Assembly: GCF_900168025.1 (NCBI RefSeq)
Contig: NZ_FUYN01000003.1
Span: 62,001 to 126,000 of the forward strand
Direction: 5' to 3'
DNA length: 64,000 bases
DNA from: Acetoanaerobium noterae
GTDB lineage: Bacteria; Bacillota; Clostridia; Peptostreptococcales; Filifactoraceae
Part shown: positions 1 through 64,000 of the stretch, piece by piece
Layout: every line of letters begins with the position of its first letter
How positions within the stretch are numbered: the stretch's first letter is position 1
The notes under the pieces: model-generated
Databases searched by the model: none
The model's input: the letters and a program-made list of their open reading frames with translations, nothing else
What the model was told of the DNA's origin: nothing
Position numbers and translations under genes: made by a program

Positions 1-208
1 CAAATCTAGTTCTTATATCCATTGCAGATTCGTCTATCTTCATATCTTGATAAACATGAAGGCTGTACCCTAAAGCATAATTTTCATATTGATTGGTGTA
101 CTCATTAAGCGATACTACTGTGGATGCTGACTCGGCAGACGCCTCAATTGGCAGTAAGGTAAGCCCTAGGATTAATGCTAATCCTAATAATGTCAATTTC
201 TTTTTCAT
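1..208 (-). CDS. Secreted protein, N-terminal part (runs off window)
   Basis: Only the first 69 codons are inside the window. They open with a lysine-rich start, a hydrophobic core and an AEA/AES-type signal peptidase site near residues 23-28, so the product is exported. An AGGAGGA ribosome binding site stands a few bases before the ATG. The mature part begins with a Tyr/Asn-rich stretch and has no motif I recognise. The gene follows homoserine dehydrogenase by 25 bp on the same strand. I cannot assign a family from this fragment. Confidence 0.7.
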   Translation of the reverse strand, partial: MKKKLTLLGLALILGLTLLPIEASAESASTVVSLNEYTNQYENYALGYSLHVYQDMKIDESAMDIRTRF

Positions 209-232
209 GGTTCCTCCTAGATTATCTCTATA

Positions 233-1444
233 TTATAGAAGCTCGCTTGGAATTAAAGCATCATCAAGTCTAGCAATAAAATAGTTTTGATTAGCTACAT
301 TTATTTCATCAGCATAATTTTTAATCTCTGATGAAGTAATTTTCTCAGCAATAAAAGCTCCTTTGTGTAAATTTATTAAATTATAAGCTGAAAGCTTTGC
401 TTTTAATTCTTCTATTTTATTTGTATCATTTAACCTCACGTAATAATCTGCTAAAATTGGATTTACTTTTGTGCTAGAAAAATCAACTGCTAGGTGTTCA
501 ATAGCCTCAAGGTTATATATATCTAAAAGATCGCTCACTACTGCATTTGCAGTTGCATATCTTCCAGCTCCTTCTCCATAAAAGCTCACTTCGCTTAGGT
601 TATCTCCTTTTGCCATACCAATATTATAGGCATCAGACACTTGGGCAAAAATGGAGTTTTGTTTTAAAATAACTGGCTCTACAGCAGCCTTATAATTATT
701 GTCCTCATAAGTAGACCTAGCTATTAGTTTTATGTCGCATCCTGCTTTTTTTGCTATATCCATATCCTGCTTTTCAATATGTCTAATTCCATTTATTTGA
801 ATCTGCTCAAGTGGAAGATGCTTTTTAAAAATTGTACTAGAAAGCACTGAAATCTTTCTTGCCATATCAGTACCATCGATATCATCTGAAGGGTCTTGCT
901 CAGCATAGCCTTTTTCTTGAGCCTGCTTTAATACATCTGCAAACTCCAGGCCTTCTTTTGACATTTTGCTCAAAATAAAATTGCTAGTTCCATTTAAAAT
1001 CCCAGAAATCTCATAAAAGTTATTTATTCTCGCATTTTGCTTTAAAGGCTTAATAAGAGGTATTCCTCCACCTACACTTGCTTCATATAAAAGTGCTGCG
1101 TTATGGTTTTTAGCTAGAGCTAAGAATTCCTCCATGTGCTTTGCTAGAACTGCTTTATTGGCAGTCACTACATGCTTACCTTGGGATAATGCATACTTTA
1201 TATATTCATAAGGCTTATCAATTCCACCCATAACCTCTACTACAGTATCAATCTCAGGATCGTTTAATATTTCGTAAGGCTCTAAGGTCAAATTCAGGCC
1301 TTGCTCTTCATAAGAGATATATTTGCTTTTATTTCTAACTAGAGCAGCTTTAACTTTTATATCATATTCTTGAAACTTTGTGGTGGATAGAATATCCCAT
1401 ACTCCTCCGCCAACTGTACCTAAACCTAAAATGCCTATCTTCAT
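233..1444 (-). CDS. hom: Homoserine dehydrogenase
   Basis: Reduces aspartate semialdehyde to homoserine with NAD(P)H, the branch point to threonine and methionine. The Rossmann motif GLGTVGGG is at residues 7-14 and the TANK motif with the conserved lysine at 94-97. The catalytic part is followed by a short regulatory tail starting near VNPILADYYVRL, about the size of a reduced ACT domain. I chose the ATG at 1444 because AGGAGG lies 6 bases before it; the in-frame ATG 18 bases upstream would place that ribosome binding site inside the gene. At 403 residues it is slightly short for an ACT-containing enzyme. It follows the fatty-acid operon but is separated from it by a terminator. Confidence 0.95.
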   Translation of the reverse strand: MKIGILGLGTVGGGVWDILSTTKFQEYDIKVKAALVRNKSKYISYEEQGLNLTLEPYEILNDPEIDTVVEVMGGIDKPYEYIKYALSQGKHVVTANKAVLAKHMEEFLALAKNHNAALLYEASVGGGIPLIKPLKQNARINNFYEISGILNGTSNFILSKMSKEGLEFADVLKQAQEKGYAEQDPSDDIDGTDMARKISVLSSTIFKKHLPLEQIQINGIRHIEKQDMDIAKKAGCDIKLIARSTYEDNNYKAAVEPVILKQNSIFAQVSDAYNIGMAKGDNLSEVSFYGEGAGRYATANAVVSDLLDIYNLEAIEHLAVDFSSTKVNPILADYYVRLNDTNKIEELKAKLSAYNLINLHKGAFIAEKITSSEIKNYADEINVANQNYFIARLDDALIPSELL

Positions 1445-1512
1445 CTCAAACCTCCTGATCATAGTATTAAATTCTACTTTATACTATACAATATAAACAC
1501 TATAATTTAAAC

Positions 1513-1569
1513 AAAAAATCCCTTTATAACTATTAAATATTAAATTAATATCTAAAGTTAAAAGGGATT
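1513..1569 (-). terminator. Terminator after fabZ
   Basis: AATCCCTTT (1517-1525) is complementary to AAAGGGATT (1561-1569), with an AT-rich interior that can extend the stem. Read on the minus strand, the stem is followed by a run of six T. It closes the fatty-acid operon before hom. Confidence 0.75.
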
Positions 1570-1628
1570 ATATTGTAAGTTTTAAAAACAGATTAACCAT
1601 CTGTATATTCATGTATGAGCGCTAATAT

Positions 1629-2051
1629 TTAGCCGATAGCAAACATCAGCTCGGCTTCTACTGCAACCTTGTCTCCTATTTTAGCTATAGCGCTTCCTAT
1701 TCCTATAGAAGCCTTTGATTTTATAATCTCAACCTCAAGAGTAAGAACATCTCCAGGTTTTACTTTTGTCTTAAATCTAGCCTTATTTATTCCTGCAAAA
1801 TAAGCTGTCTTGCCTTTATTTGCCTCTACGCTTAAAATACATACAGCTCCCGTTTGAGCCAGTGCTTCAATTATAAGCACTCCAGGCATTACATGTTCCT
1901 GCGGAAAATGGCCTTGAAAATAATATTCTGAAGCCGTAACTGCTTTTAGTCCCACTGCCTTTTTGCCAGATTCGAGTTCTAATATCTTATCCACTAATAA
2001 AAATGGATATCTATGTGGGATAATTTCTTGTATTTGATTGCTATCTAACAT
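1629..2051 (-). CDS. fabZ: 3-hydroxyacyl-ACP dehydratase FabZ
   Basis: Dehydrates 3-hydroxyacyl-ACP to trans-2-enoyl-ACP in type II fatty-acid elongation. The 140 residues are full length for FabZ. The hot-dog fold signature HRYPFLLVD is at 13-21; the catalytic pair is His48 (in GHFP) and Glu62 (in IIEALAQ). Its ATG overlaps the fabF stop codon by one base (TAATG), which indicates translational coupling. It is the last gene of the acc-fab operon and is followed by a terminator. No FabA/FabM/FabN-type isomerase is visible in the cluster, so the route to unsaturated fatty acids is not shown here. Confidence 0.97.
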
Positions 2052-3292
2052 TATTTACCCTCCCATTTTTTGAAAAGAAGGCTGGCGTTATGGCCTCCAA
2101 AGCCTAGAGAGTTAGAAATAGCATATTTTACGTCAACTACTCTTTTTTCTCCTTTTACATAATCTAAATCACATTCTTCATCTGGAGTAACAAGTCCTAC
2201 AGTAGGATGAACTACGCCTTCCTTAAGGGACATTATACTAGCTATAGCCTCTACAGCTCCTGCTGCTCCAAGCAAATGACCAGTCATTGACTTAGTAGAG
2301 TTAATAACCATATCCTTGCTATGCTCACCAAATACACGCTTTATAGCTGCTGTTTCTATTTTATCATTGTAAGGAGTGCTTGTTCCATGAGCGTTTATGT
2401 AGATTACTTCTTCCGGCTTAACATTAGCATCTTCTAATGCGTTACTCATAGCTCTAGCTCCACCTTCTCCTGATGGTTCTGGTGATGTAATATGATAAGC
2501 GTCACTAGAACAGCCATAACCTACGATTTCTCCATAGATGTCAGCTCCTCTTTCCTGAGCATGCTCTAAAGATTCAAGCACTAGTACTCCAGCTCCTTCA
2601 CCCATTACAAATCCATCTCTGTCCTTATCAAAAGGAATAGATGCTCTTTTAGGGTCAGTAGATGTACTTAAAGCTGTCATAGATGCAAATCCTGCTATAG
2701 CAAGAGGTGTAATTGAAGCTTCAGCTCCACCTGCAAATACTATATCCTGATTTCCTGATTGAATCAGCTTAAATGCTTCGCCAATAGCATTAGTAGCTGA
2801 AGCACAGGCTGTTACAACAGAAGTACAAATTCCTTTTAGACCTATCGTAATTGCAACATTTCCAGCTGCCATGTTAGAAATAGCCATAGGAATAAAAAGA
2901 GGCGATACTCTATCTGGTCCACTATTTAATAATTTTGTTTGCTCCGCTTCAATAGTAGCTAGGCCACCTATTCCACTTCCAATAACTGCCCCTGCTCTAT
3001 TTTTATCTATCTTATCCATATCCAGTTTGCTATGAGCCAGTGCTTCTTTAGCCGCTACGATTGCAAACTGCGAAAATCTATCTAAACGCTTTGCTTCTTT
3101 TCTTCCTATAAGCTCTGATGGATTAAAGTCTTTAACTTCACCAGCTGTTTTAGCTTTGAAATCAGATGGATCAAAGGCTTTTATTATATCAATTCCACAT
3201 TTTCCTTCTAATAGAGCATTCCAATAATCATTTAGATTGTTGCCAACTGGATTTATTGTCCCCATACCTGTAATTACAACTCTTTTTTGCAT
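2051..3292 (-). CDS. fabF: 3-oxoacyl-ACP synthase II FabF
   Basis: Condenses malonyl-ACP with a growing acyl-ACP in each elongation round. The Cys-His-His triad is complete: Cys163 (TACASAT), His302 ([11 protein letters not shown]) and His339 ([12 protein letters not shown]). The 413 residues match the usual FabF length. GGGAGG lies 5 bases before the ATG. It sits between fabG and fabZ; the fabZ start overlaps its stop. Confidence 0.97.
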
Positions 3293-3313
3293 ACGTGCCT
3301 CCCATATTATAGA

Positions 3314-4048
3314 TTAATACATAACCATTCCGCCATCTACATTGATTACCTGTCCTGTAATATATCCTGTTTCATCATTTGCTAAAAATTTCACTAGATT
3401 TGCTACATCTTTAGGTTCGCCTATTTTTCTCATAGGTATCGATGATTTAATGTTATCTTTTATTTCATCTGTAAGCTTATCTGTCATATCGGATTTTATA
3501 AATCCAGGAGCTATAGCATTTACTGTAACTGAGTAAGGAGCCATTTCCCTAGCTGCTGACTTTGTTAGTCCAATAACTCCAGCCTTTGATGCTGCATAGT
3601 TTGCTTGTCCTACATTTCCAATTAGACCTATTACAGAAGAAATATTTACTATTCTTCCAAATTTTTGCTTCATCATTAATCTGCTTGCATGTCTGATGCA
3701 ATTAAATGTTCCTTTTAAATTGATATCTATAACCTTGCTAAAATCTTCTTCTGACATTCTAACCAGTAGCTTGTCATTTGTGATTCCTGCATTATTTACT
3801 AATAAATCAATTTTTCCAGTCTCAGAAGTTGCAAAATCTATTAGAGCTTTTGCTTCATCAAAATTGCTTATATCTGCTTTAAAAGTATATGCTTTAGTTG
3901 TTTTGTTTATTTCTTCTACCATTTGAGCTAGGCTGTCGTTTTCTGTTCTATAGTTTATTACTATTTCAAATCCGTCCTTAGCTAGCTCCAAAGCTATTTG
4001 CTTACCCAATCCCTTGGTCGCTCCAGTTATCACTGCTGTTTTTGCCAT
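3314..4048 (-). CDS. fabG: 3-oxoacyl-ACP reductase FabG
   Basis: NADPH-dependent reduction of 3-oxoacyl-ACP. It is a classical short-chain dehydrogenase with GATKGLG (9-15), NNAG (86-89) and catalytic Ser138, Tyr151 and Lys155; 244 residues is typical. I chose the ATG at 4048 because GGAGGA lies 8 bases upstream; a TTG two codons earlier is too close to it. The first 47 bases overlap the end of fabD in another frame, an unusually long overlap for a tightly coupled pair. Confidence 0.96.
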   Translation of the reverse strand: MAKTAVITGATKGLGKQIALELAKDGFEIVINYRTENDSLAQMVEEINKTTKAYTFKADISNFDEAKALIDFATSETGKIDLLVNNAGITNDKLLVRMSEEDFSKVIDINLKGTFNCIRHASRLMMKQKFGRIVNISSVIGLIGNVGQANYAASKAGVIGLTKSAAREMAPYSVTVNAIAPGFIKSDMTDKLTDEIKDNIKSSIPMRKIGEPKDVANLVKFLANDETGYITGQVINVDGGMVMY

Positions 4049-4988
4049 AGCCAAGTTCCTCCAATCTATTTATAGTTTCCTCAAAGGAAATCATATTTTC
4101 AATATTAAAAGTATTTACATCCTTGTTTATTTTCTTAATAAACCCACTTAAGGTTTTGCCTGGTCCTATTTCTACAAAGGTGTCAATTCCATTATCAATC
4201 ATCATTTTTATTGAGTCTTCCCAGTGTACTGAGCTCATTACTTGCCTTACGAGAATATCCTTGATTTGACTTTCATGGTTTATAATGCTAGCATCCACAT
4301 TTGTAACTACAGGAATCTCCATAGGTCTGATATTTATATTTTCAAGCTCTCCTGAAAGCTGAAAAGCTGCACTTTCAAGCATAGACGTGTGAAAAGGTGC
4401 ACTTACCTTCAGTCTCATCGCTCTCTTTGCTCCATGGGCTTTAGCAATCTCACAGGCTTTTTCAACTGCTTCAATTTCTCCACCAATTACAGTTTGTCCA
4501 GGGCAATTAAAGTTACTAGGCTCCACGATTCCAAACGAAGCTGCCTCTTTGCATACCTCTATAGTCTGCTCTTTAGTAAGTCCCATTATCGCAGCCATAG
4601 TTCCTACTCCAGGAGGCACTGCCTCTTGCATATACTTTCCTCTTTTTTGAACTAGCTTAACTGCATCTTTAAAATCTAAGCTATTTGCACAGACATGAGC
4701 GCTATACTCACCTAAACTAAGTCCTGCTACCATATCAGGAAAATCTATTTTTTCTTTCACCGCTTCTAGTATAGCTGAGGTAACTGTTAGGATAGCTGGT
4801 TGAGTAATTTCCGTCATAGAAAGTTCCTCTTCTGATCCGCTAAAGCATATCTCGCTTAAACCAAAGCCCAGTGCTTCATCTGCTAGTTTAAATATATTTC
4901 TTGAGGATTCAAAGTTATCGAAGAAATCCTTACCCATACCTGTATACTGAGCACCTTGGCCAGCAAATACAAATGCTATCTTATTCAT
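4002..4988 (-). CDS. fabD: Malonyl-CoA:ACP transacylase FabD
   Basis: Transfers malonyl from CoA to acyl carrier protein. The N-terminal FVFAGQGAQ motif is at 7-14, the nucleophile Ser91 lies in GLSLGE and the partner His200 in SAPFH. Length 328 residues, slightly longer than the roughly 310 of typical FabD. The extra C-terminus (NSSDNWSDQGIG) is exactly the part that overlaps fabG, so the stop codon has probably drifted downstream. A strong AGGAGGATAAT ribosome binding site precedes the ATG. Confidence 0.96.
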   Translation of the reverse strand: MNKIAFVFAGQGAQYTGMGKDFFDNFESSRNIFKLADEALGFGLSEICFSGSEEELSMTEITQPAILTVTSAILEAVKEKIDFPDMVAGLSLGEYSAHVCANSLDFKDAVKLVQKRGKYMQEAVPPGVGTMAAIMGLTKEQTIEVCKEAASFGIVEPSNFNCPGQTVIGGEIEAVEKACEIAKAHGAKRAMRLKVSAPFHTSMLESAAFQLSGELENINIRPMEIPVVTNVDASIINHESQIKDILVRQVMSSVHWEDSIKMMIDNGIDTFVEIGPGKTLSGFIKKINKDVNTFNIENMISFEETINRLEELGYGKNSSDNWSDQGIG

Positions 4989-4997
4989 ATTATCCTC

Positions 4998-5948
4998 CTA
5001 TAAAAGTCCTAATTTCTTTCCGGTTTTACCGTATAGCTCTTTTGATTCATCCATAATCTCTAGAATAATTTCTTTTGCAGTTTGCTCTTTCTTAATAAGT
5101 CCAGCTACCTGCCCAGCCATAATAGAGCCTTGCTCCATATCTCCCTCTATAGCCGCTTTATATAAAGCTCCTGCTCCTAATTCTTCTAAAACAGCAGGAT
5201 CCACATTTTCTTTTTCTAATGTTTTAAACTTTCTTGTAAGTTTGTTTTTCAGCACTCTAACTGGATGTCCTGTACTTCTTCCAGTAACTTCCGTATCAGT
5301 ATCCTTTGAATCCAAAATTCTCATTTTATAATTTTCATGAACATTGCATTCTTTTGCAACTAAGAATCTTGTCCCTATTTGAAGGGCTGAAGCTCCTAGC
5401 ATAAATGCTGCTAACGCACCTCTGCCATCAGCTATTCCCCCTGCTGCTATTACAGGTATACTTACTGCATCAACCACCTGTGGCATAAGAGCCATTGTAT
5501 TAATTTCACCTACGTGTCCTCCAGCTTCTCCACCTTCAGCTACAAGGGCATCTACCCCTATTCTTTCCATTCTTTTTGCAAGTGCAACTGATGGAACAAC
5601 TGGGATTATAGTTATCCCTGCTTTTTTCCACATCTCTACATATTTGCCAGGATTTCCTGCACCTGTAATTACTACTTTTACTCCTTCTTCACAAACTGCC
5701 TGAGCAATTTCTTCTACAAATGGACTAAGTAGCATTACATTTACTGCAAAAGGTTTATCTGTTGCTTCCTTTACTTTTCTAATTTGATCTACTACCCAAT
5801 CCTTAGGAGCATTTCCAGCTGCAATAACGCCTAAACCTCCAGCTTCTGATACAGCAGAGCATAAACTCCAATCTGAAATCCAAGCCATTCCACCTTGAAT
5901 TATCGGATACTGTATACCAAGCAATTCACAAATCTCAGTTTTTATCAT
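4998..5948 (-). CDS. fabK: Enoyl-ACP reductase II FabK (FMN-dependent)
   Basis: Performs the last reduction of each elongation cycle with FMN and NAD(P)H. FabK is a TIM-barrel flavoprotein of the nitronate monooxygenase superfamily and replaces FabI in many Firmicutes. Visible signatures are IIQGGMAWIS near residue 15, GGEAGGHVGE near 140, AAGGIADGRG near 170 and ALQIGTRF near 190. Length 316 residues. No FabI, FabV or FabL is in the window, so FabK appears to be the reductase of this cluster. AGGAGGG precedes the ATG. Confidence 0.96.
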   Translation of the reverse strand: MIKTEICELLGIQYPIIQGGMAWISDWSLCSAVSEAGGLGVIAAGNAPKDWVVDQIRKVKEATDKPFAVNVMLLSPFVEEIAQAVCEEGVKVVITGAGNPGKYVEMWKKAGITIIPVVPSVALAKRMERIGVDALVAEGGEAGGHVGEINTMALMPQVVDAVSIPVIAAGGIADGRGALAAFMLGASALQIGTRFLVAKECNVHENYKMRILDSKDTDTEVTGRSTGHPVRVLKNKLTRKFKTLEKENVDPAVLEELGAGALYKAAIEGDMEQGSIMAGQVAGLIKKEQTAKEIILEIMDESKELYGKTGKKLGLL

Positions 5949-5991
5949 ATTCCCTCCTAGAAATATGGCCTAGATTCAATATAAATTTTCT

Positions 5992-6019
5992 AAAGACTCT
6001 CTAGGTATAGAGAGTCTTT
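5992..6019 (-). other. Perfect 12-bp hairpin between acpP and fabK
   Basis: AAAGACTCTCTA (5992-6003) and TAGAGAGTCTTT (6008-6019) form a perfect 12-bp stem with a GGTA loop. Neither strand carries a clear T-run after the stem. A partial terminator or mRNA processing/stabilising site that favours acpP over downstream genes fits better than a strong terminator. Confidence 0.7.
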
Positions 6020-6027
6020 TAGTAGGC

Positions 6028-6255
6028 CTATTTTTGTGAGTCGATGTATTTTACAATGTCATCAACAGTTTTGATTTTAGCTGTTTCTTCATCAGCAATT
6101 TCAATTGAAAACTCGTCTTCTAAAGCCATTACTATTTCTACTACATCTAGTGAATCTGCTCCAAGATCTTCTTGAAGTGAGTTAGCAAGCTGAATTTCGT
6201 CTACAGATACCTCTAATTGTTTTGATAAAATTTCCTTTACTTTTTCAAATGTCAT
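6028..6255 (-). CDS. acpP: Acyl carrier protein
   Basis: Carries growing acyl chains on a 4'-phosphopantetheine arm. The attachment site is Ser35 in the GADSLDVVE motif; 75 acidic residues is the normal size. I chose the ATG at 6255 because GGAGGA stands 8 bases before it; an in-frame ATG 15 bases upstream includes that site in the coding region. The gene lies between fabH and fabK, and a perfect hairpin follows it, which may raise acpP mRNA relative to its neighbours. Confidence 0.97.
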   Translation of the reverse strand: MTFEKVKEILSKQLEVSVDEIQLANSLQEDLGADSLDVVEIVMALEDEFSIEIADEETAKIKTVDDIVKYIDSQK

Positions 6256-6301
6256 TTTAAATTCCTCCATTTTTTTAATTTATATAGCAAGTCCTAATAT
6301 T

Positions 6302-7276
6302 TTAACCTTGCCAATTTATCAGTACGCTTCCCCAAGTGAGGCCGCCACCAAAACCAACTAATATTATTTTCTGTCCTTTTTTCAGCATTCCTTTTCTGTT
6401 CATCTCATCTAGAGCGAGAGGAATAGTTGCTGAGGAAGTATTTCCATATTCATCTAGGTTCATATAAAACTTCTCTATCGGTATATTCATTTTTTGCGCT
6501 ACAGATTCTGTGATTCTGTAATTCGCTTGATGTGGTACTATATAATCTATATCTTCAAGACTCATATTTGCTTCTTCAAGTACTGCATTTATACATTTTG
6601 GCATAATTTGAACTGCAAACTTAAATATCTCTCTGCCATTCATGCTAATAACGCTGTTTTTATTTTCTGACTTAGCTATTAGGTTGTTTACTTGAAGTGC
6701 AGGCAGTACTAGATTGCCTTTTACATCTCCACTGCTTCCTGAAAAACTAGCTTTAATTCCATATTCTTCGTTTTTAGCTAATATAGCCGCCCCTGCTCCA
6801 TCTGCAAATATAACGCAGGTGTTTCTGTCTTCCCAGTCTAGAGCTTTTGAAAGAACTTCTGAGCCTATTACTAAAGCATATTTCATATTGCTTCCTTGCA
6901 AGAATTTATCTGCTATTTGAAGACCATAAACAAAACCACTACAAGCCGCTGATATATCAAAGCTAGTTGCGTTAACTGCACCTATAGCTGATTGAACTAT
7001 GCAAGCTACTGATGGAGTAAAAGTGTCTGGTGTAATAGTTCCAAGTATTACAAGTCCTATATCTTCTGGATTAATTTTTGCCATCTCTATAGCTCTTTGA
7101 GCTGCTTTTATTGCTAGCTGAGAAGTATCTTCTCCTTTTGAAAGTCTTCTGGCTTTTATACCAGTCCTTTCAGTTATCCACTCATCACTTGTATCTACAA
7201 ACTGGCTTATATAATTATTGTCAATTATATTTTCAGGAATATAGCTTCCTGTTCCTATAATGGAAGTATAGCTCAT
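6302..7276 (-). CDS. fabH: 3-oxoacyl-ACP synthase III FabH
   Basis: Starts fatty-acid synthesis by condensing an acyl-CoA primer with malonyl-ACP. The triad is Cys112 (AACSGF), His249 (VPHQAN) and Asn279 (YGNTSS). Length 324 residues. A strong AAGGGGGAG ribosome binding site precedes the ATG. It follows the FabT-like regulator by 17 bp, the same regulator-fabH order as in streptococcal fab operons. Confidence 0.97.
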   Translation of the reverse strand: MSYTSIIGTGSYIPENIIDNNYISQFVDTSDEWITERTGIKARRLSKGEDTSQLAIKAAQRAIEMAKINPEDIGLVILGTITPDTFTPSVACIVQSAIGAVNATSFDISAACSGFVYGLQIADKFLQGSNMKYALVIGSEVLSKALDWEDRNTCVIFADGAGAAILAKNEEYGIKASFSGSSGDVKGNLVLPALQVNNLIAKSENKNSVISMNGREIFKFAVQIMPKCINAVLEEANMSLEDIDYIVPHQANYRITESVAQKMNIPIEKFYMNLDEYGNTSSATIPLALDEMNRKGMLKKGQKIILVGFGGGLTWGSVLINWQG

Positions 7277-7293
7277 ATACTCCCCCTTTCCTT

Positions 7294-7749
7294 CTAATCA
7301 GAACTGTTCATATAATTACTTTGAAAAAACTCTTTTAATTTTTCTAAGGAACCAAGAAGTGCTTTATCTTCTTCCAAATTCAAATCGATAAGCATTTTTG
7401 CTACCATTTCCATATGAAAATCTTCATGGATTTTGTAAGCTTCTTGACCTTTATCCGTGAGTTTAATTAGCACTATTCTTCTATCTTTCTCATCTTGCAG
7501 TCTTTGTACATAACCTTTTTTTACTAATCTATTTACTGATGTTGTAAGAGTTCCAAGCGTAATCTTCAAGATTTCAGCTGTTTCAGACATAGTCTTAACA
7601 TCTTCATAGCCTATGGCTTCAAGAGTATGCATTTCATTCATAGATAAGTCTATTATTCCTCTATCCTTTAGAGCTTGTTCTTCTATATCTAAGATATTCT
7701 TGAACAAATCTACCAGTATATCATTAATTAATTTCATTGGGTTTGACAT
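7294..7749 (-). CDS. fabT: MarR-family repressor, FabT-like
   Basis: A 151-residue winged-helix MarR protein. The recognition region includes MSETAEILKITLGTLTTSVN (about 74-93) and the wing KDRRIVLIKLTDKG (about 123-136). FabT of lactic acid bacteria sits before fabH and represses the fab genes when bound to acyl-ACP; this gene has the same position. The acc promoter at 11.3 kb carries boxes matching my recollection of the FabT consensus. Both facts support the name, which still rests on context. GGTGA stands before the ATG. I saw no FabT box directly in front of this gene. Confidence 0.85.
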   Translation of the reverse strand: MSNPMKLINDILVDLFKNILDIEEQALKDRGIIDLSMNEMHTLEAIGYEDVKTMSETAEILKITLGTLTTSVNRLVKKGYVQRLQDEKDRRIVLIKLTDKGQEAYKIHEDFHMEMVAKMLIDLNLEEDKALLGSLEKLKEFFQSNYMNSSD

Positions 7750-7813
7750 GATTTCACCATCCTAATAAATTGTTATATACATATCTTACCCATAGAAACG
7801 CAATTTTGGAACT

Positions 7814-8611
7814 CTATATTGAAAATTCTCCGATATTTCTATACTTATTAAGTCTTTTCTCTAATAAAGTATCTCTTTGAATACCTTCAATTTTAGAAAG
7901 CCCCATTAACAATTTTGACCTAATAAGCTCTGCAGTTTTTGAAGGATTATCATGAGCTCCTTTTCCAGGCTCTTTGATTATTTTATCTACAATTCCAAAC
8001 TGCTTTAAGTCTTCTGCTGTCAGCTTCATCATTGAAGCCGCTTCACTGCTTCTAGAAGAATCCTTCCAAAGAATACTTGCAAACCCTTCTGGCGATAAGA
8101 CTGAGTATATAGCATTTTCTAACATCCAAATTTCATCTGTAACTCCAAGGGCAAGAGCTCCTCCGCTTCCACCTTCACCTATAACTATAGATATAGTAGG
8201 AACCTTTAGCCCAGCCATTTCTATCAAGCAAGTTGCAATAGCTTCACCTTGGCCTCTTTCTTCTGCTCCTAGTCCACAGTAGGCTCCAGGAGTATCTATA
8301 AAGGTTACGATGCTTCTACCAAATTTTTCTGCTTGCTTCATGAGTCTAAGAGCTTTTCTATATCCTTCAGGACTTGGCATACCAAAATTCCTATAAATAT
8401 TTTCTTTTGTATCCCTACCTTTTTGATGACCTATTACTGTTACACTTTTGCCATTTAGAGAAGCTATTCCCCCAACTATTGCTGGATCGTCCTTAAAGCA
8501 TCTATCTCCATGTAGTTCTATAAAATCGTCAAATATATGCTTTATGTAATCTAAGGTAGTAGGCCTTTTTTTATGCCTAGCTAGATTAACTCTATCCATT
8601 GCTGATTTCAT
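7814..8611 (-). CDS. accA: Acetyl-CoA carboxylase carboxyltransferase, alpha subunit
   Basis: With AccD, moves the carboxyl group from carboxybiotin to acetyl-CoA. Crotonase-fold signatures are visible: [18 protein letters not shown] in the middle and [14 protein letters not shown] soon after. At 265 residues it is shorter than the roughly 320 of Bacillus AccA; it starts near the [14 protein letters not shown] segment, a compact form also used by other Firmicutes. The start codon overlaps the accD stop by one base (TAATG) with an AAAGAGG ribosome binding site. Confidence 0.95.
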
Positions 8612-9471
8612 TAAGCCTCTTTCCTTTCTTTATGAAAGAAGATCAGTTTCGAAAGTACAGTTTTAAGATCTTTTCTTTCTACTATTTTATCTACAAAGCC
8701 TTTTTCTTTTAAGAATTCTGCACTTTGAAATCCTTCTGGAAGTCTTTGCCTGATAGTCTGTTCTATAACTCTAGGACCTGCAAATCCAATAAGCGCTTTA
8801 GGCTCTGCTAAAATAATATCTCCTAGCATTGCAAAGCTCGCTGTTACTCCTCCAGTTGTCGGATGAGTAAGTACAGTTATATATAGTAGTCCTTCTTCTT
8901 TATGTCTGCCAAGAGCTGCACTTGTTTTAGCCATTTGCATAAGTGAAAAAATACTCTCTTGCATTCTTGCTCCACCTGAGGCACAAAATATAACTAGTGG
9001 ATATCTTAGCTCAATAGATTTTTCAACTGCTCTAGTTATTTTCTCTCCTACAGCACTTCCCATGCTTCCCATCATATATCTTGAATCCATAACAGCTAAA
9101 ACCACATCTTCAGTGTTAATCTTTGCTATGCCAGTTATCACAGCTTCCTTTAATCCAGTTTTTAGAGTTGATGTCTTGGTCTTTCTTTCATAATCCGGAA
9201 AATCTATTGGATTTAAGCTTTGAATATTCTCATCTAACTCTATGAAGCTCTCATTATCCGTTATAAGCTCAATTCTGTCCCAAGCACTAAGCGGCATATG
9301 GTATCCACATGATGGACATACCTGCTTTGTCTCTTCTAAATCATTGGCATATATATTGGATTTACATGAACCGCATTTTATCCACATTCCTTCTGGAATA
9401 TTCATAACTGCATCTTTTTTTAACTTTGCATATTGTGTTTTTTTAAAGAGTTGTTCAAAAATGTTAATCAA
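8611..9471 (-). CDS. accD: Acetyl-CoA carboxylase carboxyltransferase, beta subunit
   Basis: The beta partner of AccA. The N-terminal zinc ribbon has all four cysteines, Cys33, Cys36, Cys52 and Cys55. The crotonase core includes [16 protein letters not shown] and [17 protein letters not shown]. Length 286 residues. The start is a TTG that overlaps the last 8 bases of accC; the GGGGG run directly before it is very close, so initiation probably depends on ribosomes finishing accC. Confidence 0.95.
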
Positions 9472-10810
9472 CCCCCATGCTATTTTCTATAAAACCAGTA
9501 TCATACAATCCTGATTTGTAAACATTGTTTTCCATTATCTGAAAATGATAATCTACATTTGTAATAACTCCATCAACAACAAACTCGCCTAAAGCTCTTT
9601 TCATTTTCATGATTGCTTCATCTCTTGTAGTTGCGTACACTATTAGCTTTGCCAGCATTGAATCATAGTGTGGAGGCACGCTATAGCCTTGATATAAAAA
9701 TGAATCCACTCTTACGCCATTTCCACCTGGTATATGAAGGCTGTTTATCTTTCCTGGCGAAGGTCTAAATCCATTGGAAGCATCCTCTGCATTTATTCTG
9801 CATTCTATCGCATGACCTAATATCTTTACATCAGCTTGAGCATACTGCATTTTATGTCCTGCTGCAATTAATACCTGCTGTCTTACTATATCTATACCAG
9901 TTACCATTTCAGTAACAGGATGTTCAACTTGAATTCTAGTATTCATCTCCATAAAATAGTAATTTCCATCCTTGTCTAGAAGAAATTCTATAGTTCCTGC
10001 ATTTTCATATCCTACAGCTTTTGCTGCAGCTACAGCATCATTTCCTATAGCTTCTCTAAGCTCGTCACTTATTACTATACAAGGTGCTTCTTCTACCATC
10101 TTTTGATTCTTTCTTTGGACTGAGCAATCTCTTTCACCTAGATGAATTACATTCCCAAATTTATCTGCTAGAAGCTGAACTTCCACGTGCTTTGGATTTA
10201 CAATTACCTTTTCTATATAAAGGCCATCATCTCCAAAAGCATTTTTCGCTTCAGTTGCTGCATTTTTAAATGCATTTTCAAAGTCTTTTTCTGAAGTAGC
10301 CATTCTCATGCCCTTGCCGCCACCACCAGCAGCAGCTTTTATCATAACAGGGTATCCAATATCATTTGCTATTTTATGACCCTCACTTATATCCTTAACA
10401 ATTCCATCTGAGCCTGGGATTACTGGAATTTTTTGAGCTTTCATCATTTCTTTAGCTCTAGATTTGTCTCCCATTTTATTTATGATTTGCCAAGATGGTC
10501 CTATAAAGGTCAAATTGCATTCCTCACACATCTTTGCAAACTTTGCATTTTCTGATAAAAATCCAAATCCTGGGTGAATAGCTTGAGCTCCAGTAGTCAG
10601 AGCAGCACTTAATATATTCATGCTGTTTAAGTAGCTATCCTTAGATTTCGCTGGACCAATACATACAGCTTCATCTGCTAGCTGAACATGAAGGCTATCT
10701 TTATCTGCTTCAGAATATACTGCTACACTGGCGATTCCCATTTCTCTAAGTGTCCTGATTACTCTTACGGCAATCTCTCCTCTGTTAGCTATGAGCACTT
10801 TAGTAAACAT
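9464..10810 (-). CDS. accC: Acetyl-CoA carboxylase, biotin carboxylase subunit
   Basis: ATP-dependent carboxylation of biotin on AccB, the first half-reaction. ATP-grasp features in order are ANRGEIAVRVIRT near the start, the glycine-rich loop KAAAGGGGKGMR near 160, and EMNTRIQVEHPVTE near 290. The 448 residues are full length. GGGAG precedes the ATG and the gene starts 4 bp after accB. Its 3' end overlaps accD by 8 bases. Confidence 0.97.
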   Translation of the reverse strand: MFTKVLIANRGEIAVRVIRTLREMGIASVAVYSEADKDSLHVQLADEAVCIGPAKSKDSYLNSMNILSAALTTGAQAIHPGFGFLSENAKFAKMCEECNLTFIGPSWQIINKMGDKSRAKEMMKAQKIPVIPGSDGIVKDISEGHKIANDIGYPVMIKAAAGGGGKGMRMATSEKDFENAFKNAATEAKNAFGDDGLYIEKVIVNPKHVEVQLLADKFGNVIHLGERDCSVQRKNQKMVEEAPCIVISDELREAIGNDAVAAAKAVGYENAGTIEFLLDKDGNYYFMEMNTRIQVEHPVTEMVTGIDIVRQQVLIAAGHKMQYAQADVKILGHAIECRINAEDASNGFRPSPGKINSLHIPGGNGVRVDSFLYQGYSVPPHYDSMLAKLIVYATTRDEAIMKMKRALGEFVVDGVITNVDYHFQIMENNVYKSGLYDTGFIENSMGVD

Positions 10811-10814
10811 AATT

Positions 10815-11267
10815 CTAAACTCCCTCTATGAGAAATAGCGGCTGCCCAAACTCAACTGCTGATTCGTTTGCTACTAATATCTCAACTATTTTTCCATCTA
10901 GCTCAGCTTCTATCTCGTTCATCATCTTCATAGCTTCAATGATACATAGAACATCGCCTTTTTTAACTGTATCTCCTACTTTGACATAGGCTGGTGAGTC
11001 TGGCGATGGACTACTGTAAAAAGTTCCTACGATTGGTGATTTTACTTCTTTGCCGTTAAGAGCTTTAGTTACTTTCGCTTCCGGCTTTGATTCTATATGT
11101 ATCTGTACTTGTTCCTTTGTTTCTTCAACGGCTGGCGTTGATGTCATCTGAACAAATGCGCCTTGCTTTTTAAGCTTTATTTCCATTCCGGGAATCTTAA
11201 GCTCTATATCGCTAAGTCCAGCGCTATTCATTAACATAGCCAATTCTTTTATCTCGTTTATTTGCAT
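10815..11267 (-). CDS. accB: Biotin carboxyl carrier protein
   Basis: Carries biotin between AccC and AccDA. The biotinyl domain is at the C-terminus with Lys114 in EAMKM; a flexible Pro/Glu/Lys-rich linker (about 40-70) joins it to an N-terminal segment typical of BCCP. I chose the ATG at 11267, 4 bases after GGAGG; this gives a 150-residue protein starting MQINEIKEL. An upstream in-frame start would read through the operator region. It is the first gene of the acc-fab operon, behind a good promoter and FabT-like boxes. Confidence 0.96.
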
Positions 11268-11287
11268 AATTCCTCCAAAATATATAG

Positions 11288-11332
11288 TTTGATTATGAAA
11301 TAGTTTGATTATCAAATCATTTTATATTCAAA
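11288..11332 (-). promoter_or_regulatory. Three FabT-like operator boxes before accB
   Basis: The middle box, 11304-11316, reads TTTGATTATCAAA, a near-perfect palindrome matching the FabT consensus as I know it. A copy at 11288-11300 has one mismatch (TTTGATTATGAAA). A weaker copy at 11320-11332 matches 10 of 13 bases. Their centres, 11294, 11310 and 11326, are exactly 16 bp apart. The weak box touches the -10 element; the others lie in the early transcribed region. Binding would block initiation at the acc promoter. Confidence 0.8.
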
Positions 11333-11360
11333 CTATATAACATTAGATATCCTTTGTCAA
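11332..11360 (-). promoter_or_regulatory. Sigma-A promoter of the acc-fab operon
   Basis: On the minus strand, TTGACA (11355-11360) is followed after 17 bases by TATAGT (11332-11337). Transcription would start near 11325, about 58 bases before accB. Confidence 0.8.
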
Positions 11361-11387
11361 ATATTTTTTTATTATAAAAAATCGCAA

Positions 11388-11481
11388 GAAAAAAAGCACC
11401 AAGGTTGTGAGCTAACATCAACCCTAATGCTTTTAAGTATGTATGAGTAAAAACTCATGCGCTAGGAAAATCCTAACGAAT
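11388..11481 (-). ncRNA. Candidate small RNA with own promoter and terminator
   Basis: From a predicted start near 11481 the transcript would be about 94 nucleotides with three hairpins in a row. Hairpin 1 (11460-11478) pairs CGCTAGGA with TCCTAACG, with one wobble. Hairpin 2 (11443-11458) pairs ATGAGT with ACTCAT. Hairpin 3 (11392-11434) pairs AAAAGCA and GGTTG with CAACC and TGCTTTT around an internal loop and is followed by seven T on the minus strand, a terminator. No open reading frame with a ribosome binding site is seen. I do not recognise it as 6S, SRP RNA, tmRNA or a known riboswitch. The acc promoter begins just downstream. Confidence 0.6.
11392..11434 (-). terminator. Terminator of the small RNA before accB
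   Basis: Two-part stem: AAAAGCA (11392-11398) with TGCTTTT (11428-11434), and GGTTG (11403-11407) with CAACC (11419-11423), separated by a symmetric 4-base internal loop. Seven T follow on the minus strand. Confidence 0.75.
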
Positions 11482-11487
11482 AAACAG

Positions 11488-11516
11488 ATTATACCAAATC
11501 TAATCAAAGAGTACAA
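11488..11516 (-). promoter_or_regulatory. Promoter of the small RNA
   Basis: Minus strand: TTGTAC (11511-11516), a 17-base spacer, then a perfect TATAAT (11488-11493) preceded by TGG (extended -10). No gene start lies downstream before the terminator at 11392-11434. The rest of the gap, 11517-11656, is AT-rich with nothing further recognised. Confidence 0.75.
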
Positions 11517-11656
11517 TATTATTTTTACAAATAAATTAAATTTTTATGGAAAATTCACTCAATTCAACTTTTATTGACATAAATTAAGTCCTATGGATAT
11601 CATCAGAAGTTTATTTTACATCATTATGAGCTTTTGATTCCTATAAAAAATACAAC

Positions 11657-12337
11657 CTACTTAGTTTTAATTACCTCTATGTCGTTTGTATAAAGGTCTA
11701 TCATCATAAAGGAATTTCTAAGCAAATCTCCTCTGTTTAAAAGTAATTTTATTACCTCACTCACTTGAATCGAAGCTACAAGTGCTGGCGTAAACGATGG
11801 ATTTCCTAGCTCTTTTTCTATGCCCCTTTTAATATCCTTAGGATATAGTATGTCTAAAGTAGTGTCGTTTGGATAAATTGTTGCAACCTGACCGTACCAC
11901 CCAGCAATTGCTCCATGAACTAGAGGAAGGTTTAGCTCTGTACAGACCTTGGCTATATATTTCCTCAAATCAATGGAGTCAAGAGCATCCACTATTACAT
12001 CGTGATTTGCAATTATTTTCATCGCATTTGAAGAGTCTACAAATTCGTAGACTGGAATAACCTTAGTTAGAGGATTGATTCCCTTTACTCTTTTTTCAGC
12101 TTCTAGCGCTTTCGAGCTTCCTAAGTTGTTCATTGAACTAAAAAGCTGTCTATTTAAATTTGTTTCATCAAAAACATCTCCATCCACTAAAGTTAGGCTT
12201 CCGACCCCAATTCTAGAAAGCATTTCTACAATATAGCCTCCAAGACCTCCTAGGCCTAATACGCAGACCTTTTTCTGAGACAAAAGTATAATTTCATCAT
12301 CTGACATTAGATTTTTATTTCGCGAATATCTTAGCAT
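11657..12337 (-). CDS. ThiF/MoeB/HesA-family E1-like adenylyltransferase
   Basis: Proteins of this family adenylate the C-terminus of a ubiquitin-like sulfur carrier (ThiS, MoaD) or a tRNA. The nucleotide motif GLGGLGG is at 28-34, followed by DGDVFDETNLNRQ (53-65), the usual E1 Asp/Asn/Arg segment. The CxxC zinc pairs of full MoeB are absent, and at 226 residues it is a short stand-alone E1 domain. It starts 20 bp after a methyltransferase-MOSC gene and is likely co-transcribed. The MOSC neighbour favours a cofactor-related role over thiamine, but the sequence does not decide it; TcdA-like tRNA modification is another option. Confidence 0.8.
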   Translation of the reverse strand: MLRYSRNKNLMSDDEIILLSQKKVCVLGLGGLGGYIVEMLSRIGVGSLTLVDGDVFDETNLNRQLFSSMNNLGSSKALEAEKRVKGINPLTKVIPVYEFVDSSNAMKIIANHDVIVDALDSIDLRKYIAKVCTELNLPLVHGAIAGWYGQVATIYPNDTTLDILYPKDIKRGIEKELGNPSFTPALVASIQVSEVIKLLLNRGDLLRNSFMMIDLYTNDIEVIKTK

Positions 12338-12357
12338 TTCTCCCTCCTAAAAACTGA

Positions 12358-13353
12358 CTATTTTAATGATAAAGGCTCTATTTCATCTCCTAAATGTATA
12401 TCTCCTCCCACTATAACTCTAGCAAATAAAGCCTGAGTATATAAAGGACATCGTTTATTTTCCTTTCTAATAAGGCAGTCTTCAAAGCATTCTTTTCCTA
12501 TCTGAGTTATTTCTAAAACAGCATCTGCTATTTTAAGCTGCTGAGAAACCTTTAGGCTCATTGTTTCCAGATTATTAAACCTTATATTTTCAGAGAATCG
12601 ATTTACGCATAGGCCCATTTTATAATCCTGCAAACTAGATTTTGTACTTTGGCTGAGTAGACTTATCTGTCTTAACGTTCTTCCTGCATGGATATCGTCC
12701 ACTATCCCACAATCGCTTGATAGCTTTAGAGTTTTTACTGATTCACGTGGCAAGTCCTTGGATTTCTTTATCATAAGCTTTGTAATTAGACCTGATTCAG
12801 CTTTTATCTTTTGGCAAATGAATAGTTTTGGAGCTCTTTCATTTTGATTCTCTGGATTTATAAAAATAACTTTATATGCCTTAGGGTTTAAGTTTTTCAT
12901 AAATTCTCTTACAGCATTAAATTCCTGAAAATCATCATGTCCTACATAGGAAGCTATAGCTAAAACTCCTTCTGGTTTTAAAAGAGCTAAAGCCTTATTA
13001 AGTGCTTTAATAGTAATATCTGCTTTTGTGTAGGTCTCATGGCTTCCACCAGGAAGATAGCCTAGATTAAAAATAGCAGCTGAAATAGTACCCTTTACGT
13101 GCATATTTAGATTTTCGTGAGAATCTAAAATAAAATCAATCTGAGGATATTTGCTTTGCAGTCTCTCTTTACAAGCCTCTACTGCATCCGAGTCTATATC
13201 AAAAGCATAAACTCTGCCTTGCTCACCTACTATTTGAGCTAAAAATTCTGCATCATTGCCATTTCCAAGAGTGGCATCGACTACTTTGTCTCCTGATTTT
13301 ATATATTCTTTAAGTATATATTTTGAAAGCTCAGTTATTTGTGTTATTATCAT
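12358..13353 (-). CDS. MnmM/YtqB-like methyltransferase fused to a MOSC domain
   Basis: Residues 1 to about 180 are a Rossmann methyltransferase: VVDATLGNGNDAEFLA (motif I, near 24-39), AFDIDSDAVEA, then NLGYLPGG, the signature of the YtqB/MnmM group that methylates the wobble uridine modification of tRNA. Residues about 185 to 331 read as a MOSC domain: HAGRTLRQISLLS, GLCVNRFSENI, then IGKECFEDCLI with the expected cysteine, and FARVIVGGDIHLGD. MOSC domains carry sulfur or bind molybdenum cofactor. Joining the two in one chain is unusual. The ThiF-like gene follows 20 bp downstream. The methyltransferase assignment is firm; its substrate and the MOSC role are inferred from family resemblance. 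Confidence 0.8.
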   Translation of the reverse strand: MIITQITELSKYILKEYIKSGDKVVDATLGNGNDAEFLAQIVGEQGRVYAFDIDSDAVEACKERLQSKYPQIDFILDSHENLNMHVKGTISAAIFNLGYLPGGSHETYTKADITIKALNKALALLKPEGVLAIASYVGHDDFQEFNAVREFMKNLNPKAYKVIFINPENQNERAPKLFICQKIKAESGLITKLMIKKSKDLPRESVKTLKLSSDCGIVDDIHAGRTLRQISLLSQSTKSSLQDYKMGLCVNRFSENIRFNNLETMSLKVSQQLKIADAVLEITQIGKECFEDCLIRKENKRCPLYTQALFARVIVGGDIHLGDEIEPLSLK

Positions 13354-13371
13354 TTTTTATCCCTTCATTAT

Positions 13372-14502
13372 TTAATTCATGACCTTCATTTTTAAGGTGT
13401 CTATAATTTGCTCAAACTCACTTTCTTCCTTACCAAAATGCTCTAATATGCCTTTCCAGTCAAAGCCCTGAATCTCTCTATTATGAAATATTGAATTTAT
13501 ATAGTTTGATAAGGCTATAAGATAAACTAGGTCTTTATTTGTGACATTTTTATTATATGGATCGTTGTGATACAAAGCACATTCAACTAAATCAGAAGGC
13601 ATCCCCCATAAATTAAGTATGGCGGCTCCTAGCTTCTCATGTGAAATTTCTTTAGCCTTGAGAAGGCTAGAGTATTCAAAATGCATTAGCTGACCTATAT
13701 CAAACAAAAGAGCTATAAGCTTGTACTCCTGGGAAATAGCTTTATCAAATAGATATTTATAAAGCCTAATGATTATTTCCTTATTATTCATCATATAAGG
13801 CCAAAAGATTTGTAAATCGGAACCTTCAACCATGTTTAAAACTAAATTTTTATCATTTAGATAATCCTCTAGGATTTTATTGATTTGGTCTTTAGTGAGA
13901 TTTTTTATGGCTCTTGATAATGTTGATGGCTTTAATACAGCGTTTAGAGAATTAGCAATATGAATAAATCTAAGTGCAAGCGCAGGGTCATTGCAAAGTA
14001 TTGAATATAGCTTTTCATCATCCTCGTCAAATGGATAACCTGATTTTATCAGCTTAAGTGTATTTGGATGAATAGGTAATATATCAATACTCCCAACGAC
14101 TTCCATTATGTCTTCATTAATAGCTATAGTTCTTGCACTTTTTAGCTTATTTAGAAGCGATATGAGCTTATCGTTGTCCCACGGCTTGTACATATATGAA
14201 TGGGCTATAGAATTTTTAATAATATTAAAAATAAAATTACCATCCACATGACCGCTTAATACAATTCTAGATGTAGTTGGAAAATTTTCCTTAATGTAAG
14301 TTAGAAGCTTTATACCATCCATATCTGGCATCTTTATATCGCAAAGTATGATGTCATAGGGAGTATCATTAAATGCTTTAATCGCTTCAAATGCAGAGGC
14401 TAAATAATCCATTTCCAAATCAATCTCAAATGTCATCCGTCTAATTGCCCTTAAAATTTCTTTTTCATCATCTACTACTAGTATTCTAACTTTGCTTTTC
14501 AC
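13372..14502 (-). CDS. Response regulator with receiver and HDOD output domains
   Basis: The N-terminal receiver has the acidic pair Asp11-Asp12, phosphoacceptor Asp55 (LCDIKMPD) and a later YKPW lysine. Residues about 140-340 resemble an HDOD domain (LPIHPNTLKLI, SILCNDPALALRFIHIANS, HEKLGAAILNLWGMP). HDOD domains are relatives of HD phosphohydrolases that often lack catalytic residues and signal through protein contacts. I chose GTG at 14502 because an AGGGGG ribosome binding site lies 6 bases before it; an in-frame TTG lies 18 bases upstream. It follows the histidine kinase gene by 33 bp, so the two are probably partners. Confidence 0.85.
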   Translation of the reverse strand: MKSKVRILVVDDEKEILRAIRRMTFEIDLEMDYLASAFEAIKAFNDTPYDIILCDIKMPDMDGIKLLTYIKENFPTTSRIVLSGHVDGNFIFNIIKNSIAHSYMYKPWDNDKLISLLNKLKSARTIAINEDIMEVVGSIDILPIHPNTLKLIKSGYPFDEDDEKLYSILCNDPALALRFIHIANSLNAVLKPSTLSRAIKNLTKDQINKILEDYLNDKNLVLNMVEGSDLQIFWPYMMNNKEIIIRLYKYLFDKAISQEYKLIALLFDIGQLMHFEYSSLLKAKEISHEKLGAAILNLWGMPSDLVECALYHNDPYNKNVTNKDLVYLIALSNYINSIFHNREIQGFDWKGILEHFGKEESEFEQIIDTLKMKVMN

Positions 14503-14535
14503 ATTAAGACCCCCTAACAATTGGAATCATATAGC

Positions 14536-16722
14536 CTATTTAGGCAGTTTTATAGTAAACTTACTTCCCTTATTAGGAGTACTTTCCACTATTAAGTCAC
14601 CTTTATGCTTATTTTTTATAATTTCGTAGGATATACTAAGACCTAGCCCAGTACCTTGCCCTACAGGCTTAGTAGTAAAAAATGGATTAAATATTTCTGA
14701 TACTATTTCCTCTTTTATGCCTATCCCTGTATCTTCTATGCTACAACATACGAAGTCCTCTTCCTCAAATGTAGTTATTATTATATCTCCTTGAGTATCA
14801 GGACTTTTTTCTTTAATAGCATGCACCGCATTAACTATGAGATTTAATAATACTTGGTTTATTTCAACAGGAATTACTTTTATACTAGAAATTTTTCCCA
14901 ATTTTTTTATTACATTCGCATAGTATTTTATTTCATTATTTGCAACAAGCAAAGTACTTTCTATACCTTCATTTAAATCATAGTCCTCAATAGTATCTGA
15001 CTCATCTGATCTTGAAAACAATCTTAGTCCAGTTATTATTTTGTGAATTCTATCAAGTCCATGTTTAGAATCATGAATCAAATCAGGCATATCCTCTTTT
15101 ATTAGATTAAGCCTTCTAATAAGAGTGCTGTTACTTGCTCCTTCATTTGAGTCAGCTCCATTATCCTTTATTAAATTCTTATCGTTGCAAGAGCATTTTA
15201 GAAATTTTTCAATCGCAGAGTCATATATTTCTATATATTTCTTCAATGTATCAAAATTGCTCATTACGTAACCTAAAGGATTGTTAATTTCATGGGCTAT
15301 TCCTGCTGCTAGCTGACCTATTCCAGCCATTTTTTCTTGATGAATCATTTGATTTTGAATTTCCTTTAATTGAACTAAGGCATCCTTAAGTTCTTTATTT
15401 CTATCTTCTAATTTTTTTTCATAAATTCTTCTATTGCTTATATCCTTTACAGCAATCAAAACAATTTCTTCGTTATTTAGAAGAGTATTTGTCACTGTCA
15501 TTTCTCCTAATATAAGTGCATTATCCTTGGTCTTTAGGTTCACTTCAAAGGTCATATTTTTTTTATGAGAGTTATCGTTTATTTCATTTATAATATCCTC
15601 GTAAATATTACCCTCTATAAGGTCGTGCAAAGTTAAAGAGCTAAACTCCGATTGCGAGTAGCCTAGGATATTACATGCGTGCTCGTTTACCATCAAGAAA
15701 TAAGGATTCACTTTATTATCCTCAAGCTTGTGAATAAATATTGCTGAATTAATATTGTGAAATAACTGCCTGAACCTTTTCTCGCTTTCAATTATCGCTT
15801 CTTTATCCTTAAAGCTATCTATGCTGTTCCCAACTAATCTAGCAACCAAGGTTAAAATTTTATTGATTTCGTTGTTCATCTCACAGCTTTGTGATATATT
15901 GTCAGCACCAATAAAGCCAACAATTTCATTTTGACTTTTTATTGGAAAAACAAAAAGTGAAGTGATATTGTAAAGATTTAGTATATTAATATCGTTTAAG
16001 CTGCAATCATAATCTTTGCAGTCTCTCATAATCCATACCTTTTCATGTGCATTTATCTCTTTAATCCACCACGTATAGTCTTCAAAATTTAGCTGCTTTC
16101 TTTTTTCCATGAGAGAATCTATTTCTTTATTGCACCACTCATAGGTGTTGTCTATAATAGTATTTTCTTTTAGTAGCTCAAATACATATACTCTATCAGC
16201 TCCTGTAAGCATGCCTACATCTCTTAAGGCTTCATTTACAGCTTTATCCTTGTCATAGTTCCCTAAAAACCTGCTGGAAATCTTGCTAATCATGCTATTA
16301 GTTTTATTTACACTTTTCATATACTCTTCAGCTAGATACTGATCAGTATAGTCTTCAAATCTAACCATCAGCCTAGTTTCATCCATTTGAAGTTTATAAA
16401 TTTCAATTTTTATATAAAATACAGTTCTTTGACCATTTATTGCTGTTATGTATGAATATCTCTGTCTCATTGAATTGGATAAAGCTCCTATACCCTGTTC
16501 AAGCAAAAGATTGATTTGCTTCTCGCATATTTCGCAATCATAATCCTCTTTTGAGCATCCATTAATTCTTGAAATCAATGCCTCTCCAGCTGGATTTATA
16601 TATTCAATTTCCCCATTTTTGAGCATAAGCAGACATACATCTAAATTAAGTACTATGTCCTTGTACTTCACAAAATCATCACCTGAATTATTTTTGCTTA
16701 TTATATTATCAAGAAAGCTCAT
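14536..16722 (-). CDS. Soluble hybrid-sensing histidine kinase (PAS-GAF-PAS)
   Basis: A 728-residue kinase without membrane segments, so it senses a cytoplasmic signal. Likely order: a PAS-like domain (15-130), a GAF domain (145-300), a second PAS with its PAC segment (312-435), a short coiled coil, the HisKA H-box with His477 (GIAHEINNPLGYV) and a HATPase domain with ExxxNLIVNAVHAI, DTGIGI and GTGLGLS. The N-terminal third has several cysteines (residues 67 and 70 form CEIC), which could bind metal or sense redox. GAGGGGGAG precedes the ATG. The receiver-HDOD gene follows directly and is the natural partner. Confidence 0.88.
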   Translation of the reverse strand: MSFLDNIISKNNSGDDFVKYKDIVLNLDVCLLMLKNGEIEYINPAGEALISRINGCSKEDYDCEICEKQINLLLEQGIGALSNSMRQRYSYITAINGQRTVFYIKIEIYKLQMDETRLMVRFEDYTDQYLAEEYMKSVNKTNSMISKISSRFLGNYDKDKAVNEALRDVGMLTGADRVYVFELLKENTIIDNTYEWCNKEIDSLMEKRKQLNFEDYTWWIKEINAHEKVWIMRDCKDYDCSLNDINILNLYNITSLFVFPIKSQNEIVGFIGADNISQSCEMNNEINKILTLVARLVGNSIDSFKDKEAIIESEKRFRQLFHNINSAIFIHKLEDNKVNPYFLMVNEHACNILGYSQSEFSSLTLHDLIEGNIYEDIINEINDNSHKKNMTFEVNLKTKDNALILGEMTVTNTLLNNEEIVLIAVKDISNRRIYEKKLEDRNKELKDALVQLKEIQNQMIHQEKMAGIGQLAAGIAHEINNPLGYVMSNFDTLKKYIEIYDSAIEKFLKCSCNDKNLIKDNGADSNEGASNSTLIRRLNLIKEDMPDLIHDSKHGLDRIHKIITGLRLFSRSDESDTIEDYDLNEGIESTLLVANNEIKYYANVIKKLGKISSIKVIPVEINQVLLNLIVNAVHAIKEKSPDTQGDIIITTFEEEDFVCCSIEDTGIGIKEEIVSEIFNPFFTTKPVGQGTGLGLSISYEIIKNKHKGDLIVESTPNKGSKFTIKLPK

Positions 16723-16790
16723 GGAATGCTCCCCCTCTCATAACTATTAATAAAATACCCCTTTAACTATAAATTATACAATAATAGCAA

Positions 16791-16832
16791 AAAAGAAGCT
16801 CTCGAAAAATATATTATTCGTGAACTTCTTTA
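16791..16832 (-). terminator. Terminator after the bactofilin gene
   Basis: AAAGAAG near 16792-16798 pairs with CTTCTTT near 16825-16831, with further TC/GA and CGAA/TTCG pairs inside. On the minus strand a T/A-rich tail follows. It separates the M23-bactofilin pair from the kinase gene. Confidence 0.65.
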
Positions 16833-16840
16833 AGTATTTT

Positions 16841-17215
16841 TTATTCAGATGCTTCAGTAGAGTTTAGCATCTTGCAATTGCCTTCAAAGAAAGCATCTTC
16901 ATCAATCACTAGGGTTTTTACCGTTATATCTCCTTTTACTTTTCCATTTGATGTTATTCTTACAAAGCTTTGAGCTTCTATATTTCCTGTCACCTTACCC
17001 GATACTATAAGACTGCTTGTAACAATATCGGCTTCAACTAAAGCATTTTCTCCTATAAATAGATGTCCTTCGACATTAACTTTCCCTTTTAGCTGGCCAT
17101 CTAGCCTTATAGAGCCTTTCGCATTTAAATCTCCTACAAAGCTAGTATTCAAGCCTATCAAGGTATCAAATTTATCAAAATCAGTATCTATTTTGGTTTC
17201 CTTTTTATTAAACAT
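16841..17215 (-). CDS. Bactofilin family protein
   Basis: A 124-residue polymer-forming cytoskeletal protein. The central part (about 18-105) has the repeating beta-helix pattern of the DUF583 family (SFVGDLNAKGSIRLDGQLKG, then LIVSGKVTGNI). Bactofilins polymerise without nucleotide and recruit cell-wall enzymes. It follows an M23 peptidase gene by 9 bp, the same partnership seen in many bacteria where bactofilin and LytM protein act together on peptidoglycan. AGGGGGA precedes the ATG. Confidence 0.92.
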   Translation of the reverse strand: MFNKKETKIDTDFDKFDTLIGLNTSFVGDLNAKGSIRLDGQLKGKVNVEGHLFIGENALVEADIVTSSLIVSGKVTGNIEAQSFVRITSNGKVKGDITVKTLVIDEDAFFEGNCKMLNSTEASE

Positions 17216-17224
17216 AGATTCCCC

Positions 17225-18136
17225 CTACTTAACTAGAATTTTTTGTGGATCAATTGGTGTACCATTTTCTCTGATTTCAAAGTGAAGATGAGGCCCTGTG
17301 CTCCTGCCAGTGCTTCCCATTTTTCCAATTAAGTCACCCTTTTTAACTTGGTCACCAGCTTTCACTAGCTGCTCGCTAAGATGAGCATACACGGTACTAT
17401 AACCATTTCCGTGCGAAATAAGTATCATTTTTCCATATGTACCATTGATTTCAGAAAATAGCACTATTCCTGTTGCTGATGCATATATGTTTGTTCCCGT
17501 ATTATTCGCTAAATCTATTCCGCTATGAAACTCAATTTTTTTTGTTACTGGATGAGTCCTGTCTCCAAAAGGAGAAGTAAGTCTTCCTTCTGTAGGCATG
17601 CTATTTGGAATTTTTTCCAGCTTTGTTATTTTGCCTTGTATATTATCAAATAGCTCATCTATATTTTTTTCTTGAGAGCTAAGCAGCTCATCTACAAATC
17701 TAATGTCAGCCTCATCCACTTCAGGCATATAAAAATCTCTATCGGCTGATCTAGATACTACGCTCATGCTTTCTGCTTCAGCAGCTTTAGGATCTATAGC
17801 TTTTGTAATCTGATTTTCAAGCTCCTTAAGCTTTGCAATACGGCTTTCTATTTCTTGTGATTTCGATGCAAAATAATCAATTTTAACCTTTTGAGCTGTA
17901 TTTTCTTTTTTTAAGGTAATCAATTGTCTGTTCAAATTTTGATAATCTTGATTGACATAAAAATACCTTGTAGAAAAAAAAGTAAGCATGCTAGTTAACA
18001 TTATCAAAGCTAAAACAGCCGCTGCTATAATTTTATATGAAAATGCGTATTGTCTTATTTTACTTGTACTATTGGGTATCATCATTAATGTCAATTTCTG
18101 AGTTTTCTTCTTTGTATGAAGATATGATTTTTTCAT
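17225..18136 (-). CDS. Membrane-anchored M23 (LytM) peptidase
   Basis: Cuts peptidoglycan cross-bridges or activates another hydrolase. A basic N-terminus is followed by one membrane segment (about 36-57), a coiled coil (about 65-115), then the LytM domain (about 195-303). Zinc ligands are visible in FHSGIDLAN and HLHFEI. I chose the ATG at 18136 (303 residues, MKKSYLHTKK), about 12 bases after GGAGGG; a longer reading from 18211 would add 25 residues that include the ribosome binding site. The bactofilin gene follows and probably acts with it. Confidence 0.9.
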   Translation of the reverse strand: MKKSYLHTKKKTQKLTLMMIPNSTSKIRQYAFSYKIIAAAVLALIMLTSMLTFFSTRYFYVNQDYQNLNRQLITLKKENTAQKVKIDYFASKSQEIESRIAKLKELENQITKAIDPKAAEAESMSVVSRSADRDFYMPEVDEADIRFVDELLSSQEKNIDELFDNIQGKITKLEKIPNSMPTEGRLTSPFGDRTHPVTKKIEFHSGIDLANNTGTNIYASATGIVLFSEINGTYGKMILISHGNGYSTVYAHLSEQLVKAGDQVKKGDLIGKMGSTGRSTGPHLHFEIRENGTPIDPQKILVK

Positions 18137-18231
18137 TAAAGATTTTTTCCCTCCTTTATAAATCTTTTGCCCTAGATTATATATAATAATATATTTTAAA
18201 AAAAAATACAAATTTTTGAAGTTAAAGCAAA

Positions 18232-18264
18232 AACATCTGCAGTAAGTTATGCACTACAGATGTT
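18232..18264 (-). terminator. Terminator after the PP2C regulator gene
   Basis: AACATCTG (18232-18239) pairs with CAGATGTT (18257-18264). On the minus strand TTTTTGCTTT follows. Confidence 0.75.
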
Positions 18265-18279
18265 AGAAGTTTAAGTCAG

Positions 18280-19425
18280 TTATTTGTTTTTATATTTTAA
18301 AGCTACTATAGTTATATCATCTTGAAGCTCTTCATCTGGCATAATATATTCTCCATAAACCGTGCACGTCAAGTCTTTTACGGAAGGATTCTTACTATAG
18401 CTGTATATCATATTTGCCAAGGCTCTATTTAGATTGACGCTCGGAGTCTGCTTACCTTGATACAGTCCGTCTGTATGAAGCAATATGCAATCCTCATCTT
18501 CTAAAACAACTGTTTCCTCAGTATAGGTTGTATCATCCATAAATCCTATAAAGTGTCCGTTACAGTCCAGTCTCCTGCCTTTATTTATATCTAAAGAAAG
18601 TAGTGCTGGATGAGGATGTCCTGCATTTGAATAGGTAAGCTCATTACCATTTATTTTCCCTATAAATGCGGAGAAGAATACTAGCTCTGTATCTATTTTA
18701 AGCTCATGATAAGCTTTATTTATCTTTTCTAGTACATCTTTAGGCTGGCTTTCTTGCCTTATTATATTATTGAACATTTTTCTGACCATAAAGGACATCA
18801 TGGCAGCTGCTGCTCCATGCCCTTTAATATCAGCTATTATAAACCACCTATTTCCACCTGTCTCTACTAGCTCAAAGAAATCTCCACTTAAATGCTCACA
18901 GGCTTTAAAATATACATATAGGTCTAAGCCTGGATAAAGCTTATCCTCATACATAGACATTAATGCCTTTTGGAAAGCTCCTGCCATTTTCATCTCGTTA
19001 TTAATATTTCTACTAACCATCTTAAGCTGTCTATTTTGCTCATGATATTTAAGAGTATTGTTTACTTTTAATGGTATTATTACTTCCATCTGCTCAGGAG
19101 TTAACGGCTTCGTAAAATAATCTACTGCACCCATTTCTAAGGTCTGCTTTATGCTATCCATATCAGTCACTGACGAATTAACTATTATTGGAATATCTGA
19201 ATAAAGGGAGTTATTTTTGAGCTCTTTAAGCACCTCATAACCATTTTTATTTGGCATCATTAAATCCAATATAACCAAATCTACCTCGTTGGTTTTTACA
19301 ATCTCTATTGCTTCTATTCCATCTTCAGCTTGAAGATATCTTGCATTATCTATTTTTGTTTCCAGAACTTCCAGCATTAGCTTTCTATTAAATAGAGTGT
19401 CATCAACGACAAGAATTGTATACAT
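18280..19425 (-). CDS. Response regulator with PP2C/SpoIIE-type phosphatase domain
   Basis: A RsbU-like output protein. The receiver (1-120) has Asp8-Asp9, phosphoacceptor Asp54 (LDLMMPN) and a KPLTPEQM lysine segment. After a short linker, the phosphatase shows HLSGDFFELV, IADIKGHGAAAAMMS and LHTDGLYQG, with the metal-binding aspartates in place. Such proteins dephosphorylate anti-anti-sigma factors. No anti-sigma partner gene lies nearby. I chose ATG at 19425 (381 residues) because GGGAGG, itself part of an earlier in-frame ATG codon run, serves as its ribosome binding site. Confidence 0.9.
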   Translation of the reverse strand: MYTILVVDDTLFNRKLMLEVLETKIDNARYLQAEDGIEAIEIVKTNEVDLVILDLMMPNKNGYEVLKELKNNSLYSDIPIIVNSSVTDMDSIKQTLEMGAVDYFTKPLTPEQMEVIIPLKVNNTLKYHEQNRQLKMVSRNINNEMKMAGAFQKALMSMYEDKLYPGLDLYVYFKACEHLSGDFFELVETGGNRWFIIADIKGHGAAAAMMSFMVRKMFNNIIRQESQPKDVLEKINKAYHELKIDTELVFFSAFIGKINGNELTYSNAGHPHPALLSLDINKGRRLDCNGHFIGFMDDTTYTEETVVLEDEDCILLHTDGLYQGKQTPSVNLNRALANMIYSYSKNPSVKDLTCTVYGEYIMPDEELQDDITIVALKYKNK

Positions 19426-19525
19426 AAAATATGTACCTCCCATAAAAGCAAAATGAATTAATAATCTTATTAATTCATTTTACCACACCTATTAAAAAAT
19501 AATAGAAAAAATTATATAGAATTTC

Positions 19526-20122
19526 CTATTCGAATGGTTCTATTCTATCACAAAGCTTCTTTAAAAGTTCTTTTTCATGACTGATAACAACAAGGCCTAT
19601 ATTCATAGCTATAGATATCTCAAGTAAGGATTCCCAAATTTTAGCTTGTGTGATTCCATCTAGCATAGTTGTCATTTCATCAGCAATTATGAATTTTGTT
19701 TCAGGAGATAATGCTCTTGCAACACAAAAGCGTTGGAGCTCTCCTCCTGAAAGCTCGATAGGCCATCTATCCATCCAGTCAGCTTCTATTCCTAGCATAT
19801 CTAGAATATCCTCACTTGGTGTATATGCCTCTTCTAAAATCCTTTTCATCTTCCATCTAGGATTTACTGATTTTTCAGGATGCTGAAAAATCATTTGAAT
19901 AGGATTGTAGTCTTTTAAAGTAATTTCATTTGAATCAAGAAGTAAGCTTCCTTCAATTGGCTTATAATAACTGCAAAGGACTTTTCCAAAAGTAGTTTTG
20001 CCACATCCGCTGTATCCTGATATCCCTACAATTTCACCTGATTCTATTTCAAAATCTTTATTTCTAAATATCCATTCGTCTTTTCTATATCCAAAGCCTA
20101 GATTCTTTGCTTTAAGTTGCAT
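19526..20122 (-). CDS. ABC importer ATPase, nickel/peptide type (short)
   Basis: Second ATPase of the Opp/Dpp/Nik-type importer encoded upstream. Walker A is GYSGCGKTT (37-45), the signature LSGGELQRF lies near residue 125, and the Walker B strand FIIADEMT near 150. At 198 residues it lacks the extra C-terminal cysteine region of most DppF proteins, like the short CntF-type subunits. The start overlaps the end of the preceding ATPase gene by 11 bases. Confidence 0.88.
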   Translation of the reverse strand: MQLKAKNLGFGYRKDEWIFRNKDFEIESGEIVGISGYSGCGKTTFGKVLCSYYKPIEGSLLLDSNEITLKDYNPIQMIFQHPEKSVNPRWKMKRILEEAYTPSEDILDMLGIEADWMDRWPIELSGGELQRFCVARALSPETKFIIADEMTTMLDGITQAKIWESLLEISIAMNIGLVVISHEKELLKKLCDRIEPFE

Positions 20123-21140
20123 TGTTGCACCTCACCATACCATTTCTAATTTCTCTCATTTTAGGTCTTTCATCTTTACATATACTACAGGTATTTTCAC
20201 ATCTAGGAGAATATAAACATCCTGAAGGCAGTTTATTTGCCATTGGCTGACTTCCTTCAGTGACCTTAAAGCCATTTTGAGGCAGAGATTTCCATAGTGC
20301 TTTTGTATATGGATGTCTAAGATTTTCTCCTTCACCTTCAAAATCCGAAACAAGAGCTACTTCAAGAGTACTCCCTGCATAAAAAACAGCTATTTTATCT
20401 GCAATATCAAGCGCAGAGTGTATGTCATGAGTTATCATAATTACGCCTTTCCCTTGATTTGCTAGTTCCTTTATTTGATTTTTAGTTTCCTCAAGTGCCT
20501 CAGGATGAAGCCCTGGTGTTGGTTCATCAGCAATAATCAGATTCGCCTCTGGTCGTATTGAGGTGGATATCAAAACCCTTCTGAGCATTCCTCCAGAGAG
20601 CTCAAAAGGATATTTAACTTCATCTTTAGTTTTTAGCCCATATCTTGAAAACAGCTTTTTCTGATTTTTAGATGCATCTTTTTTGTCCATACCTATCTGA
20701 ACTTGCTTACCAACCTTCATAAGAGGATCCAGATAATTTACTGATTGAGGAATAAATGTTATCTCTCTTCCTCTAAGCTGTTTTTTTCTTTTATCATTAA
20801 GCAGTTCTCCATTATATAATATATTTCCGCTTACAACTGCATTGCTTGGCAATATACCTAAAATAGCATGAGCAAGTAAGCTTTTTCCTGAGCCACTTGA
20901 ACCAACTACAGCTACTATTTCACCTTTTTTCACTGTAAGATTTAAATCGTGGATTACATTTAGCTCAACTTGCTTTAAATTTTTGACATATTGATTAAAG
21001 GAAACACTTAGTCCACTTACATCAAGTAAAACAGATTCAGAATATTCTATTTTCATTTCATCAATTTTTATTTCATCTATATTCTTATCCATATTATTAT
21101 TTTCTTTGTTATTGTCTTTAGTTTTATTAAAAAGGTTCAT
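20112..21140 (-). CDS. ABC importer ATPase, nickel/peptide type
   Basis: First ATPase of the importer. Walker A is GSSGSGKS, the signature is LSGGMLRR and Walker B is LIIADEPTPGLH. The C-terminal end has the cysteine-bearing segment YSPRCENTCSIC typical of DppD/OppD-type subunits. I chose ATG at 21140 (342 residues) because GGGGAG precedes it and it clears the end of the permease gene; a longer frame reaches back to 21176. The first 45 residues are charged and low in complexity. Confidence 0.88.
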   Translation of the reverse strand: MNLFNKTKDNNKENNNMDKNIDEIKIDEMKIEYSESVLLDVSGLSVSFNQYVKNLKQVELNVIHDLNLTVKKGEIVAVVGSSGSGKSLLAHAILGILPSNAVVSGNILYNGELLNDKRKKQLRGREITFIPQSVNYLDPLMKVGKQVQIGMDKKDASKNQKKLFSRYGLKTKDEVKYPFELSGGMLRRVLISTSIRPEANLIIADEPTPGLHPEALEETKNQIKELANQGKGVIMITHDIHSALDIADKIAVFYAGSTLEVALVSDFEGEGENLRHPYTKALWKSLPQNGFKVTEGSQPMANKLPSGCLYSPRCENTCSICKDERPKMREIRNGMVRCNNAT

Positions 21141-21150
21141 AAGCTCTCCC

Positions 21151-22020
21151 CTATTCATGAGCACTACTAGGATCATACAGCATTTTTAAATTTTCACCTA
21201 TCACATCAAAAAGCTTTACAACTATAATCAATGCTAACCCAGGAAAAAATGCAAGCCACCACATACCTGTAGATAAATACATCATTGATTCAGATAATAT
21301 TATTCCAATCGCTGGCTTATGTGGAGATAGCCCAAAGCCTAAAAAAGTAATAGCAGCTTCGTGTAAGATTGCATGAGGAAATAATAATAAATAGCCTATT
21401 AATAGCTGAGGAACTATATGAGGCAATATGTGCTTTGTAGCTACATACCAGCTTGTTTTTCCCATATGCCTAGAAATTTTGACATAATCAGCGGTCTTTA
21501 TTTGTAATATCTCAGCTCTTACTATTCTTGTAAGAGTTGGCCAGTGAGTTACTGCTACTCCAACAACTACGCCTTTTACTCCTCCGCCAAGGGCAAATGA
21601 TATTAGAATTAGAAAAACAATGTGAGGCATTCCTAAAAATAAATCTATAAACCAGCTAACTACTAAATCGCATTTATCGTTAATGCTTGCAATAAGACCC
21701 AATATTGTTGCTAAAACTACGCTTATTGTTGCAGCTAATGCTCCTACAGCAACACTGAGCCTAAGTCCCTTAATAGTTCTTGTGAACATATCTCTTCCTA
21801 ACCAATCAGTACCGAAAATATTATCAAATGATGGTGCGAGATTTTTAGCATTTAAATTAGTTGCAATATTTGAGTCTGGCAGTGCATAGCTAGCAATTAA
21901 TACACTAAGTAATATCAATATTGACAGTCCAATTACTCCAAAAGTATACTGCCTTCTATTAATAGTGAATTTTTGTTTTTGCTTTTTTTTGTTTGCTGTA
22001 TTTATTGCATAATCACTCAT
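21151..22020 (-). CDS. ABC importer permease, DppC/NikC type
   Basis: A 289-residue inner permease with about six membrane segments. The DWLGRDMFTRTIKGLR segment after the first membrane helix marks the DppC/NikC group, and the coupling EAA loop is near HEAAITFLGFGLSP. The LSESMMYLSTGMWWLAFFPG segment resembles metal-chelate members of the family. The start overlaps the stop of the preceding permease by 4 bases. Confidence 0.9.
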   Translation of the reverse strand: MSDYAINTANKKKQKQKFTINRRQYTFGVIGLSILILLSVLIASYALPDSNIATNLNAKNLAPSFDNIFGTDWLGRDMFTRTIKGLRLSVAVGALAATISVVLATILGLIASINDKCDLVVSWFIDLFLGMPHIVFLILISFALGGGVKGVVVGVAVTHWPTLTRIVRAEILQIKTADYVKISRHMGKTSWYVATKHILPHIVPQLLIGYLLLFPHAILHEAAITFLGFGLSPHKPAIGIILSESMMYLSTGMWWLAFFPGLALIIVVKLFDVIGENLKMLYDPSSAHE

Positions 22021-23009
22021 GATGCACTAATCCCCCTCATTCTTGGATCTACAACCTTGTACAAAATATCTGCTATTAGGTTGCCACTAAATACAAATAT
22101 TGCTGAAAACAGCACTATTCCTAAAAGCAGAGGTACATCCCCTCTTAGTCCTGCTTCTGTTATGGCTGAACCTAATCCTGGATAGGAAAATATTTTTTCT
22201 GCCAGTATAGAGCCTCCAAATAGCTCTCCAAAATAAGCAAACTGAAGTGTAATAGCAGGAAGAGCAGTATTTCTTATACCGTGATTTTTTACAATTTCCC
22301 AGTCGCTTTCTCCTCTGGCTTTTGCAAATAAAACATAGTCGCTGTTTAGAACTTCTATTAGCTTTGTTCTAGTATGCATTGCCATATTTGCCACTCCTAA
22401 AATACTAAGTGTGAGAGCCGGAAGTATAAAGTGCATGAACTTGTCAGCAAGTGTTACATCTGTTTTCAAAACTCCAGCAGGAACTGCAAGCCCTATCGGA
22501 AGAATTCCTAGCCATACTACAAAGACTATTAGAAGTAAAAGTCCAAGCCAAAATGTAGGGGTAGATGCAAGAATAAAGCAATACCATTTAATTACCTTAT
22601 CTATCCATGACCCTTTTTTCACAGCCGAAACTATCCCTAAAATAAAACCGAGTATTCCAGAAATAGTCCAAGCTGTTCCCATAAGTAGAAGAGATGCTGT
22701 AAACCTTTCAGAAATAATTTCTATTACTGGTCTTCTATATATTTTCGAATCTCCTAAATCTCCTCTAGCTACAGCACTAGCCCATGAGAGAAATTGCTCA
22801 TGAGCCGGCTTATCTAGTCCCCAGTATTGCTCAATCTTAGCTCTTTGCTCAGGGCCGACATTCATCATGTCAGCCCCAATATATGCCTTAACTGGATCAA
22901 TAGGAGAATTCGAAATAAGCACAAATGATAATGCGCATAATGCGAATAATAGACTTGTAAATCTAATCACTTTTTTTATAATAAAGGTTAAGACAGAGTT
23001 ATTATTCAT
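22017..23009 (-). CDS. ABC importer permease, DppB/NikB type
   Basis: A 330-residue permease with about six membrane segments and the DppB-type region SPIDPVKAYIGADM after helix one. The FSYPGLGSAITEAGLRGDVPLL segment near the end is characteristic. GAAAGGA precedes the ATG and the gene begins 16 bp after the substrate-binding protein gene. With its partner it forms the channel of the importer. Confidence 0.9.
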   Translation of the reverse strand: MNNNSVLTFIIKKVIRFTSLLFALCALSFVLISNSPIDPVKAYIGADMMNVGPEQRAKIEQYWGLDKPAHEQFLSWASAVARGDLGDSKIYRRPVIEIISERFTASLLLMGTAWTISGILGFILGIVSAVKKGSWIDKVIKWYCFILASTPTFWLGLLLLIVFVVWLGILPIGLAVPAGVLKTDVTLADKFMHFILPALTLSILGVANMAMHTRTKLIEVLNSDYVLFAKARGESDWEIVKNHGIRNTALPAITLQFAYFGELFGGSILAEKIFSYPGLGSAITEAGLRGDVPLLLGIVLFSAIFVFSGNLIADILYKVVDPRMRGISAS

Positions 23010-23025
23010 AATATTGTCCTTTCAG

Positions 23026-24636
23026 CTAATCTATCCATTTCCACTGCTCTATATTGCTTGTTAACGGCCAGCCATGTCCATGTGGCTGTATTTGTTGCTT
23101 CCCAATATCAAGTTTATCATTAACTAAATACAAATGACTTCTATTAACTAGCCAAACCCAAGGAACATCACCTTTACCGCTAAGACCAGTTTCACCATCC
23201 CATTGTGCTTTTTTCCAGTATTCGTTTGCCTCTTCTTCACTTCTAGCTTGAAGAGCTTTTTCCATATACTCATCCACTTTTTGATTTTCGTAGTAGCCAG
23301 GATTGTACCACTCAACACCCTTCATTTTGCTTGAGTAGACATTGTACATCTCAAGAGGGTCTTGACTTCCCCATCCCATAAGTATCGCATCTTTATGTAA
23401 AACTGCTTCTATTTCATCCCAAGTTTTAGCCTCTATTACTATATTTATTCCTATTGGTTTAACCATGTCCGCTACTACCATAGCAAGCGACTGTCTTAGC
23501 TGATCCCCTGATGGGTATACTAGGTTAAATTCAGCTTTAATGTTATCTTTTTCCAAAATTCCATCGCCATCAGCATCTATCCATCCACCGTCAGTTAATA
23601 TCTTCTTTGCTAAATCAATATCATTATCTGTCGTTACTGTTTCTTCATTCCACCATGGCATCTTATCACAAATACTATATGCTTTAGTTCCATAGCCTTC
23701 TAATACACCATCTACTATCGCCTGTCTATCAAGAGCAACATTGATTGCTTGTCGAATAGCTAAATCAGAGGTAACATCATTTCCGATTGGATTTGAATCT
23801 GCATCAGCTTCTCCACTTTTTACTGTAGGAAACATTATTCCTCTATTGTCTACACTTGAAACCTCAGTAAGCTTCATTCCCTCTATCTTTTGAGATGCAT
23901 AGCTTGGAGGTATAGCTGTCATATCAAGCTGACCTGCCTTTGCTGCAGCAAAAGCAGCATCTTCTTCTAAAAATAAAAATGTAATTTTATCGAAATTAGG
24001 TTTTTGTCCATAATAATTCTCATTTGGTTTAACTATTATCTGCTGTCCCTTATCCCACTGAACAAGAACTAGTGGCCCTGACCCTATAGGTTTTTGATAA
24101 TATTCACTAGTATAAGATTTTTTTGGAACAATACCAGTTGCAATTAAATTTGATATAAATGTCGAGCGTGGTGATTTAAGTTTAAATTCTAAAGAATAAT
24201 CACTTTTACTTGTAACTGAATCTACAAATGTTAAATCAACAGTTGATGATGATTCCATTAACTTTTCGAAAGTGAAAACAACATCCTCTGATGTAAGTGG
24301 CTGTCCATCAGAAAACTTAGCATCCTCTCTGATATTCACTGTCCAAGTTAAGCCATCTTCACTCACCTCGTAACCAGTTGCTAAATCATTTATTATATTC
24401 ATATCCTGATCTCTTTTTAAAAGTGTGCTTTGGAAAAGAGGCGAGCCATATCTTCCCCATCCGTTTATAGGGTCAAAACCACCATCTGGCTCTGAGCCTA
24501 GAGCGAGCACTAGCTCTTTTTTCGCTTCTTTTTCTTCAGATTGTGAATTTTCTGCTTGCTTACTACTACAACCTCCAAGTAACAAGCTAGATGCTAGCAT
24601 AGTAATACATAATAGTGAAATTGCTATTTTCTTCAC
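23026..24636 (-). CDS. ABC importer substrate-binding lipoprotein (nickel/peptide type)
   Basis: A 536-residue SBP_bac_5-type receptor anchored by a lipid. The signal peptide ends in a lipobox LLLGGC near residue 22. Body motifs include EPDGGFDPINGW, EDGLTWTVNIREDAKFSDG and IRQAINVALDRQAI. I chose GTG at 24636 because GGAGGG stands 5 bases before it; the longer frame starts within a terminator hairpin. The WGRYGSPLFQSTLLK segment and the permeases recall nickel or metallophore (Nik/Cnt) receptors, but histidine or other metal ligands cannot be confirmed by eye. Oligopeptide uptake remains possible. Confidence 0.88.
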   Translation of the reverse strand: MKKIAISLLCITMLASSLLLGGCSSKQAENSQSEEKEAKKELVLALGSEPDGGFDPINGWGRYGSPLFQSTLLKRDQDMNIINDLATGYEVSEDGLTWTVNIREDAKFSDGQPLTSEDVVFTFEKLMESSSTVDLTFVDSVTSKSDYSLEFKLKSPRSTFISNLIATGIVPKKSYTSEYYQKPIGSGPLVLVQWDKGQQIIVKPNENYYGQKPNFDKITFLFLEEDAAFAAAKAGQLDMTAIPPSYASQKIEGMKLTEVSSVDNRGIMFPTVKSGEADADSNPIGNDVTSDLAIRQAINVALDRQAIVDGVLEGYGTKAYSICDKMPWWNEETVTTDNDIDLAKKILTDGGWIDADGDGILEKDNIKAEFNLVYPSGDQLRQSLAMVVADMVKPIGINIVIEAKTWDEIEAVLHKDAILMGWGSQDPLEMYNVYSSKMKGVEWYNPGYYENQKVDEYMEKALQARSEEEANEYWKKAQWDGETGLSGKGDVPWVWLVNRSHLYLVNDKLDIGKQQIQPHGHGWPLTSNIEQWKWID

Positions 24637-24677
24637 GATAACCCTCCTAAATTTATTATTAGTAAAAAGCATAAAAA

Positions 24678-24724
24678 AGCCATGAAAACTAAAGTATTAT
24701 AAAAATACAATAGCCTTCATGGCT
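24678..24724 (-). terminator. Terminator after the PEP carboxykinase gene
   Basis: AGCCATGAA (24678-24686) pairs with TTCATGGCT (24716-24724), with an inner GTATT/AATAC pair. TTTTTT follows on the minus strand. It lies just 40 bases before the start of the substrate-binding protein gene, so it could also act as an attenuator for the importer operon. Confidence 0.75.
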
Positions 24725-24841
24725 TGATTTTAAAGTATTAATTAAAATCTTTGCAGCTTCATTCTGCGGTTAATATAATTATACACCGAATAATTATTCA
24801 TTTCAATATGAAATACAATAATTAGATATAAAATTAACAAC

Positions 24842-26530
24842 TTATATATTTACTACATGTTTTAAATCTATATGAGAGTATATGCTCTCTTTCATTTTTA
24901 CTAGAGCTTCAAGAGCCTCTTTTGGCAAAGCATCCCTTCCGCATAGATCTATTTCTTTATTCTTAATAAAGTTTATCCTATCTTGAATTCTGTTATTTAG
25001 TGCCTCTAGGTATTTTTTATCCGAAAGATTAGGAATAAATCCAGCAAGTTCTTGTATCTGCATACCAAAGATTTCATTCCAAGAAACAAAATTAGCTTTA
25101 TTATCTACTATATCCTCTAATATTCCCAAGGTTATTTCTTTAGGAATTTTCTTGCCCATAAAGCTACCTGTATTAATAATATAGCACTCAACAGCTCTCT
25201 TTTCAAATAGCTCTTTAAATTTAAGGTAATCATCTGATAAAGGATAGGTTCTAAAAGGATTGGCATATGGCTCAATAACTAAAGCATCTGGGTCTACTCC
25301 TTGTAGTAACCTTTCTGCACTGCTTCTTTTTGTTGCAAGAGTTGCTCCCATAGTGGCCGCTAATATATTATTAGTAAGCTTAAGTACTGGAGGTAATGTT
25401 TCGTCCTTCATAATCCAAAATATAGCATTTACTGGATTTTCAAACTTATCTAATCTATTAGTAGTCCACAGCTTTGATTTTATTGCTCTTCCGTTACCGT
25501 TTCTTATATCTTCAGTTACTAAGGTTTTATTACCTTTATCATCTATAGTAACTCCACAATTTTGAGCTGTAATTAGATATTTATTATCGTCACAGCCAGC
25601 AGGATAATCCTGAGTTTTATCAAAATATGAAGGCTCAAGTGCAACAGATGAGCCATCTTCAACTGAAATTACAAATGCATCGTCATGAAGCACCATAACC
25701 TCGTATTTTCCGTCGTGCTTTGCATGAGTCAGTGTGGATTTGCCTGAACCAGATAATCCAAATACACCTGCAACAAAATTTCTTCCATCCTTTAAGGTAT
25801 ATCTTTTTTGTCCAGCATGACATGATGCAAAGCCATTTCTGTTGGCGCATCCCCAAGCCAAGGTTAAAGTTCCTTTCTTATGCTCTCCAAAATATCTCAT
25901 ACCTAAAAGCGCTGCGCAATTGTGGTTTGGATCAAATATTGTAAGCCCAACAGGATAATTTTCATTTTTCCAGTCTGGATCTGAAAAAACATAGATATCC
26001 CCTTCGTTACCTATAGCTTTTGACTCCTCATACATCCTTATATACTCTTCGTTAAACTCCTGAAAGTTTAACAGCCAGTTGTAAGCTATATTTTCATGTC
26101 CCTCAGGAATTAATAAATGAGCTTTTATCATAAAATCTTTATCTAGTCCAATACAGGATTGAATATGGTAAAGTTTTTTTGTTCTAGTTTGATATATTGC
26201 TTCTCTAACTACAGCACTATACTCATCTTCACTAATTCCAGGACTACCTAGAATTCTTCTTGCTTGAGCACATCTTGCACTTACATCCCCATCGTTAAAA
26301 AGCAATACCTTTGAATCTTTATCTAAGCCTATTTTTTCTGGCTCGTATACAGGCATATCTGTAACTATAGTTCCAGGCGAATTTTTTGCCAATTGATATG
26401 CTTGCTTCAAATTTTCAATATTATGAACGTTATTTCCCCAAAAAGCTGATTCTATTGTAGTTCTCATTCTAGAAAATACCGTATTGCTTGAACTAATTTC
26501 ACGTGTATTCCATTGATTTCTCGTAGACAT
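24842..26530 (-). CDS. pckA: Phosphoenolpyruvate carboxykinase (ATP)
   Basis: Interconverts oxaloacetate plus ATP and PEP plus CO2 plus ADP. The P-loop GLSGSGKSTL is near residue 257; the metal-site strand VLHDDAFVIS follows near 280. The region TLAWGCANRNGF and the later ATMGATLATKRSSAER are family signatures. At 562 residues it is a bit longer than E. coli PckA (about 540). GGAGG with 6-base spacing precedes the ATG. It forms its own unit with a terminator behind it. Confidence 0.9.
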   Translation of the reverse strand: MSTRNQWNTREISSSNTVFSRMRTTIESAFWGNNVHNIENLKQAYQLAKNSPGTIVTDMPVYEPEKIGLDKDSKVLLFNDGDVSARCAQARRILGSPGISEDEYSAVVREAIYQTRTKKLYHIQSCIGLDKDFMIKAHLLIPEGHENIAYNWLLNFQEFNEEYIRMYEESKAIGNEGDIYVFSDPDWKNENYPVGLTIFDPNHNCAALLGMRYFGEHKKGTLTLAWGCANRNGFASCHAGQKRYTLKDGRNFVAGVFGLSGSGKSTLTHAKHDGKYEVMVLHDDAFVISVEDGSSVALEPSYFDKTQDYPAGCDDNKYLITAQNCGVTIDDKGNKTLVTEDIRNGNGRAIKSKLWTTNRLDKFENPVNAIFWIMKDETLPPVLKLTNNILAATMGATLATKRSSAERLLQGVDPDALVIEPYANPFRTYPLSDDYLKFKELFEKRAVECYIINTGSFMGKKIPKEITLGILEDIVDNKANFVSWNEIFGMQIQELAGFIPNLSDKKYLEALNNRIQDRINFIKNKEIDLCGRDALPKEALEALVKMKESIYSHIDLKHVVNI

Positions 26531-26730
26531 TTCGGCCTCCTAAAATAACCATATAAATTATTTTTTCTGAATTACGAGTATTATTGTAATACAATTAGTT
26601 TAAAAGTGCCATACTTTTTTTGATATATTTTCATTAGGATAACACAATGGAAAATAAAAAGCCTATCATTGCAAGATTTTCATCAATTTATGAATTAAAA
26701 AATTTTTTATCCTGCGTTTTTTCGTTAAAA

Positions 26731-26786
26731 AAAACTCAAACTTCTAATTTATACATATAATGTATCCAATTAGAAGTTTGAGTTTT
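26731..26786 (-). terminator. Strong terminator after the YkgJ-type gene
   Basis: AAAACTCAAACTTCTAATT (26731-26749) and AATTAGAAGTTTGAGTTTT (26768-26786) form a perfect 19-bp stem around an 18-base loop. On the minus strand TTTTTTTAACG follows. It could work in both directions. The remaining gap up to pckA (26531-26730) is AT-rich with no gene seen. Confidence 0.85.
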
Positions 26787-26793
26787 TGATGTA

Positions 26794-27504
26794 CTACTTA
26801 TTTATATAAACTTTTGGTATAATATGCTCTGCAATTTTAATTAGCCTTCTTCTTAGCTTATCCGTCAATTTGTTTTCAAATCTTAGCTTGTCAATTTCCT
26901 CAGTATCAAACAACAATCCAGCAATATGCTCTACGATTCCTTTATCTGCATAATCGATTTCAAGATTATTGCTGATAATAAAACCACTGTCTATATTCAC
27001 AAGCCTGTCATACAATCGATTTCTAAAGCTTAAATCATATAGCTCTCCTATAAAATCATGGCAATATGGTATCTGAAAGTCCAAATATTCCTTAGAAACC
27101 TCATAACCATTTTCATTAAATTCTTTTGAAATATCAAGTGCTTGTTTATGAAGACGTTTGAGATTTGATTCGTAGTCATCTTTTAGCCAATGTCCATATA
27201 GTCTGCAATTTAGAGGTCTAACTTCATAAATTTTACATCTCTTGGTTTTATCCAAAAAAGGACATTTATTTCTCTTTTGATATATGTCTAGATAATATAC
27301 CATAATGGCTTTTTTTAAATCTGGAGTAAACAAACTATTTTCAAGTAAATAAACATAAATATTTGCCGTCTCAGTGAATGAAGCTCCTACAGACTCGCTG
27401 CAGCAATTGGCACAGCCTTTACAATTTCCTGGAAGTATTTGACTATATATAGCTTCTAGTTGCTTATTTATTTCTTTCTTATTTTCATAAAAACTACTTA
27501 TCAA
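26794..27504 (-). CDS. YkgJ-family protein with cysteine cluster
   Basis: A 236-residue member of the zinc/iron-chelating family (PF03692). The cluster Cys28, Cys31, Cys34 and Cys35 reads CKGCANCC; a second set appears in CPFLDKTKRCKIYEVRPLNC near 80-100. The biochemical role of the family is not settled. The start is a TTG at 27504 with GGAGA nine bases upstream; no in-frame ATG lies near. It is followed by a long perfect terminator. Confidence 0.8.
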   Translation of the reverse strand: MISSFYENKKEINKQLEAIYSQILPGNCKGCANCCSESVGASFTETANIYVYLLENSLFTPDLKKAIMVYYLDIYQKRNKCPFLDKTKRCKIYEVRPLNCRLYGHWLKDDYESNLKRLHKQALDISKEFNENGYEVSKEYLDFQIPYCHDFIGELYDLSFRNRLYDRLVNIDSGFIISNNLEIDYADKGIVEHIAGLLFDTEEIDKLRFENKLTDKLRRRLIKIAEHIIPKVYINK

Positions 27505-27618
27505 TATCTCATTTCTCCTATTCTCTAATCGGTAACAAAGCTCTAACTAATTATAGCAATTAAAGTTTGCTGATAAATCTTTGGCTCTTTGCTGTATTAA
27601 CAATAAGAACTTCCTCAT

Positions 27619-28344
27619 CTAGAAATCTAGATTTTTCCAATGTATTAAAAATCTATCTACTTCAGCCGTGGTTGATTTATTAATTAAATTAAATGGAGTA
27701 TCCACTGCTTCTACTCTTCCATTTATCAATACCATAGCTTTACTTGCAAGTCTAAAAATATCCCTAAAATCATGACTTACTACAACAGCTGTGGTATTTG
27801 TATCTTTAATTATTTTATTAATGTCATCAATCAATAGTTCTTTTGTTGGAACGTCTAAAGCTGAAAACGGCTCATCCAAAAAAATTACATCTGGTTCAAT
27901 CGCAAATGCTCTAGCTAAGCTTACTCTTTGTGATTCTCCCCCTGATAGCAGACGAGCCTTTTGATTTTTTAAATGAAAAATTCCAAAGCTAGTTAGCCAT
28001 CTATCAACTTTATCACTTATCTCTTTTTTTGATTTTCCTCTTATTTTTAAACCTGAAGCTACATTTTCATATACGGTAGTATTTAAAAGCAGAGGATCCT
28101 GAAAAACAATAGCTATTTTTCTTCTTATATCTAATGATATATTAGATCCAATTACCTTATTTTGAAATAATATTTCTCCAGCTGTAGGCTTCTCCAAAAA
28201 AGATAGGACTTTTAGCAAGCTACTCTTACCTGAACCATTTGGTCCTACAAGCCCTATTACCTCACCTTTTAAAAGAGAAAAATCGATGTTATCAAGTATT
28301 TTTTTATTTCCTTGCTGCCAGCATAAATTTTTAGCTTTTAACAT
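27619..28344 (-). CDS. tupC: Tungstate ABC importer ATPase
   Basis: Powers tungstate uptake with TupA and TupB. Walker A is GPNGSGKSS, the signature LSGGESQRVSLARA and Walker B DVIFLDEPFSALD, giving a complete 241-residue ATPase. Unlike ModC it has no TOBE domain. I chose ATG at 28344 (AGGAGG 6 bases upstream); a TTG stands one codon earlier. It follows tupB by 10 bp. Confidence 0.92.
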   Translation of the reverse strand: MLKAKNLCWQQGNKKILDNIDFSLLKGEVIGLVGPNGSGKSSLLKVLSFLEKPTAGEILFQNKVIGSNISLDIRRKIAIVFQDPLLLNTTVYENVASGLKIRGKSKKEISDKVDRWLTSFGIFHLKNQKARLLSGGESQRVSLARAFAIEPDVIFLDEPFSALDVPTKELLIDDINKIIKDTNTTAVVVSHDFRDIFRLASKAMVLINGRVEAVDTPFNLINKSTTAEVDRFLIHWKNLDF

Positions 28345-28354
28345 CAATATCCTC

Positions 28355-29044
28355 CTATCTTTTTTGCTGAAGCACTGTAAGCCATAATGTAGTCAAATAA
28401 GAAACTAGAACTAAAATAGCGCTAAGAGCTATTGCTACATCAAAGTTCCCTTTTGATACTTCCATAACCGTTGCCGTAGTAAGAACTCTAGATAATCCTT
28501 TTACATTTCCTCCTACCATCATTGATGCTCCTACCTCTGAAACAACGGCTCCAAATCCAGCAATCACAGCAGCAAGCAGAGAAAATCTAGCTTCCTTTAA
28601 TAAAAACCATAAATACTGTAGCTTAGTTGCTCCCAAAGCTTTTATTTGAAGTCTAAGCTTTGGATCTACTTGAGAAATAGCAGCACTAGTAAGTCCTACT
28701 ACTATAGGTGAAGCAATCACCGCTTGAGCAATTATTATTGCAGTTGGGGTATAAATAAGATTAAGCGAACCTAAAGGTCCCGAGCGCCATAGCAAAATAG
28801 AAATCCATAATCCAGCAACTACTGGAGGCATTCCCATTCCTGTGTTTACTATGCTCATTAAAAAATCTCTGCCAGGGAATCTTTTTAATGCCAGCACCGT
28901 TCCAAAGGGTATCCCTATAATCAAGCTTATAAGTGTAGCTGTTCCAGATACTTGCAGAGTTAAAAGAGTGATCCTAAGTACCTCAGGATCACCCGTTAAT
29001 ATCATATTTATAGCTTTTTTAAGTCCCTCAATAATCAAATCCAT
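28355..29044 (-). CDS. tupB: Tungstate ABC importer permease
   Basis: A 229-residue permease with about five membrane helices. The coupling region resembles AALGATKLQYLWFLLKEARFSLLAAVIAGFG (given here only for position, about 145-175) and the glycine-rich MMVGGN stretch is close behind, as in TupB/WtpB relatives. It sits between tupA and tupC in the conserved order. The ribosome binding site before its ATG is weak, so coupling to tupA is likely. Confidence 0.9.
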   Translation of the reverse strand: MDLIIEGLKKAINMILTGDPEVLRITLLTLQVSGTATLISLIIGIPFGTVLALKRFPGRDFLMSIVNTGMGMPPVVAGLWISILLWRSGPLGSLNLIYTPTAIIIAQAVIASPIVVGLTSAAISQVDPKLRLQIKALGATKLQYLWFLLKEARFSLLAAVIAGFGAVVSEVGASMMVGGNVKGLSRVLTTATVMEVSKGNFDVAIALSAILVLVSYLTTLWLTVLQQKR

Positions 29045-29056
29045 TAAATCACAGCC

Positions 29057-29977
29057 TTATTTTCCTATTTCTTCCTCTGATTTTCCTGCATCCTTAAAGA
29101 ATAGTGGCTCACCATATTCATCCATGCCAAACTCTCCAATTATATCCTGAGTTTTTGAATCTATCATAAACTCCACAAAGGCTTTAGCTCCATCAGCATT
29201 CACTTTAGGGAATTTTTCTTCATTCACTTGCATTACGTGATATATATTTAACAATGATTTTTCACCTTGAACAGCTATCTCTAACTGCAGATTATCCTTT
29301 TGAGCTAAAAATGTCGCTCTGTCAGTCAAAGTATAACCTTCCTTCTGGGAAGCAATATTTAAAGTTTGTCCCATACCTTGTCCTGTTTCTTGATACCATG
29401 AGCCTTCATTTGGAATATTAATATCTTTCCATATTCCTTTTTCTTTTTTGTCGGTTCCTGAATCGTCTCCTCTTGACACAAATATAGATGAAGTTTCAGA
29501 TATAGCCTTAAAAGCATCTGCTACTGATTTTAGGTCTTTAACCTTAGCAGGGTCACTTGATGGCCCAACTAATATAAAATCATTATGCATTACAAGCTGA
29601 TAATTAGTAACAGCTCCACTTTCTACTAGAGGCTTTTCTGATGCCGGAGCATGAGTAAGAAGTACGTCTGCTTCACCCTTTTCTCCCATAGCAAGCGCTT
29701 GACCCGTTCCTACAGCAATTGTTTTTACTCTATATCCAGTTTGCTCTTCAAACATAGGTATTAGTACATCTAGTAACCCAGAATCTTGAGTACTAGTTGT
29801 CGTTGCTAATATTATATCTGGATTTTCAGGTGTTGTCACCTCTTGATTGGCTTGCTCGGTTTCTGGCTCAGGTGCAGGCTCAGCTTCAGGCGTAGAAGTA
29901 CATCCGCTAAGCATAAGTGCAAATACCATAAGTAAAGCCAAGCAGGTTTCTTTAAAAAATAGATTTCTTTTTTTCAT
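29057..29977 (-). CDS. tupA: Tungstate-binding lipoprotein
   Basis: The extracytoplasmic receptor. The lipobox LMLSGC ends near residue 26, followed by a Glu/Pro-rich spacer. The oxyanion-binding TTTSTQDSGLLD stretch near residue 60 is the TupA signature and separates it from ModA. SRGDDSGTDKKE and the QTLNIASQKEGYTLTDR region also fit. GGGGGA precedes the ATG. Presence of TupA rather than ModA suggests the cell uses tungsten-dependent oxidoreductases. Confidence 0.93.
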   Translation of the reverse strand: MKKRNLFFKETCLALLMVFALMLSGCTSTPEAEPAPEPETEQANQEVTTPENPDIILATTTSTQDSGLLDVLIPMFEEQTGYRVKTIAVGTGQALAMGEKGEADVLLTHAPASEKPLVESGAVTNYQLVMHNDFILVGPSSDPAKVKDLKSVADAFKAISETSSIFVSRGDDSGTDKKEKGIWKDINIPNEGSWYQETGQGMGQTLNIASQKEGYTLTDRATFLAQKDNLQLEIAVQGEKSLLNIYHVMQVNEEKFPKVNADGAKAFVEFMIDSKTQDIIGEFGMDEYGEPLFFKDAGKSEEEIGK

Positions 29978-30025
29978 AAATAAATTCCCCCTTAATATGT
30001 ATAAATATTCTGATTTCTTATCTTA

Positions 30026-30054
30026 AGTTTAATTTGAGTTTTTATAATTGTCAA
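30026..30054 (-). promoter_or_regulatory. Promoter of tupABC
   Basis: Minus strand: TTGACA (30049-30054), 17-base spacer, TAAACT (30026-30031). Transcription would start near 30019, about 40 bases before tupA. Confidence 0.6.
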
Positions 30055-30060
30055 CAAATA

Positions 30061-30085
30061 GTTAGGTTGAGTTAGTTTTAGTTAG
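30061..30085. repeat. Three GTTAG repeats at 10-bp spacing, upstream of tupA
   Basis: GTTAG occurs at 30061-30065, 30071-30075 and 30081-30085, with partly conserved spacers, so one copy falls on each helical turn. The array lies directly behind the -35 element of the tupA promoter and about 85 bp before the divergent riboswitch promoter. This is the layout of an activator or repressor site; the binding protein is unknown. Confidence 0.6.
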
Positions 30086-30165
30086 TTTTATATTTTAATA
30101 TTATAATATTTTCTTAAATATTTTTTACGTTTTAATCTAAATGTAATGTTATTTACTTGAAAATT

Positions 30166-30174
30166 TGGTATAAT
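30166..30174 (+). promoter_or_regulatory. Extended -10 promoter before the c-di-GMP riboswitch
   Basis: TGGTATAAT has the perfect -10 TATAAT (30169-30174) with the TGN extension; no good -35 is seen. A start near 30181 would leave about 45 bases before the aptamer. Confidence 0.6.
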
Positions 30175-30221
30175 AAGAATATAAATAGTAAATTGTTTTT
30201 ACGTGCGATTGATCTATTAGA

Positions 30222-30311
30222 TCTCTCCTCACGACAATGGCAAAGTAGTAGAAATGCTATGACGCAAAGCTATAGGGCCTTACCGTAACTGGTTGGCAGC
30301 CTAGCTACCGA
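30222..30311 (+). ncRNA. c-di-GMP-I (GEMM-I) riboswitch
   Basis: Conserved GEMM-I landmarks are present in order: CACGACAA near 30230, GGCAAAG at 30239-30245, a short hairpin capped by a GAAA tetraloop, GACGCAAAGC (30261-30270), a GGGCC stem and GGCAGCC with its ACCG end at 30307-30310. It controls the secreted transglutaminase-like gene 16 bases further on. CTCCT (30225-30229) just before the aptamer is complementary to the ribosome binding site AGGAG (30314-30318). If P1 extends that far, ligand binding would hide the start and lower translation. Confidence 0.9.
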
Positions 30312-30326
30312 AAAGGAGTTTTTATT

Positions 30327-31127
30327 ATGAAAAAAAATCTAAAACAGTATTTATTAGTTGCTTTATCGATTGCTAGTGTAACCTTTCCCAATCTAGCTCA
30401 TGCAGATTCAAAGATAATAGACGAGAGCGATGTTGCTAAAGGCATAATCAAAGTCAATTACTCTACAAATTATCAAGCTAAATATAAATTAGCAATTGAA
30501 AAAGATGGACAAAAGCAATATTTTGATTTAGCTGCTAATACAGCTCAAAGCTTCCCTTTAATTTACGACAACGGAAGCTACACTATAAAAATAATGCAAA
30601 ACACATCAGGAAATAGCTATAAATCAGTATACACTCAAAAAATCGACGCTTATATAGCAGATGATACTGCTATGTATCTTGCTTCAACTGCTGCTGTTAA
30701 CTGGAGTGAGCAAATGATGGCAATAAAAAAAGCTGAAGAGCTCACAAAAAATCTTCAAACTGATAAAGACAAATTTGATGCTATATACAATTATGTTATT
30801 AAAAATTATAGCTATGATTATAATAAAGCAGCTACAGTTAAACCAGGATATATACCTGATATAGAAAAAATTTATGAATCAAAGTCAGGTATTTGCTATG
30901 ACTACAGTGTTTTATTTGCTTCTATGCTAAGAAGCCAAGGGATTCCCGCCAAGGTAGTAAAAGGTAGCTCTACCTTAGTAAATGAATACCATGCATGGAA
31001 CGAAGTGTTTATTGACGGAAACTGGATTATAGTTGATACTACAGTAGATGCAGCCTACAGCGCTTCAAAAGCTCCTATAGCTACTATAAAATCCTCAAAT
31101 CAGTATACTAAAACCTCTGAAATATAA
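30327..31127 (+). CDS. Secreted transglutaminase-like protein (c-di-GMP controlled)
   Basis: A 266-residue exported protein. The signal peptide ends near AHA/DS at residue 26. Residues 30-110 form an all-beta-looking N-terminal domain; the transglutaminase-like core holds the triad Cys190 (KSGICYDYS), His222 (YHAWNEV) and Asp237 (VDTTVD). Such folds act as peptidases or as cross-linking enzymes on the cell surface. A paralogue of the same build is at 39197-39988. AAGGAG lies before the ATG and is positioned to be controlled by the riboswitch. Confidence 0.9.
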   Translation: MKKNLKQYLLVALSIASVTFPNLAHADSKIIDESDVAKGIIKVNYSTNYQAKYKLAIEKDGQKQYFDLAANTAQSFPLIYDNGSYTIKIMQNTSGNSYKSVYTQKIDAYIADDTAMYLASTAAVNWSEQMMAIKKAEELTKNLQTDKDKFDAIYNYVIKNYSYDYNKAATVKPGYIPDIEKIYESKSGICYDYSVLFASMLRSQGIPAKVVKGSSTLVNEYHAWNEVFIDGNWIIVDTTVDAAYSASKAPIATIKSSNQYTKTSEI

Positions 31128-31130
31128 GTA

Positions 31131-31170
31131 AAAAAGGACTGTCTGGAAATATCAGACAATCCTTTTTTTT
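31131..31170. terminator. Bidirectional terminator
   Basis: AAAAAGGACTGTCTG pairs with CAGACAATCCTTTTT around a GAAATAT loop; eight T follow on the plus strand and a T-run on the minus. It serves the transglutaminase gene and the convergent histidine kinase gene. Confidence 0.85.
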
Positions 31171-32596
31171 AGTTTACATCTTTATCTCTAAGTGGTGGTA
31201 TCACAATTTCTACTACAGCTCCACCTTCATCTGCATTATAAGCCTTGAGTCCCCAGCCATTTGACTCTGCAATGCTTTTTACTATAGATAGCCCAAGTCC
31301 AGTGTTGCCTCCTTTACCTTTGTAAAATCTGTCAAATATATACAGCTCCTCATTATTTTCAAAGCCTCGTCCATCATCTTGAATTTTTATTATTATATGA
31401 CCAGTTTCGATTTCAAAGGATTCAATAGATATTTGAGATTTTGCATATCTTAAGGCATTTGAAAGTATATTTGAAAAAACTCTGTCTAATCTATCATCAC
31501 TAGTTCTAACCACAATATAGTGAGCAATATCATTCTTAAAGGTTATATTTTTCTCTTTGGCTAGAAGTGTAAGCCTTATTATTATCTCTTCTACAGCTTC
31601 CCAGAGATTTATTCTAATGGACTTTTCCTCACTCATAAGATTTTCCATTTTACTAAGGTAAACAATTGAGTTAACTGTATCTCTAAGCTTCTTACTTTCA
31701 TCTATTATTATATCCAGACCTTCATCAACCATGCTCTCATCCATTACCTTGTCCTTGATAGCCTCTGCATATCCTTGAATAGACATAAGTGGAGTCTTTA
31801 GCTCATGAGAAGTATTTTGGAAAAATTCTTTTTGCTTCTTATCATATTCTTTTAGCTTGTATGCCATTTTAAGAAAATCCTGATTGATTTCTGCTAGCTC
31901 ATCTTTTGTTTTTATTTCTTCCCAGATGATTTCATCATCAGTAAATGAGAAGGAGGCTATATTTTTCTTTAGTTTATTTATTGGGCTTATTATTCCTCTT
32001 TCAAAAAATATAGAGATTATACTAGCAATAAAAAGTGCTATTAAAAAACCTAAGAATACAGATCTATTGATAAGAGCATTTATTACACTTAAATCTTCTT
32101 TCTTAGCAAGCATAACAAGGTAGCCTAAAGTCTCTTGGTCTACAGATGAAATCAGAGGTCTTTGCTCTACATAATATTTTGTTTTGTCTATCTCTAAAGG
32201 ATTTATAGGTTCCTGCTCTGTATTATAGGATTGAAAAATGAGGTTTTTGTCTACATCCATTATTATAAAATGAGTCGTTGCAAGTCTATTATGAGCATAA
32301 CCCATTCCTTTTGGGAGAATAATTTCTGAAATGCTAAGTGCATTTTCTCCAAAAAAATTCTTACTTATTTGGATTTTCACATTAGGGCTTCCATCCACGA
32401 CTGTCATTTCAATCTTTTGATCTATCACCATGTTTATTTGCTTGGCTACTACGTCAGCATCTTTTTTGAGGTCTAGCCTTGTCTGTCGATTGAGGATATC
32501 GTTGAAGGACATTTTTGAAATACCCATAAATACAAATGCAGTTGCTAATATAATGATAAAATAGCTCTGCATTATTTTTTTTCCGATTTTACTCAT
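31169..32596 (-). CDS. Membrane sensor histidine kinase
   Basis: A 475-residue classical kinase: membrane helix at 10-27, an extracytoplasmic sensing region (about 30-177), a second helix (178-198), a HAMP linker, the HisKA H-box with His264 (FFQNTSHELKTP), and a HATPase domain with NILSNALRYA, DDGRGF and GNTGLGLSIV. The start overlaps the preceding regulator gene; of two close ATGs I chose 32596, which gives the better spacing (9 bases) to AGGA. No specific signal can be inferred. Confidence 0.88.
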   Translation of the reverse strand: MSKIGKKIMQSYFIIILATAFVFMGISKMSFNDILNRQTRLDLKKDADVVAKQINMVIDQKIEMTVVDGSPNVKIQISKNFFGENALSISEIILPKGMGYAHNRLATTHFIIMDVDKNLIFQSYNTEQEPINPLEIDKTKYYVEQRPLISSVDQETLGYLVMLAKKEDLSVINALINRSVFLGFLIALFIASIISIFFERGIISPINKLKKNIASFSFTDDEIIWEEIKTKDELAEINQDFLKMAYKLKEYDKKQKEFFQNTSHELKTPLMSIQGYAEAIKDKVMDESMVDEGLDIIIDESKKLRDTVNSIVYLSKMENLMSEEKSIRINLWEAVEEIIIRLTLLAKEKNITFKNDIAHYIVVRTSDDRLDRVFSNILSNALRYAKSQISIESFEIETGHIIIKIQDDGRGFENNEELYIFDRFYKGKGGNTGLGLSIVKSIAESNGWGLKAYNADEGGAVVEIVIPPLRDKDVN

Positions 32597-33272
32597 TGTC
32601 ATCTATCCTATATCCATAGCCCCAGACTGTTTTTATTACCACTCGTGATTTTGCAGTCTTAAGCTTTTTTCTAAGCCTTTTTATAGTATCATCGACATTT
32701 CTATCATAACCATCGTAATCATATCCCCAAATAGACTCGATAATTTGTTCTCTAGAAAGAGGTAGATTGATATTTTTCATCAAAAACTCCAGTACCTCAT
32801 ACTCCTTTATAGTAAGAGGTATGTCTTGCCCCATACATTTGACTATTCTTCTTTGAACATATATCTCCAAATCCTTTGTTTTCAAAATTTCGTCGTTATG
32901 CTCTGAGGATTTAGTCGTTCTTTTTAATATGGTTTTTATCCTTACTACTAGCTCTCTAGGAGAAAAAGGCTTTGCAAGATAATCATCTGCACCTAGCTCT
33001 AGTCCGAGTATCCTATCTAGTTCATCGCTTCTTGCTGATACAAAAATTATAGGCACTTCACTAATTTTTCTAATTTCCTTGCACAAATCTAAACCATCTA
33101 AGCCTTGCATCATTATATCTAAAACCAGTAAGTCTGGCATAAATTCTCTTATAGCTGATAGCACGCCATCTGCACTTTCAAAGGTAGTTGTGTTATATCC
33201 TTCCTTTTTTAGATACATCTCGATTAAGTCTCTGATACGCTTCTCATCATCTACTATGAAAATATGCTTCAT
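32589..33272 (-). CDS. OmpR-family response regulator
   Basis: A 227-residue regulator with a receiver (Asp8-Asp9, phosphoacceptor Asp52, KPFSPREL lysine) and a winged-helix output domain (about 130-225, GYDYDGYDRNVDDTIKRLR, WGYGYRI). It overlaps the kinase gene by 8 bases, so the pair is one operon. GTAGGG precedes the ATG. The stretch before it contains a promoter and a terminator-like hairpin at 33311-33336, which may attenuate its transcription. Confidence 0.92.
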   Translation of the reverse strand: MKHIFIVDDEKRIRDLIEMYLKKEGYNTTTFESADGVLSAIREFMPDLLVLDIMMQGLDGLDLCKEIRKISEVPIIFVSARSDELDRILGLELGADDYLAKPFSPRELVVRIKTILKRTTKSSEHNDEILKTKDLEIYVQRRIVKCMGQDIPLTIKEYEVLEFLMKNINLPLSREQIIESIWGYDYDGYDRNVDDTIKRLRKKLKTAKSRVVIKTVWGYGYRIDDNE

Positions 33273-33310
33273 AATTACCCTACTTTCTTATAGTTTTTTC
33301 TGTAAACAAA

Positions 33311-33336
33311 AAGCTGCCACTCTATGTGGGCAGCTT
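33311..33336 (-). terminator. Terminator-like hairpin in the regulator leader
   Basis: AAGCTGCC (33311-33318) pairs with GGCAGCTT (33329-33336), extended by CAC/GTG. TTTTTGTTT follows on the minus strand. It can end typA transcription, but it also lies downstream of a possible regulator promoter at 33347-33374. Confidence 0.7.
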
Positions 33337-33346
33337 AGGAGGGTGA

Positions 33347-33374
33347 AGTATATAGTATTGGCAGGTTAAGCCAA
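33347..33374 (-). promoter_or_regulatory. Possible promoter of the OmpR-type operon
   Basis: Minus strand: TTGGCT (33369-33374), 16-base spacer, TATACT (33347-33352). A start near 33340 would put the hairpin 33311-33336 at the very 5' end of the message. Confidence 0.45.
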
Positions 33375-33389
33375 GGGTTTGTAAAATGT

Positions 33390-33413
33390 TCCGATGCAGC
33401 TAGCTGCATCGGA
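33390..33413 (-). other. Perfect 24-base palindrome downstream of typA
   Basis: TCCGATGCAGCTAGCTGCATCGGA is given by positions 33390-33413: two 12-base arms without spacer. It may fold as a hairpin ending typA (TTTT follows a few bases later on the minus strand) or serve as a protein site. Confidence 0.65.
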
Positions 33414-33521
33414 TTTACATGAAAAAAGGGGTGGGTTGTAAGGTTGTGTTTCATTCCTTATTGTTATAATACTTTAGATATATGGTATAAATTCGTGCAA
33501 AATGTGGAAAAAGTTAGGGAT

Positions 33522-35354
33522 TTACTTTTTATTTTTTGCAGTTATTCTTGCTCTTTGAGTTTTATCCAAAACTTTCTTTCTGATACGCATTGATTTTGGT
33601 GTAATCTCAACAAGCTCATCTTCATCTATAAACTCAAGAATTTCTTCAAGAGACATTCTTTTAGGTGGAGAAAGTCTAAGCGATTCATCTGAGCCAGATG
33701 CTCTCATATTTGTAGCTTGCTTTCTCTTACATACGTTTACATCTATATCCCCTGATCTTGAATTGCTTCCTATAACCATCCCTTGATATACTTTTTGTCC
33801 TGGATCGATAAAAAGAATACCCCTGTCTTGTGCATTAAACAACCCGTAAGCAACTGCTACTCCATCTTCAAAAGCTACTAATGAACCTTGACTTCTAGCT
33901 ATTATATCACCCTTATAAGGCTGATATCCATCAAATATAGTGTTAAGTATACCGTTTCCTTTTGTATCAGTTAAAAACTCAGATCTATAGCCTATAAGCC
34001 CTCTAGTTGGAATAGAGAAATCAAGTCTCACATATCCACCTTTTGACTGTTGCATATTAATCATTTCGCCTTTACGAGTTCCCATCTTTTCCATAACTGG
34101 TCCCATAAAATCCTCAGGAACATCGATTACTGCTCTCTCCATAGGCTCTAAAAGCTTTCCATTTTCATCTCTTTTAAATAAAACCTCTGGTTTAGAAACT
34201 TGAAGCTCATAGCCTTCTCTTCTCATAGTTTCCATCAGAATAGAAAGGTGAAGCTCTCCTCTTCCAGATACCTTGAATGTATCCGCTGTATCCATTTCCT
34301 CAACTCTCAGAGATATATTAGTATTAAGCTCTTTCATAAGTCTGTCTCTTAATTGTCTAGAAGTTATAAACTTACCTTCTTGACCAGCAAATGGACTGTC
34401 ATTTACAGAGAAGTTCATTGCTATAGTAGGCTCAGAGATTTTTACAAACTCTATAGTTTCTTGTACCTCTAAATCGGTAAGAGTGTCTCCTATATGAATT
34501 TGCTCTATTCCGCTAAGAGCTATTATGCTTCCCATTTTAGCTTCAGTAACCTCAACTCTTGCAAGACCATTATATTCATAAAGCTTACCTATTCTAACCT
34601 TATGTTTTTTCTCAGGCTCAAGATGATTTAAAAGCATAACGTCTTGGTTTACTTTTACAGTCCCTCTTTCTACTTTTCCTACTCCTATTCTTCCTACATA
34701 TTCATTGTAGTCAATAGTAGTAATAAGAAGCTGAACAGGTCCATCAAGCTCTCCTTGTGGAGCAGGAATATGCTCTAATATAGCTTCGTACATATCTTCC
34801 ATAGTATCTTTCTTTTCATTTATGTCAGTTGACGCCCAGCCACCAATTGCAGAAGCAAATATAAACGGAGACTCTAAATATCTTTCGCTCTCATCTAGCT
34901 CCAATAGAAGCTCTAGAACCTCATCAACTACTTCTACCGGTCTAGCCTCTGGTCTATCTACTTTATTTACGCATACAAGTACAGGCAAGCTAAGTTCTAG
35001 AGCTTTTTTAAGAACAAACTTAGTTTGAGGCATAGGGCCTTCAAAAGCATCTACAACAAGAATAACTCCGTTTACCATTTTAAGTACACGTTCAACTTCT
35101 CCACCAAAATCAGCATGGCCTGGAGTATCAACTATATTTATTTTCGTACCTTTATAGTCGATAGCCGTATTCTTTGACAAGATAGTAATTCCACGCTCTC
35201 TCTCTAAATCATTAGAGTCCATTACTCTTTCTTGTACATGCTGATTTTCTCTAAATATCCCACTTTGCTTTAGTAGAGCATCTACTAATGTCGTTTTTCC
35301 GTGGTCAACGTGAGCAATTATTGCTACATTTCTAATATCGTTTCTAGTATTCAA
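33522..35354 (-). CDS. typA: Ribosome-associated GTPase TypA/BipA
   Basis: A translational GTPase that binds ribosomes under stress and cold. G1 AHVDHGKTT is near residue 14, G2 RGITI near 50, G3 [10 protein letters not shown] near 72 and G4 NKVDR near 127. Domain order follows EF-G without domain IV; 610 residues is normal. I chose the TTG start at 35354 because AAGGAAG lies 7 bases before it and the protein then begins [13 protein letters not shown], as in other TypA proteins; a longer frame from a GTG at 35414 has no family support. Confidence 0.95.
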
Positions 35355-35465
35355 GTTTACACTTCCTTCATTAAATTGAAAAAACTGGTCATTCCAGTTA
35401 AAACTACGTCGCACTTTTTACAAGCCTATATTATACCATAGGATTATCCTGCTATAAAGAAATAT

Positions 35466-36107
35466 TTAGTTATCATTTTCCTTTTTTATTTCATCAATAA
35501 CTTTTCTTATAATATCATAAGAAAATCCTTTATATCCTAAACTCTGTGCAGTTTTGGAAAGCCTCTCATCAAATGGCTTGCTCTCAGATAGAGATTTGAA
35601 TTTTTTAAATCCATGATAGCTTGCATTTTCAAGCTCCTTATCATCGTCTATATAAGTCTGTGCCTCTTCTATATCATTTTTCGAAATACCTTTTTCCATA
35701 AGCTTAGATACCATTTGCCTCTTTGACCATTTTTTTGTACTCGCTTTATTCTTTGCTATATCAGTTGCCAATTTCTGATCGTCAACAAATTTATAGCTCT
35801 CTAAAAATTCAAGTGCATTTTCTATTGCTTCTTCACAAAACCCTTCTCTTTTCAAGGTGCTTTTTATCTGCATCTTAGATTTAGAAGACCTGCTAAGTAT
35901 ATCTAAGCCTCTTGATTTCGCTCTTTTAATTTGGTCATTTTTCACTATTTCATCATAGGTTTCTTTTGAAAAAACAGCTCCTTGATTTACTCTAAATGTT
36001 GCCATAGTTTCATCTGTAAATTTTTGAACTATTTCCTCATTAAAAATGACGTGATAAAGATTATATCTGATTTTTTTAATTTTACTTACTTCAAATTCTT
36101 CACTCAT
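35466..36107 (-). CDS. recX: Regulatory protein RecX
   Basis: Inhibits or modulates RecA filaments. The 213 residues show the three-helix repeats of the family: ALDILSRSSKSK-like stretch near 65, LKREGFCEEAIENALEFL near 85-100, KWSKRQMVSKLMEKGI near 130 and the final GFSYDIIRKVIDEI. AAAGAGGTGA precedes the ATG. It starts divergently from the parvulin gene. recA is not in the window. Confidence 0.9.
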   Translation of the reverse strand: MSEEFEVSKIKKIRYNLYHVIFNEEIVQKFTDETMATFRVNQGAVFSKETYDEIVKNDQIKRAKSRGLDILSRSSKSKMQIKSTLKREGFCEEAIENALEFLESYKFVDDQKLATDIAKNKASTKKWSKRQMVSKLMEKGISKNDIEEAQTYIDDDKELENASYHGFKKFKSLSESKPFDERLSKTAQSLGYKGFSYDIIRKVIDEIKKENDN

Positions 36108-36211
36108 ATTATTTCACCTCTTTGAGTCTTTTTAATAATTAGACTTTTTGAATCAGTTCTGATAAGATTAACTAAGCGAGACTTAAAACCCATATAAAAA
36201 GGAGATTACAC

Positions 36212-36961
36212 ATGGAAAACAAAGAAAAAGTATTGGCAAAAGTTGCCACACATCAAATTACAGAATCTGATTTAGAGCATATGCTTAAAAACCTCAACCC
36301 TCAAATAGCTGCTAATTTCCAAGGTGAGCAAGGAAAGCAGGCTCTTCTTCAAGAATTAGTAAACCAAAAGCTATTCTATCTTGAAGCTTTAGAAAATTCT
36401 ATCGAAAACGATGCTAAATTCCAAAGCGAGTTCGAAAAATTAAAAGAGAACTTCGTTACACAATACAGCATCCAAAACCTAATTAATTCAGTTTCTGTTA
36501 CTCATGAAGAACTAGAAGCTTATTATAACGAAAATAAAGAAGGCTTTATTTCACCACAAAAGGTACAAGCTAGCCATATTCTAGTAAGCGACGTTAGCTT
36601 AGCAGAAGAAGTAAAAGGTAAGTTAGCTCAAGGTGAGTCATTTGAAGCTCTTGCAAAAGAATACTCAAGCTGTCCATCTAAAGAAAGAGGCGGAGATTTA
36701 GGTATGTTTGGTGAAGGTCAAATGGTCCCAGAATTTGAAGAGGCTGCTTTCAAAATGGCTGTAGGAGAAGTATCTGAGCCTGTAGAAACTCAATTTGGTT
36801 TTCATATAATAAAAGTAACTGACAAGCAAGAATCAGGACTACTTTCTTTTGAAGAAGTTCGTTCTAATCTGCTTCGTAATATGATGGCTGAAAAGCAAGG
36901 TGCAATCTACCAAAACCATATAGCTGATTTAAAATCAAAATATAACGTAGAAGTTCTATAG
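36212..36961 (+). CDS. Parvulin-type peptidyl-prolyl isomerase (PpiC/SurA-like)
   Basis: Accelerates proline isomerisation in folding proteins. The N-terminal half (about 15-100) resembles the SurA chaperone helices; the rotamase core (about 115-208) shows ASHILVS, YSSCPSKERGGDLGMFG, MVPEFEEAAF and TQFGFHIIKV. The 249 residues carry no signal peptide or lipobox, so it stays in the cytoplasm, unlike PrsA. AAGGAG precedes the ATG by 8 bases. Confidence 0.93.
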   Translation: MENKEKVLAKVATHQITESDLEHMLKNLNPQIAANFQGEQGKQALLQELVNQKLFYLEALENSIENDAKFQSEFEKLKENFVTQYSIQNLINSVSVTHEELEAYYNENKEGFISPQKVQASHILVSDVSLAEEVKGKLAQGESFEALAKEYSSCPSKERGGDLGMFGEGQMVPEFEEAAFKMAVGEVSEPVETQFGFHIIKVTDKQESGLLSFEEVRSNLLRNMMAEKQGAIYQNHIADLKSKYNVEVL

Positions 36962-36969
36962 ATAAAATT

Positions 36970-37000
36970 AAAACCCAAGGATAAATCCTTGGGTTTTTGC
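36970..37000. terminator. Bidirectional terminator between parvulin and cold-shock genes
   Basis: AAAACCCAAGG pairs with CCTTGGGTTTT around ATAAAT, with T-runs on both strands; the two genes converge on it. Confidence 0.85.
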
Positions 37001-37014
37001 TTTAGAATATCGAA

Positions 37015-37215
37015 TTATATTCTAGTAACATTTGCTGCTTGAGGTCCCTTGTCTCCATCAACGATTTCGAACTGCACTTCTTGACCTTCTTCTAAGCTTC
37101 TGTATCCCTCAGATTGGATTGCAGAAAAATGTACAAAAACATCTTTTTCCCCTTCTACTGATATGAATCCAAAACCTTTTTCAGCATTAAACCATTTAAC
37201 TACTCCGTTTTTCAC
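37015..37215 (-). CDS. cspA: Cold-shock protein
   Basis: A 66-residue single CSD that binds single-stranded RNA or DNA. RNP1 KGFGFI (about 14-19) and RNP2 VFVHFS (about 27-32) are intact. The start is a GTG with AGGAGG eight bases before it. Length and spacing match other Firmicute CspA/CspB proteins. It is monocistronic, ending at a terminator shared with the convergent parvulin gene. Confidence 0.95.
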
Positions 37216-37322
37216 CCTTAATTCCTCCTGCTCTATATAATAACTTAATTATAATTTTATCATGACTAGAAATTTCAGTCAATATTTCGAATATATCGAA
37301 TTGTTGTTATTGATACACAATT

Positions 37323-38546
37323 TTAAAATGCCCAGTCACCATCTTTAAATATCTGAACCTTTGTTCCGTCATGTTTAGTAGCAACTATATTCATATCCTT
37401 ACTACCTACCATAAAGTCAACATGAGTAAGCGAGGTGTTGGCACCTTTTTGCTCTAGCTCTTCGTCTGTCATCTTATCTCCACCTTCTATGCTAGTGGGA
37501 TAGGCTGCTCCCAATGCAAAATGGCATGAAGCATTTTCATCAAAAAGTGTGTTGTAAAATACAATCCCAGTGTTGTTTATAGGTGAATCATAAGGAACTA
37601 GTGCAACCTCACCAAGATAATGAGAGCCTTCATCGGTGTCAATTAGCTTTTTAAGAGTCTCTAATCCTGTTTCCGCTTCTACTTCAATTATTCTTCCGTC
37701 TTTAAATGTAAGCTTAAAATTATTTATCAAGTTCCCTGAATAATTAAGTGGGAAAGTACTAGTTAGATATCCGTTTACTCCAGTTTTAAGGGGCATAGTA
37801 TACACTTCCTCAGTTGGCATATTGGCAACAAAATAAACGTTTGATTCGTTGTATTCTCCTCCACCTGCCCACACATGATTCTTTGGAAGTTCAACTACCA
37901 AATCTGTCTTTGCAGATTTGTAGTGAAGTGATTTAAATTGATTATTATTTAGGAAATCTACTTTTTCAGTTAAATTTTTTATGTGATTGTCCCATGAACC
38001 AACTGGATCTTCATCATAAACTCTGTTAGCAATAAAAATTTTATCCCATAGTTTTTCTATGGCTTTATCAGTTGTCTCATCAGGGAAAATCTTTTTTGCC
38101 CATGCTGGGCTCGGCACTGCCGCCACGCACCATGAAACTTTTGAATTAAGTGTATATTTTCTAAACTTTTCCGTCGATTTTAAGTTTGCTTTATTTGCTT
38201 CTGCTATTCTTTCTGGATCTACATTCTTAAATAAATCAGGATCAGTTCCCGTAATGCTTAAAAAAGCAGCATTTTCTGAAGCCATTTGCTCGAATCCATC
38301 TGCCTTCCACTGCATAGCCTCTTTAAATGCTTCAAATGGTGCATTTAAGTACTTCACAAGTGCTAGCTCTTCATCTCTATATTCAACATGTACATTTTTA
38401 GCTCCTTCATCATAGGCTTGTTTAGCTACTATTCTGACAAATTCAGCTGCCTCAATAGGCGCATTTACAACGAGTAACTGGTCTTTTTGAATATTGAGTC
38501 CATTTCTAACAAGAAGTTTTGCATATTTTTCTAGGTTTTTTTGCAT
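37323..38546 (-). CDS. M29-family aminopeptidase (AmpS/PepS-like)
   Basis: A 407-residue cytoplasmic metallo-aminopeptidase. The N-terminus MQKNLEKYAKLLVRNGLNIQ and the downstream HFALGAAYP and LTHVDFMVGS segments (metal ligands near the C-terminus) are family signatures. I chose ATG at 38546 because GGAGGG lies 6 bases before it. The enzyme would help degrade peptides, in line with an amino-acid-using anaerobe. It stands alone between cspA and the HesB-like gene. Confidence 0.92.
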   Translation of the reverse strand: MQKNLEKYAKLLVRNGLNIQKDQLLVVNAPIEAAEFVRIVAKQAYDEGAKNVHVEYRDEELALVKYLNAPFEAFKEAMQWKADGFEQMASENAAFLSITGTDPDLFKNVDPERIAEANKANLKSTEKFRKYTLNSKVSWCVAAVPSPAWAKKIFPDETTDKAIEKLWDKIFIANRVYDEDPVGSWDNHIKNLTEKVDFLNNNQFKSLHYKSAKTDLVVELPKNHVWAGGGEYNESNVYFVANMPTEEVYTMPLKTGVNGYLTSTFPLNYSGNLINNFKLTFKDGRIIEVEAETGLETLKKLIDTDEGSHYLGEVALVPYDSPINNTGIVFYNTLFDENASCHFALGAAYPTSIEGGDKMTDEELEQKGANTSLTHVDFMVGSKDMNIVATKHDGTKVQIFKDGDWAF

Positions 38547-38631
38547 AAAATTCCCTCCCTTAGCTTCTTGTAAATATTTTATCATAAATCATTAATACGT
38601 ATAGTATTTTTTTTATGATAATAATCAAAAA

Positions 38632-38664
38632 AATCTGCTAAAAGCTTTTATGCTATAGCAGATT
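38632..38664 (-). terminator. Terminator after the HesB-like gene
   Basis: AATCTGCTA (38632-38640) pairs with TAGCAGATT (38656-38664); TTTTTTTGATT follows on the minus strand. Confidence 0.8.
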
Positions 38665-38694
38665 CTTCTATATTTCAGGTTAATTTTATTTATT

Positions 38695-39021
38695 TTAGCT
38701 ACAACCGCTACAGCTGCTGCAACCACTTGATTCTCCTACATTAAGAGCTTGCACATACACTCCACCCATATCGCCTTGCTCTACATAAAGAACTTCAAAC
38801 CCATCGTACTGAGATACTAGAGTTTTATCTACGATGAAGTTAAGACCTTCAAATTCTACCTTTAAATCTGAGTCTTTTGCTTCATCTTGAGCAAGATTGA
38901 ACATAGGTCCAGAACAGCCCATTCCAGATAAAAATATACGAAGTGTATCCGTATTGATGTTTTTTTCTGATAAAATTGATTTTAGCTCATCTGAAGCTTT
39001 TTTATCTACTGTTATGCTCAT
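38695..39021 (-). CDS. HesB/IscA-like protein with cysteine-rich tail
   Basis: A 108-residue relative of A-type Fe-S carriers. Only one core cysteine, Cys36 in GMGCSGP, lies in the fold; the usual CxC near the end is replaced by a tail GCSSCSGCS with three cysteines. Clostridial relatives include selenoproteins in this family, but no in-frame UGA is seen here; every tail position is Cys. A role in Fe-S or sulfur/selenium handling is likely but unproven. AGGAGA precedes the ATG. Not linked to isc or suf genes here. Confidence 0.8.
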   Translation of the reverse strand: MSITVDKKASDELKSILSEKNINTDTLRIFLSGMGCSGPMFNLAQDEAKDSDLKVEFEGLNFIVDKTLVSQYDGFEVLYVEQGDMGGVYVQALNVGESSGCSSCSGCS

Positions 39022-39105
39022 ATATATTCTCCTATTCTTAATAGAAATTAATTATCAGTTTCCCCTACTATATTACACCTTTTAAAATATTCAGTCAACA
39101 AAACA

Positions 39106-39148
39106 GCTATAGAGTTATCTTATTTATACAATAAAATAACTCTATAGC
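39106..39148 (-). terminator. Terminator after the second transglutaminase-like gene
   Basis: GCTATAGAGTTAT (39106-39118) and ATAACTCTATAGC (39136-39148) form a perfect 13-bp stem; TGTTTTGTT follows on the minus strand. Confidence 0.75.
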
Positions 39149-39158
39149 ATCAGTATAA

Positions 39159-39221
39159 TGTTTATTTACTTTAATTTGATGTTTATTTACTTTAGTTTAA
39201 TATTCATTTACTTTAGTATAA
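39159..39221. repeat. Three 21-bp tandem repeats spanning the gene end
   Basis: Units lie at 39159-39179, 39180-39200 and 39201-39221 and share the core TTTACTTTA. The stop codon of the transglutaminase-like gene (39197-39199) lies in the middle unit. Each unit is seven codons, so the last codons (TKVNEY) are repeated twice, slightly altered, after the stop. Confidence 0.75.
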
Positions 39222-39988
39222 TCATTTGCACTCTTTATCATTTTTTGACTGATTTTTCCACCCCACATTGCAGCATCAAAGGTAGAGTCAACTACAACCC
39301 ATTTCCCCCCAATTAAGACCTCGTTCCACGCATGATATCCATCTACTCCTTTAGCATAGCCTTTTACTAGCTTTGTAGGAAGACCTTGACTTCTTTGCAT
39401 TCCTGCTAATAAAGAAGAATAATCATAGCAGATACCTTTTTTATCTCTATAGGTCTGCTCAATGTTTGGATTATAGTCAGTTGTAAGATAAGGTATTTTA
39501 TCATAATCATAAGTTACATTTTTTATGATATATGAATAAAGTGTAGAAAGCTTTTTATCGTGTTCCTTTTGTTCTCCACTTAATTCCTTACCTTTTTTTA
39601 TTGAGTTTAGATTGTTATCCCATTTTATATTTTGTATGGAATTCAAAAAAACAACATTTGGATTCTTTAACTTTACATCAATTGTCTTTGTATCTAAATA
39701 GCTGTATTTTGTTCCAGATGTATTTTCTAGAACGCTTACTTTATACTTTCCATCGCCCATCTGAAGAGGAAATTTCTCTACAGCTCCATCTGGCTTTAAA
39801 TTATAGGTGTATTTAGTTGAATCCTTTTGAATCATAACCTTTATTTTCTTACCAGAATTACTGCTATAGCTTACACCTACTACTCCGTTTCCAGAATTAG
39901 CATCATCAATCTTAACCTCCGCATAAGCTTCATTAAAAGCGCCAGTAATAAACATCACTAAAATTATGAACAATATCTTTTTAATCAT
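39197..39988 (-). CDS. Secreted transglutaminase-like protein (paralogue)
   Basis: A 263-residue exported protein with a signal peptide ending near AYA at residue 23 and the triad Cys187 (KKGICYDYS), His219 (YHAWNEV) and Asp234 (VDSTFD). Build and motifs match the product of 30327-31127, so the two arose by duplication. This copy has no riboswitch; it begins 21 bp after pilT, so it is probably expressed with the pilus genes. A role on the cell surface is inferred from export. GAAGGTGA precedes the ATG. Confidence 0.88.
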   Translation of the reverse strand: MIKKILFIILVMFITGAFNEAYAEVKIDDANSGNGVVGVSYSSNSGKKIKVMIQKDSTKYTYNLKPDGAVEKFPLQMGDGKYKVSVLENTSGTKYSYLDTKTIDVKLKNPNVVFLNSIQNIKWDNNLNSIKKGKELSGEQKEHDKKLSTLYSYIIKNVTYDYDKIPYLTTDYNPNIEQTYRDKKGICYDYSSLLAGMQRSQGLPTKLVKGYAKGVDGYHAWNEVLIGGKWVVVDSTFDAAMWGGKISQKMIKSANDYTKVNEY

Positions 39989-40009
39989 CTAAATCACCTT
40001 CTCTAATTA

Positions 40010-41065
40010 TCACTTAAAATATTTCGTTATCCCCTCAGGATTTACAGCATAGGCTAAAGCTGTTTCCTTAGTTATTTTTCCTTCATTATATAGATTTGCT
40101 ATGCTCATGTCCATACTCATCATACCAAAAGCTCTTCCAGTTTGTATCGCTGCGTCTATTTGAGGTATTTTAGCTTCTCTTATTAGATTTCTAATATTAG
40201 GGTTTGCTATCATCACCTCAAATGCAGGTATCCTGCTATCGTCTATCGATGGAAGAAGCTGTTGAGTCACAACAGCTGTAAGAACCGTTGAAAGCTGAAC
40301 TCTTATTTGCTGCTGCTGAGACGGTTCGAACACATCGATTATTCTGTCTATGGTTTTTGCTGCACTAGTTGTATGTAGCGTAGATAATACAAGATGTCCT
40401 GTTTCTGCTGCTGTAAGAGCTATAGATACAGTTTCATAATCTCTCATTTCTCCAATTAAAATTACATCTGGTGCTTGTCTTAAAGCAGATTTTAATGCCA
40501 TGGAATAGCTTTTGGTATCTATTCCTATTTCTCTTTGATCCACTATGCTCTTGTCATGCTTATGAAGATACTCAATAGGATCTTCTAGCGTAAGAATATG
40601 GCATGATCTTTTTTTATTGATTAAGCTTATTATTGCCGACAATGTTGTAGATTTTCCAGAGCCAGTCGGCCCAGTAACTAAAATCAAACCTTTTTTCTTA
40701 CTGTGAAAATCAAGAATTTCTGTTGGAATATTAAGCTGCCCAAGGTCTAGTGATTCAAACCTCAGTACCCTTATAGCCGCTGCCATAGAGCCTCTTTGGA
40801 TGTATGCAGCTACTCTAAACCTTCCAATTCCAGCTAAAGATGTAGAAAAATCTTTTTCCCCAGCTTTTACAAAATCAAGAAAGTCTTCCTCTGTTTTAAA
40901 TAGTTCGCTTATCATCTTCTTTGCCGTTTCTGGATTTAATTTTTCATCATCAGCCTTTATTAATTGTCCATTTATCTTAAGTGTAGGTGGTACTCCAACA
41001 CTTATAAATATATCTGAGGCCATTTTGTCAACTGCTTCTTTTAGTAGAGATTGTAGCTCAATCAT
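40010..41065 (-). CDS. pilT: Type IV pilus ATPase PilT
   Basis: Retracts type IV pili with ATP. The 351 residues have Walker A GPTGSGKST near 130, the Asp box TLEDPIEYLH near 160, Walker B LIGEMRDYET near 200 and the His box GHLVLSTLHTTSA near 220. PilT-type AIRVLRFE and the GEKDFS region also fit. Its ATG overlaps the preceding gene by 8 bases. No extension ATPase PilB is in the window. Confidence 0.93.
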   Translation of the reverse strand: MIELQSLLKEAVDKMASDIFISVGVPPTLKINGQLIKADDEKLNPETAKKMISELFKTEEDFLDFVKAGEKDFSTSLAGIGRFRVAAYIQRGSMAAAIRVLRFESLDLGQLNIPTEILDFHSKKKGLILVTGPTGSGKSTTLSAIISLINKKRSCHILTLEDPIEYLHKHDKSIVDQREIGIDTKSYSMALKSALRQAPDVILIGEMRDYETVSIALTAAETGHLVLSTLHTTSAAKTIDRIIDVFEPSQQQQIRVQLSTVLTAVVTQQLLPSIDDSRIPAFEVMIANPNIRNLIREAKIPQIDAAIQTGRAFGMMSMDMSIANLYNEGKITKETALAYAVNPEGITKYFK

Positions 41066-41579
41066 TTTCTATGTTTACCTCCAGATCTTTAAATTCTATT
41101 GCGTCCTCATACTCAACCTCTCTTGGTATCAGCTTCCAGGTATTTATCTCAATCAAATCCTCTTCTATAGCTATATCAGTATCTGAAGCTAGATTCTCAA
41201 GAGTAAGCAAAGCTAGAAATCTATCTCCTGATGAGTTTACAAAATCCCCTTTTACAATAATTTTATCTGCATCATAGGTCAACGTCACCTCTGAGCTATC
41301 TAATTCCTGAAGAGCTCTATTTAAGCTAGTCCAATAATCTTGACTTGTGGTATTTGATGCTACAATGCTTTGATGCACTATATTTTTTATATCGTAAAGC
41401 ATAATTTCAGCCTTTGATTCAAGCTCGTAATAATCCTGAGTCCACTGAGCAGTTTTTCTAGCCATTTTAAGTCCAGAATATGATGACATCATAGCTAAAA
41501 CTCCAAATACTACCATAGTTACTACTAATAGTATAACAAGTATCGATGAACTGCCAGTTCTAGTTTTAAATTTAATCAC
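41058..41579 (-). CDS. Pilus-assembly (PilX-like) membrane protein
   Basis: A 173-residue protein with one hydrophobic segment at 13-33 preceded by a basic N-terminus. It lacks the G/FTLIE cleavage motif of true prepilins. Position between pilin-like genes and pilT matches the PilX/GspK-type minor component, but sequence alone does not show it. The start is a GTG overlapping the preceding gene by 8 bases; no near ATG exists. Confidence 0.65.
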   Translation of the reverse strand: MIKFKTRTGSSSILVILLVVTMVVFGVLAMMSSYSGLKMARKTAQWTQDYYELESKAEIMLYDIKNIVHQSIVASNTTSQDYWTSLNRALQELDSSEVTLTYDADKIIVKGDFVNSSGDRFLALLTLENLASDTDIAIEEDLIEINTWKLIPREVEYEDAIEFKDLEVNIEND

Positions 41580-42069
41580 TTGTATCGCCCCCTATATCTA
41601 GTAGTAGTCCTTTAGAGGCATTTAATGCATAAATTTCTTTATTTTGGCTAGATTTCAAGAAATATGGCTTTTCCCTTTGTATATCAACTGATATGTTGTA
41701 TAAACCCATATTACTAAGCTCTGATGAATCTACTAAATCCAAAGTGATATTCATAATATAGGAAGAGTCCACAAAATCACTATCTACTGGTTGGAAATCA
41801 TCACCTAGTTTTACTGTATATATTAATTCATCGGAAAGCTTCCTTGCATTTTTTAGTATTATATCATCACTATCTGGACCAATTTTTTCTCCTGCTGATA
41901 GGGATTCCATAACTGATTTGCTTACAATGACTGCATTGTCTAAATCATAGGTGACTTCGTTTAAGTTTTTTGCTGTTATAAATATCTGAAGGATGTATAC
42001 ACTTAGAAAAGAGACTATTCCTATAGATATTATTATTTCAATCAAAGTAAATCCATTTTTCTTATTCAA
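41572..42069 (-). CDS. Type IV prepilin-like protein (PilV/GspI type)
   Basis: A 165-residue protein with a classical leader: MNKKNG, cleavage, FTLIEIIISIGIVSF. The Glu at position +5 and the hydrophobic helix are as expected, so a prepilin peptidase must exist elsewhere. A TTG start at 42069 with GGAGG five bases before it is the best reading. It is probably a minor pilin. Confidence 0.85.
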   Translation of the reverse strand: MNKKNGFTLIEIIISIGIVSFLSVYILQIFITAKNLNEVTYDLDNAVIVSKSVMESLSAGEKIGPDSDDIILKNARKLSDELIYTVKLGDDFQPVDSDFVDSSYIMNITLDLVDSSELSNMGLYNISVDIQREKPYFLKSSQNKEIYALNASKGLLLDIGGDTSD

Positions 42070-42081
42070 AATAGCCTCCTC

Positions 42082-42585
42082 CTATCCTTCATTTGATTTC
42101 AAGTTTATTTTTAAATATCTCTTTGAAAATGTATCGGAAGCTTTGTTTCCTGAAATTGTAATTTCCATAATATCATCTTTAATGCTCGGTACAAACTCTT
42201 CGATAGAAGCTATATCAAAGCTCATATCGTCAGTAAATTCCTGATCTTGCTTTATATAAGCTTCTTTAAGCATTTTATCGTTTAAATATATCCATGTTTC
42301 ATAATTTTCATTATCTACCCTTTGAACTATTACAATAGATGCTTCCCCATTTATAGGATTATCCTTAATATAGATAGAGGACTGCTCATCAGATTGTTTT
42401 ATTTTATTATCTATATATGAAGCAGCAATTCTTAGATTTGATAAATTTTCTTTTTCATCTATGACATTTTTATAGGTATCACTAGAGGATACTACTAGAG
42501 TGAACACTGCTAGCCCCATAAGCAGGATTAATATCATAACGAGAATCACTTCTACCTTGCTTACTCCTTTATTATTTTTTTTCAT
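42082..42585 (-). CDS. Prepilin-like protein
   Basis: A 167-residue protein with a short basic leader MKKNNKG and a candidate cleavage before VSKVEVILVMILIL, with Glu at +5. The remainder is a soluble domain (VVSSSDTYKNVIDEKENLSNLRIAASYI). I chose ATG at 42585 for its leader; a longer reading starts at 42606 and overlaps the previous gene by 13 bases. The ribosome binding site is weak. It is likely a minor pilin. Confidence 0.75.
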   Translation of the reverse strand: MKKNNKGVSKVEVILVMILILLMGLAVFTLVVSSSDTYKNVIDEKENLSNLRIAASYIDNKIKQSDEQSSIYIKDNPINGEASIVIVQRVDNENYETWIYLNDKMLKEAYIKQDQEFTDDMSFDIASIEEFVPSIKDDIMEITISGNKASDTFSKRYLKINLKSNEG

Positions 42586-42593
42586 AAGTTCCA

Positions 42594-42911
42594 CTATTCC
42601 TTCCATTTTTTAAATACCAATATAGTTGGCATAATGTTTGATGCTTCTACTTCATAATGGTAGATATATGCATCCTCATTGGTAATTATAGAATAGTTTT
42701 CTTTAAGATAGTCTATACTTGGAGGATAATGACCTTCTAGCGCATAGCATTGAACTGCGGCATTTTCTATAGATTTTCTAACGCTCTCTATATTATCACT
42801 ATCTGAACTAGCTAAAAATGAGCTTAATCCTTGGAAGTTAAAAAACATATATGCTAGAATTATTGTTAAAAAAAGTATAGGTATGATTTTTGATTTAACT
42901 GCATTAATCAT
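42594..42911 (-). CDS. Small membrane protein of the pilus cluster
   Basis: A 105-residue protein with one hydrophobic segment (10-27) and a soluble tail including EGHYPPSIDYLKENYSI. The tail resembles the GspG-like soluble part of pseudopilins (ALEGHYPPSIDYL), but there is no cleavage motif. The AAAAGGAGGGGG ribosome binding site is strong. I do not assign a specific role. Confidence 0.7.
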   Translation of the reverse strand: MINAVKSKIIPILFLTIILAYMFFNFQGLSSFLASSDSDNIESVRKSIENAAVQCYALEGHYPPSIDYLKENYSIITNEDAYIYHYEVEASNIMPTILVFKKWKE

Positions 42912-42925
42912 AACTCCCCCTCCTT

Positions 42926-43972
42926 TTATCCGATAGCGGCTATGATATTAATTAGAGGAAGCATAACTGTAAACAACATTACTCCAATAATAAGAGATAA
43001 TATGGTCACCAGTGCTGGTTCTATCATAGTGGTTATCTTCGACAATGACTTTTCAACTTCTTTATCATAAATTACAGATATTTTGCTTAAACTGCTTTCA
43101 AGCTCTCCAGTCATGTGACCTATTTTGAGCATTTTCATAAATAATACAGGGAAAATGCCTAGATTATCTAGCTCTTTCACTGGGTCTGAGCCATTTATAA
43201 TGTTTAGTCTCGCAGCTTCTAGCAGTGATTCCACATAAGCGTTTCCCACTGATTTTTTTGACATATCTAGAGCTTCATCAAATGAAGAGCCTGCTTTTAA
43301 CATCATAGTCATGGCATTTGCTAGTCTTGCAGATATAATTTTTTTATAGGTGGCATTAATCCATGGCAATTTAAATAAAATCTTATCCCCTGATTCAATA
43401 TTTTTTTGAGATTTAAAATAATATAGAAGTAAGGCTATTGCAACGATTAAAACCCCAATAATAGCTAAAGCATATGTCTTCAAAATATTAGCTAAATCAA
43501 TCATTATTTTGGTGCTTACTGGAATGTCCCCCCCCAAAGATAGAAGTATCTCATGGAACATAGGAAGTACCTTTAGAACTAGAAAAAGTATTACCCCAGC
43601 CATCAATACAAGCAGTATCAGAGGATAAGTTACTGCACTTTTTATCTTGTTATTGAGTCTATCTGTCTGCTCATAATAATCGGACAGTCTCTCAAGCTCA
43701 TCTTGCAGATTTCCAGTTTGCTCTGCTATCTTAACCATGCTTGTCAAATAAACTGGAAAGAATTTGTATTTTTCTATAACACTATGAAGACTATAGCCTT
43801 GGGCTAACTGCTGTTGCATATCCTGAGCTACTTCTTTTAGCCTAGGATCCATCATATCCTTTGCAAAAATTTCCATTCCATCTAAAATCGGAATGCCAGA
43901 CTTAAATATTAGAGATAGTTGATAACAGAATAAAGATAAATCACTAGCACTTAACATTTTTTCCTTTTGCAT
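42926..43972 (-). CDS. pilC: Type IV pilus platform protein PilC/GspF
   Basis: The inner-membrane platform that joins ATPases to the pilus base. The 348 residues have two GspF repeats (about 15-140 and 215-340) and three membrane segments: near 115-135, 165-185 and 320-345. QLSLIFKSGIPILDGM and VKIAEQTGNLQDEL are family signatures. GGTGGG precedes the ATG. It is the first gene of the pilus operon in this window. Confidence 0.92.
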   Translation of the reverse strand: MQKEKMLSASDLSLFCYQLSLIFKSGIPILDGMEIFAKDMMDPRLKEVAQDMQQQLAQGYSLHSVIEKYKFFPVYLTSMVKIAEQTGNLQDELERLSDYYEQTDRLNNKIKSAVTYPLILLVLMAGVILFLVLKVLPMFHEILLSLGGDIPVSTKIMIDLANILKTYALAIIGVLIVAIALLLYYFKSQKNIESGDKILFKLPWINATYKKIISARLANAMTMMLKAGSSFDEALDMSKKSVGNAYVESLLEAARLNIINGSDPVKELDNLGIFPVLFMKMLKIGHMTGELESSLSKISVIYDKEVEKSLSKITTMIEPALVTILSLIIGVMLFTVMLPLINIIAAIG

Positions 43973-44096
43973 AACCCACCCACCTTATCTAATAGAGAAA
44001 AACCAGCTTCTCCTTATATAAAAATACTTAGCTTATTTCACAATAATAAGAGCTAAAATCATTGTCATAATATTTGTAAACATACTTATTTTATTT

Positions 44097-45434
44097 TTAC
44101 CACGTACCAAGCTTTTCAATCAAATCAACTTCAAGTCCAAACCTTAGATTAAAAATTTCAGGACTTATATATACTCTTTTGGTGCATTCGCTTTTATTTG
44201 ATATACTGCTTTCGTTAATAATGATAGAAACCTCAGATAAATCCAGAAGCTTATTATCTTTTCTTTTTATCCAAATATTCTCCTTAGTATTTACATATAG
44301 CTTTAAATCTCTATCGTCTTCTATATAAAAATACTCTTTGGAATAATCTTCAATTGGAGGCTTATTATTTTCAAGTAAAAGCTCATTAATCTTTTCTTTA
44401 AATCTAATTATTTGTATATGGCTATCTTGAGAAAAAGTGTACTTTTTGAACTTCTTTCTTTCAATAAAGGATTTGCACAGCCTAGATAGGATTTCATCCT
44501 TGTTCTCCTGCCATAGCGATACGTGATATAGCAAGGTTGTATCATCCAGCTTTAAGTAATCCTCAACTGAGAGCTTTTCATTTCTGAATAGTTTTTCTAT
44601 GATACTAGCTATTTCTATCTTATTGTCAGAAATATAAAGCTGCTTAGCTCTTTCAAATATTTTTTGCAATATCCCTTCCATTTGACGCTTTACTGAATGC
44701 TGATATACTTCTTTGTGCATGTAGTATCTTGCTAATATATATTCTTCTAAGGTTGCTATAAATTTTTGATGTATAAAAATTATAAGCTCGCCCTTAGAAT
44801 TTTTTTCAACTCCAAAAGCTCTTATAAGTCTTTTAAAATCATAGTTTCCAGTGGTTACACTTGTAAAGTAAGCATCTCTTAATAAATAATCCATCCTGTC
44901 TGCATCTACTTGAGAGCTAACAAGAGTGGAGATAATAAAAAATATTCCATTTTCATCTTGATGCTTATATGCTTTGGATATAATTTCTGTAAGCCTTATC
45001 AAAAAATCTTCTCCAAACTCCTTCAGTATAACACTATTTATTTCAGTTTCAGTGCTTTTTAATATGCTAACTGCCCAGTCCTCATGCGATTTCATCATAA
45101 AGATTTTTTCAAAGGTGTGAGAAAATGGCCCATGTCCTATATCGTGAAGTAAGGCAGCGCATAAAGCCAAATCCTTATCCTCATTTTTTACTTCGTAGCC
45201 CATTTCTAAGAGCAGTGCGCTAAAATGTTCAATCAGCTTTCCCATTACATAATAGGTTCCTAGGCTGTGAGCCATTCGTGTATGCGTAGCTGTTGGAAAT
45301 ACCATATATTCGCAGCTGAGCTGTTTTATTCTGTTAAGTCTTTGAAATTCCTTAGTGTCAATTATCTTCATAAATCTTTGGTCAAAAACAATATCTGAAT
45401 GAATGACATCCCTGATAATTTTTGTAGCTTTCAT
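44097..45434 (-). CDS. HD-domain nucleoside triphosphate phosphohydrolase (YwfO-like)
   Basis: A 445-residue metal-dependent phosphohydrolase. Metal ligands fall in HTRMAHSLGTYYV (about 52-64) and HDIGHGPFSHTFE (about 98-110), the pattern of dGTPase-type HD proteins; SQVDADRMDYLLRDA near 175 is the third ligand set. Likely substrate: (d)NTP or oligonucleotides. AGG six bases before the ATG. The gap before pilC (43973-44096) has no clear terminator, so it could be co-transcribed or not. Confidence 0.88.
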   Translation of the reverse strand: MKATKIIRDVIHSDIVFDQRFMKIIDTKEFQRLNRIKQLSCEYMVFPTATHTRMAHSLGTYYVMGKLIEHFSALLLEMGYEVKNEDKDLALCAALLHDIGHGPFSHTFEKIFMMKSHEDWAVSILKSTETEINSVILKEFGEDFLIRLTEIISKAYKHQDENGIFFIISTLVSSQVDADRMDYLLRDAYFTSVTTGNYDFKRLIRAFGVEKNSKGELIIFIHQKFIATLEEYILARYYMHKEVYQHSVKRQMEGILQKIFERAKQLYISDNKIEIASIIEKLFRNEKLSVEDYLKLDDTTLLYHVSLWQENKDEILSRLCKSFIERKKFKKYTFSQDSHIQIIRFKEKINELLLENNKPPIEDYSKEYFYIEDDRDLKLYVNTKENIWIKRKDNKLLDLSEVSIIINESSISNKSECTKRVYISPEIFNLRFGLEVDLIEKLGTW

Positions 45435-45652
45435 AGACCTAGTCCTTTCTATATTAGAAAAATTAAATATAAATCTTAAAAAAATTGGTGTAAAACAGGA
45501 AAAAATAGGTATATAGCTTAAAAGAATTAATAATGTTATCTACAAACTACTAAGAATAGATTTCACAATAATATTACCATTTTTTTCATGTATTATAATC
45601 ATTTAGCTGTAAATTTAATTGATTTTATATTGGCGTCGAAAGGATGATTCCC

Positions 45653-46249
45653 ATGGATACCAACAAAAATAATAATAATAGTTCAAAGGAAGCTAAAGCT
45701 TATCTGCCACCAGCTGAGGATGTAATTTTAAAATTTATGAACAAAAGAACTTACAAAGGTACTTTTATTGATTTTGGTTGCAATGATGGTTACTTTACTT
45801 TTACCTCAGAAAAGTTCTTCACCAATGTAATAGGAGTTGATTTAAGCATCAACACAATCAACGAACTACTTAGAACAAGGCCAGAATCCTCTGATGCAAA
45901 ATTTATTAGATCTCATAACTACACAACTGCACTGCCTGATGGCTCTGCTGATGTTATTTTCATGTTTCATATATTAAAAAAAATACCAAACGTAAAACAA
46001 TTTGTTAAAGAAATAAAAAGATTATTAAAAGAAGACGGTGAATTATGGATACTTGAAACAGAAAAAACAGAAGCTGACCTAGGCTTAAAAGCTTCTGATG
46101 ACTATTTCATACCAAAAGAAGAGCTCATAACCAGATTAAAGGATGATGAACTCCACTTCATAGAATATATAGATATAAATGAAAGCTATTACGGAGTAAA
46201 ATTTACAAAAAACGAGGATTTATTTATGCGTTTTTATCGTGAAGCTTAA
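45653..46249 (+). CDS. Class I SAM-dependent methyltransferase
   Basis: A 198-residue methyltransferase: motif I IDFGCNDGYF near 38-48, VIGVDLSI near 60 and the motif IV region VIFMFHILKKI near 105. Substrate unknown. I chose the ATG at 45653 because AAAGG stands 9 bases before it; an ATG three codons earlier is too close. The final 26 bases overlap the end of nagB on the other strand, with no terminator between. Confidence 0.8.
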   Translation: MDTNKNNNNSSKEAKAYLPPAEDVILKFMNKRTYKGTFIDFGCNDGYFTFTSEKFFTNVIGVDLSINTINELLRTRPESSDAKFIRSHNYTTALPDGSADVIFMFHILKKIPNVKQFVKEIKRLLKEDGELWILETEKTEADLGLKASDDYFIPKEELITRLKDDELHFIEYIDINESYYGVKFTKNEDLFMRFYREA

Positions 46250-46970
46250 GTCCTTTACTAGCTTCATTATCTACTATTACAATTATATCGTTATGAAATT
46301 GCAAAATAGAGGCAGGAACCTTTGGACTTACTTTTCCATAAATCATCCTCTCTACAATTTCCGACTTACTAGCTCCACTTGCTAGCAGTAAAATTTTCTT
46401 GCTCTTCATGATTGTTCCTATGCCTACACTGATAGCCTTTGTAGGCATAGAGTTTCTATCATCAAAATATTTTGCATTTGAATTTAAAGTAGCTTTACTT
46501 AAATCTACAAGATGAGTTTCCTTTTCGAAGTAGTCACTAGGCTCGTTAAATCCAATATGACCATTTACACCTATTCCAAGTAACTGAAGGTCTATTCCTC
46601 CTACAGCTTCTATAGATTTTTCATAACGTAAAGCCTCCTCGAAAGGATTCTCGGCTTCTCCATTTGGAATATGAGTATTGCTTATTTTTATGTCAATATG
46701 TTTAAATAAACGCTCCTCCATAAATACATGATAGCTACTTTTATGGCTGTTTTTTAAAGGATAGTATTCATCTAGGTTAAAGGTTAAAACCTCGGAAAAG
46801 GATACTTCTTTTTCCTTATAGAGCTTTATCAGCTCCTCATATAGACCTACTGGGGTAGATCCAGTAGCTAGACCTATTTTTATTTTAGGGTTTAGAATTA
46901 TTTGGGAAGAAATTATTTTTGCTGCAAGCTTACTCATTTTTTCATAATTTTCCACTTGAATGACTCTCAT
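46224..46970 (-). CDS. nagB: Glucosamine-6-phosphate deaminase
   Basis: Converts glucosamine-6-phosphate to fructose-6-phosphate and ammonia. Active-site motifs are GLATGSTP near 33, FNLDEYYPL near 63 and GIGVNGHIGFNEP near 130 with the catalytic His. The 248 residues are the usual length. AGGAGGGA precedes the ATG. nagA is not adjacent, so the gene works alone here. Confidence 0.95.
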   Translation of the reverse strand: MRVIQVENYEKMSKLAAKIISSQIILNPKIKIGLATGSTPVGLYEELIKLYKEKEVSFSEVLTFNLDEYYPLKNSHKSSYHVFMEERLFKHIDIKISNTHIPNGEAENPFEEALRYEKSIEAVGGIDLQLLGIGVNGHIGFNEPSDYFEKETHLVDLSKATLNSNAKYFDDRNSMPTKAISVGIGTIMKSKKILLLASGASKSEIVERMIYGKVSPKVPASILQFHNDIIVIVDNEASKGLKLHDKNA

Positions 46971-47027
46971 GCTATTCCCTCCTCATCACAATAAATCTCC
47001 TAGAGTTTACTAGCAGTTGAAGCTCTT

Positions 47028-49193
47028 TTAATTGTCAGTATTCTTGTGTTTGATATATACCCTAAATATACTTTCATAAGCCTCATCCATGATGTCAAGC
47101 TGTGACTGCTTTATAATATTTCCTGAGTAAAAAGCTTCATTAACTAGCTCTCCAAGATTATGCTCGCTAAAACTGAATTTATTATTCAAGATATTCATAA
47201 TTTCTTTTGGAGTACCCTTAATCTCGGCTTCATCCATTAATTTTGCAATACGAATTATTTCAAAATATCTCTTTTTAAACCCCTCCATACCCTTTTCCTT
47301 CTTAATCCTAAAATGTCTATATTCTTCAAAAAGCCTTTTTCTAAAAATCATACTTACTAATAAAGCTCCTCCTATTAAAAGTGCAATTAGCTTTGAGCTT
47401 ATTTTCACTGGCTCATTTGAAGCTATCACCTCTGAGTCATCATACTCAAACCCTGCATCTTCTTGGTTGTTTCTGGATTCAGTTTCATTATCCTGACCTA
47501 AAGGATCAGATTCATCCTCATATTCATCTGTATTTCCGGATTCATTAAGCCTATTTCTTTGATCTATTTCTTCTTGAGTAAGACTACCTGTAGGTTCAAA
47601 TGACAGCCATCCAGTTCCAGGAATATAAGCCTCTACCCAGGCATGAGCTCTATCTTCTCTGACTATATAAAGTCCAGCTTCATCCAATTCCTCATCCATT
47701 CGAAAGCCCTCTACGTATCTAGTAGCAATTCCTATACTTCTTGCCATAACTGCCATAGCTGACGAAAAATAAGTGCAGTATCCTTTTTTCTCCTCAAAAA
47801 GAAAATAATCCACAAAATCCCTATTTTCTGGAAGCTCTGAGGTGGTTAAAGTATAAGGATAGTTGTTTTTTAAATAATCCTCTAGTGCTAATAGCTTTTT
47901 ATATACACCCTCTTGCTCACTTGTTATCTTCTCTGCTAAAGCTACTGTCCTATCTGTTACTGAGCTAGGTAGGCTTTGATATGGCTTAAGCATCTCTAGT
48001 TCTTCATCTGAATACTCTCTTTCACCTAAATAATCAACAGAAAAATAACCAACTTCATAGGGCTTTGTTTGATTTTTTTGACCATTATTTCTCATTATTT
48101 CCAAATCCATAGTATATATCAGTTCAGTATCCTCTATATTAGCGACTTCATAAGTAAAATATGGATTAAAAATTGTTCTAGTTTTTAAATTTTCAGGATA
48201 GATTTCTATTTTTTCAGGAATATAGCCTAGGGATTCAGGCTCTAGCTTGAGTTTATTATCCTGCATTTTATAATATAAGGGCTCTTTTAATTCCCATGAA
48301 TATCCTGTGTATACATGCTTTACACTTCCTCTTAAGTACAAAGGCTCCTTGGCTTTGACTTTGAGTGCAATCCCATCCGAGAGCTCAACGCTTCCACCTA
48401 ATTTCTTTGTATTTGGCTGATATGGCAAGTCTGAGAATCTAAAAGAGCTTCCACCTATAGCATCCTCAACAGTTTCTCTCATAGACTCTAAAATCGGAAA
48501 TCTCGATGTCATTTCCTGTGCAAAATCATCTAAATAAACTACAGGCAGTTTTAATGGAATAATGAGAGCAAGAATACTTAGAGCAATCCCTATAATAGGT
48601 CCATAAAAATTAAGCCTCACTTCGTTTACATTATCATCAGGCTCAAAGCTAGCTTTATCTACAAAAAAAGCAAGGCTTCCCATTGTATAGATAATGGAAT
48701 ATAAATAGGCCCCTGGCACATAAAAATGCCAAGATAAAATAAAAAATACATAAAATAAAATAGTCACAAAGCCAAGTCTTTTTTTAATTAGAAGCATGAC
48801 AAAAATGCAAACTATAGCTATCAGTATGAATTTAGAAAAGCTTTCATATCTTTCGATAGTTATATAAGTTCCACTAGCAAACATATCTGAAATCCAAGTA
48901 AAATATCCATTTATCTCTTTTTCTGTAATTAAGCTAATAAAAAGAAATAAAACTGAATAAAATCCTATTTCTAGCTGAGCTAGTGTAAGCTTTGGAATAA
49001 TCGAGTACATAATAGTTCTAAGTTTATTAGATTTATATATAAGAACACAAATAAAATTAAAACAAGCCACAAGAAACATGCTTGTCGATAGTCCTTGCTG
49101 TATTCCTACAACTGAAAGAAGCATGCTGTAAATAGCCAAACTAATAAAATACAGTGCAAAGACTTTATATGTTTGGGAGGTTTTAATTTTCAT
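47028..49193 (-). CDS. Membrane transglutaminase-like protein (TgpA/DUF3488 type)
   Basis: A 721-residue membrane protein. About seven membrane helices occupy residues 1-220, then an extracytoplasmic transglutaminase domain with Cys in GYCTYFSSAMAVMARSIG, His in RAHAWVEAYIPG and the following Asp/Glu side, then an acidic linker and a last membrane helix (LIALLIGGALLVSMIF) before a cytoplasmic tail. I chose ATG at 49193 because AAAAAGG lies 9 bases before it; two near upstream starts are possible. It follows DUF58 and MoxR genes in the usual order. Confidence 0.9.
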   Translation of the reverse strand: MKIKTSQTYKVFALYFISLAIYSMLLSVVGIQQGLSTSMFLVACFNFICVLIYKSNKLRTIMYSIIPKLTLAQLEIGFYSVLFLFISLITEKEINGYFTWISDMFASGTYITIERYESFSKFILIAIVCIFVMLLIKKRLGFVTILFYVFFILSWHFYVPGAYLYSIIYTMGSLAFFVDKASFEPDDNVNEVRLNFYGPIIGIALSILALIIPLKLPVVYLDDFAQEMTSRFPILESMRETVEDAIGGSSFRFSDLPYQPNTKKLGGSVELSDGIALKVKAKEPLYLRGSVKHVYTGYSWELKEPLYYKMQDNKLKLEPESLGYIPEKIEIYPENLKTRTIFNPYFTYEVANIEDTELIYTMDLEIMRNNGQKNQTKPYEVGYFSVDYLGEREYSDEELEMLKPYQSLPSSVTDRTVALAEKITSEQEGVYKKLLALEDYLKNNYPYTLTTSELPENRDFVDYFLFEEKKGYCTYFSSAMAVMARSIGIATRYVEGFRMDEELDEAGLYIVREDRAHAWVEAYIPGTGWLSFEPTGSLTQEEIDQRNRLNESGNTDEYEDESDPLGQDNETESRNNQEDAGFEYDDSEVIASNEPVKISSKLIALLIGGALLVSMIFRKRLFEEYRHFRIKKEKGMEGFKKRYFEIIRIAKLMDEAEIKGTPKEIMNILNNKFSFSEHNLGELVNEAFYSGNIIKQSQLDIMDEAYESIFRVYIKHKNTDN

Positions 49194-50364
49194 CGTCATC
49201 AACCTTTTTATATTTTGGCCTTATAGTAACTGGCATGATATTGTCTTTTCTAAGATTTCTTTTAAGCTCCTCTTGCGCATCTGAAGCTTCAAAAACAATA
49301 GGCATGATATCAAATCCTCTTTTTTTAAGGGTAGTGATAATTCTGCATTTATTTAAATCTAAGGATGGTGTTAAAAGCACTATGCTGCTGTTAAAAGATA
49401 GACTTATAGCTTCATCTAGTAGAAATTTTTCTAGTGGAAGGCTTCCTTCAGGCTCGAAGCCAGCCAATCGTTTTAGTAAGGGCATAAAGCTACTCATGTC
49501 TCTAGCATTGAAATACGGGTGCTTGTTTGTTGAGTCTATATATAAAACCTCTATCTTATTCATAAGGGCATAATGGCTAATAGATGCTACTGTATCTACT
49601 AAGGTATCTTCAATTATCGAATACTCGTCATTGTCATATGAATGAGTATACGCATCTGCAAGAAGTATTAGCTTGGGTTTTGAAGAGGAATCATACTCAT
49701 TTACATAAGGCTCTCCCAGTTTTGCAGTAAGTCTCTGATTTATTTTCTTCAACGGGTCTCCCTGTGTATATTTTCTAATTCGCTTTATACTAGTGTAGTC
49801 TTCACTAATAAGAGAGGCTATGGTTTGCTCTCCGAAATAGTCTGAAGGTGGAATATCAAATTCTTTTAGCTCTATTAGATTCGGATATACAGTCAAGATA
49901 TCCTTTTGCTCAAAGAACTTCTCAACATAAAAAAGTCCTAGTGCATCCTTGGCTATTACCTTTACTTTCCCTATCTTGTAAAAGCCTCTACGCTTTGGAT
50001 GCAAATCTCTTTTTATTTCATAATAGTCGTTGGCTGGTATATATATTTTTTCGCAAAACTCTGACTGTCTTAGCTTTTCATCACTTGTATTTGAAAAAGT
50101 TATATTGTTCGCTGGAATAAAGCTACCTAAATTAGCTAGCTTATATCTTATCCTCACTCTTTGTCCTGCAAAAATCTCTGTGCTTTCTATTTCAAATCTA
50201 TATGCGAGCTTATTAACGTAATAAATAAGTGTAAGTAAAGAAAATAAAAGCGCTAATACCCACACCTTAAATACAAAGTTTGGAATATCGCCCCCTACTA
50301 CTATAGTGAGTGCAATAATCACTCCTCCTATGAAATAGAATTTATATGATGCTATATTAACCAT
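49183..50364 (-). CDS. DUF58 protein
   Basis: A 393-residue protein with two N-terminal membrane segments (about 7-45) and the DUF58 domain (about 190-300) with SLISEDYTSIKRIRKYTQGDPLKKINQRLTAK-like signature at 190-220. It usually works with MoxR AAA ATPases and a TgpA-type protein; the three genes are joined here with tiny gaps or overlaps. Precise function is unknown. AGGTTTAGG precedes the ATG. Confidence 0.9.
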   Translation of the reverse strand: MVNIASYKFYFIGGVIIALTIVVGGDIPNFVFKVWVLALLFSLLTLIYYVNKLAYRFEIESTEIFAGQRVRIRYKLANLGSFIPANNITFSNTSDEKLRQSEFCEKIYIPANDYYEIKRDLHPKRRGFYKIGKVKVIAKDALGLFYVEKFFEQKDILTVYPNLIELKEFDIPPSDYFGEQTIASLISEDYTSIKRIRKYTQGDPLKKINQRLTAKLGEPYVNEYDSSSKPKLILLADAYTHSYDNDEYSIIEDTLVDTVASISHYALMNKIEVLYIDSTNKHPYFNARDMSSFMPLLKRLAGFEPEGSLPLEKFLLDEAISLSFNSSIVLLTPSLDLNKCRIITTLKKRGFDIMPIVFEASDAQEELKRNLRKDNIMPVTIRPKYKKVDDDEN

Positions 50365-50365
50365 C

Positions 50366-51280
50366 CTAAACCTCCAAAGGCACCGCTGTTGAATCCATAA
50401 TCTCCTTTAAGATTAGCTTTTCGCTTTTACCTTGATACTTTGCCTGAGGAGATATAAATATCCTATGCGAAACTATATCAATAAATAGCTCCTTTACATC
50501 TTCCGGAATCACATAGGCTCTTCCTCTTAGATAAGCAAGAGCTTTACTGGCATTATATAAAGCAATTGTTGCTCTTGGGCTAGCTCCTAAGTCAACTAGC
50601 TCATGCTTTCTCGTTGCTCTAGTTAGCCTTACAATATATCGCTTAATAGATTCTGAAACAAAAATAGCTTCAGCTTTTTTTCTAGATTCCATTATAGACT
50701 GTATATCTACAATAACTGGCAAGGTTTTTGCACTGATATTTAGCTCAAGCAGCTTCAGTTCCTCTTGTTCATCAGGATATCCCATGGATAGCTTCATAAA
50801 AAATCTGTCTAGCTGTGACTCTGGCAGTGGAAATGTCCCTTCATGCTCTATTGGATTTTGAGTTGCTATAACCATAAATGGATCCTCTAGCTTATAGGTT
50901 TTGTTATCCACTGTTATCTGTTGCTCTTGCATTACCTCAAGCAAGCTAGATTGAGTTTTTGGAGAGGTTCTATTTATTTCATCTGCAAGAACCAGCTGTG
51001 AATGAAGTGGCCCTTTTTGAAAATGAAACTGAGCATCCTTAGGATTAAAAACTGAAATCCCTAGCAAATCTGCAGGAAGTAAATCTGGCGTGAACTGAAT
51101 TCTGCTAAAGCTAAGGTCCATAGACTGGGCAAGTGCTCTCACAAGGGTAGTTTTTCCAACCCCTGGAACATCCTCAAGTAGTACATGTCCCTTGCATAAA
51201 AGCGCTATTATTATTTTTTCAATGATTTCATTTTTACCTATTACTACCTGTTCGACATTTTTTATAAGCTGTGCTATCAT
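50366..51280 (-). CDS. MoxR-family AAA ATPase
   Basis: A 304-residue AAA+ protein with Walker A GVGKTT near 42, Walker B LVLADEINRTSPKTQ near 100, sensor ATQNPIEHEG near 145 and PLPESQLDRF near 160. Such ATPases act as chaperones for metal insertion or envelope complexes, together with DUF58 and TgpA proteins. GGGAGA precedes the ATG. First gene of a three-gene operon. Confidence 0.94.
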   Translation of the reverse strand: MIAQLIKNVEQVVIGKNEIIEKIIIALLCKGHVLLEDVPGVGKTTLVRALAQSMDLSFSRIQFTPDLLPADLLGISVFNPKDAQFHFQKGPLHSQLVLADEINRTSPKTQSSLLEVMQEQQITVDNKTYKLEDPFMVIATQNPIEHEGTFPLPESQLDRFFMKLSMGYPDEQEELKLLELNISAKTLPVIVDIQSIMESRKKAEAIFVSESIKRYIVRLTRATRKHELVDLGASPRATIALYNASKALAYLRGRAYVIPEDVKELFIDIVSHRIFISPQAKYQGKSEKLILKEIMDSTAVPLEV

Positions 51281-51454
51281 GACATATCTCCCATCTATTT
51301 AAAATCACATAATTTTCATATTTTTCTAACTTTATATTTTAATTATATTATATAGCATTTTGAATACTAAGTTTATTTTTTTATGTTTTTCTTTAAATAA
51401 TTCGGGTATATTTGATATTGTATCGACTTAACATCGAAGGGAGGGTTTACAAAA

Positions 51455-51685
51455 ATGAAAAATGTGACAATTTATACTAGTTCATCTTGTTCTTACTGTC
51501 ATGCAGCAAAAGATTATTTCAATGAAAATAATATACCTTATACTGAAAAAAATGTAAGTGAAGATCCAGAAGCTAGAAAAACTTTAATCCAAAAGAAAAT
51601 CATGGGTGTTCCTGCGATTTTTATAGAAGATGAAGTAGTTGTAGGTTTTGACAAAGAAAGAATAAATGAATTACTAGAAATCTAA
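51455..51685 (+). CDS. Glutaredoxin-like (NrdH-type) protein
   Basis: A 76-residue thioredoxin-fold protein with the redox pair Cys12 and Cys15 (SCSYC) and the cis-proline segment GVPAIFI. It lacks a glutathione-binding signature, as in NrdH-redoxin proteins. AAGGGAGGG precedes the ATG. No ribonucleotide reductase gene is nearby, so its partner is unknown. It is monocistronic, ended by a good terminator. Confidence 0.92.
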   Translation: MKNVTIYTSSSCSYCHAAKDYFNENNIPYTEKNVSEDPEARKTLIQKKIMGVPAIFIEDEVVVGFDKERINELLEI

Positions 51686-51686
51686 C

Positions 51687-51726
51687 AAAAAAAGTGACTG
51701 TAGCTAAATCTGCAGTCACTTTTTTA
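51687..51726 (+). terminator. Terminator after the glutaredoxin-like gene
   Basis: AAAAAAAGTGACTG pairs with CAGTCACTTTTTT around TAGCTAAATCTG; T-run follows. Confidence 0.85.
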
Positions 51727-51870
51727 TATTTAGAACTTAGAACCTCTCATATTTTATAGCTTATCAGTTACTCTTCTTATGATTATTAATTCCTCTCATA
51801 TTTTAAATCTTAAGACAGATTTTCATAAATTTGATTGTAAATATTTGGAGTTAATAATTTAACAATTTTA

Positions 51871-51899
51871 TTGACTTTTTAGCGCTCTGCTGATACTCT
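51871..51899 (+). promoter_or_regulatory. Promoter of the hydEGF operon (tentative)
   Basis: TTGACT (51871-51876), 17-base spacer, TACTCT (51894-51899). A start near 51906 gives a 5' leader of about 210 bases before the first gene. The stretch 51727-51870 between this and the glutaredoxin terminator is AT-rich with no feature recognised. Confidence 0.5.
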
Positions 51900-51905
51900 G
51901 TATTT

Positions 51906-52078
51906 AGAATAATTCATTAAAAATTTATCAATAAATTATTCTTCGCTTTTTCTAAGAGGTGAGCCTTTTATTAAGAGTGCTTTTGAAATGAACATCCTGA
52001 TAGAAAAGAGAATTCTAATCTTCAAGGATCGGGCAAATAGGCATATTCAACCTATGGATCCTTCCATAGGTTTTTTTG
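51906..52078 (+). ncRNA. Structured leader with terminator/antiterminator (candidate riboswitch)
   Basis: Hairpin a: GAATAATT (51907-51914) with AATTATTC (51934-51941). Stem b: CTTTTTCTA (51946-51954) with TAGAAAAG (52001-52008), enclosing AGGTG (51957-51961) with CATCCT (51993-51998); this could be a ligand-binding core. Antiterminator: AAGGATC (52024-52030) with GATCCTT (52057-52063), stacked on ATAGG (52037-52041) with CCTAT (52051-52055). Terminator: AACCTATGGA (52049-52058) with TCCATAGGTT (52063-52072), then seven T. Antiterminator and terminator cannot coexist. It matches no T-box, TPP, FMN, lysine, SAM, M-box, cobalamin or ZTP motif that I can recall. Confidence 0.65.
52049..52078 (+). 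terminator. Leader terminator before the hyd operon
   Basis: A perfect 10-bp stem, loop TCCT, then T7. It lies 36 bases before the first gene of the operon, so transcription must read through for the maturases to be made. Confidence 0.85.
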
Positions 52079-52113
52079 TTTGCAGATTCAATAACTAGTG
52101 AAGGAGGTATATT

Positions 52114-52374
52114 ATGTCTCAAAAAATAGCTGTGATAGGAGCAGTTTTAGAATCACCTGATATTAGTCAAGAAAGATTCAACCATGTCCTATCTGAGTTT
52201 AAAGGCATAGTAAAAGGCAGAATGGGCATTCCCTTTCCAGAAGACAATATATCAGTTATATCTATAACTGTTGTAGGTAGTCTAGACGAGATAAACAGTC
52301 TTACTGGAAAACTTGGCAATATTCCTTCTGTTGTAGTCAAAACATCCATATCAAAGAAGGAAATAACCGCTTGA
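52114..52374 (+). CDS. TM1266-like iron-only hydrogenase system regulator
   Basis: An 86-residue ACT/ferredoxin-like-fold protein of the family first seen as TM1266, which is typically encoded beside hydEFG in Thermotogae and Clostridia and resembles the NikR C-terminal domain. The SLDEINSLTGKLGNIPSVVVKTSIS segment is typical. It has no DNA-binding helix-turn-helix of its own; its role is unclear. It is the first gene of the hydEGF operon, behind the leader described above. AAGGAGG precedes the ATG. Confidence 0.88.
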   Translation: MSQKIAVIGAVLESPDISQERFNHVLSEFKGIVKGRMGIPFPEDNISVISITVVGSLDEINSLTGKLGNIPSVVVKTSISKKEITA

Positions 52375-53420
52375 TGCGTGATTTAATCAATGAGCTCTAT
52401 CAGGAGCAAACCCTTTCAAAAGCCAATCTTATAAACCTTCTTCTTCATATAAATGATGAAGAAAGGGAGTATCTTTATGAAAAAGCCTATAGCGTGCGCT
52501 ACGAGCATTACAAAAACAGCGTGTATGTGAGAGGCTTAATAGAATTTTCCAACTACTGCAAAAACGATTGTACCTATTGCGGAATCTCTATACATAATAA
52601 GGAATTAACCCGTTATCACATGACCCCAGAGGAAGTAATAAAAACTGCAGAAATCGGATATAGCTTAGGCTTTAGAACATTTGTAATGCAAGGTGGAGAA
52701 GATACTTCATTTACAGATGATAAGTTTGCAGCTATTATTTCCAGCATTAAAACTCAGTTTCCTGAGGCTGCTGTAACCCTCTCTATCGGTGAGCGTTCAA
52801 AAGAGAGCTATCAAAAGCTTTACGATGCAGGAGCAGATCGTTTCCTAATCAGACATGAAACTATTAATAAAAAACTATATGAAAAGCTCCATCCAAAAAT
52901 GTCTTATGAAAATAGAATTAAATCGCTTTTTGATTTAAAAGACATAGGATTTCAGGTAGGTACAGGTTTCATGGTAGGTGTCCCTGGTCAAGAAATTGAG
53001 GATATAGCAAATGACCTCTTATTTATAAAGGAGCTTAATCCTCACATGATAGGTATAGGGCCATTTATCCCTCATAAAAACACGCCTCTTAGAGATGAAT
53101 CTGCTGGAAGCGCTGAACTTACCTATACATTAATTGCAATACTTAGGCTTATGCTTCCTACTTCGCTTATACCATCTACGACTTCACTTGCAACTTTGAA
53201 AGCTGAAAATAGATACAAGGGATTTAGAGTTGGTGCAAATGTAGTAATGCCAAATCTTACCCCTTATGATTATAAAAAGAGCTACCAGCTCTATGATGGA
53301 AAGAAAATAACTGATACCGAAAGCTACGAGGCACTTGAGCAATTAAAAAAGGAATGCTTAGATGCAGGGTTTTATATTGATATGGCGCGCGGTGATTATA
53401 AAAATTGGAGGAGAAAATAA
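52374..53420 (+). CDS. hydE: [FeFe]-hydrogenase maturase HydE
   Basis: A radical SAM enzyme that helps build the bridging ligand of the H-cluster. The radical SAM cysteines are Cys62, Cys66 and Cys69 (YCKNDCTYCG). The BioB/HydE-type MQGGEDTSF segment near 105 follows. I chose the ATG at 52374, which overlaps the preceding stop by one base. The 348 residues are typical. Its stop overlaps the hydG start (TAATG). Confidence 0.95.
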   Translation: MRDLINELYQEQTLSKANLINLLLHINDEEREYLYEKAYSVRYEHYKNSVYVRGLIEFSNYCKNDCTYCGISIHNKELTRYHMTPEEVIKTAEIGYSLGFRTFVMQGGEDTSFTDDKFAAIISSIKTQFPEAAVTLSIGERSKESYQKLYDAGADRFLIRHETINKKLYEKLHPKMSYENRIKSLFDLKDIGFQVGTGFMVGVPGQEIEDIANDLLFIKELNPHMIGIGPFIPHKNTPLRDESAGSAELTYTLIAILRLMLPTSLIPSTTSLATLKAENRYKGFRVGANVVMPNLTPYDYKKSYQLYDGKKITDTESYEALEQLKKECLDAGFYIDMARGDYKNWRRK

Positions 53421-54793
53421 TGATAAATGAACAATTGATATACGAAACTCTAGAAAAAAATAAAAATGTACCTAAAGAAGCTTTACTAGACATTATAGAT
53501 AAAGGTTCTAAGCTTCAAGGTCTTACTTATGATGAGATAGCGGCTATACTTCAAAATGACGACGAAGAAGTAACAAAAGCTCTTTTTAAAGCTGCTGGAG
53601 AAATCAAAAATAAAATTTATGGCAATAGAGTTGTAATGTTTGCTCCTTTATATATTTCTAATTACTGCGTAAATTCATGTAAATACTGCGGCTATCAAGC
53701 CTGTAATCAGTTTGACAGAAAGAAACTGTCACAAGAAGAAATCATACAGGAAGTAAAGATATTGGAGCAAATGGGTCATAAAAGAATTGCTCTTGAAGCA
53801 GGAGAAGACCCTAATAACTGTCCTTTGGATTACGTTCTAGAGGCTATTGACACAATCTACTCTGTAAAAACAAATGATGGAAATATCAGACGTATAAATG
53901 TAAATGTCGCAGCTACAACAGTTGAAAATTACAAAAAACTTAAAGATAGAGATATCGGAACTTATATCTTATTCCAAGAAACTTATCATCGTCCTACCTA
54001 TGAGGTAATGCACACAGATTGCTTAAAAGGCAACTATGAATACCATCTTACTGCTTTTGACAGAGCTATGGAAGCAGGAATAGATGATGTAGGCGCAGGG
54101 GTTTTATTTGGGCTATATGATTATAAATTCGAAGTACTTGGCCTTATGATGCACAACGCACATCTAGAGCAAAAATATGGAGTTGGTTTTCATACTATAT
54201 CTGTTCCTAGACTTAAAAAAGCAGAAGGTATGGATTTAGATATGTTCCCTCATATCCTTGATGATGAAACCTTTAAGCGCCTTATAGCTGTAATTAGACT
54301 TGCTGTGCCATTTACAGGTATGATACTTAGCACAAGAGAATCTGTGGAGCTTAGAAGAGAAGCTATACACTACGGTATTTCTCAAGTAAGCGCTGGCTCA
54401 TCAACTGGTGTAGGTGGATACAAGGAAAGAGAAGACGGAAGATCTGTAGAGCAGTTTGATGTGTCTGACCACCGTTCTCCACTAGAGGTTGTCAAGTCTC
54501 TTTTAGCTCAAGGCTTCGTACCTAGCTACTGTACAGCATGCTATAGATCAGGTCGTACTGGGGATAGATTTATGCAGCTTGCCAAATCAGGAAACATCCA
54601 CAATGTATGTAGTCCAAATGCTCTAATGACTCTTATGGAATATGTAGAGGATTTTGGAGATAGCGAGCTTAAATCTTCTGCTAAAGAGCTAATTTACAAA
54701 GAAGCAGAAAAGCTAGAAAATGAGAAAGTAAAAGCTCTATTAATAAAAAATCTTGGATTAATAGAAACTGGCGAAAGAGATTTATTCCTATAG
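53420..54793 (+). CDS. hydG: [FeFe]-hydrogenase maturase HydG
   Basis: A radical SAM tyrosine lyase that delivers CO and CN- for the H-cluster. Cys83, Cys87 and Cys90 (YCVNSCKYC) bind the first cluster. The C-terminal CTACYRSG with a later Cys (HNVC) holds the auxiliary cluster unique to HydG and absent from ThiH. I chose ATG at 53420 because GGAGGAG lies before it and it is coupled to hydE. The 457 residues are typical. Confidence 0.95.
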   Translation: MINEQLIYETLEKNKNVPKEALLDIIDKGSKLQGLTYDEIAAILQNDDEEVTKALFKAAGEIKNKIYGNRVVMFAPLYISNYCVNSCKYCGYQACNQFDRKKLSQEEIIQEVKILEQMGHKRIALEAGEDPNNCPLDYVLEAIDTIYSVKTNDGNIRRINVNVAATTVENYKKLKDRDIGTYILFQETYHRPTYEVMHTDCLKGNYEYHLTAFDRAMEAGIDDVGAGVLFGLYDYKFEVLGLMMHNAHLEQKYGVGFHTISVPRLKKAEGMDLDMFPHILDDETFKRLIAVIRLAVPFTGMILSTRESVELRREAIHYGISQVSAGSSTGVGGYKEREDGRSVEQFDVSDHRSPLEVVKSLLAQGFVPSYCTACYRSGRTGDRFMQLAKSGNIHNVCSPNALMTLMEYVEDFGDSELKSSAKELIYKEAEKLENEKVKALLIKNLGLIETGERDLFL

Positions 54794-54803
54794 GAGGCTG
54801 AAA

Positions 54804-56000
54804 ATGAATACTACACCTTCTGGAAACAGAACCCATATAGGGATATTTGGAAAAAGAAATGCAGGAAAATCTTCGTTATTAAATGCAATAACTGAGCAAA
54901 AGGTATCACTAGTTTCAGATATTGGTGGTACCACTACTGACCCTGTAAAAAAAGCTATGGAGCTTCTTCCTTATGGTCCAGTATTATTTATAGATACTGC
55001 TGGTCTAGATGATGTAGGAGTGCTAGGAGAGCTTAGAAAAAATAGAGCTAAGGAAATGTTCACTCAGATAGACTTTGCTCTCATTGTCCACGATATAAAT
55101 GATATAGATAAAGAGTTTGAGTCAGAGCTTTTGCGAGAATTTAAAAGATTTTCTGTTTCATATATGATAGTTATTAACAAGCTAGATTCAGCTGATGAAA
55201 AAACTAAAAAGCAAATACAAGAAACTTATCCAGAAGCTTTCTTCTTATCTACTTCTAAAAGAGAAGACGTACTTGATTTTAAAAAAGCTCTGATTAATAA
55301 GCTTTCAAAAAAAATGGAAGAGGAAACCATAATTGGGGACCTACTACCTTATGGCAGTCACGTTGTCTTGGTTGTTCCTATAGATTCAGAAGCTCCAAAA
55401 GGAAGAATCATCTTGCCTCAGGTTCAGCTGATAAGAGATGCACTAGACCATGGTATAATCTGCCACGTAGTCAGAGATACCGAGCTATCTGATACCCTAG
55501 AAAGACTAGATAAGGTTGATTTAGTAGTTACAGATTCACAGGCCTTTCAAGAGGTATCTAAAATAGTACCTGAAGAAATACCTTTAACTAGCTTTTCTAT
55601 ATTATTTGCGAGACAAAAAGGCGATTTAAAAACCTTCTATGATGGGATAAAGGTAATAGAAAGCCTTCCTCCTGATGCTAGGATATTGATGGCTGAAATA
55701 TGCACACACAATACCTCTCATGAAGATATAGGAAGATATAAAATTCCTGCTCTCCTAAAAAGAAATCTTGGGGAATCACTTAGATTTGAATTTTTCCAAG
55801 GTAATGAATATCCACAGGATGTATCGAATTACGATTTGGTAGTCCACTGTGGTGGCTGTATGATGACTAAAAAACAGATGAATAATAGACTTAATCTTTT
55901 AAATCAAGTAGCTGTTCCTGTAACAAATTATGGAGTACTTCTTGCTTGGGGCGCTAGGATTCTGGAGCGGTCTATGAAACCCTTTAAAAACGAACTCTAG
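54804..56000 (+). CDS. hydF: [FeFe]-hydrogenase maturase HydF
   Basis: A GTPase scaffold that carries the 2Fe precursor to HydA. The P-loop GKRNAGKS is at 16-23, and IDTAGLDDVG the switch II. C-terminal Fe-S ligands are ICTHN and VVHCGGCMMT (the CxH...HCxxC pattern). The 398 residues are normal. AGGAGG precedes the ATG. The operon therefore carries all three maturases, E-G-F in this order, and ends at a terminator. Confidence 0.95.
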   Translation: MNTTPSGNRTHIGIFGKRNAGKSSLLNAITEQKVSLVSDIGGTTTDPVKKAMELLPYGPVLFIDTAGLDDVGVLGELRKNRAKEMFTQIDFALIVHDINDIDKEFESELLREFKRFSVSYMIVINKLDSADEKTKKQIQETYPEAFFLSTSKREDVLDFKKALINKLSKKMEEETIIGDLLPYGSHVVLVVPIDSEAPKGRIILPQVQLIRDALDHGIICHVVRDTELSDTLERLDKVDLVVTDSQAFQEVSKIVPEEIPLTSFSILFARQKGDLKTFYDGIKVIESLPPDARILMAEICTHNTSHEDIGRYKIPALLKRNLGESLRFEFFQGNEYPQDVSNYDLVVHCGGCMMTKKQMNNRLNLLNQVAVPVTNYGVLLAWGARILERSMKPFKNEL

Positions 56001-56007
56001 TAAAAAA

Positions 56008-56046
56008 TCCTCTATGTCTTTTAATAAGCTCATAGAGGACTTTTTT
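56008..56046 (+). terminator. Terminator after hydF
   Basis: TCCTCTATG (56008-56016) pairs with CATAGAGGA (56031-56039) and is followed by a six-T run (56041-56046). Confidence 0.85.
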
Positions 56047-56063
56047 GATTGTGTATTTAATTA

Positions 56064-56570
56064 TTAATTTTCATCTTTTCCGCAGCATTTTTTGTATTTT
56101 TTTCCGCTGCCACAAGTACAAGGATCATTTCTTCCTATTCTATCACCTTTTACTATAGTCTTACTCTTTTTGTATTCTTTTTCTATTTCTTCTCTTTTTT
56201 CCTTAGTAAGAAGCTCTTCCCACTGTGGTAATGTGTATAGCCAGTCAGCCTTTGCATCATGCATATTGAAATACAGTTTTTCCATATCCACATCTAGAGT
56301 TATTTCACTATCTTCTTCTAGATTTTCAACGTCATACTCAGATACTAAGCTAGTGTTTATTCCATCCATAAAACCAACAAAGGTTTTAGTATCGATTTCG
56401 AATCTTTCTGCTAAATCCTTTAACTTACCTGAAACCTTTTCATCTTTATTAGAAAGCAGATACTCATATATTTTTTGTTCTTTTGGTAGATATTCCTGCC
56501 AAAAGCTTTCGTATTCAGCCTCAGACTTTGGTTCGTAAGCCTCTTTTTTCCATGCTTCATAAAGAGCCAT
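56064..56570 (-). CDS. SEC-C zinc-motif protein
   Basis: A 168-residue protein ending in a SEC-C motif, [18 protein letters not shown], which binds zinc as at the SecA C-terminus. The rest is a helical, acidic domain with no further motif. YecA-type relatives interact with ribosomes or SecB. The start is uncertain: the ATG at 56570 has AAAGG about 12 bases upstream, and two in-frame ATGs lie up to 27 bases earlier. Confidence 0.85.
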
Positions 56571-56677
56571 TTTGATATTCATCCTTTCATATACCATATA
56601 TTCTAAGAAATAATCAGCAATTCTAAATTGCTCATTTTTATATTATATAGCATAAAAAGCCATAATAAAACCCTTAA

Positions 56678-57205
56678 TTAGCTAACAGGTGAAGCCTTTT
56701 TAAGTGGTGCATATAAAATTCCTACTATAAATAGGGATATTGCCATTTCTGGTAATAAATAGCCTGCATTGTATACTATAGAATACCAAACTGGATTCAT
56801 AGTTTCAGGAGCATATGCTCCAAACACCACTACCCCTGATATAACATGGCACACAAATCTTAAAAATACACCAAATCCACTTCCTACTAGGCTACCTGCT
56901 CTAGTGTTGTTAAAAAGACCAGCAAAGCCTAAAACTGAAAATGCTATAAAATAATCAAATAATAAAGATACTATATGATAGCTGTATTTTGGACCTAGTA
57001 TAAATTGAAGAGCTCCATAAGCAAGCCCTGTTAATAAACCATTTTTAAATCCCCATCTAAGCGAAAATATTATTATGGGTACCATACTTCCTGCAGTAAC
57101 TGAACCTCCATAAGGAGCCTCAAATATCTTTACATAGCTTAAGATTTGGGCAAGAGCAATCATTATTCCTGCCTCTACCATCATTCTGGTCGACATTTTT
57201 TCCAT
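56678..57205 (-). CDS. thiT: Energy-coupling thiamine transporter ThiT
   Basis: The substrate-binding S subunit of an ECF transporter. The 175 residues have six membrane segments; the thiamine signature includes GPKYSYHIVSLLFDY near 72 and YAPETMNPVWYSIVYN near 128. Energising EcfAA'T subunits are not in the window. AGGAGG precedes the ATG. I see no TPP riboswitch (the CTGAGA core is missing) in the 140 bases upstream. Confidence 0.92.
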   Translation of the reverse strand: MEKMSTRMMVEAGIMIALAQILSYVKIFEAPYGGSVTAGSMVPIIIFSLRWGFKNGLLTGLAYGALQFILGPKYSYHIVSLLFDYFIAFSVLGFAGLFNNTRAGSLVGSGFGVFLRFVCHVISGVVVFGAYAPETMNPVWYSIVYNAGYLLPEMAISLFIVGILYAPLKKASPVS

Positions 57206-57345
57206 TTTTTCCTCCTCAATAATTTAAATTTTTTATACTTTAATCAAGCAAAGATTTTTAATTAACCTAAAAACCTTTTTATACTTACACTAAAAAATTT
57301 ATTTTTTCTATCATTGTAATTATACAATATTTATATCAGTTTTAA

Positions 57346-57936
57346 TCATTTATAGCTTAAATATTTTTCTACATCCTGGGTAGTATTGAGATTCGTAAAT
57401 ATTTCTTCGCTAAATCCAAGCTTCTTCCACTCAGATTCTGAAATTACTTTGGTTCTTGAGCATTCAAATATAGCCCTAATTGAGCGTCTATTTTGGTTTA
57501 TAAGTTCCTCTATTCTTGGAATCAAGCTTTTGGAGTAAAACCCAGGAAAAGGCTCAAAATATCCATTTTTTTCTGACAAGATAATTTCATTATCATCCAT
57601 ATATTTCATCATAAAGCTTATATATTTTGTGTCTATAACTGGCATATCACAAGGTATAACAAAAAGTTTATCGCTTTGAGCCATTTCAAGAGCCGAAATC
57701 ATTCCTCCTAGTGGTCCAACACCCTTTACTTTATCAACAGCTATTTTATCATGATTGAATTCTGATTTTTTTTCTATGCTATCTACTGATATAATTATGT
57801 CATCAAATAAACTATCTAGCTTTTTTATTGTGCTCTCAATTAATTTTTTGTTCTGCAATACCATGGTGCTCTTGTCGAATCCCATGCGACTAGATTTTCC
57901 CCCAGCAAGTACAACTGCACTACCAAAATCTCTCAT
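57346..57936 (-). CDS. mobA: Molybdenum cofactor guanylyltransferase MobA
   Basis: Attaches GMP to molybdopterin to make the bis-MGD cofactor needed by formate dehydrogenases. The GT-A fold nucleotidyltransferase motif AGGKSSRMGFDKS is at 11-23; IPCDMPVID near 95 is the metal site. The 196 residues match MobA. It is 21 bp downstream of the HTH-TOBE regulator gene on the same strand. AAGGGAGAG precedes the ATG. Confidence 0.9.
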   Translation of the reverse strand: MRDFGSAVVLAGGKSSRMGFDKSTMVLQNKKLIESTIKKLDSLFDDIIISVDSIEKKSEFNHDKIAVDKVKGVGPLGGMISALEMAQSDKLFVIPCDMPVIDTKYISFMMKYMDDNEIILSEKNGYFEPFPGFYSKSLIPRIEELINQNRRSIRAIFECSRTKVISESEWKKLGFSEEIFTNLNTTQDVEKYLSYK

Positions 57937-57957
57937 AGAAACTCTCCCTTTGTAAAT

Positions 57958-58479
57958 CTATTTAAAGGCTTTAACTGATAAAGCTTTAAATATAGTAAAA
58001 AGTTCATCCCCAATATTTATGTTCATCTCTTTATATGATGTTTTCGTTATTACAGCTTTTATAGGTGCTCCTATATCAAGTGTAATTCTCATATTCATAT
58101 CGTCCTCTTTTATATCTATAACTTTTCCTTTGTGAATATTTCTTGCACTGCAAATGACATCTTGCTTGCTTAATATTATATCATCTGGATCCACTGATAT
58201 TTTTACATCTCCAGATAAAGTTGTGTTTACTCTAATTAAAACCTGCCCAATATCAACAAAAATTTCATCATCCTTATGAATAACTGTCCCCGAAAAAATA
58301 TTTTGGGAGCCTTTTAACTGAGATAAATATGCTTTTAGCTGAGAATCCGATATCCTTATATGTCTTCCTACTTGATGAGCAGTGAGTTCTCCTCTTTTTA
58401 TCATCTCATAAATAGTATATTTAGATATTTTTAATATCTGCCCTGCTTCTTCTGGAGAATATAAATTGTCTATATTCAT
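57958..58479 (-). CDS. HTH-TOBE regulator (Mo/W-responsive candidate)
   Basis: A 173-residue protein with an excisionase-type helix-turn-helix (about 5-55, SPEEAGQILKISKYTIYEMI) and two TOBE-like oxyanion repeats (about 65-170, IRVNTTLSGDVKISVDPDDI, then GKVIDIKEDDMNMRITLDIGAPIKAVIT). The build resembles ModE-like regulators with a different DNA-binding part. I chose ATG at 58479 with GGTGA 5 bases before it. Co-transcribed mobA strengthens a Mo/W role; its DNA site is unknown. Confidence 0.82.
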   Translation of the reverse strand: MNIDNLYSPEEAGQILKISKYTIYEMIKRGELTAHQVGRHIRISDSQLKAYLSQLKGSQNIFSGTVIHKDDEIFVDIGQVLIRVNTTLSGDVKISVDPDDIILSKQDVICSARNIHKGKVIDIKEDDMNMRITLDIGAPIKAVITKTSYKEMNINIGDELFTIFKALSVKAFK

Positions 58480-58610
58480 ATAGTCACCACTTTTCATTTA
58501 TAATTACTAGTTTATTTACTTCTATACTACCATTATACTTAACTAATGCTTAATTTTCATCGTTTGTTTTTAAAATCAAAATAAATTCTCCTTATAAATG
58601 TTTATAAATA

Positions 58611-58656
58611 AAAGCACTAGAATACTCTTATTCGCTGAGAGCTATCCTAGTGCTTT
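58611..58656 (-). terminator. Terminator after the hydA operon
   Basis: AAAGCACTAG (58611-58620) pairs perfectly with CTAGTGCTTT (58647-58656). A T/A-rich stretch follows on the minus strand. Confidence 0.8.
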
Positions 58657-58669
58657 ACTTTAGTTATTT

Positions 58670-60040
58670 CTACTTATCTTTTCTTGAATAATATTTTGTA
58701 TGAAGTAGTTCATGTGATTTATGGCCAAGAGGATTTTTTAGAAAATCTTTGTATAGCTTTTTAATTGCTGGATTTTCATGAGATTTTCTAAGCTTGCTTT
58801 CACTATCGTGCTGATAGGTTCCACTTATTCTATTTTCATATGCCATAGGTTTATGCTTAGGAAGCAGTACTTTTGGCTGTCCTCCACCACTTATACATCC
58901 CTCTGGACATGTCATAACTTCTACAAAGTGATAATCAGCTTTTCCATTTTTCATAGCTTCTATTATAGGCTCTACATTTTTTAGGCCTGCAACTACAGCT
59001 ACTTTTAGTTCTAAGTCTCCTACCTTGATTATAGATTCGCTGAAGTTTTTATTTCCTCTTACAGCTACAACATCTACGCTATCGATTGGTTGATTTGTGA
59101 TTAGCTCATAGCCTGTTCTAATTGCAGCTTCCATAACTCCACCAGTAACACCAAAGATATTTCCTGCTCCAGTATAATTACCAAGAGGCTGATCAAAATT
59201 TTCTTCTTGAAGATTTACAAAATCAATATCCATTTCTTTTATCAAATAAGCAAGCTCTCTAGTTGTAAGTACAACATCTACATCTCTTTCTCCACTGCTA
59301 TTCATTTCTTTTCTTTCACTTTCAAAGCTTTTACATGTGCATGGCATTATGGATACACTAGCTATATCCTTCGCTGATTTGTTATCTAGCTTTGCACCGT
59401 AAGTTTTAAATATTGCTCCAGCCATTTGCTGAGGAGATTTACAGGTTGATAGATGGTCTAAATACTCTGGATGTGATTGCTCCATGTATTTTACCCATGC
59501 TGGACAGCATGAAGTAAACATAGGTAGCTTTTCATTTTTTGTAACTCTTTCAATTAGCTCTGTTCCTTCTTCCATGATAGTTAAATCAGCTGAGAAGTTT
59601 GTATCATACACCCTATCAAATCCTAGTTTTCTAAGTGCTGCAGCCATTTTACCAGGAGTTAGGCTTCCTAAATCCATTCCAAAATCTTCTGCAATTGCAA
59701 CTCTTACAGCTGGTGCACACTGAACTACTGAGAACTGATTCTTATCATTCAATATATCTAATACTTTATGTATGTTGTTATCATAATAAGCTGCAAACAA
59801 AGGTTCTTTTATACCTTTTAGCATCTTTCTATCGGATAGCTTTTTCTCAATTGGTTCTATTTCTTCGTCAAAAACAGAGGCAAATGAGCTGCACATCTGT
59901 ACACATTGACCACATAAAACACATTTATTTTCATCTATTGATTGAGGCTTTCCAGCATTACCGCTTATTGCATCCACTGGACAAACATCCGAGCACATCT
60001 TACATCCTGTACATAGTTCTTGATCTATTAAAACAGCCAT
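58670..60040 (-). CDS. hydA: [FeFe]-hydrogenase catalytic subunit
   Basis: Makes or consumes H2. Two N-terminal [4Fe-4S] clusters use Cys10/13/16/20 and Cys40/43/46/50. H-cluster ligands are Cys178 (FTSCCPAW, L1), Cys234 (IMPCTCKSFE, L2) and Cys378 and Cys382 (MTCPEGCISGGGQP, L3). At 456 residues it is a compact enzyme without the extra N-terminal clusters of larger hydrogenases. It ends with about 40 residues past the small-subunit-like motif. It follows a polyferredoxin gene by 14 bp, so electrons probably pass through that partner. H-cluster assembly depends on HydEFG at 52-56 kb. Confidence 0.95.
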   Translation of the reverse strand: MAVLIDQELCTGCKMCSDVCPVDAISGNAGKPQSIDENKCVLCGQCVQMCSSFASVFDEEIEPIEKKLSDRKMLKGIKEPLFAAYYDNNIHKVLDILNDKNQFSVVQCAPAVRVAIAEDFGMDLGSLTPGKMAAALRKLGFDRVYDTNFSADLTIMEEGTELIERVTKNEKLPMFTSCCPAWVKYMEQSHPEYLDHLSTCKSPQQMAGAIFKTYGAKLDNKSAKDIASVSIMPCTCKSFESERKEMNSSGERDVDVVLTTRELAYLIKEMDIDFVNLQEENFDQPLGNYTGAGNIFGVTGGVMEAAIRTGYELITNQPIDSVDVVAVRGNKNFSESIIKVGDLELKVAVVAGLKNVEPIIEAMKNGKADYHFVEVMTCPEGCISGGGQPKVLLPKHKPMAYENRISGTYQHDSESKLRKSHENPAIKKLYKDFLKNPLGHKSHELLHTKYYSRKDK

Positions 60041-60054
60041 GATTTTCCCCCCTG

Positions 60055-60612
60055 TTATAAGTTTTTCATTGTTTCTAAAATGCTTAATGCCGCTTTTAGA
60101 TTCTTAGTCTTTTTATCAAGTGCAGGCTCCACGAGACTAAGAGCATCCTTTGGACAGGCCTCTATACATGCATATCCATCCATTTTGCTACATAAATCAC
60201 ATTTATAAGCTATTTTCTTAGGCTCTTCAAGACCATATTGCTGTACTTCTTGAGCTTCATTGTACTCTGGAAGCAGCTCTAGTGCTCCAAAAGGACAAGC
60301 TAAGATACAAGTTTTACAGCCTATACACAGCTTTTCATCGACTACAATAGCATTATCAGCTTTCTTGATAGCATTTACTGGACAACTATTTGCACATGGA
60401 GCATCTTCACAATGTCTACACTGCACAGGCATAGCAAAGTCCTCGTCCTTTACTAAGAATAATCTTGGTATCACTGGAGTTTTTACTGTACCTACAGTGT
60501 ACCTTGTTTCATTCTTTGAATTGTGAACTGTAAAGCAAGCCAATTCACATGTTCTGCAGCCTACACATTTCGTAGGATCAGCAATTACAAAACTGCTAAT
60601 TTCATTTCTCAT
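60055..60612 (-). CDS. Four-cluster ferredoxin (HycB/HydN-like)
   Basis: A 185-residue electron-transfer subunit with four [4Fe-4S] motifs: CVGCRTCELAC (16-26), CRHCEDAPC...C (about 65-77), CIGCKTCILAC (about 95-105) and CDLCSK...C. This build belongs to the DMSO-reductase-type FeS subunit family, as in formate dehydrogenases and hydrogenases. It lies between fdhD and hydA, so it may link a formate dehydrogenase to HydA; the dehydrogenase gene is not here. Confidence 0.93.
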   Translation of the reverse strand: MRNEISSFVIADPTKCVGCRTCELACFTVHNSKNETRYTVGTVKTPVIPRLFLVKDEDFAMPVQCRHCEDAPCANSCPVNAIKKADNAIVVDEKLCIGCKTCILACPFGALELLPEYNEAQEVQQYGLEEPKKIAYKCDLCSKMDGYACIEACPKDALSLVEPALDKKTKNLKAALSILETMKNL

Positions 60613-60634
60613 ATCCTTCTCCCCTTTGTTTTTA

Positions 60635-61513
60635 TTATCTATTTAAGAAAATCGCTGTGTCCTTTAGAACTTTATATCTTAGGTTTTTAGTATCAATCTT
60701 TGCTTCACTAAAAACCATTTCAATTGCATCTTCGTTGATAATCTTACTATAAGCCCCTTGATTATATATATTAAGCCTTGAATTACGTACAAAGCCTACT
60801 AAAGTTATTTGGTGTGCTTTGCAAAGCTCAAATGCCATACTTGTAGGTGCTGACTTTGTAAAAATCGTCTTAATTCCTGCGTTTATGCATTTCAGAGCCA
60901 TATCTTGAGAAAGCCTTCCACTTGTCATAATCGCTATATCTTTTGGATTGATTTTCATTATTGAAATATGACCTATTAATTTATCTAAGGCATTATGTCT
61001 TCCTACATCCTCAAAAGCTTTAATATAACTATTTGTATCTAAAAATCCAATACAATGTGCTCCCCCAGTTTTTGAAAAAAGCTTTGAGTAAGATAAATTT
61101 TTTTGCATAGACTCAAAAATTAAATTAGGATTGAAAAATCTTATGTTATCATCCTCTAAATCATCCATTTCTTTTCTAATTTTCTCGCTTAGCTCAACTA
61201 TAGCTTCACTCTTATCTTCGCTTATGCTAAGGTTTTTTATATCATCAAAATTGGATATAATATCAAAGCTCACTAAATATCCAACAACTAGTTCCTTTAT
61301 ATAGGTTGGACTGCAATAAAATATATTAGTAGCTATAAGCTTATCATTTTGATAGATTTTTAATTCTATTTTCTGCTCTATTATCAGATAATCCTCGCAT
61401 ATGCTAAAGCTTCCACTATTTAGCTTGATAATTCCACTTACTTTTATGCAATCCTCGCTTGAACTTAAGTCCATAGGATTATTAGTTTTTCTATTTAAAA
61501 ATAAATCTGCCAT
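60635..61513 (-). CDS. fdhD: FdhD-type sulfurtransferase for the Mo/W cofactor
   Basis: FdhD passes sulfur from IscS to the bis-MGD cofactor of formate dehydrogenases. The TGGAHC motif is at 149-154 and VGRHNALDKLIG near 170, with TSGRLSQDM near 190. The 292 residues are normal. The CxxC motif needed for sulfur transfer in E. coli FdhD, usually just ahead of the TGG motif, is not seen; only Cys154 lies in that region. The start overlaps moeA by 23 bases and GGGGAT precedes it. The role may therefore differ in detail from E. coli. Confidence 0.85.
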   Translation of the reverse strand: MADLFLNRKTNNPMDLSSSEDCIKVSGIIKLNSGSFSICEDYLIIEQKIELKIYQNDKLIATNIFYCSPTYIKELVVGYLVSFDIISNFDDIKNLSISEDKSEAIVELSEKIRKEMDDLEDDNIRFFNPNLIFESMQKNLSYSKLFSKTGGAHCIGFLDTNSYIKAFEDVGRHNALDKLIGHISIMKINPKDIAIMTSGRLSQDMALKCINAGIKTIFTKSAPTSMAFELCKAHQITLVGFVRNSRLNIYNQGAYSKIINEDAIEMVFSEAKIDTKNLRYKVLKDTAIFLNR

Positions 61514-62690
61514 TGTGAATATCCCCTTTATTTACATCCTCGATATTCTCTGGAATTATAAGCACTGCATCTGATTTTGATACAGTCATAAGGTGGTTTG
61601 AGCATTGAGAGCTAGTATTGTAAGCTATATATTCGTCACCGACCTTTTCAACATTTACGAAGATATATTTAGTTCTTCCTTTTCTTAGCTTAAACCCATC
61701 CCCTATTTTCATTGGTATAGTTTCTACATGCTCCATAGTCATATTTCCCATGGATTGTCTTAGGCTTGGTTTTACAAATTGTTCAAAAGCTGTGATTACA
61801 GACATTGGATTTCCTGGAAGACTGAAAAACAATTTATTATTGTACTTAGCAAAGGTTATTGGCTTTCCAGGCTTAATAGCAACCTTTGTAAATTTTATTT
61901 CAGCGCCAATTTCTTCTAACACCTCTAGCACGAAATCAAAGTCTCCAACAGAAGCTCCCCCTGTGCTTACTATAAAATCACAAGTCTCAAAGGCTTTTAA
62001 AACTGTAGCTTTCAGTACCTCTTTATCGTCTGGAATTATGTCAAATGCTACTGGAAGTGCTTTTATTTGGTTTATCATTGCCTCAAGCGTATAGGTATTG
62101 CAGTTTCGTATCTTTCCTTTTGATATTTCTTGATCTATATCCACTAATTCATCGCCTGTAACTAGGCATGCTACTGTGGGAGGTTTATATATTGAAACTT
62201 TAGGATATCCTAAAGATGCCAATAGTCCAATATCTGCTGGAGTAATTTGTTTCCCTGTTTCTAAAACTAAATCTCCCGAAACAAGTTCTTCTCCTTTAAA
62301 AATAATATTACTTCCTTTTTTAACTGGTGATTCAATTATTATCGTGTCTTTCTCAGCCTTTACTTTCTCAATTTCTATAACCGTATCTGCACTAGCTGGA
62401 ACTGGCGCTCCTGTCATAATTTTTACAGCTTCACCTGGATTTAACTCTTTTTCATAATAGTCACCAGCTTTTACTAGAGCTACTACTTTAAGAGTTTTAG
62501 TATCATTAGCTTTATCCATATTATAGGCATATCCATCCATAGCTGATTTGTTAAATGGAGGCAATGTGTCCTTTGAAAAGATGTCTTGTGCTAAAATATA
62601 ACCACTGGCTTCTAAAATGCCTACCTCTTGTGTGGGCTGTAGCTTAGTTTCCTCTAAAATTATTTCAAGCGCATTTTGAATGCTTATCAT
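61491..62690 (-). CDS. moeA: Molybdopterin molybdenumtransferase MoeA
   Basis: Inserts Mo or W into molybdopterin. Signatures: FNKSAMDGYA near 54, KGSNIIFKGEELVSGD near 130, STGGASVGDFDFV near 240 and LPGNPMSV near 288. The 399 residues match MoeA. I chose ATG at 62690 because GAGGTG lies 6 bases before it. It is the first gene of the moeA-fdhD-ferredoxin-hydA operon. Confidence 0.93.
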   Translation of the reverse strand: MISIQNALEIILEETKLQPTQEVGILEASGYILAQDIFSKDTLPPFNKSAMDGYAYNMDKANDTKTLKVVALVKAGDYYEKELNPGEAVKIMTGAPVPASADTVIEIEKVKAEKDTIIIESPVKKGSNIIFKGEELVSGDLVLETGKQITPADIGLLASLGYPKVSIYKPPTVACLVTGDELVDIDQEISKGKIRNCNTYTLEAMINQIKALPVAFDIIPDDKEVLKATVLKAFETCDFIVSTGGASVGDFDFVLEVLEEIGAEIKFTKVAIKPGKPITFAKYNNKLFFSLPGNPMSVITAFEQFVKPSLRQSMGNMTMEHVETIPMKIGDGFKLRKGRTKYIFVNVEKVGDEYIAYNTSSQCSNHLMTVSKSDAVLIIPENIEDVNKGDIHNGRFIFK

Positions 62691-62765
62691 AATTGTCACC
62701 TCGCACTTTTTTATATACAATCATAATTAAAATTAATATTTATTATATATTTATACATTATTTTT

Positions 62766-62794
62766 ATTATACAACGTAGGTTTTGATATAGCAA
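62766..62794 (-). promoter_or_regulatory. Promoter of the moeA-fdhD-hydA operon
   Basis: Minus strand: TTGCTA (62789-62794), 17-base spacer, perfect TATAAT (62766-62771). Start near 62759, about 69 bases before moeA. Confidence 0.6.
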
Positions 62795-62837
62795 TTAATT
62801 CGAATCATAATAATTTGTTTTTTCTGAAAACTAAGGT

Positions 62838-63110
62838 TTATGTTCCCATAACTTTAATTGCTCCTACTATTGTACCCAGTATAATAATGCAAAGACTTGC
62901 TAACTTGATTAGCTCTATCACTATGTTTTGCCATGCACTTCCCATCTCATTTTGTGAATTATTTGCTGATAAATTTAAGCTGTGAAGCTCTTTTATACTT
63001 GTCTTAATTTCTTCAATATCTGCCTGAATCATTTTTACATAGGTTCTAGTTTCAGCCTGTGAGGTTTCTAAATCTCTAAGCCTTTTATCTTGTTCTAATA
63101 TTTCCTGCAT
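62838..63110 (-). CDS. XhlA-family haemolysin/holin-like protein
   Basis: A 90-residue protein with a long coiled-coil (about 5-45) and one membrane segment (about 68-88). It matches the XhlA type that in phages assists holin-driven lysis or release. No other phage gene lies near. AAGGAGG precedes the ATG. It may be a remnant or a domesticated lysis factor. Confidence 0.75.
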   Translation of the reverse strand: MQEILEQDKRLRDLETSQAETRTYVKMIQADIEEIKTSIKELHSLNLSANNSQNEMGSAWQNIVIELIKLASLCIIILGTIVGAIKVMGT

Positions 63111-63246
63111 AATAATAACCTCCTTTTCCTTTTTAAACTTTAAATTAAACTTGATTAATTAAATTTCTTCTAACTATATATATGGAAATTTTGTAGTATA
63201 AAGATAGTAAGTAAAAAAATCCCTTGGGTTTATAAAAAAGAATGGT

Positions 63247-63252
63247 TATAAT
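63247..63252 (+). promoter_or_regulatory. Promoter -10 of the Mpv17-like gene
   Basis: TATAAT (63247-63252) with a weak TTGGGT (63224-63229) 17 bases upstream. Confidence 0.5.
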
Positions 63253-63291
63253 CATAATTAGACAAAATTAATAAGAAAAGGAGTGCTTTAT

Positions 63292-63939
63292 TTGAAAAAA
63301 GGTGATTTTATATGGGGAATTATACTTTTATCTGTTGCTTTATTTATACTGATGCCTGCTACTCACATAGTATTTGTTGATTTTACTGCAGGTCATCCTT
63401 ATATCAGTGGATTTATTAAGTTTGGAATACTTGCTACAATGGGAGAAATGTTAGCTATCAGGATATCAGTAGGTGACTGGAAAAAACCAGCTGGTTTAAT
63501 CTACAGAGCGATAATTTGGGGTTTTCTAGGTATAGTAATAACTCTTATGTTCCAAATATTTGCAGCTGGAGTTACTGGTGCTTTGGAAAAAGGCTATCTA
63601 CCTGGTAAAGGGTCTAGCTTTGCATTTGCTTTCTTTGTAAGCTCAATTATGAACCTTACCTTTGCTCCTACATTTATGGCTTTTCACAGATTTACAGATA
63701 CCTATATAGATATGGTATATGAAGGAATAAAAAATATAAAAGCTGTAGATGTTGTTGGAAGAATAGATTTTAAAGGCTTTGTTTCTTTTGTACTTATAAA
63801 AACAGTTCCTTTATTTTGGATACCAGCTCACACTATAACATTTATGCTTCCTCCTGAGTACAGAGTATTGACAGCAGCATTTTTATCACTAGCTCTTGGA
63901 ATACTACTTGCGATGGGCAAAAGAGGCGGAAAAAAGTAA
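63292..63939 (+). CDS. Multi-pass membrane protein, Mpv17/PMP22-like
   Basis: A 215-residue membrane protein with about five or six hydrophobic segments. The segment YEGIKNIKAVDVVGRIDFKG and the later VPLFWIPAHTITFMLP fit the Mpv17-like family of Firmicutes; function unknown. I chose TTG at 63292 (MKKGDFIWGI) because AAGGAG lies 9 bases before it; a GTG three codons upstream is too close. It is followed 49 bases later by another gene start. Confidence 0.75.
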   Translation: MKKGDFIWGIILLSVALFILMPATHIVFVDFTAGHPYISGFIKFGILATMGEMLAIRISVGDWKKPAGLIYRAIIWGFLGIVITLMFQIFAAGVTGALEKGYLPGKGSSFAFAFFVSSIMNLTFAPTFMAFHRFTDTYIDMVYEGIKNIKAVDVVGRIDFKGFVSFVLIKTVPLFWIPAHTITFMLPPEYRVLTAAFLSLALGILLAMGKRGGKK

Positions 63940-63988
63940 TAAATCCGCTTTATTTAGATACGTTTATATAACAAAGGAGTTATTTCTT

Positions 63989-64000
63989 ATGACTGAAAAC
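63989..64000 (+). CDS. Start of a gene running off the window
   Basis: ATG at 63989 encodes only MTEN before the window ends. AAAGGAG stands 9 bases before it, so this is a genuine start. Product unknown; it is probably co-transcribed with the preceding membrane protein gene. Confidence 0.6.

Follow-up and report, generated by a model that had tools for sequence, protein, structure and literature searches.

The maturase operon TM1266-hydE-hydG-hydF of Acetoanaerobium noterae very probably has an RNA-level switch, an element outside the known Rfam families, as judged from the leader and its relatives. We found by computation a covarying, two-fold symmetric core, an alternative pairing between this core and a terminator, a limited set of gene contexts in which the element recurs, and a link between its occurrence and that of TM1266, the putative regulator encoded by the first gene. 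In our preferred reading, held at a probability of roughly 60%, the element is a PyrR-like attenuator that belongs to a new RNA family and is probably read by TM1266. The RNA family is new, while the logic of the mechanism would, by analogy, be that already known from PyrR. To our knowledge, hardly anything is known about the regulation of [FeFe]-hydrogenase H-cluster assembly.

In the window, by which we mean the whole analyzed stretch of 64,000 nt, the operon occupies positions 52114-56000 of the plus strand. TM1266 (52114-52374) encodes an 86-aa protein of the TM1266 family, a putative regulator (TIGR03959, 94.1 bits against a cut-off of 60.8; PF21699), and is followed by hydE (52374-53420; TIGR03956, 477.5 bits), hydG (53405-54793; TIGR03955, 634 bits; 53405 is the ORF start and the ATG at 53420 the likely start codon) and hydF (54804-56000; TIGR03918, 524.7 bits). 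An [FeFe]-hydrogenase gene (PF02906, PF02256) lies nearby on the opposite strand, at 58670-60040. The leader in front of the operon is about 200 nt long and folds better than its shuffled versions (z -2.96; 1 of 200 shuffles as good). A weak putative promoter, noticed by eye at 51871-51899 of the plus strand, is comprised of TTGACT and TACTCT at a 17-nt spacing, the latter preceded by TGA (extended -10), and predicts a start at about 51906; it is absent from the output of a consensus promoter scan, its second hexamer agreeing at only three of six positions.

The core of the element, referred to as type A, spans 39 nt (51993-52031, plus strand) and scores 37.5 bits with R2, our later model. In its own genome, R2 yields one match only at E<=0.01, the one before TM1266, the window being part of the training set. 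The core folds into three short helices, P1 (51994-51998/52025-52029), P2 (52002-52004/52019-52021, short in the window with three pairs plus U.U) and P3 (52007-52009/52014-52016), separated by the internal loops GA/CA between P1 and P2 and AA/AA between P2 and P3. The consensus of 17 aligned leaders is CCU-RA-N4-AA-AGA...UCU-RA-N4-AA-AGG. By pattern or by eye, this core is found upstream of TM1266 in 23 of the 30 best loci, our own included; it is not found in L003, L006, L015, L024, L025, L027, and L029. The 4-bp helix varies among leaders as CAGA/UCUG, GGGA/UCCC, CAAA/UUUG, CGGU/ACCG, and UGAA/UUCA. In the 17 leaders, 95.4% of the cells are paired, with 19 both-side changes compared to a mean of 5.1 after shuffling and at most 4 in slid alignments, and RNAalifold, unprompted, returned the same core pairs plus a third pair in P1. 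With 49 leaders, including those of other genes, 95.3% of the cells are paired and 53 show both-side changes (16.5 shuffled, at most 17 slid), the covariation score being 0.373 as against 0.180. The covarying pairs that the earlier note had proposed to look for in homologous leaders are therefore there, both in the core and in a hairpin upstream of it.

The two strands of the core are alike. The 5' half reads Y-C-U-D-A-N4-A-A-A-G-R and the 3' half Y-C-U-D-A-N4-A-A-A-G-G, the C and the U being invariant in each half in 49 of 49 rows, and the A-A-A-G bases being kept in 35, 44, 49, and 46 rows of the 5' half and in 39, 45, 45, and 43 rows of the 3' half. Only one in 20,000 random reorderings of the 3' columns is as similar to the 5' half. 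These features make the core a duplex in which a dyad relates two similar internal loops 4 bp apart. The simplest reader of two such loops in inverted orientation would be a homodimer. Alternatively, the core could be the aptamer of a small-molecule riboswitch that holds one or two copies of an H-cluster-assembly metabolite or metal complex, a ligand that the SsuABC-like or ECF transporter described below would also bring into the cell, TM1266 being just one of the regulated genes. The small core, its purine-rich internal loops and a platform made of either a terminator or a hidden Shine-Dalgarno sequence (SD) suit this explanation; however, the two-fold symmetry of the strands is less well explained by it, as is the link with TM1266, and we consider it unlikely, at perhaps one chance in a few.

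The aptamer drawn in the earlier note, with CTTTTTCTA pairing to TAGAAAAG around AGGTG/CATCCT, is not conserved. Its 5' strand takes part in a covarying hairpin of its own (51946-51977, plus strand; 51946-51955/51968-51977 with the inner GAGG/CCTT), and CATCCTGATAGAAAAG, which had been placed in the same aptamer, belongs to the conserved core, where its partners are those of 51994-51998/52025-52029, 52002-52004/52019-52021, and 52007-52009/52014-52016. In 19 gap-free aligned leaders, selected by the exact cap GAGR-N4-YCUU, which was then excluded from counting, all ten outer pairs of the 5' hairpin show both-side changes, 91.6% of the cells are paired, and the covariation score is 0.896 compared to 0.221 after shuffling and at most 0.218 after sliding. 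A hairpin with a GAG...YCUU cap occurs upstream of the core in 32 of the 75 collected leaders, as against 3.0 (maximum 9) after letter-pair shuffling; these 75 are curated sites and include near-copies, such as L103/L105, L109/L110, L012/L013, and L016/L022.

Downstream of the core, all ten pairs of the 10-bp terminator that the earlier note had seen at 52049-52078 are present (52049-52058/52063-52072, plus strand, followed by the U-run), with a computed energy of -14.4 kcal/mol. The hairpin at 52049-52072 is one of two terminator-like sites in 2 kb, where shuffles give 1.0 expected. The bases of the antiterminator (52024-52063, plus strand) are common to the 3' strand of the core and the 5' arm of the terminator: AAGGATC at 52024-52030 and GATCCTT at 52057-52063 form seven of seven pairs, and ATAGG at 52037-52041 can pair with CCTAT at 52051-52055. 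The same is seen in relatives, for instance in L123, where CUGAAAGGAAGUUAG, the core's 3' strand, could base-pair with CUAACUUUCCUUUC, which comprises the terminator's 5' arm and loop. In 60 leaders for which a script found a hairpin and a U-run, the antiterminator duplex has a mean energy of -11.4 kcal/mol compared to -8.1 kcal/mol for shuffled arms, and in 24 of them at most 5 of 100 shuffles are as good. In the other 36, the window among these (11 of 100 shuffled arms as good), the pairing is not significant. Hence the antiterminator proposed earlier exists as a set of pairs and gains weight from the relatives, but not from the window alone. The script missed visible terminators in L076, L080, and L095, and its picks in L073, L082, L112, and L139 are probably false.

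These pairings suggest a switch in which the core would act as an anti-antiterminator. When folded, it would tie up its own 3' strand and block the antiterminator, the terminator would form, and transcription would end before TM1266. When the core is not kept folded, its 3' strand would instead capture the terminator's loop and 5' arm, allowing RNA polymerase to continue. As core folding and antitermination compete for the same bases, a stabilized core should mean termination. Where relatives lack a terminator, the core's 3' strand coincides with or adjoins the ribosome-binding site of hydG (L085-L089, L101, L139, L141, and L147) or hydF (L148, and adjoining in L082). A stabilized core would hide the start of hydG or hydF in these leaders, and therefore the folded state should again be OFF. 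From both platforms we infer that the bound, folded core should be the OFF state. With the 3' arm of the terminator unmade, the best fold of the window leader has -28.7 kcal/mol with the core and -26.4 kcal/mol with the antiterminator, and at full length -38.6 compared to -29.6 kcal/mol, in favor of termination. An energy argument for a default ON state finds no support in these folds; as the computed energies are balanced and then favor termination, an ON default would need cotranscriptional kinetics. That the lowest-energy fold includes the terminator would also suit an unregulated, constitutive 5' UTR whose terminator is leaky and which is conserved for mRNA stability only. Such a UTR is very improbable, as conserved loops and a covarying helix are found at several genes, with either a terminator or an SD as partner.

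The element did not match known RNA families. In the window, the Rfam 15 scan at gathering thresholds found only a c-di-GMP-I riboswitch located elsewhere (30229-30312, 66.7 bits), and the leader was unmatched; the region 51700-52250 at E<=10 gave only two sub-threshold matches, to a microRNA and to a pyrrolysine-insertion family. In 14 related loci, the only match was a T-box located elsewhere in L005, and none of 14 regions before other TM1266 genes had a match over threshold at E<=5. The PyrR binding site RF00515 had no match in the window leader at E<=10 and reached 26-31 bits (threshold 54) in five of these 14 regions, the best being 30.5 bits in L159. The T-box, PyrR, and other Rfam families were rejected, as their thresholds were not reached, and a likeness to a lysine-riboswitch loop (GAGGTG...AAGAGT) was dropped in view of no Rfam signal. 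The PyrR-site consensus ARUCCAGAGAGGYU, as given in PMC7430163, is absent from the alignments of type A and of the sister form described below. Among the open-licence papers listed by our searches, PMC9431212 and PMC7282089 included, we saw neither the element nor a function of TM1266 described.

To see which genes follow the element, we relied on two models, R1, built from the leaders of the strongest TM1266 matches, and R2, run class-wide. At E<=0.1, R1 matched 82 of the 198 related genomes, a number that includes chance matches. To check the first gene behind a site, we ran tblastn, the queries being the window maturases and reference proteins of the transporter and NifH-like kinds. The element precedes hydE, mostly with a terminator-like hairpin (L068, L070, L072, L075, L076, L080, L084, L095, and L099; L059 is short), hydG, with the 3' strand of the core as the ribosome-binding site (L085-L089, L101), hydF, with the core adjoining the ribosome-binding site (L082), SsuABC-like transporter operons (L074, L077, L078, and L079; members of the family match PF09084 and SsuA_fam), and a nitrogenase-like operon with NifH- and NifDK-like proteins (L073) and, by reading, a Fec-type transporter. 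Some of the TM1266 genes themselves are followed by an ECF transporter component (L130, L146) or by an NMT1/phosphonate-type substrate-binding protein (L135). In the 75 leaders, a curated set that gives no measure of specificity, TM1266 comes first in 39 (and, by reading frame, also in L123 as the 40th), hydE in 12 (L123 among them), hydG in 12, an ABC permease gene in five, hydF in two, and a NifH-like gene in one; four have none. R1 matches inside genes (L081, L083, L091-L093, L098, and L100) or with no related gene (L090, L094, L096, and L097) were judged to be chance ones. Of the R1 matches with E of 0.001-0.1, a part was inspected, and of the R2 matches with E of 1e-4 to 0.01, only L150. 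Genome searches scored 17 to 84 of hundreds to thousands of candidates per genome, with rough E-values; as only this part of the candidates was scored, absences are soft.

Class-wide, R2 matched 51 of 391 genomes at E<=0.01. At E<1e-4, there were 31 places in 29 genomes, all of which were retained, and 29 of the 31 precede TM1266, hydE, hydF, hydG, an SsuABC-like permease gene or the nitrogenase-like operon (as determined by tblastn, or by coordinates in the case of G060). The exceptions are G431 (L142), where the element lies before an ORF resembling, by eye, an ABC substrate-binding protein, and G524, where hydE lies beside it and the contig ends. Genomes outside the R2 training set contribute 21 of the 31 places, although one of them, G060, is a near-copy of a training genome. 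The hydE loci L032-L035 of named organisms carry no R2 element, and R3, the model of the sister form, gives a single chance-level match there (L032, E 0.12). Transporters and biosynthetic genes in one regulon are typical of riboswitches, which is a further point for the small-molecule alternative. In two congeneric genomes, high-scoring elements with a terminator (L066:6001-6039, L067:1501-1539) have no gene found behind them; these orphan copies are possibly a small RNA or a sponge. The element-bearing transporter in G021:C7 (L118, L074) has further neighbor genes, read by eye; the gene before it is presumably one for a hybrid cluster protein, and we take a nearby gene to encode a Crp/Fnr-like regulator.

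To relate the element to TM1266, we searched for the window TM1266 in 198 related genomes, our own included, and found it in 131; a search for HydG was positive in 146. TM1266 matches were split at a gap in match strength into clade A (E<1e-24, 52 genomes) and weaker ones (79), 67 genomes having none; clade B and a third kind, like clade A, were assigned by eye from the sequences. Among HydG-positive relatives, the element is found in 45 of 49 with clade-A TM1266, in two of 69 with other TM1266, and in two of 28 without TM1266; among those lacking HydG, the respective fractions are 3/3, 0/10, and 0/39. The positives were curated by removing chance R1 matches and keeping G136, G163, G164, and G187 (E 0.001-0.016), where the element lies before TM1266 or hydG. 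The contrast between clade A and other TM1266 is partly built in, as R1 was trained on leaders of clade-A TM1266; sites at other genes and genomes lacking TM1266 are less affected by this bias. The HydG-positive clade-A genomes without the element are G052, G133, G161, and G190. The element occurs without TM1266 in G106, where the hyd contig starts inside hydE (L186) and a weak TM1266-like match lies elsewhere (E 4.8e-4), and in G175, the genome of which is 77% complete. Ten genomes that have a HydG in the range of the window one (616-640 bits) and no TM1266 carry neither type of the element in the fetched stretch upstream of hydG (L187-L196).

In the class-wide search, TM1266 is present in 28 of the 29 genomes with strong matches compared to 240 of 391 overall, the exception being G383 (93% complete). 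TM1266 is far more common than the element, as only 46 of the 240 TM1266 genomes have an R2 match at E<=0.01; conversely, five of the 51 R2-match genomes lack TM1266, one with a strong match (G383) and four with weak ones (G023, G201, G358, and G373). The element without a detected TM1266 in G383 and G175 would be expected of a riboswitch. By contrast, its absence from 26 of the 28 HydG-positive relatives without TM1266 speaks against one. In family f1, to which the window species belongs, clade-A TM1266 is found in this species, six members have weak matches only, and one congener, which does have HydG, has none; judging from these sequences, the operon of the window species may have originated by horizontal transfer.

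Outside clade A, the upstream regions of 20 TM1266 genes contain a sister element in 14 cases, typically CUAA-UUGC-AAGGA...UCUGA-GCAA-AAGG. In L161, it has the opposite orientation and precedes a divergent hydE-hydG-like operon (L209), while L154 and L170 are intermediate, being matched by R2 as well (31.1 and 27 bits). In the alignment of 14 sequences, from which L169 was left out as poor and to which L161 was added, G replaces A at the third position after N4 in both halves, in all 14 sequences on the 3' side and in 12 of 14 on the 5' side, and the covariation is modest, with six cells compared to 2.0 and a score of 0.166 compared to 0.104. Of 52 genomes whose TM1266 falls outside clade A, R3 finds the sister form in 33 at E<=0.05, 20 of these 33 being unused in building the model, and does not find it in the other 19; nor does it match any of the 28 HydG genomes without TM1266, which is again at odds with a riboswitch. 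Of the 35 sister places, 32 are at most 500 nt upstream of TM1266, one is before hydG, and two (G100, G090) precede the kind of transporter that bears type A in other genomes. Class-wide, the sister form is rare (5 of 391 at E<=0.001), always before TM1266. In some sister leaders (e.g., L153, L155, L160, L162, and L164), UCURA...(G)AGGAU was seen by eye to flank a further hairpin upstream, which resembles one half-site on a long stem.

The TM1266 sequences of the clades differ clearly, as far as they were seen, and the type of the element shifts with the clade, at the transporter as well, which does not favor a riboswitch, although there are exceptions. In particular, the sister form precedes TM1266 in G468 and type A the transporter; the window protein finds one TM1266 in this genome, and the profile gives two matches. 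The type of the element and the clade of TM1266 are not related one to one, because genomes with the third kind of TM1266 carry type A (G552, G431, G524, G341, G556, G307, G392, G202, and G068).

The AlphaFold2 model of the window TM1266, built from 37 sequences, has a pLDDT of 96 and is superimposed on 2NZC, a structure of the TM1266 family, with Z 15.2 and rmsd 1.1 over 80, and on the C-terminal sensor domains of NikR with Z of about 12-14. All 86 aa align to the sensor domain, and there is no ribbon-helix-helix or other DNA-binding part. The fold search produced no RNA-binding protein above the level of the shared ferredoxin-like fold, ribosomal protein S6 and spliceosome chains having Z of about 9 to 10, and we know of no RNA-binding motif in TM1266. 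The TIGR03959 and PF21699 records describe it as a putative regulator of the iron-only hydrogenase system and name no target or mechanism, for which the RNA element is now a candidate. In G179, an ABC ATPase (L176:652-1770; G179:C24) carries a fused TM1266 domain at its C-terminus (PF21699, residues 284-356); its gene lies next to a FecCD-like permease gene, identified by eye, and a NifH-like gene, in the type of operon that bears the element in G021. As read from the gene arrangement, this fusion is a second route linking TM1266, the nitrogenase-like operon and the RNA. It suggests that TM1266 senses a ligand, since an ACT/NikR-like domain on a transporter ATPase points to ligand sensing, though by itself not to RNA binding.

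With ligand-sensing domains as its best fold matches and no known RNA-binding motif, TM1266 could be merely a regulated target that co-occurs with the element, the reader being some other dimeric RNA-binding protein. This is improbable, more so than a riboswitch, given that tblastn identifies TM1266 as the first downstream gene in 39 of 75 leaders and that the type of the element largely tracks the TM1266 clade. The earlier note had supposed switching at the RNA level by a small molecule, a metal state or a protein such as TM1266; the RNA level is very probable and TM1266 is now the leading candidate, while the aptamer core drawn in that note is not supported. As the candidate reader, TM1266 would report a signal related to the H-cluster, such as a precursor, iron or a metabolite, and its binding to the core would exert negative feedback on the operon, as PyrR does in the pyr operon.

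PyrR attenuation sites are also found before pyrP, a transporter gene. In the Bacillus pyr operon, such sites lie before the regulator gene and a further operon gene, and the PyrR dimer with its ligand stabilizes the anti-antiterminator (PMC7430163). The present system is similar in that the regulator gene is the first one behind the element, an antiterminator is possible, and further copies precede a transporter, a likeness of architecture only; it differs in the two symmetric internal loops, in the protein family and in the existence of SD-hiding versions. The RAT hairpin of LicT/BglG, bound through a CAT RNA-binding domain, overlaps the 5' arm of the terminator, an overlap absent here, as the core ends at 52031 and the terminator starts at 52049. 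Similar to the element in geometry, with two loops and the stem between them, LicT/BglG proteins read two bulges of one hairpin together with the intervening stem and are active as dimers (PMC7430163). However, binding there favors antitermination, while the core fold here excludes the antiterminator. NikR shares the fold of its C-terminal domain with TM1266, which lacks the ribbon-helix-helix of NikR.

The upstream regions contain a possible separate layer of control. Using the Rex consensus, we observed that 26 of 75 leaders (e.g., L012, L070, and L108) have a Rex-like operator pattern ahead of the core, 22 times as TTGATAA...TTAAC and four times as TTGACAA, which may be -35 boxes, compared to a mean of 0.035 after letter-pair shuffling; the pattern was not found in the 110 nt preceding the core of the window. 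Operons with this pattern, including the SsuABC-like transporter (L074, L077), are probably under redox control of initiation. Unlike the RNA element, Rex works at initiation, by way of DNA. In its Rex section, PMC8457756 has a Clostridium thermocellum table that lists hydG together with the putative hydrogenase-system regulator.

A bolder reading has about even odds in our view: TM1266 may be the first member of a new class of attenuation proteins that bind RNA, in which a NikR-type sensor domain devoid of any DNA-binding part reads a two-fold symmetric hairpin and ties expression of the maturases, an SsuABC-like importer and a nitrogenase-like operon to the status of H-cluster assembly, the half-sites having co-evolved with the clades (AAAG with A, AAGG with B). 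With a conserved RNA switch and a named candidate protein, the regulation of H-cluster assembly and the role of TM1266 both become directly testable. The maturation regulon gains a transporter and a nitrogenase-like operon, and the switch offers a handle for hydrogen production. If TM1266 does bind the core, it would represent a new class of RNA-binding regulators, and sensor domains of DNA-binding repressors could be RNA regulators on their own.
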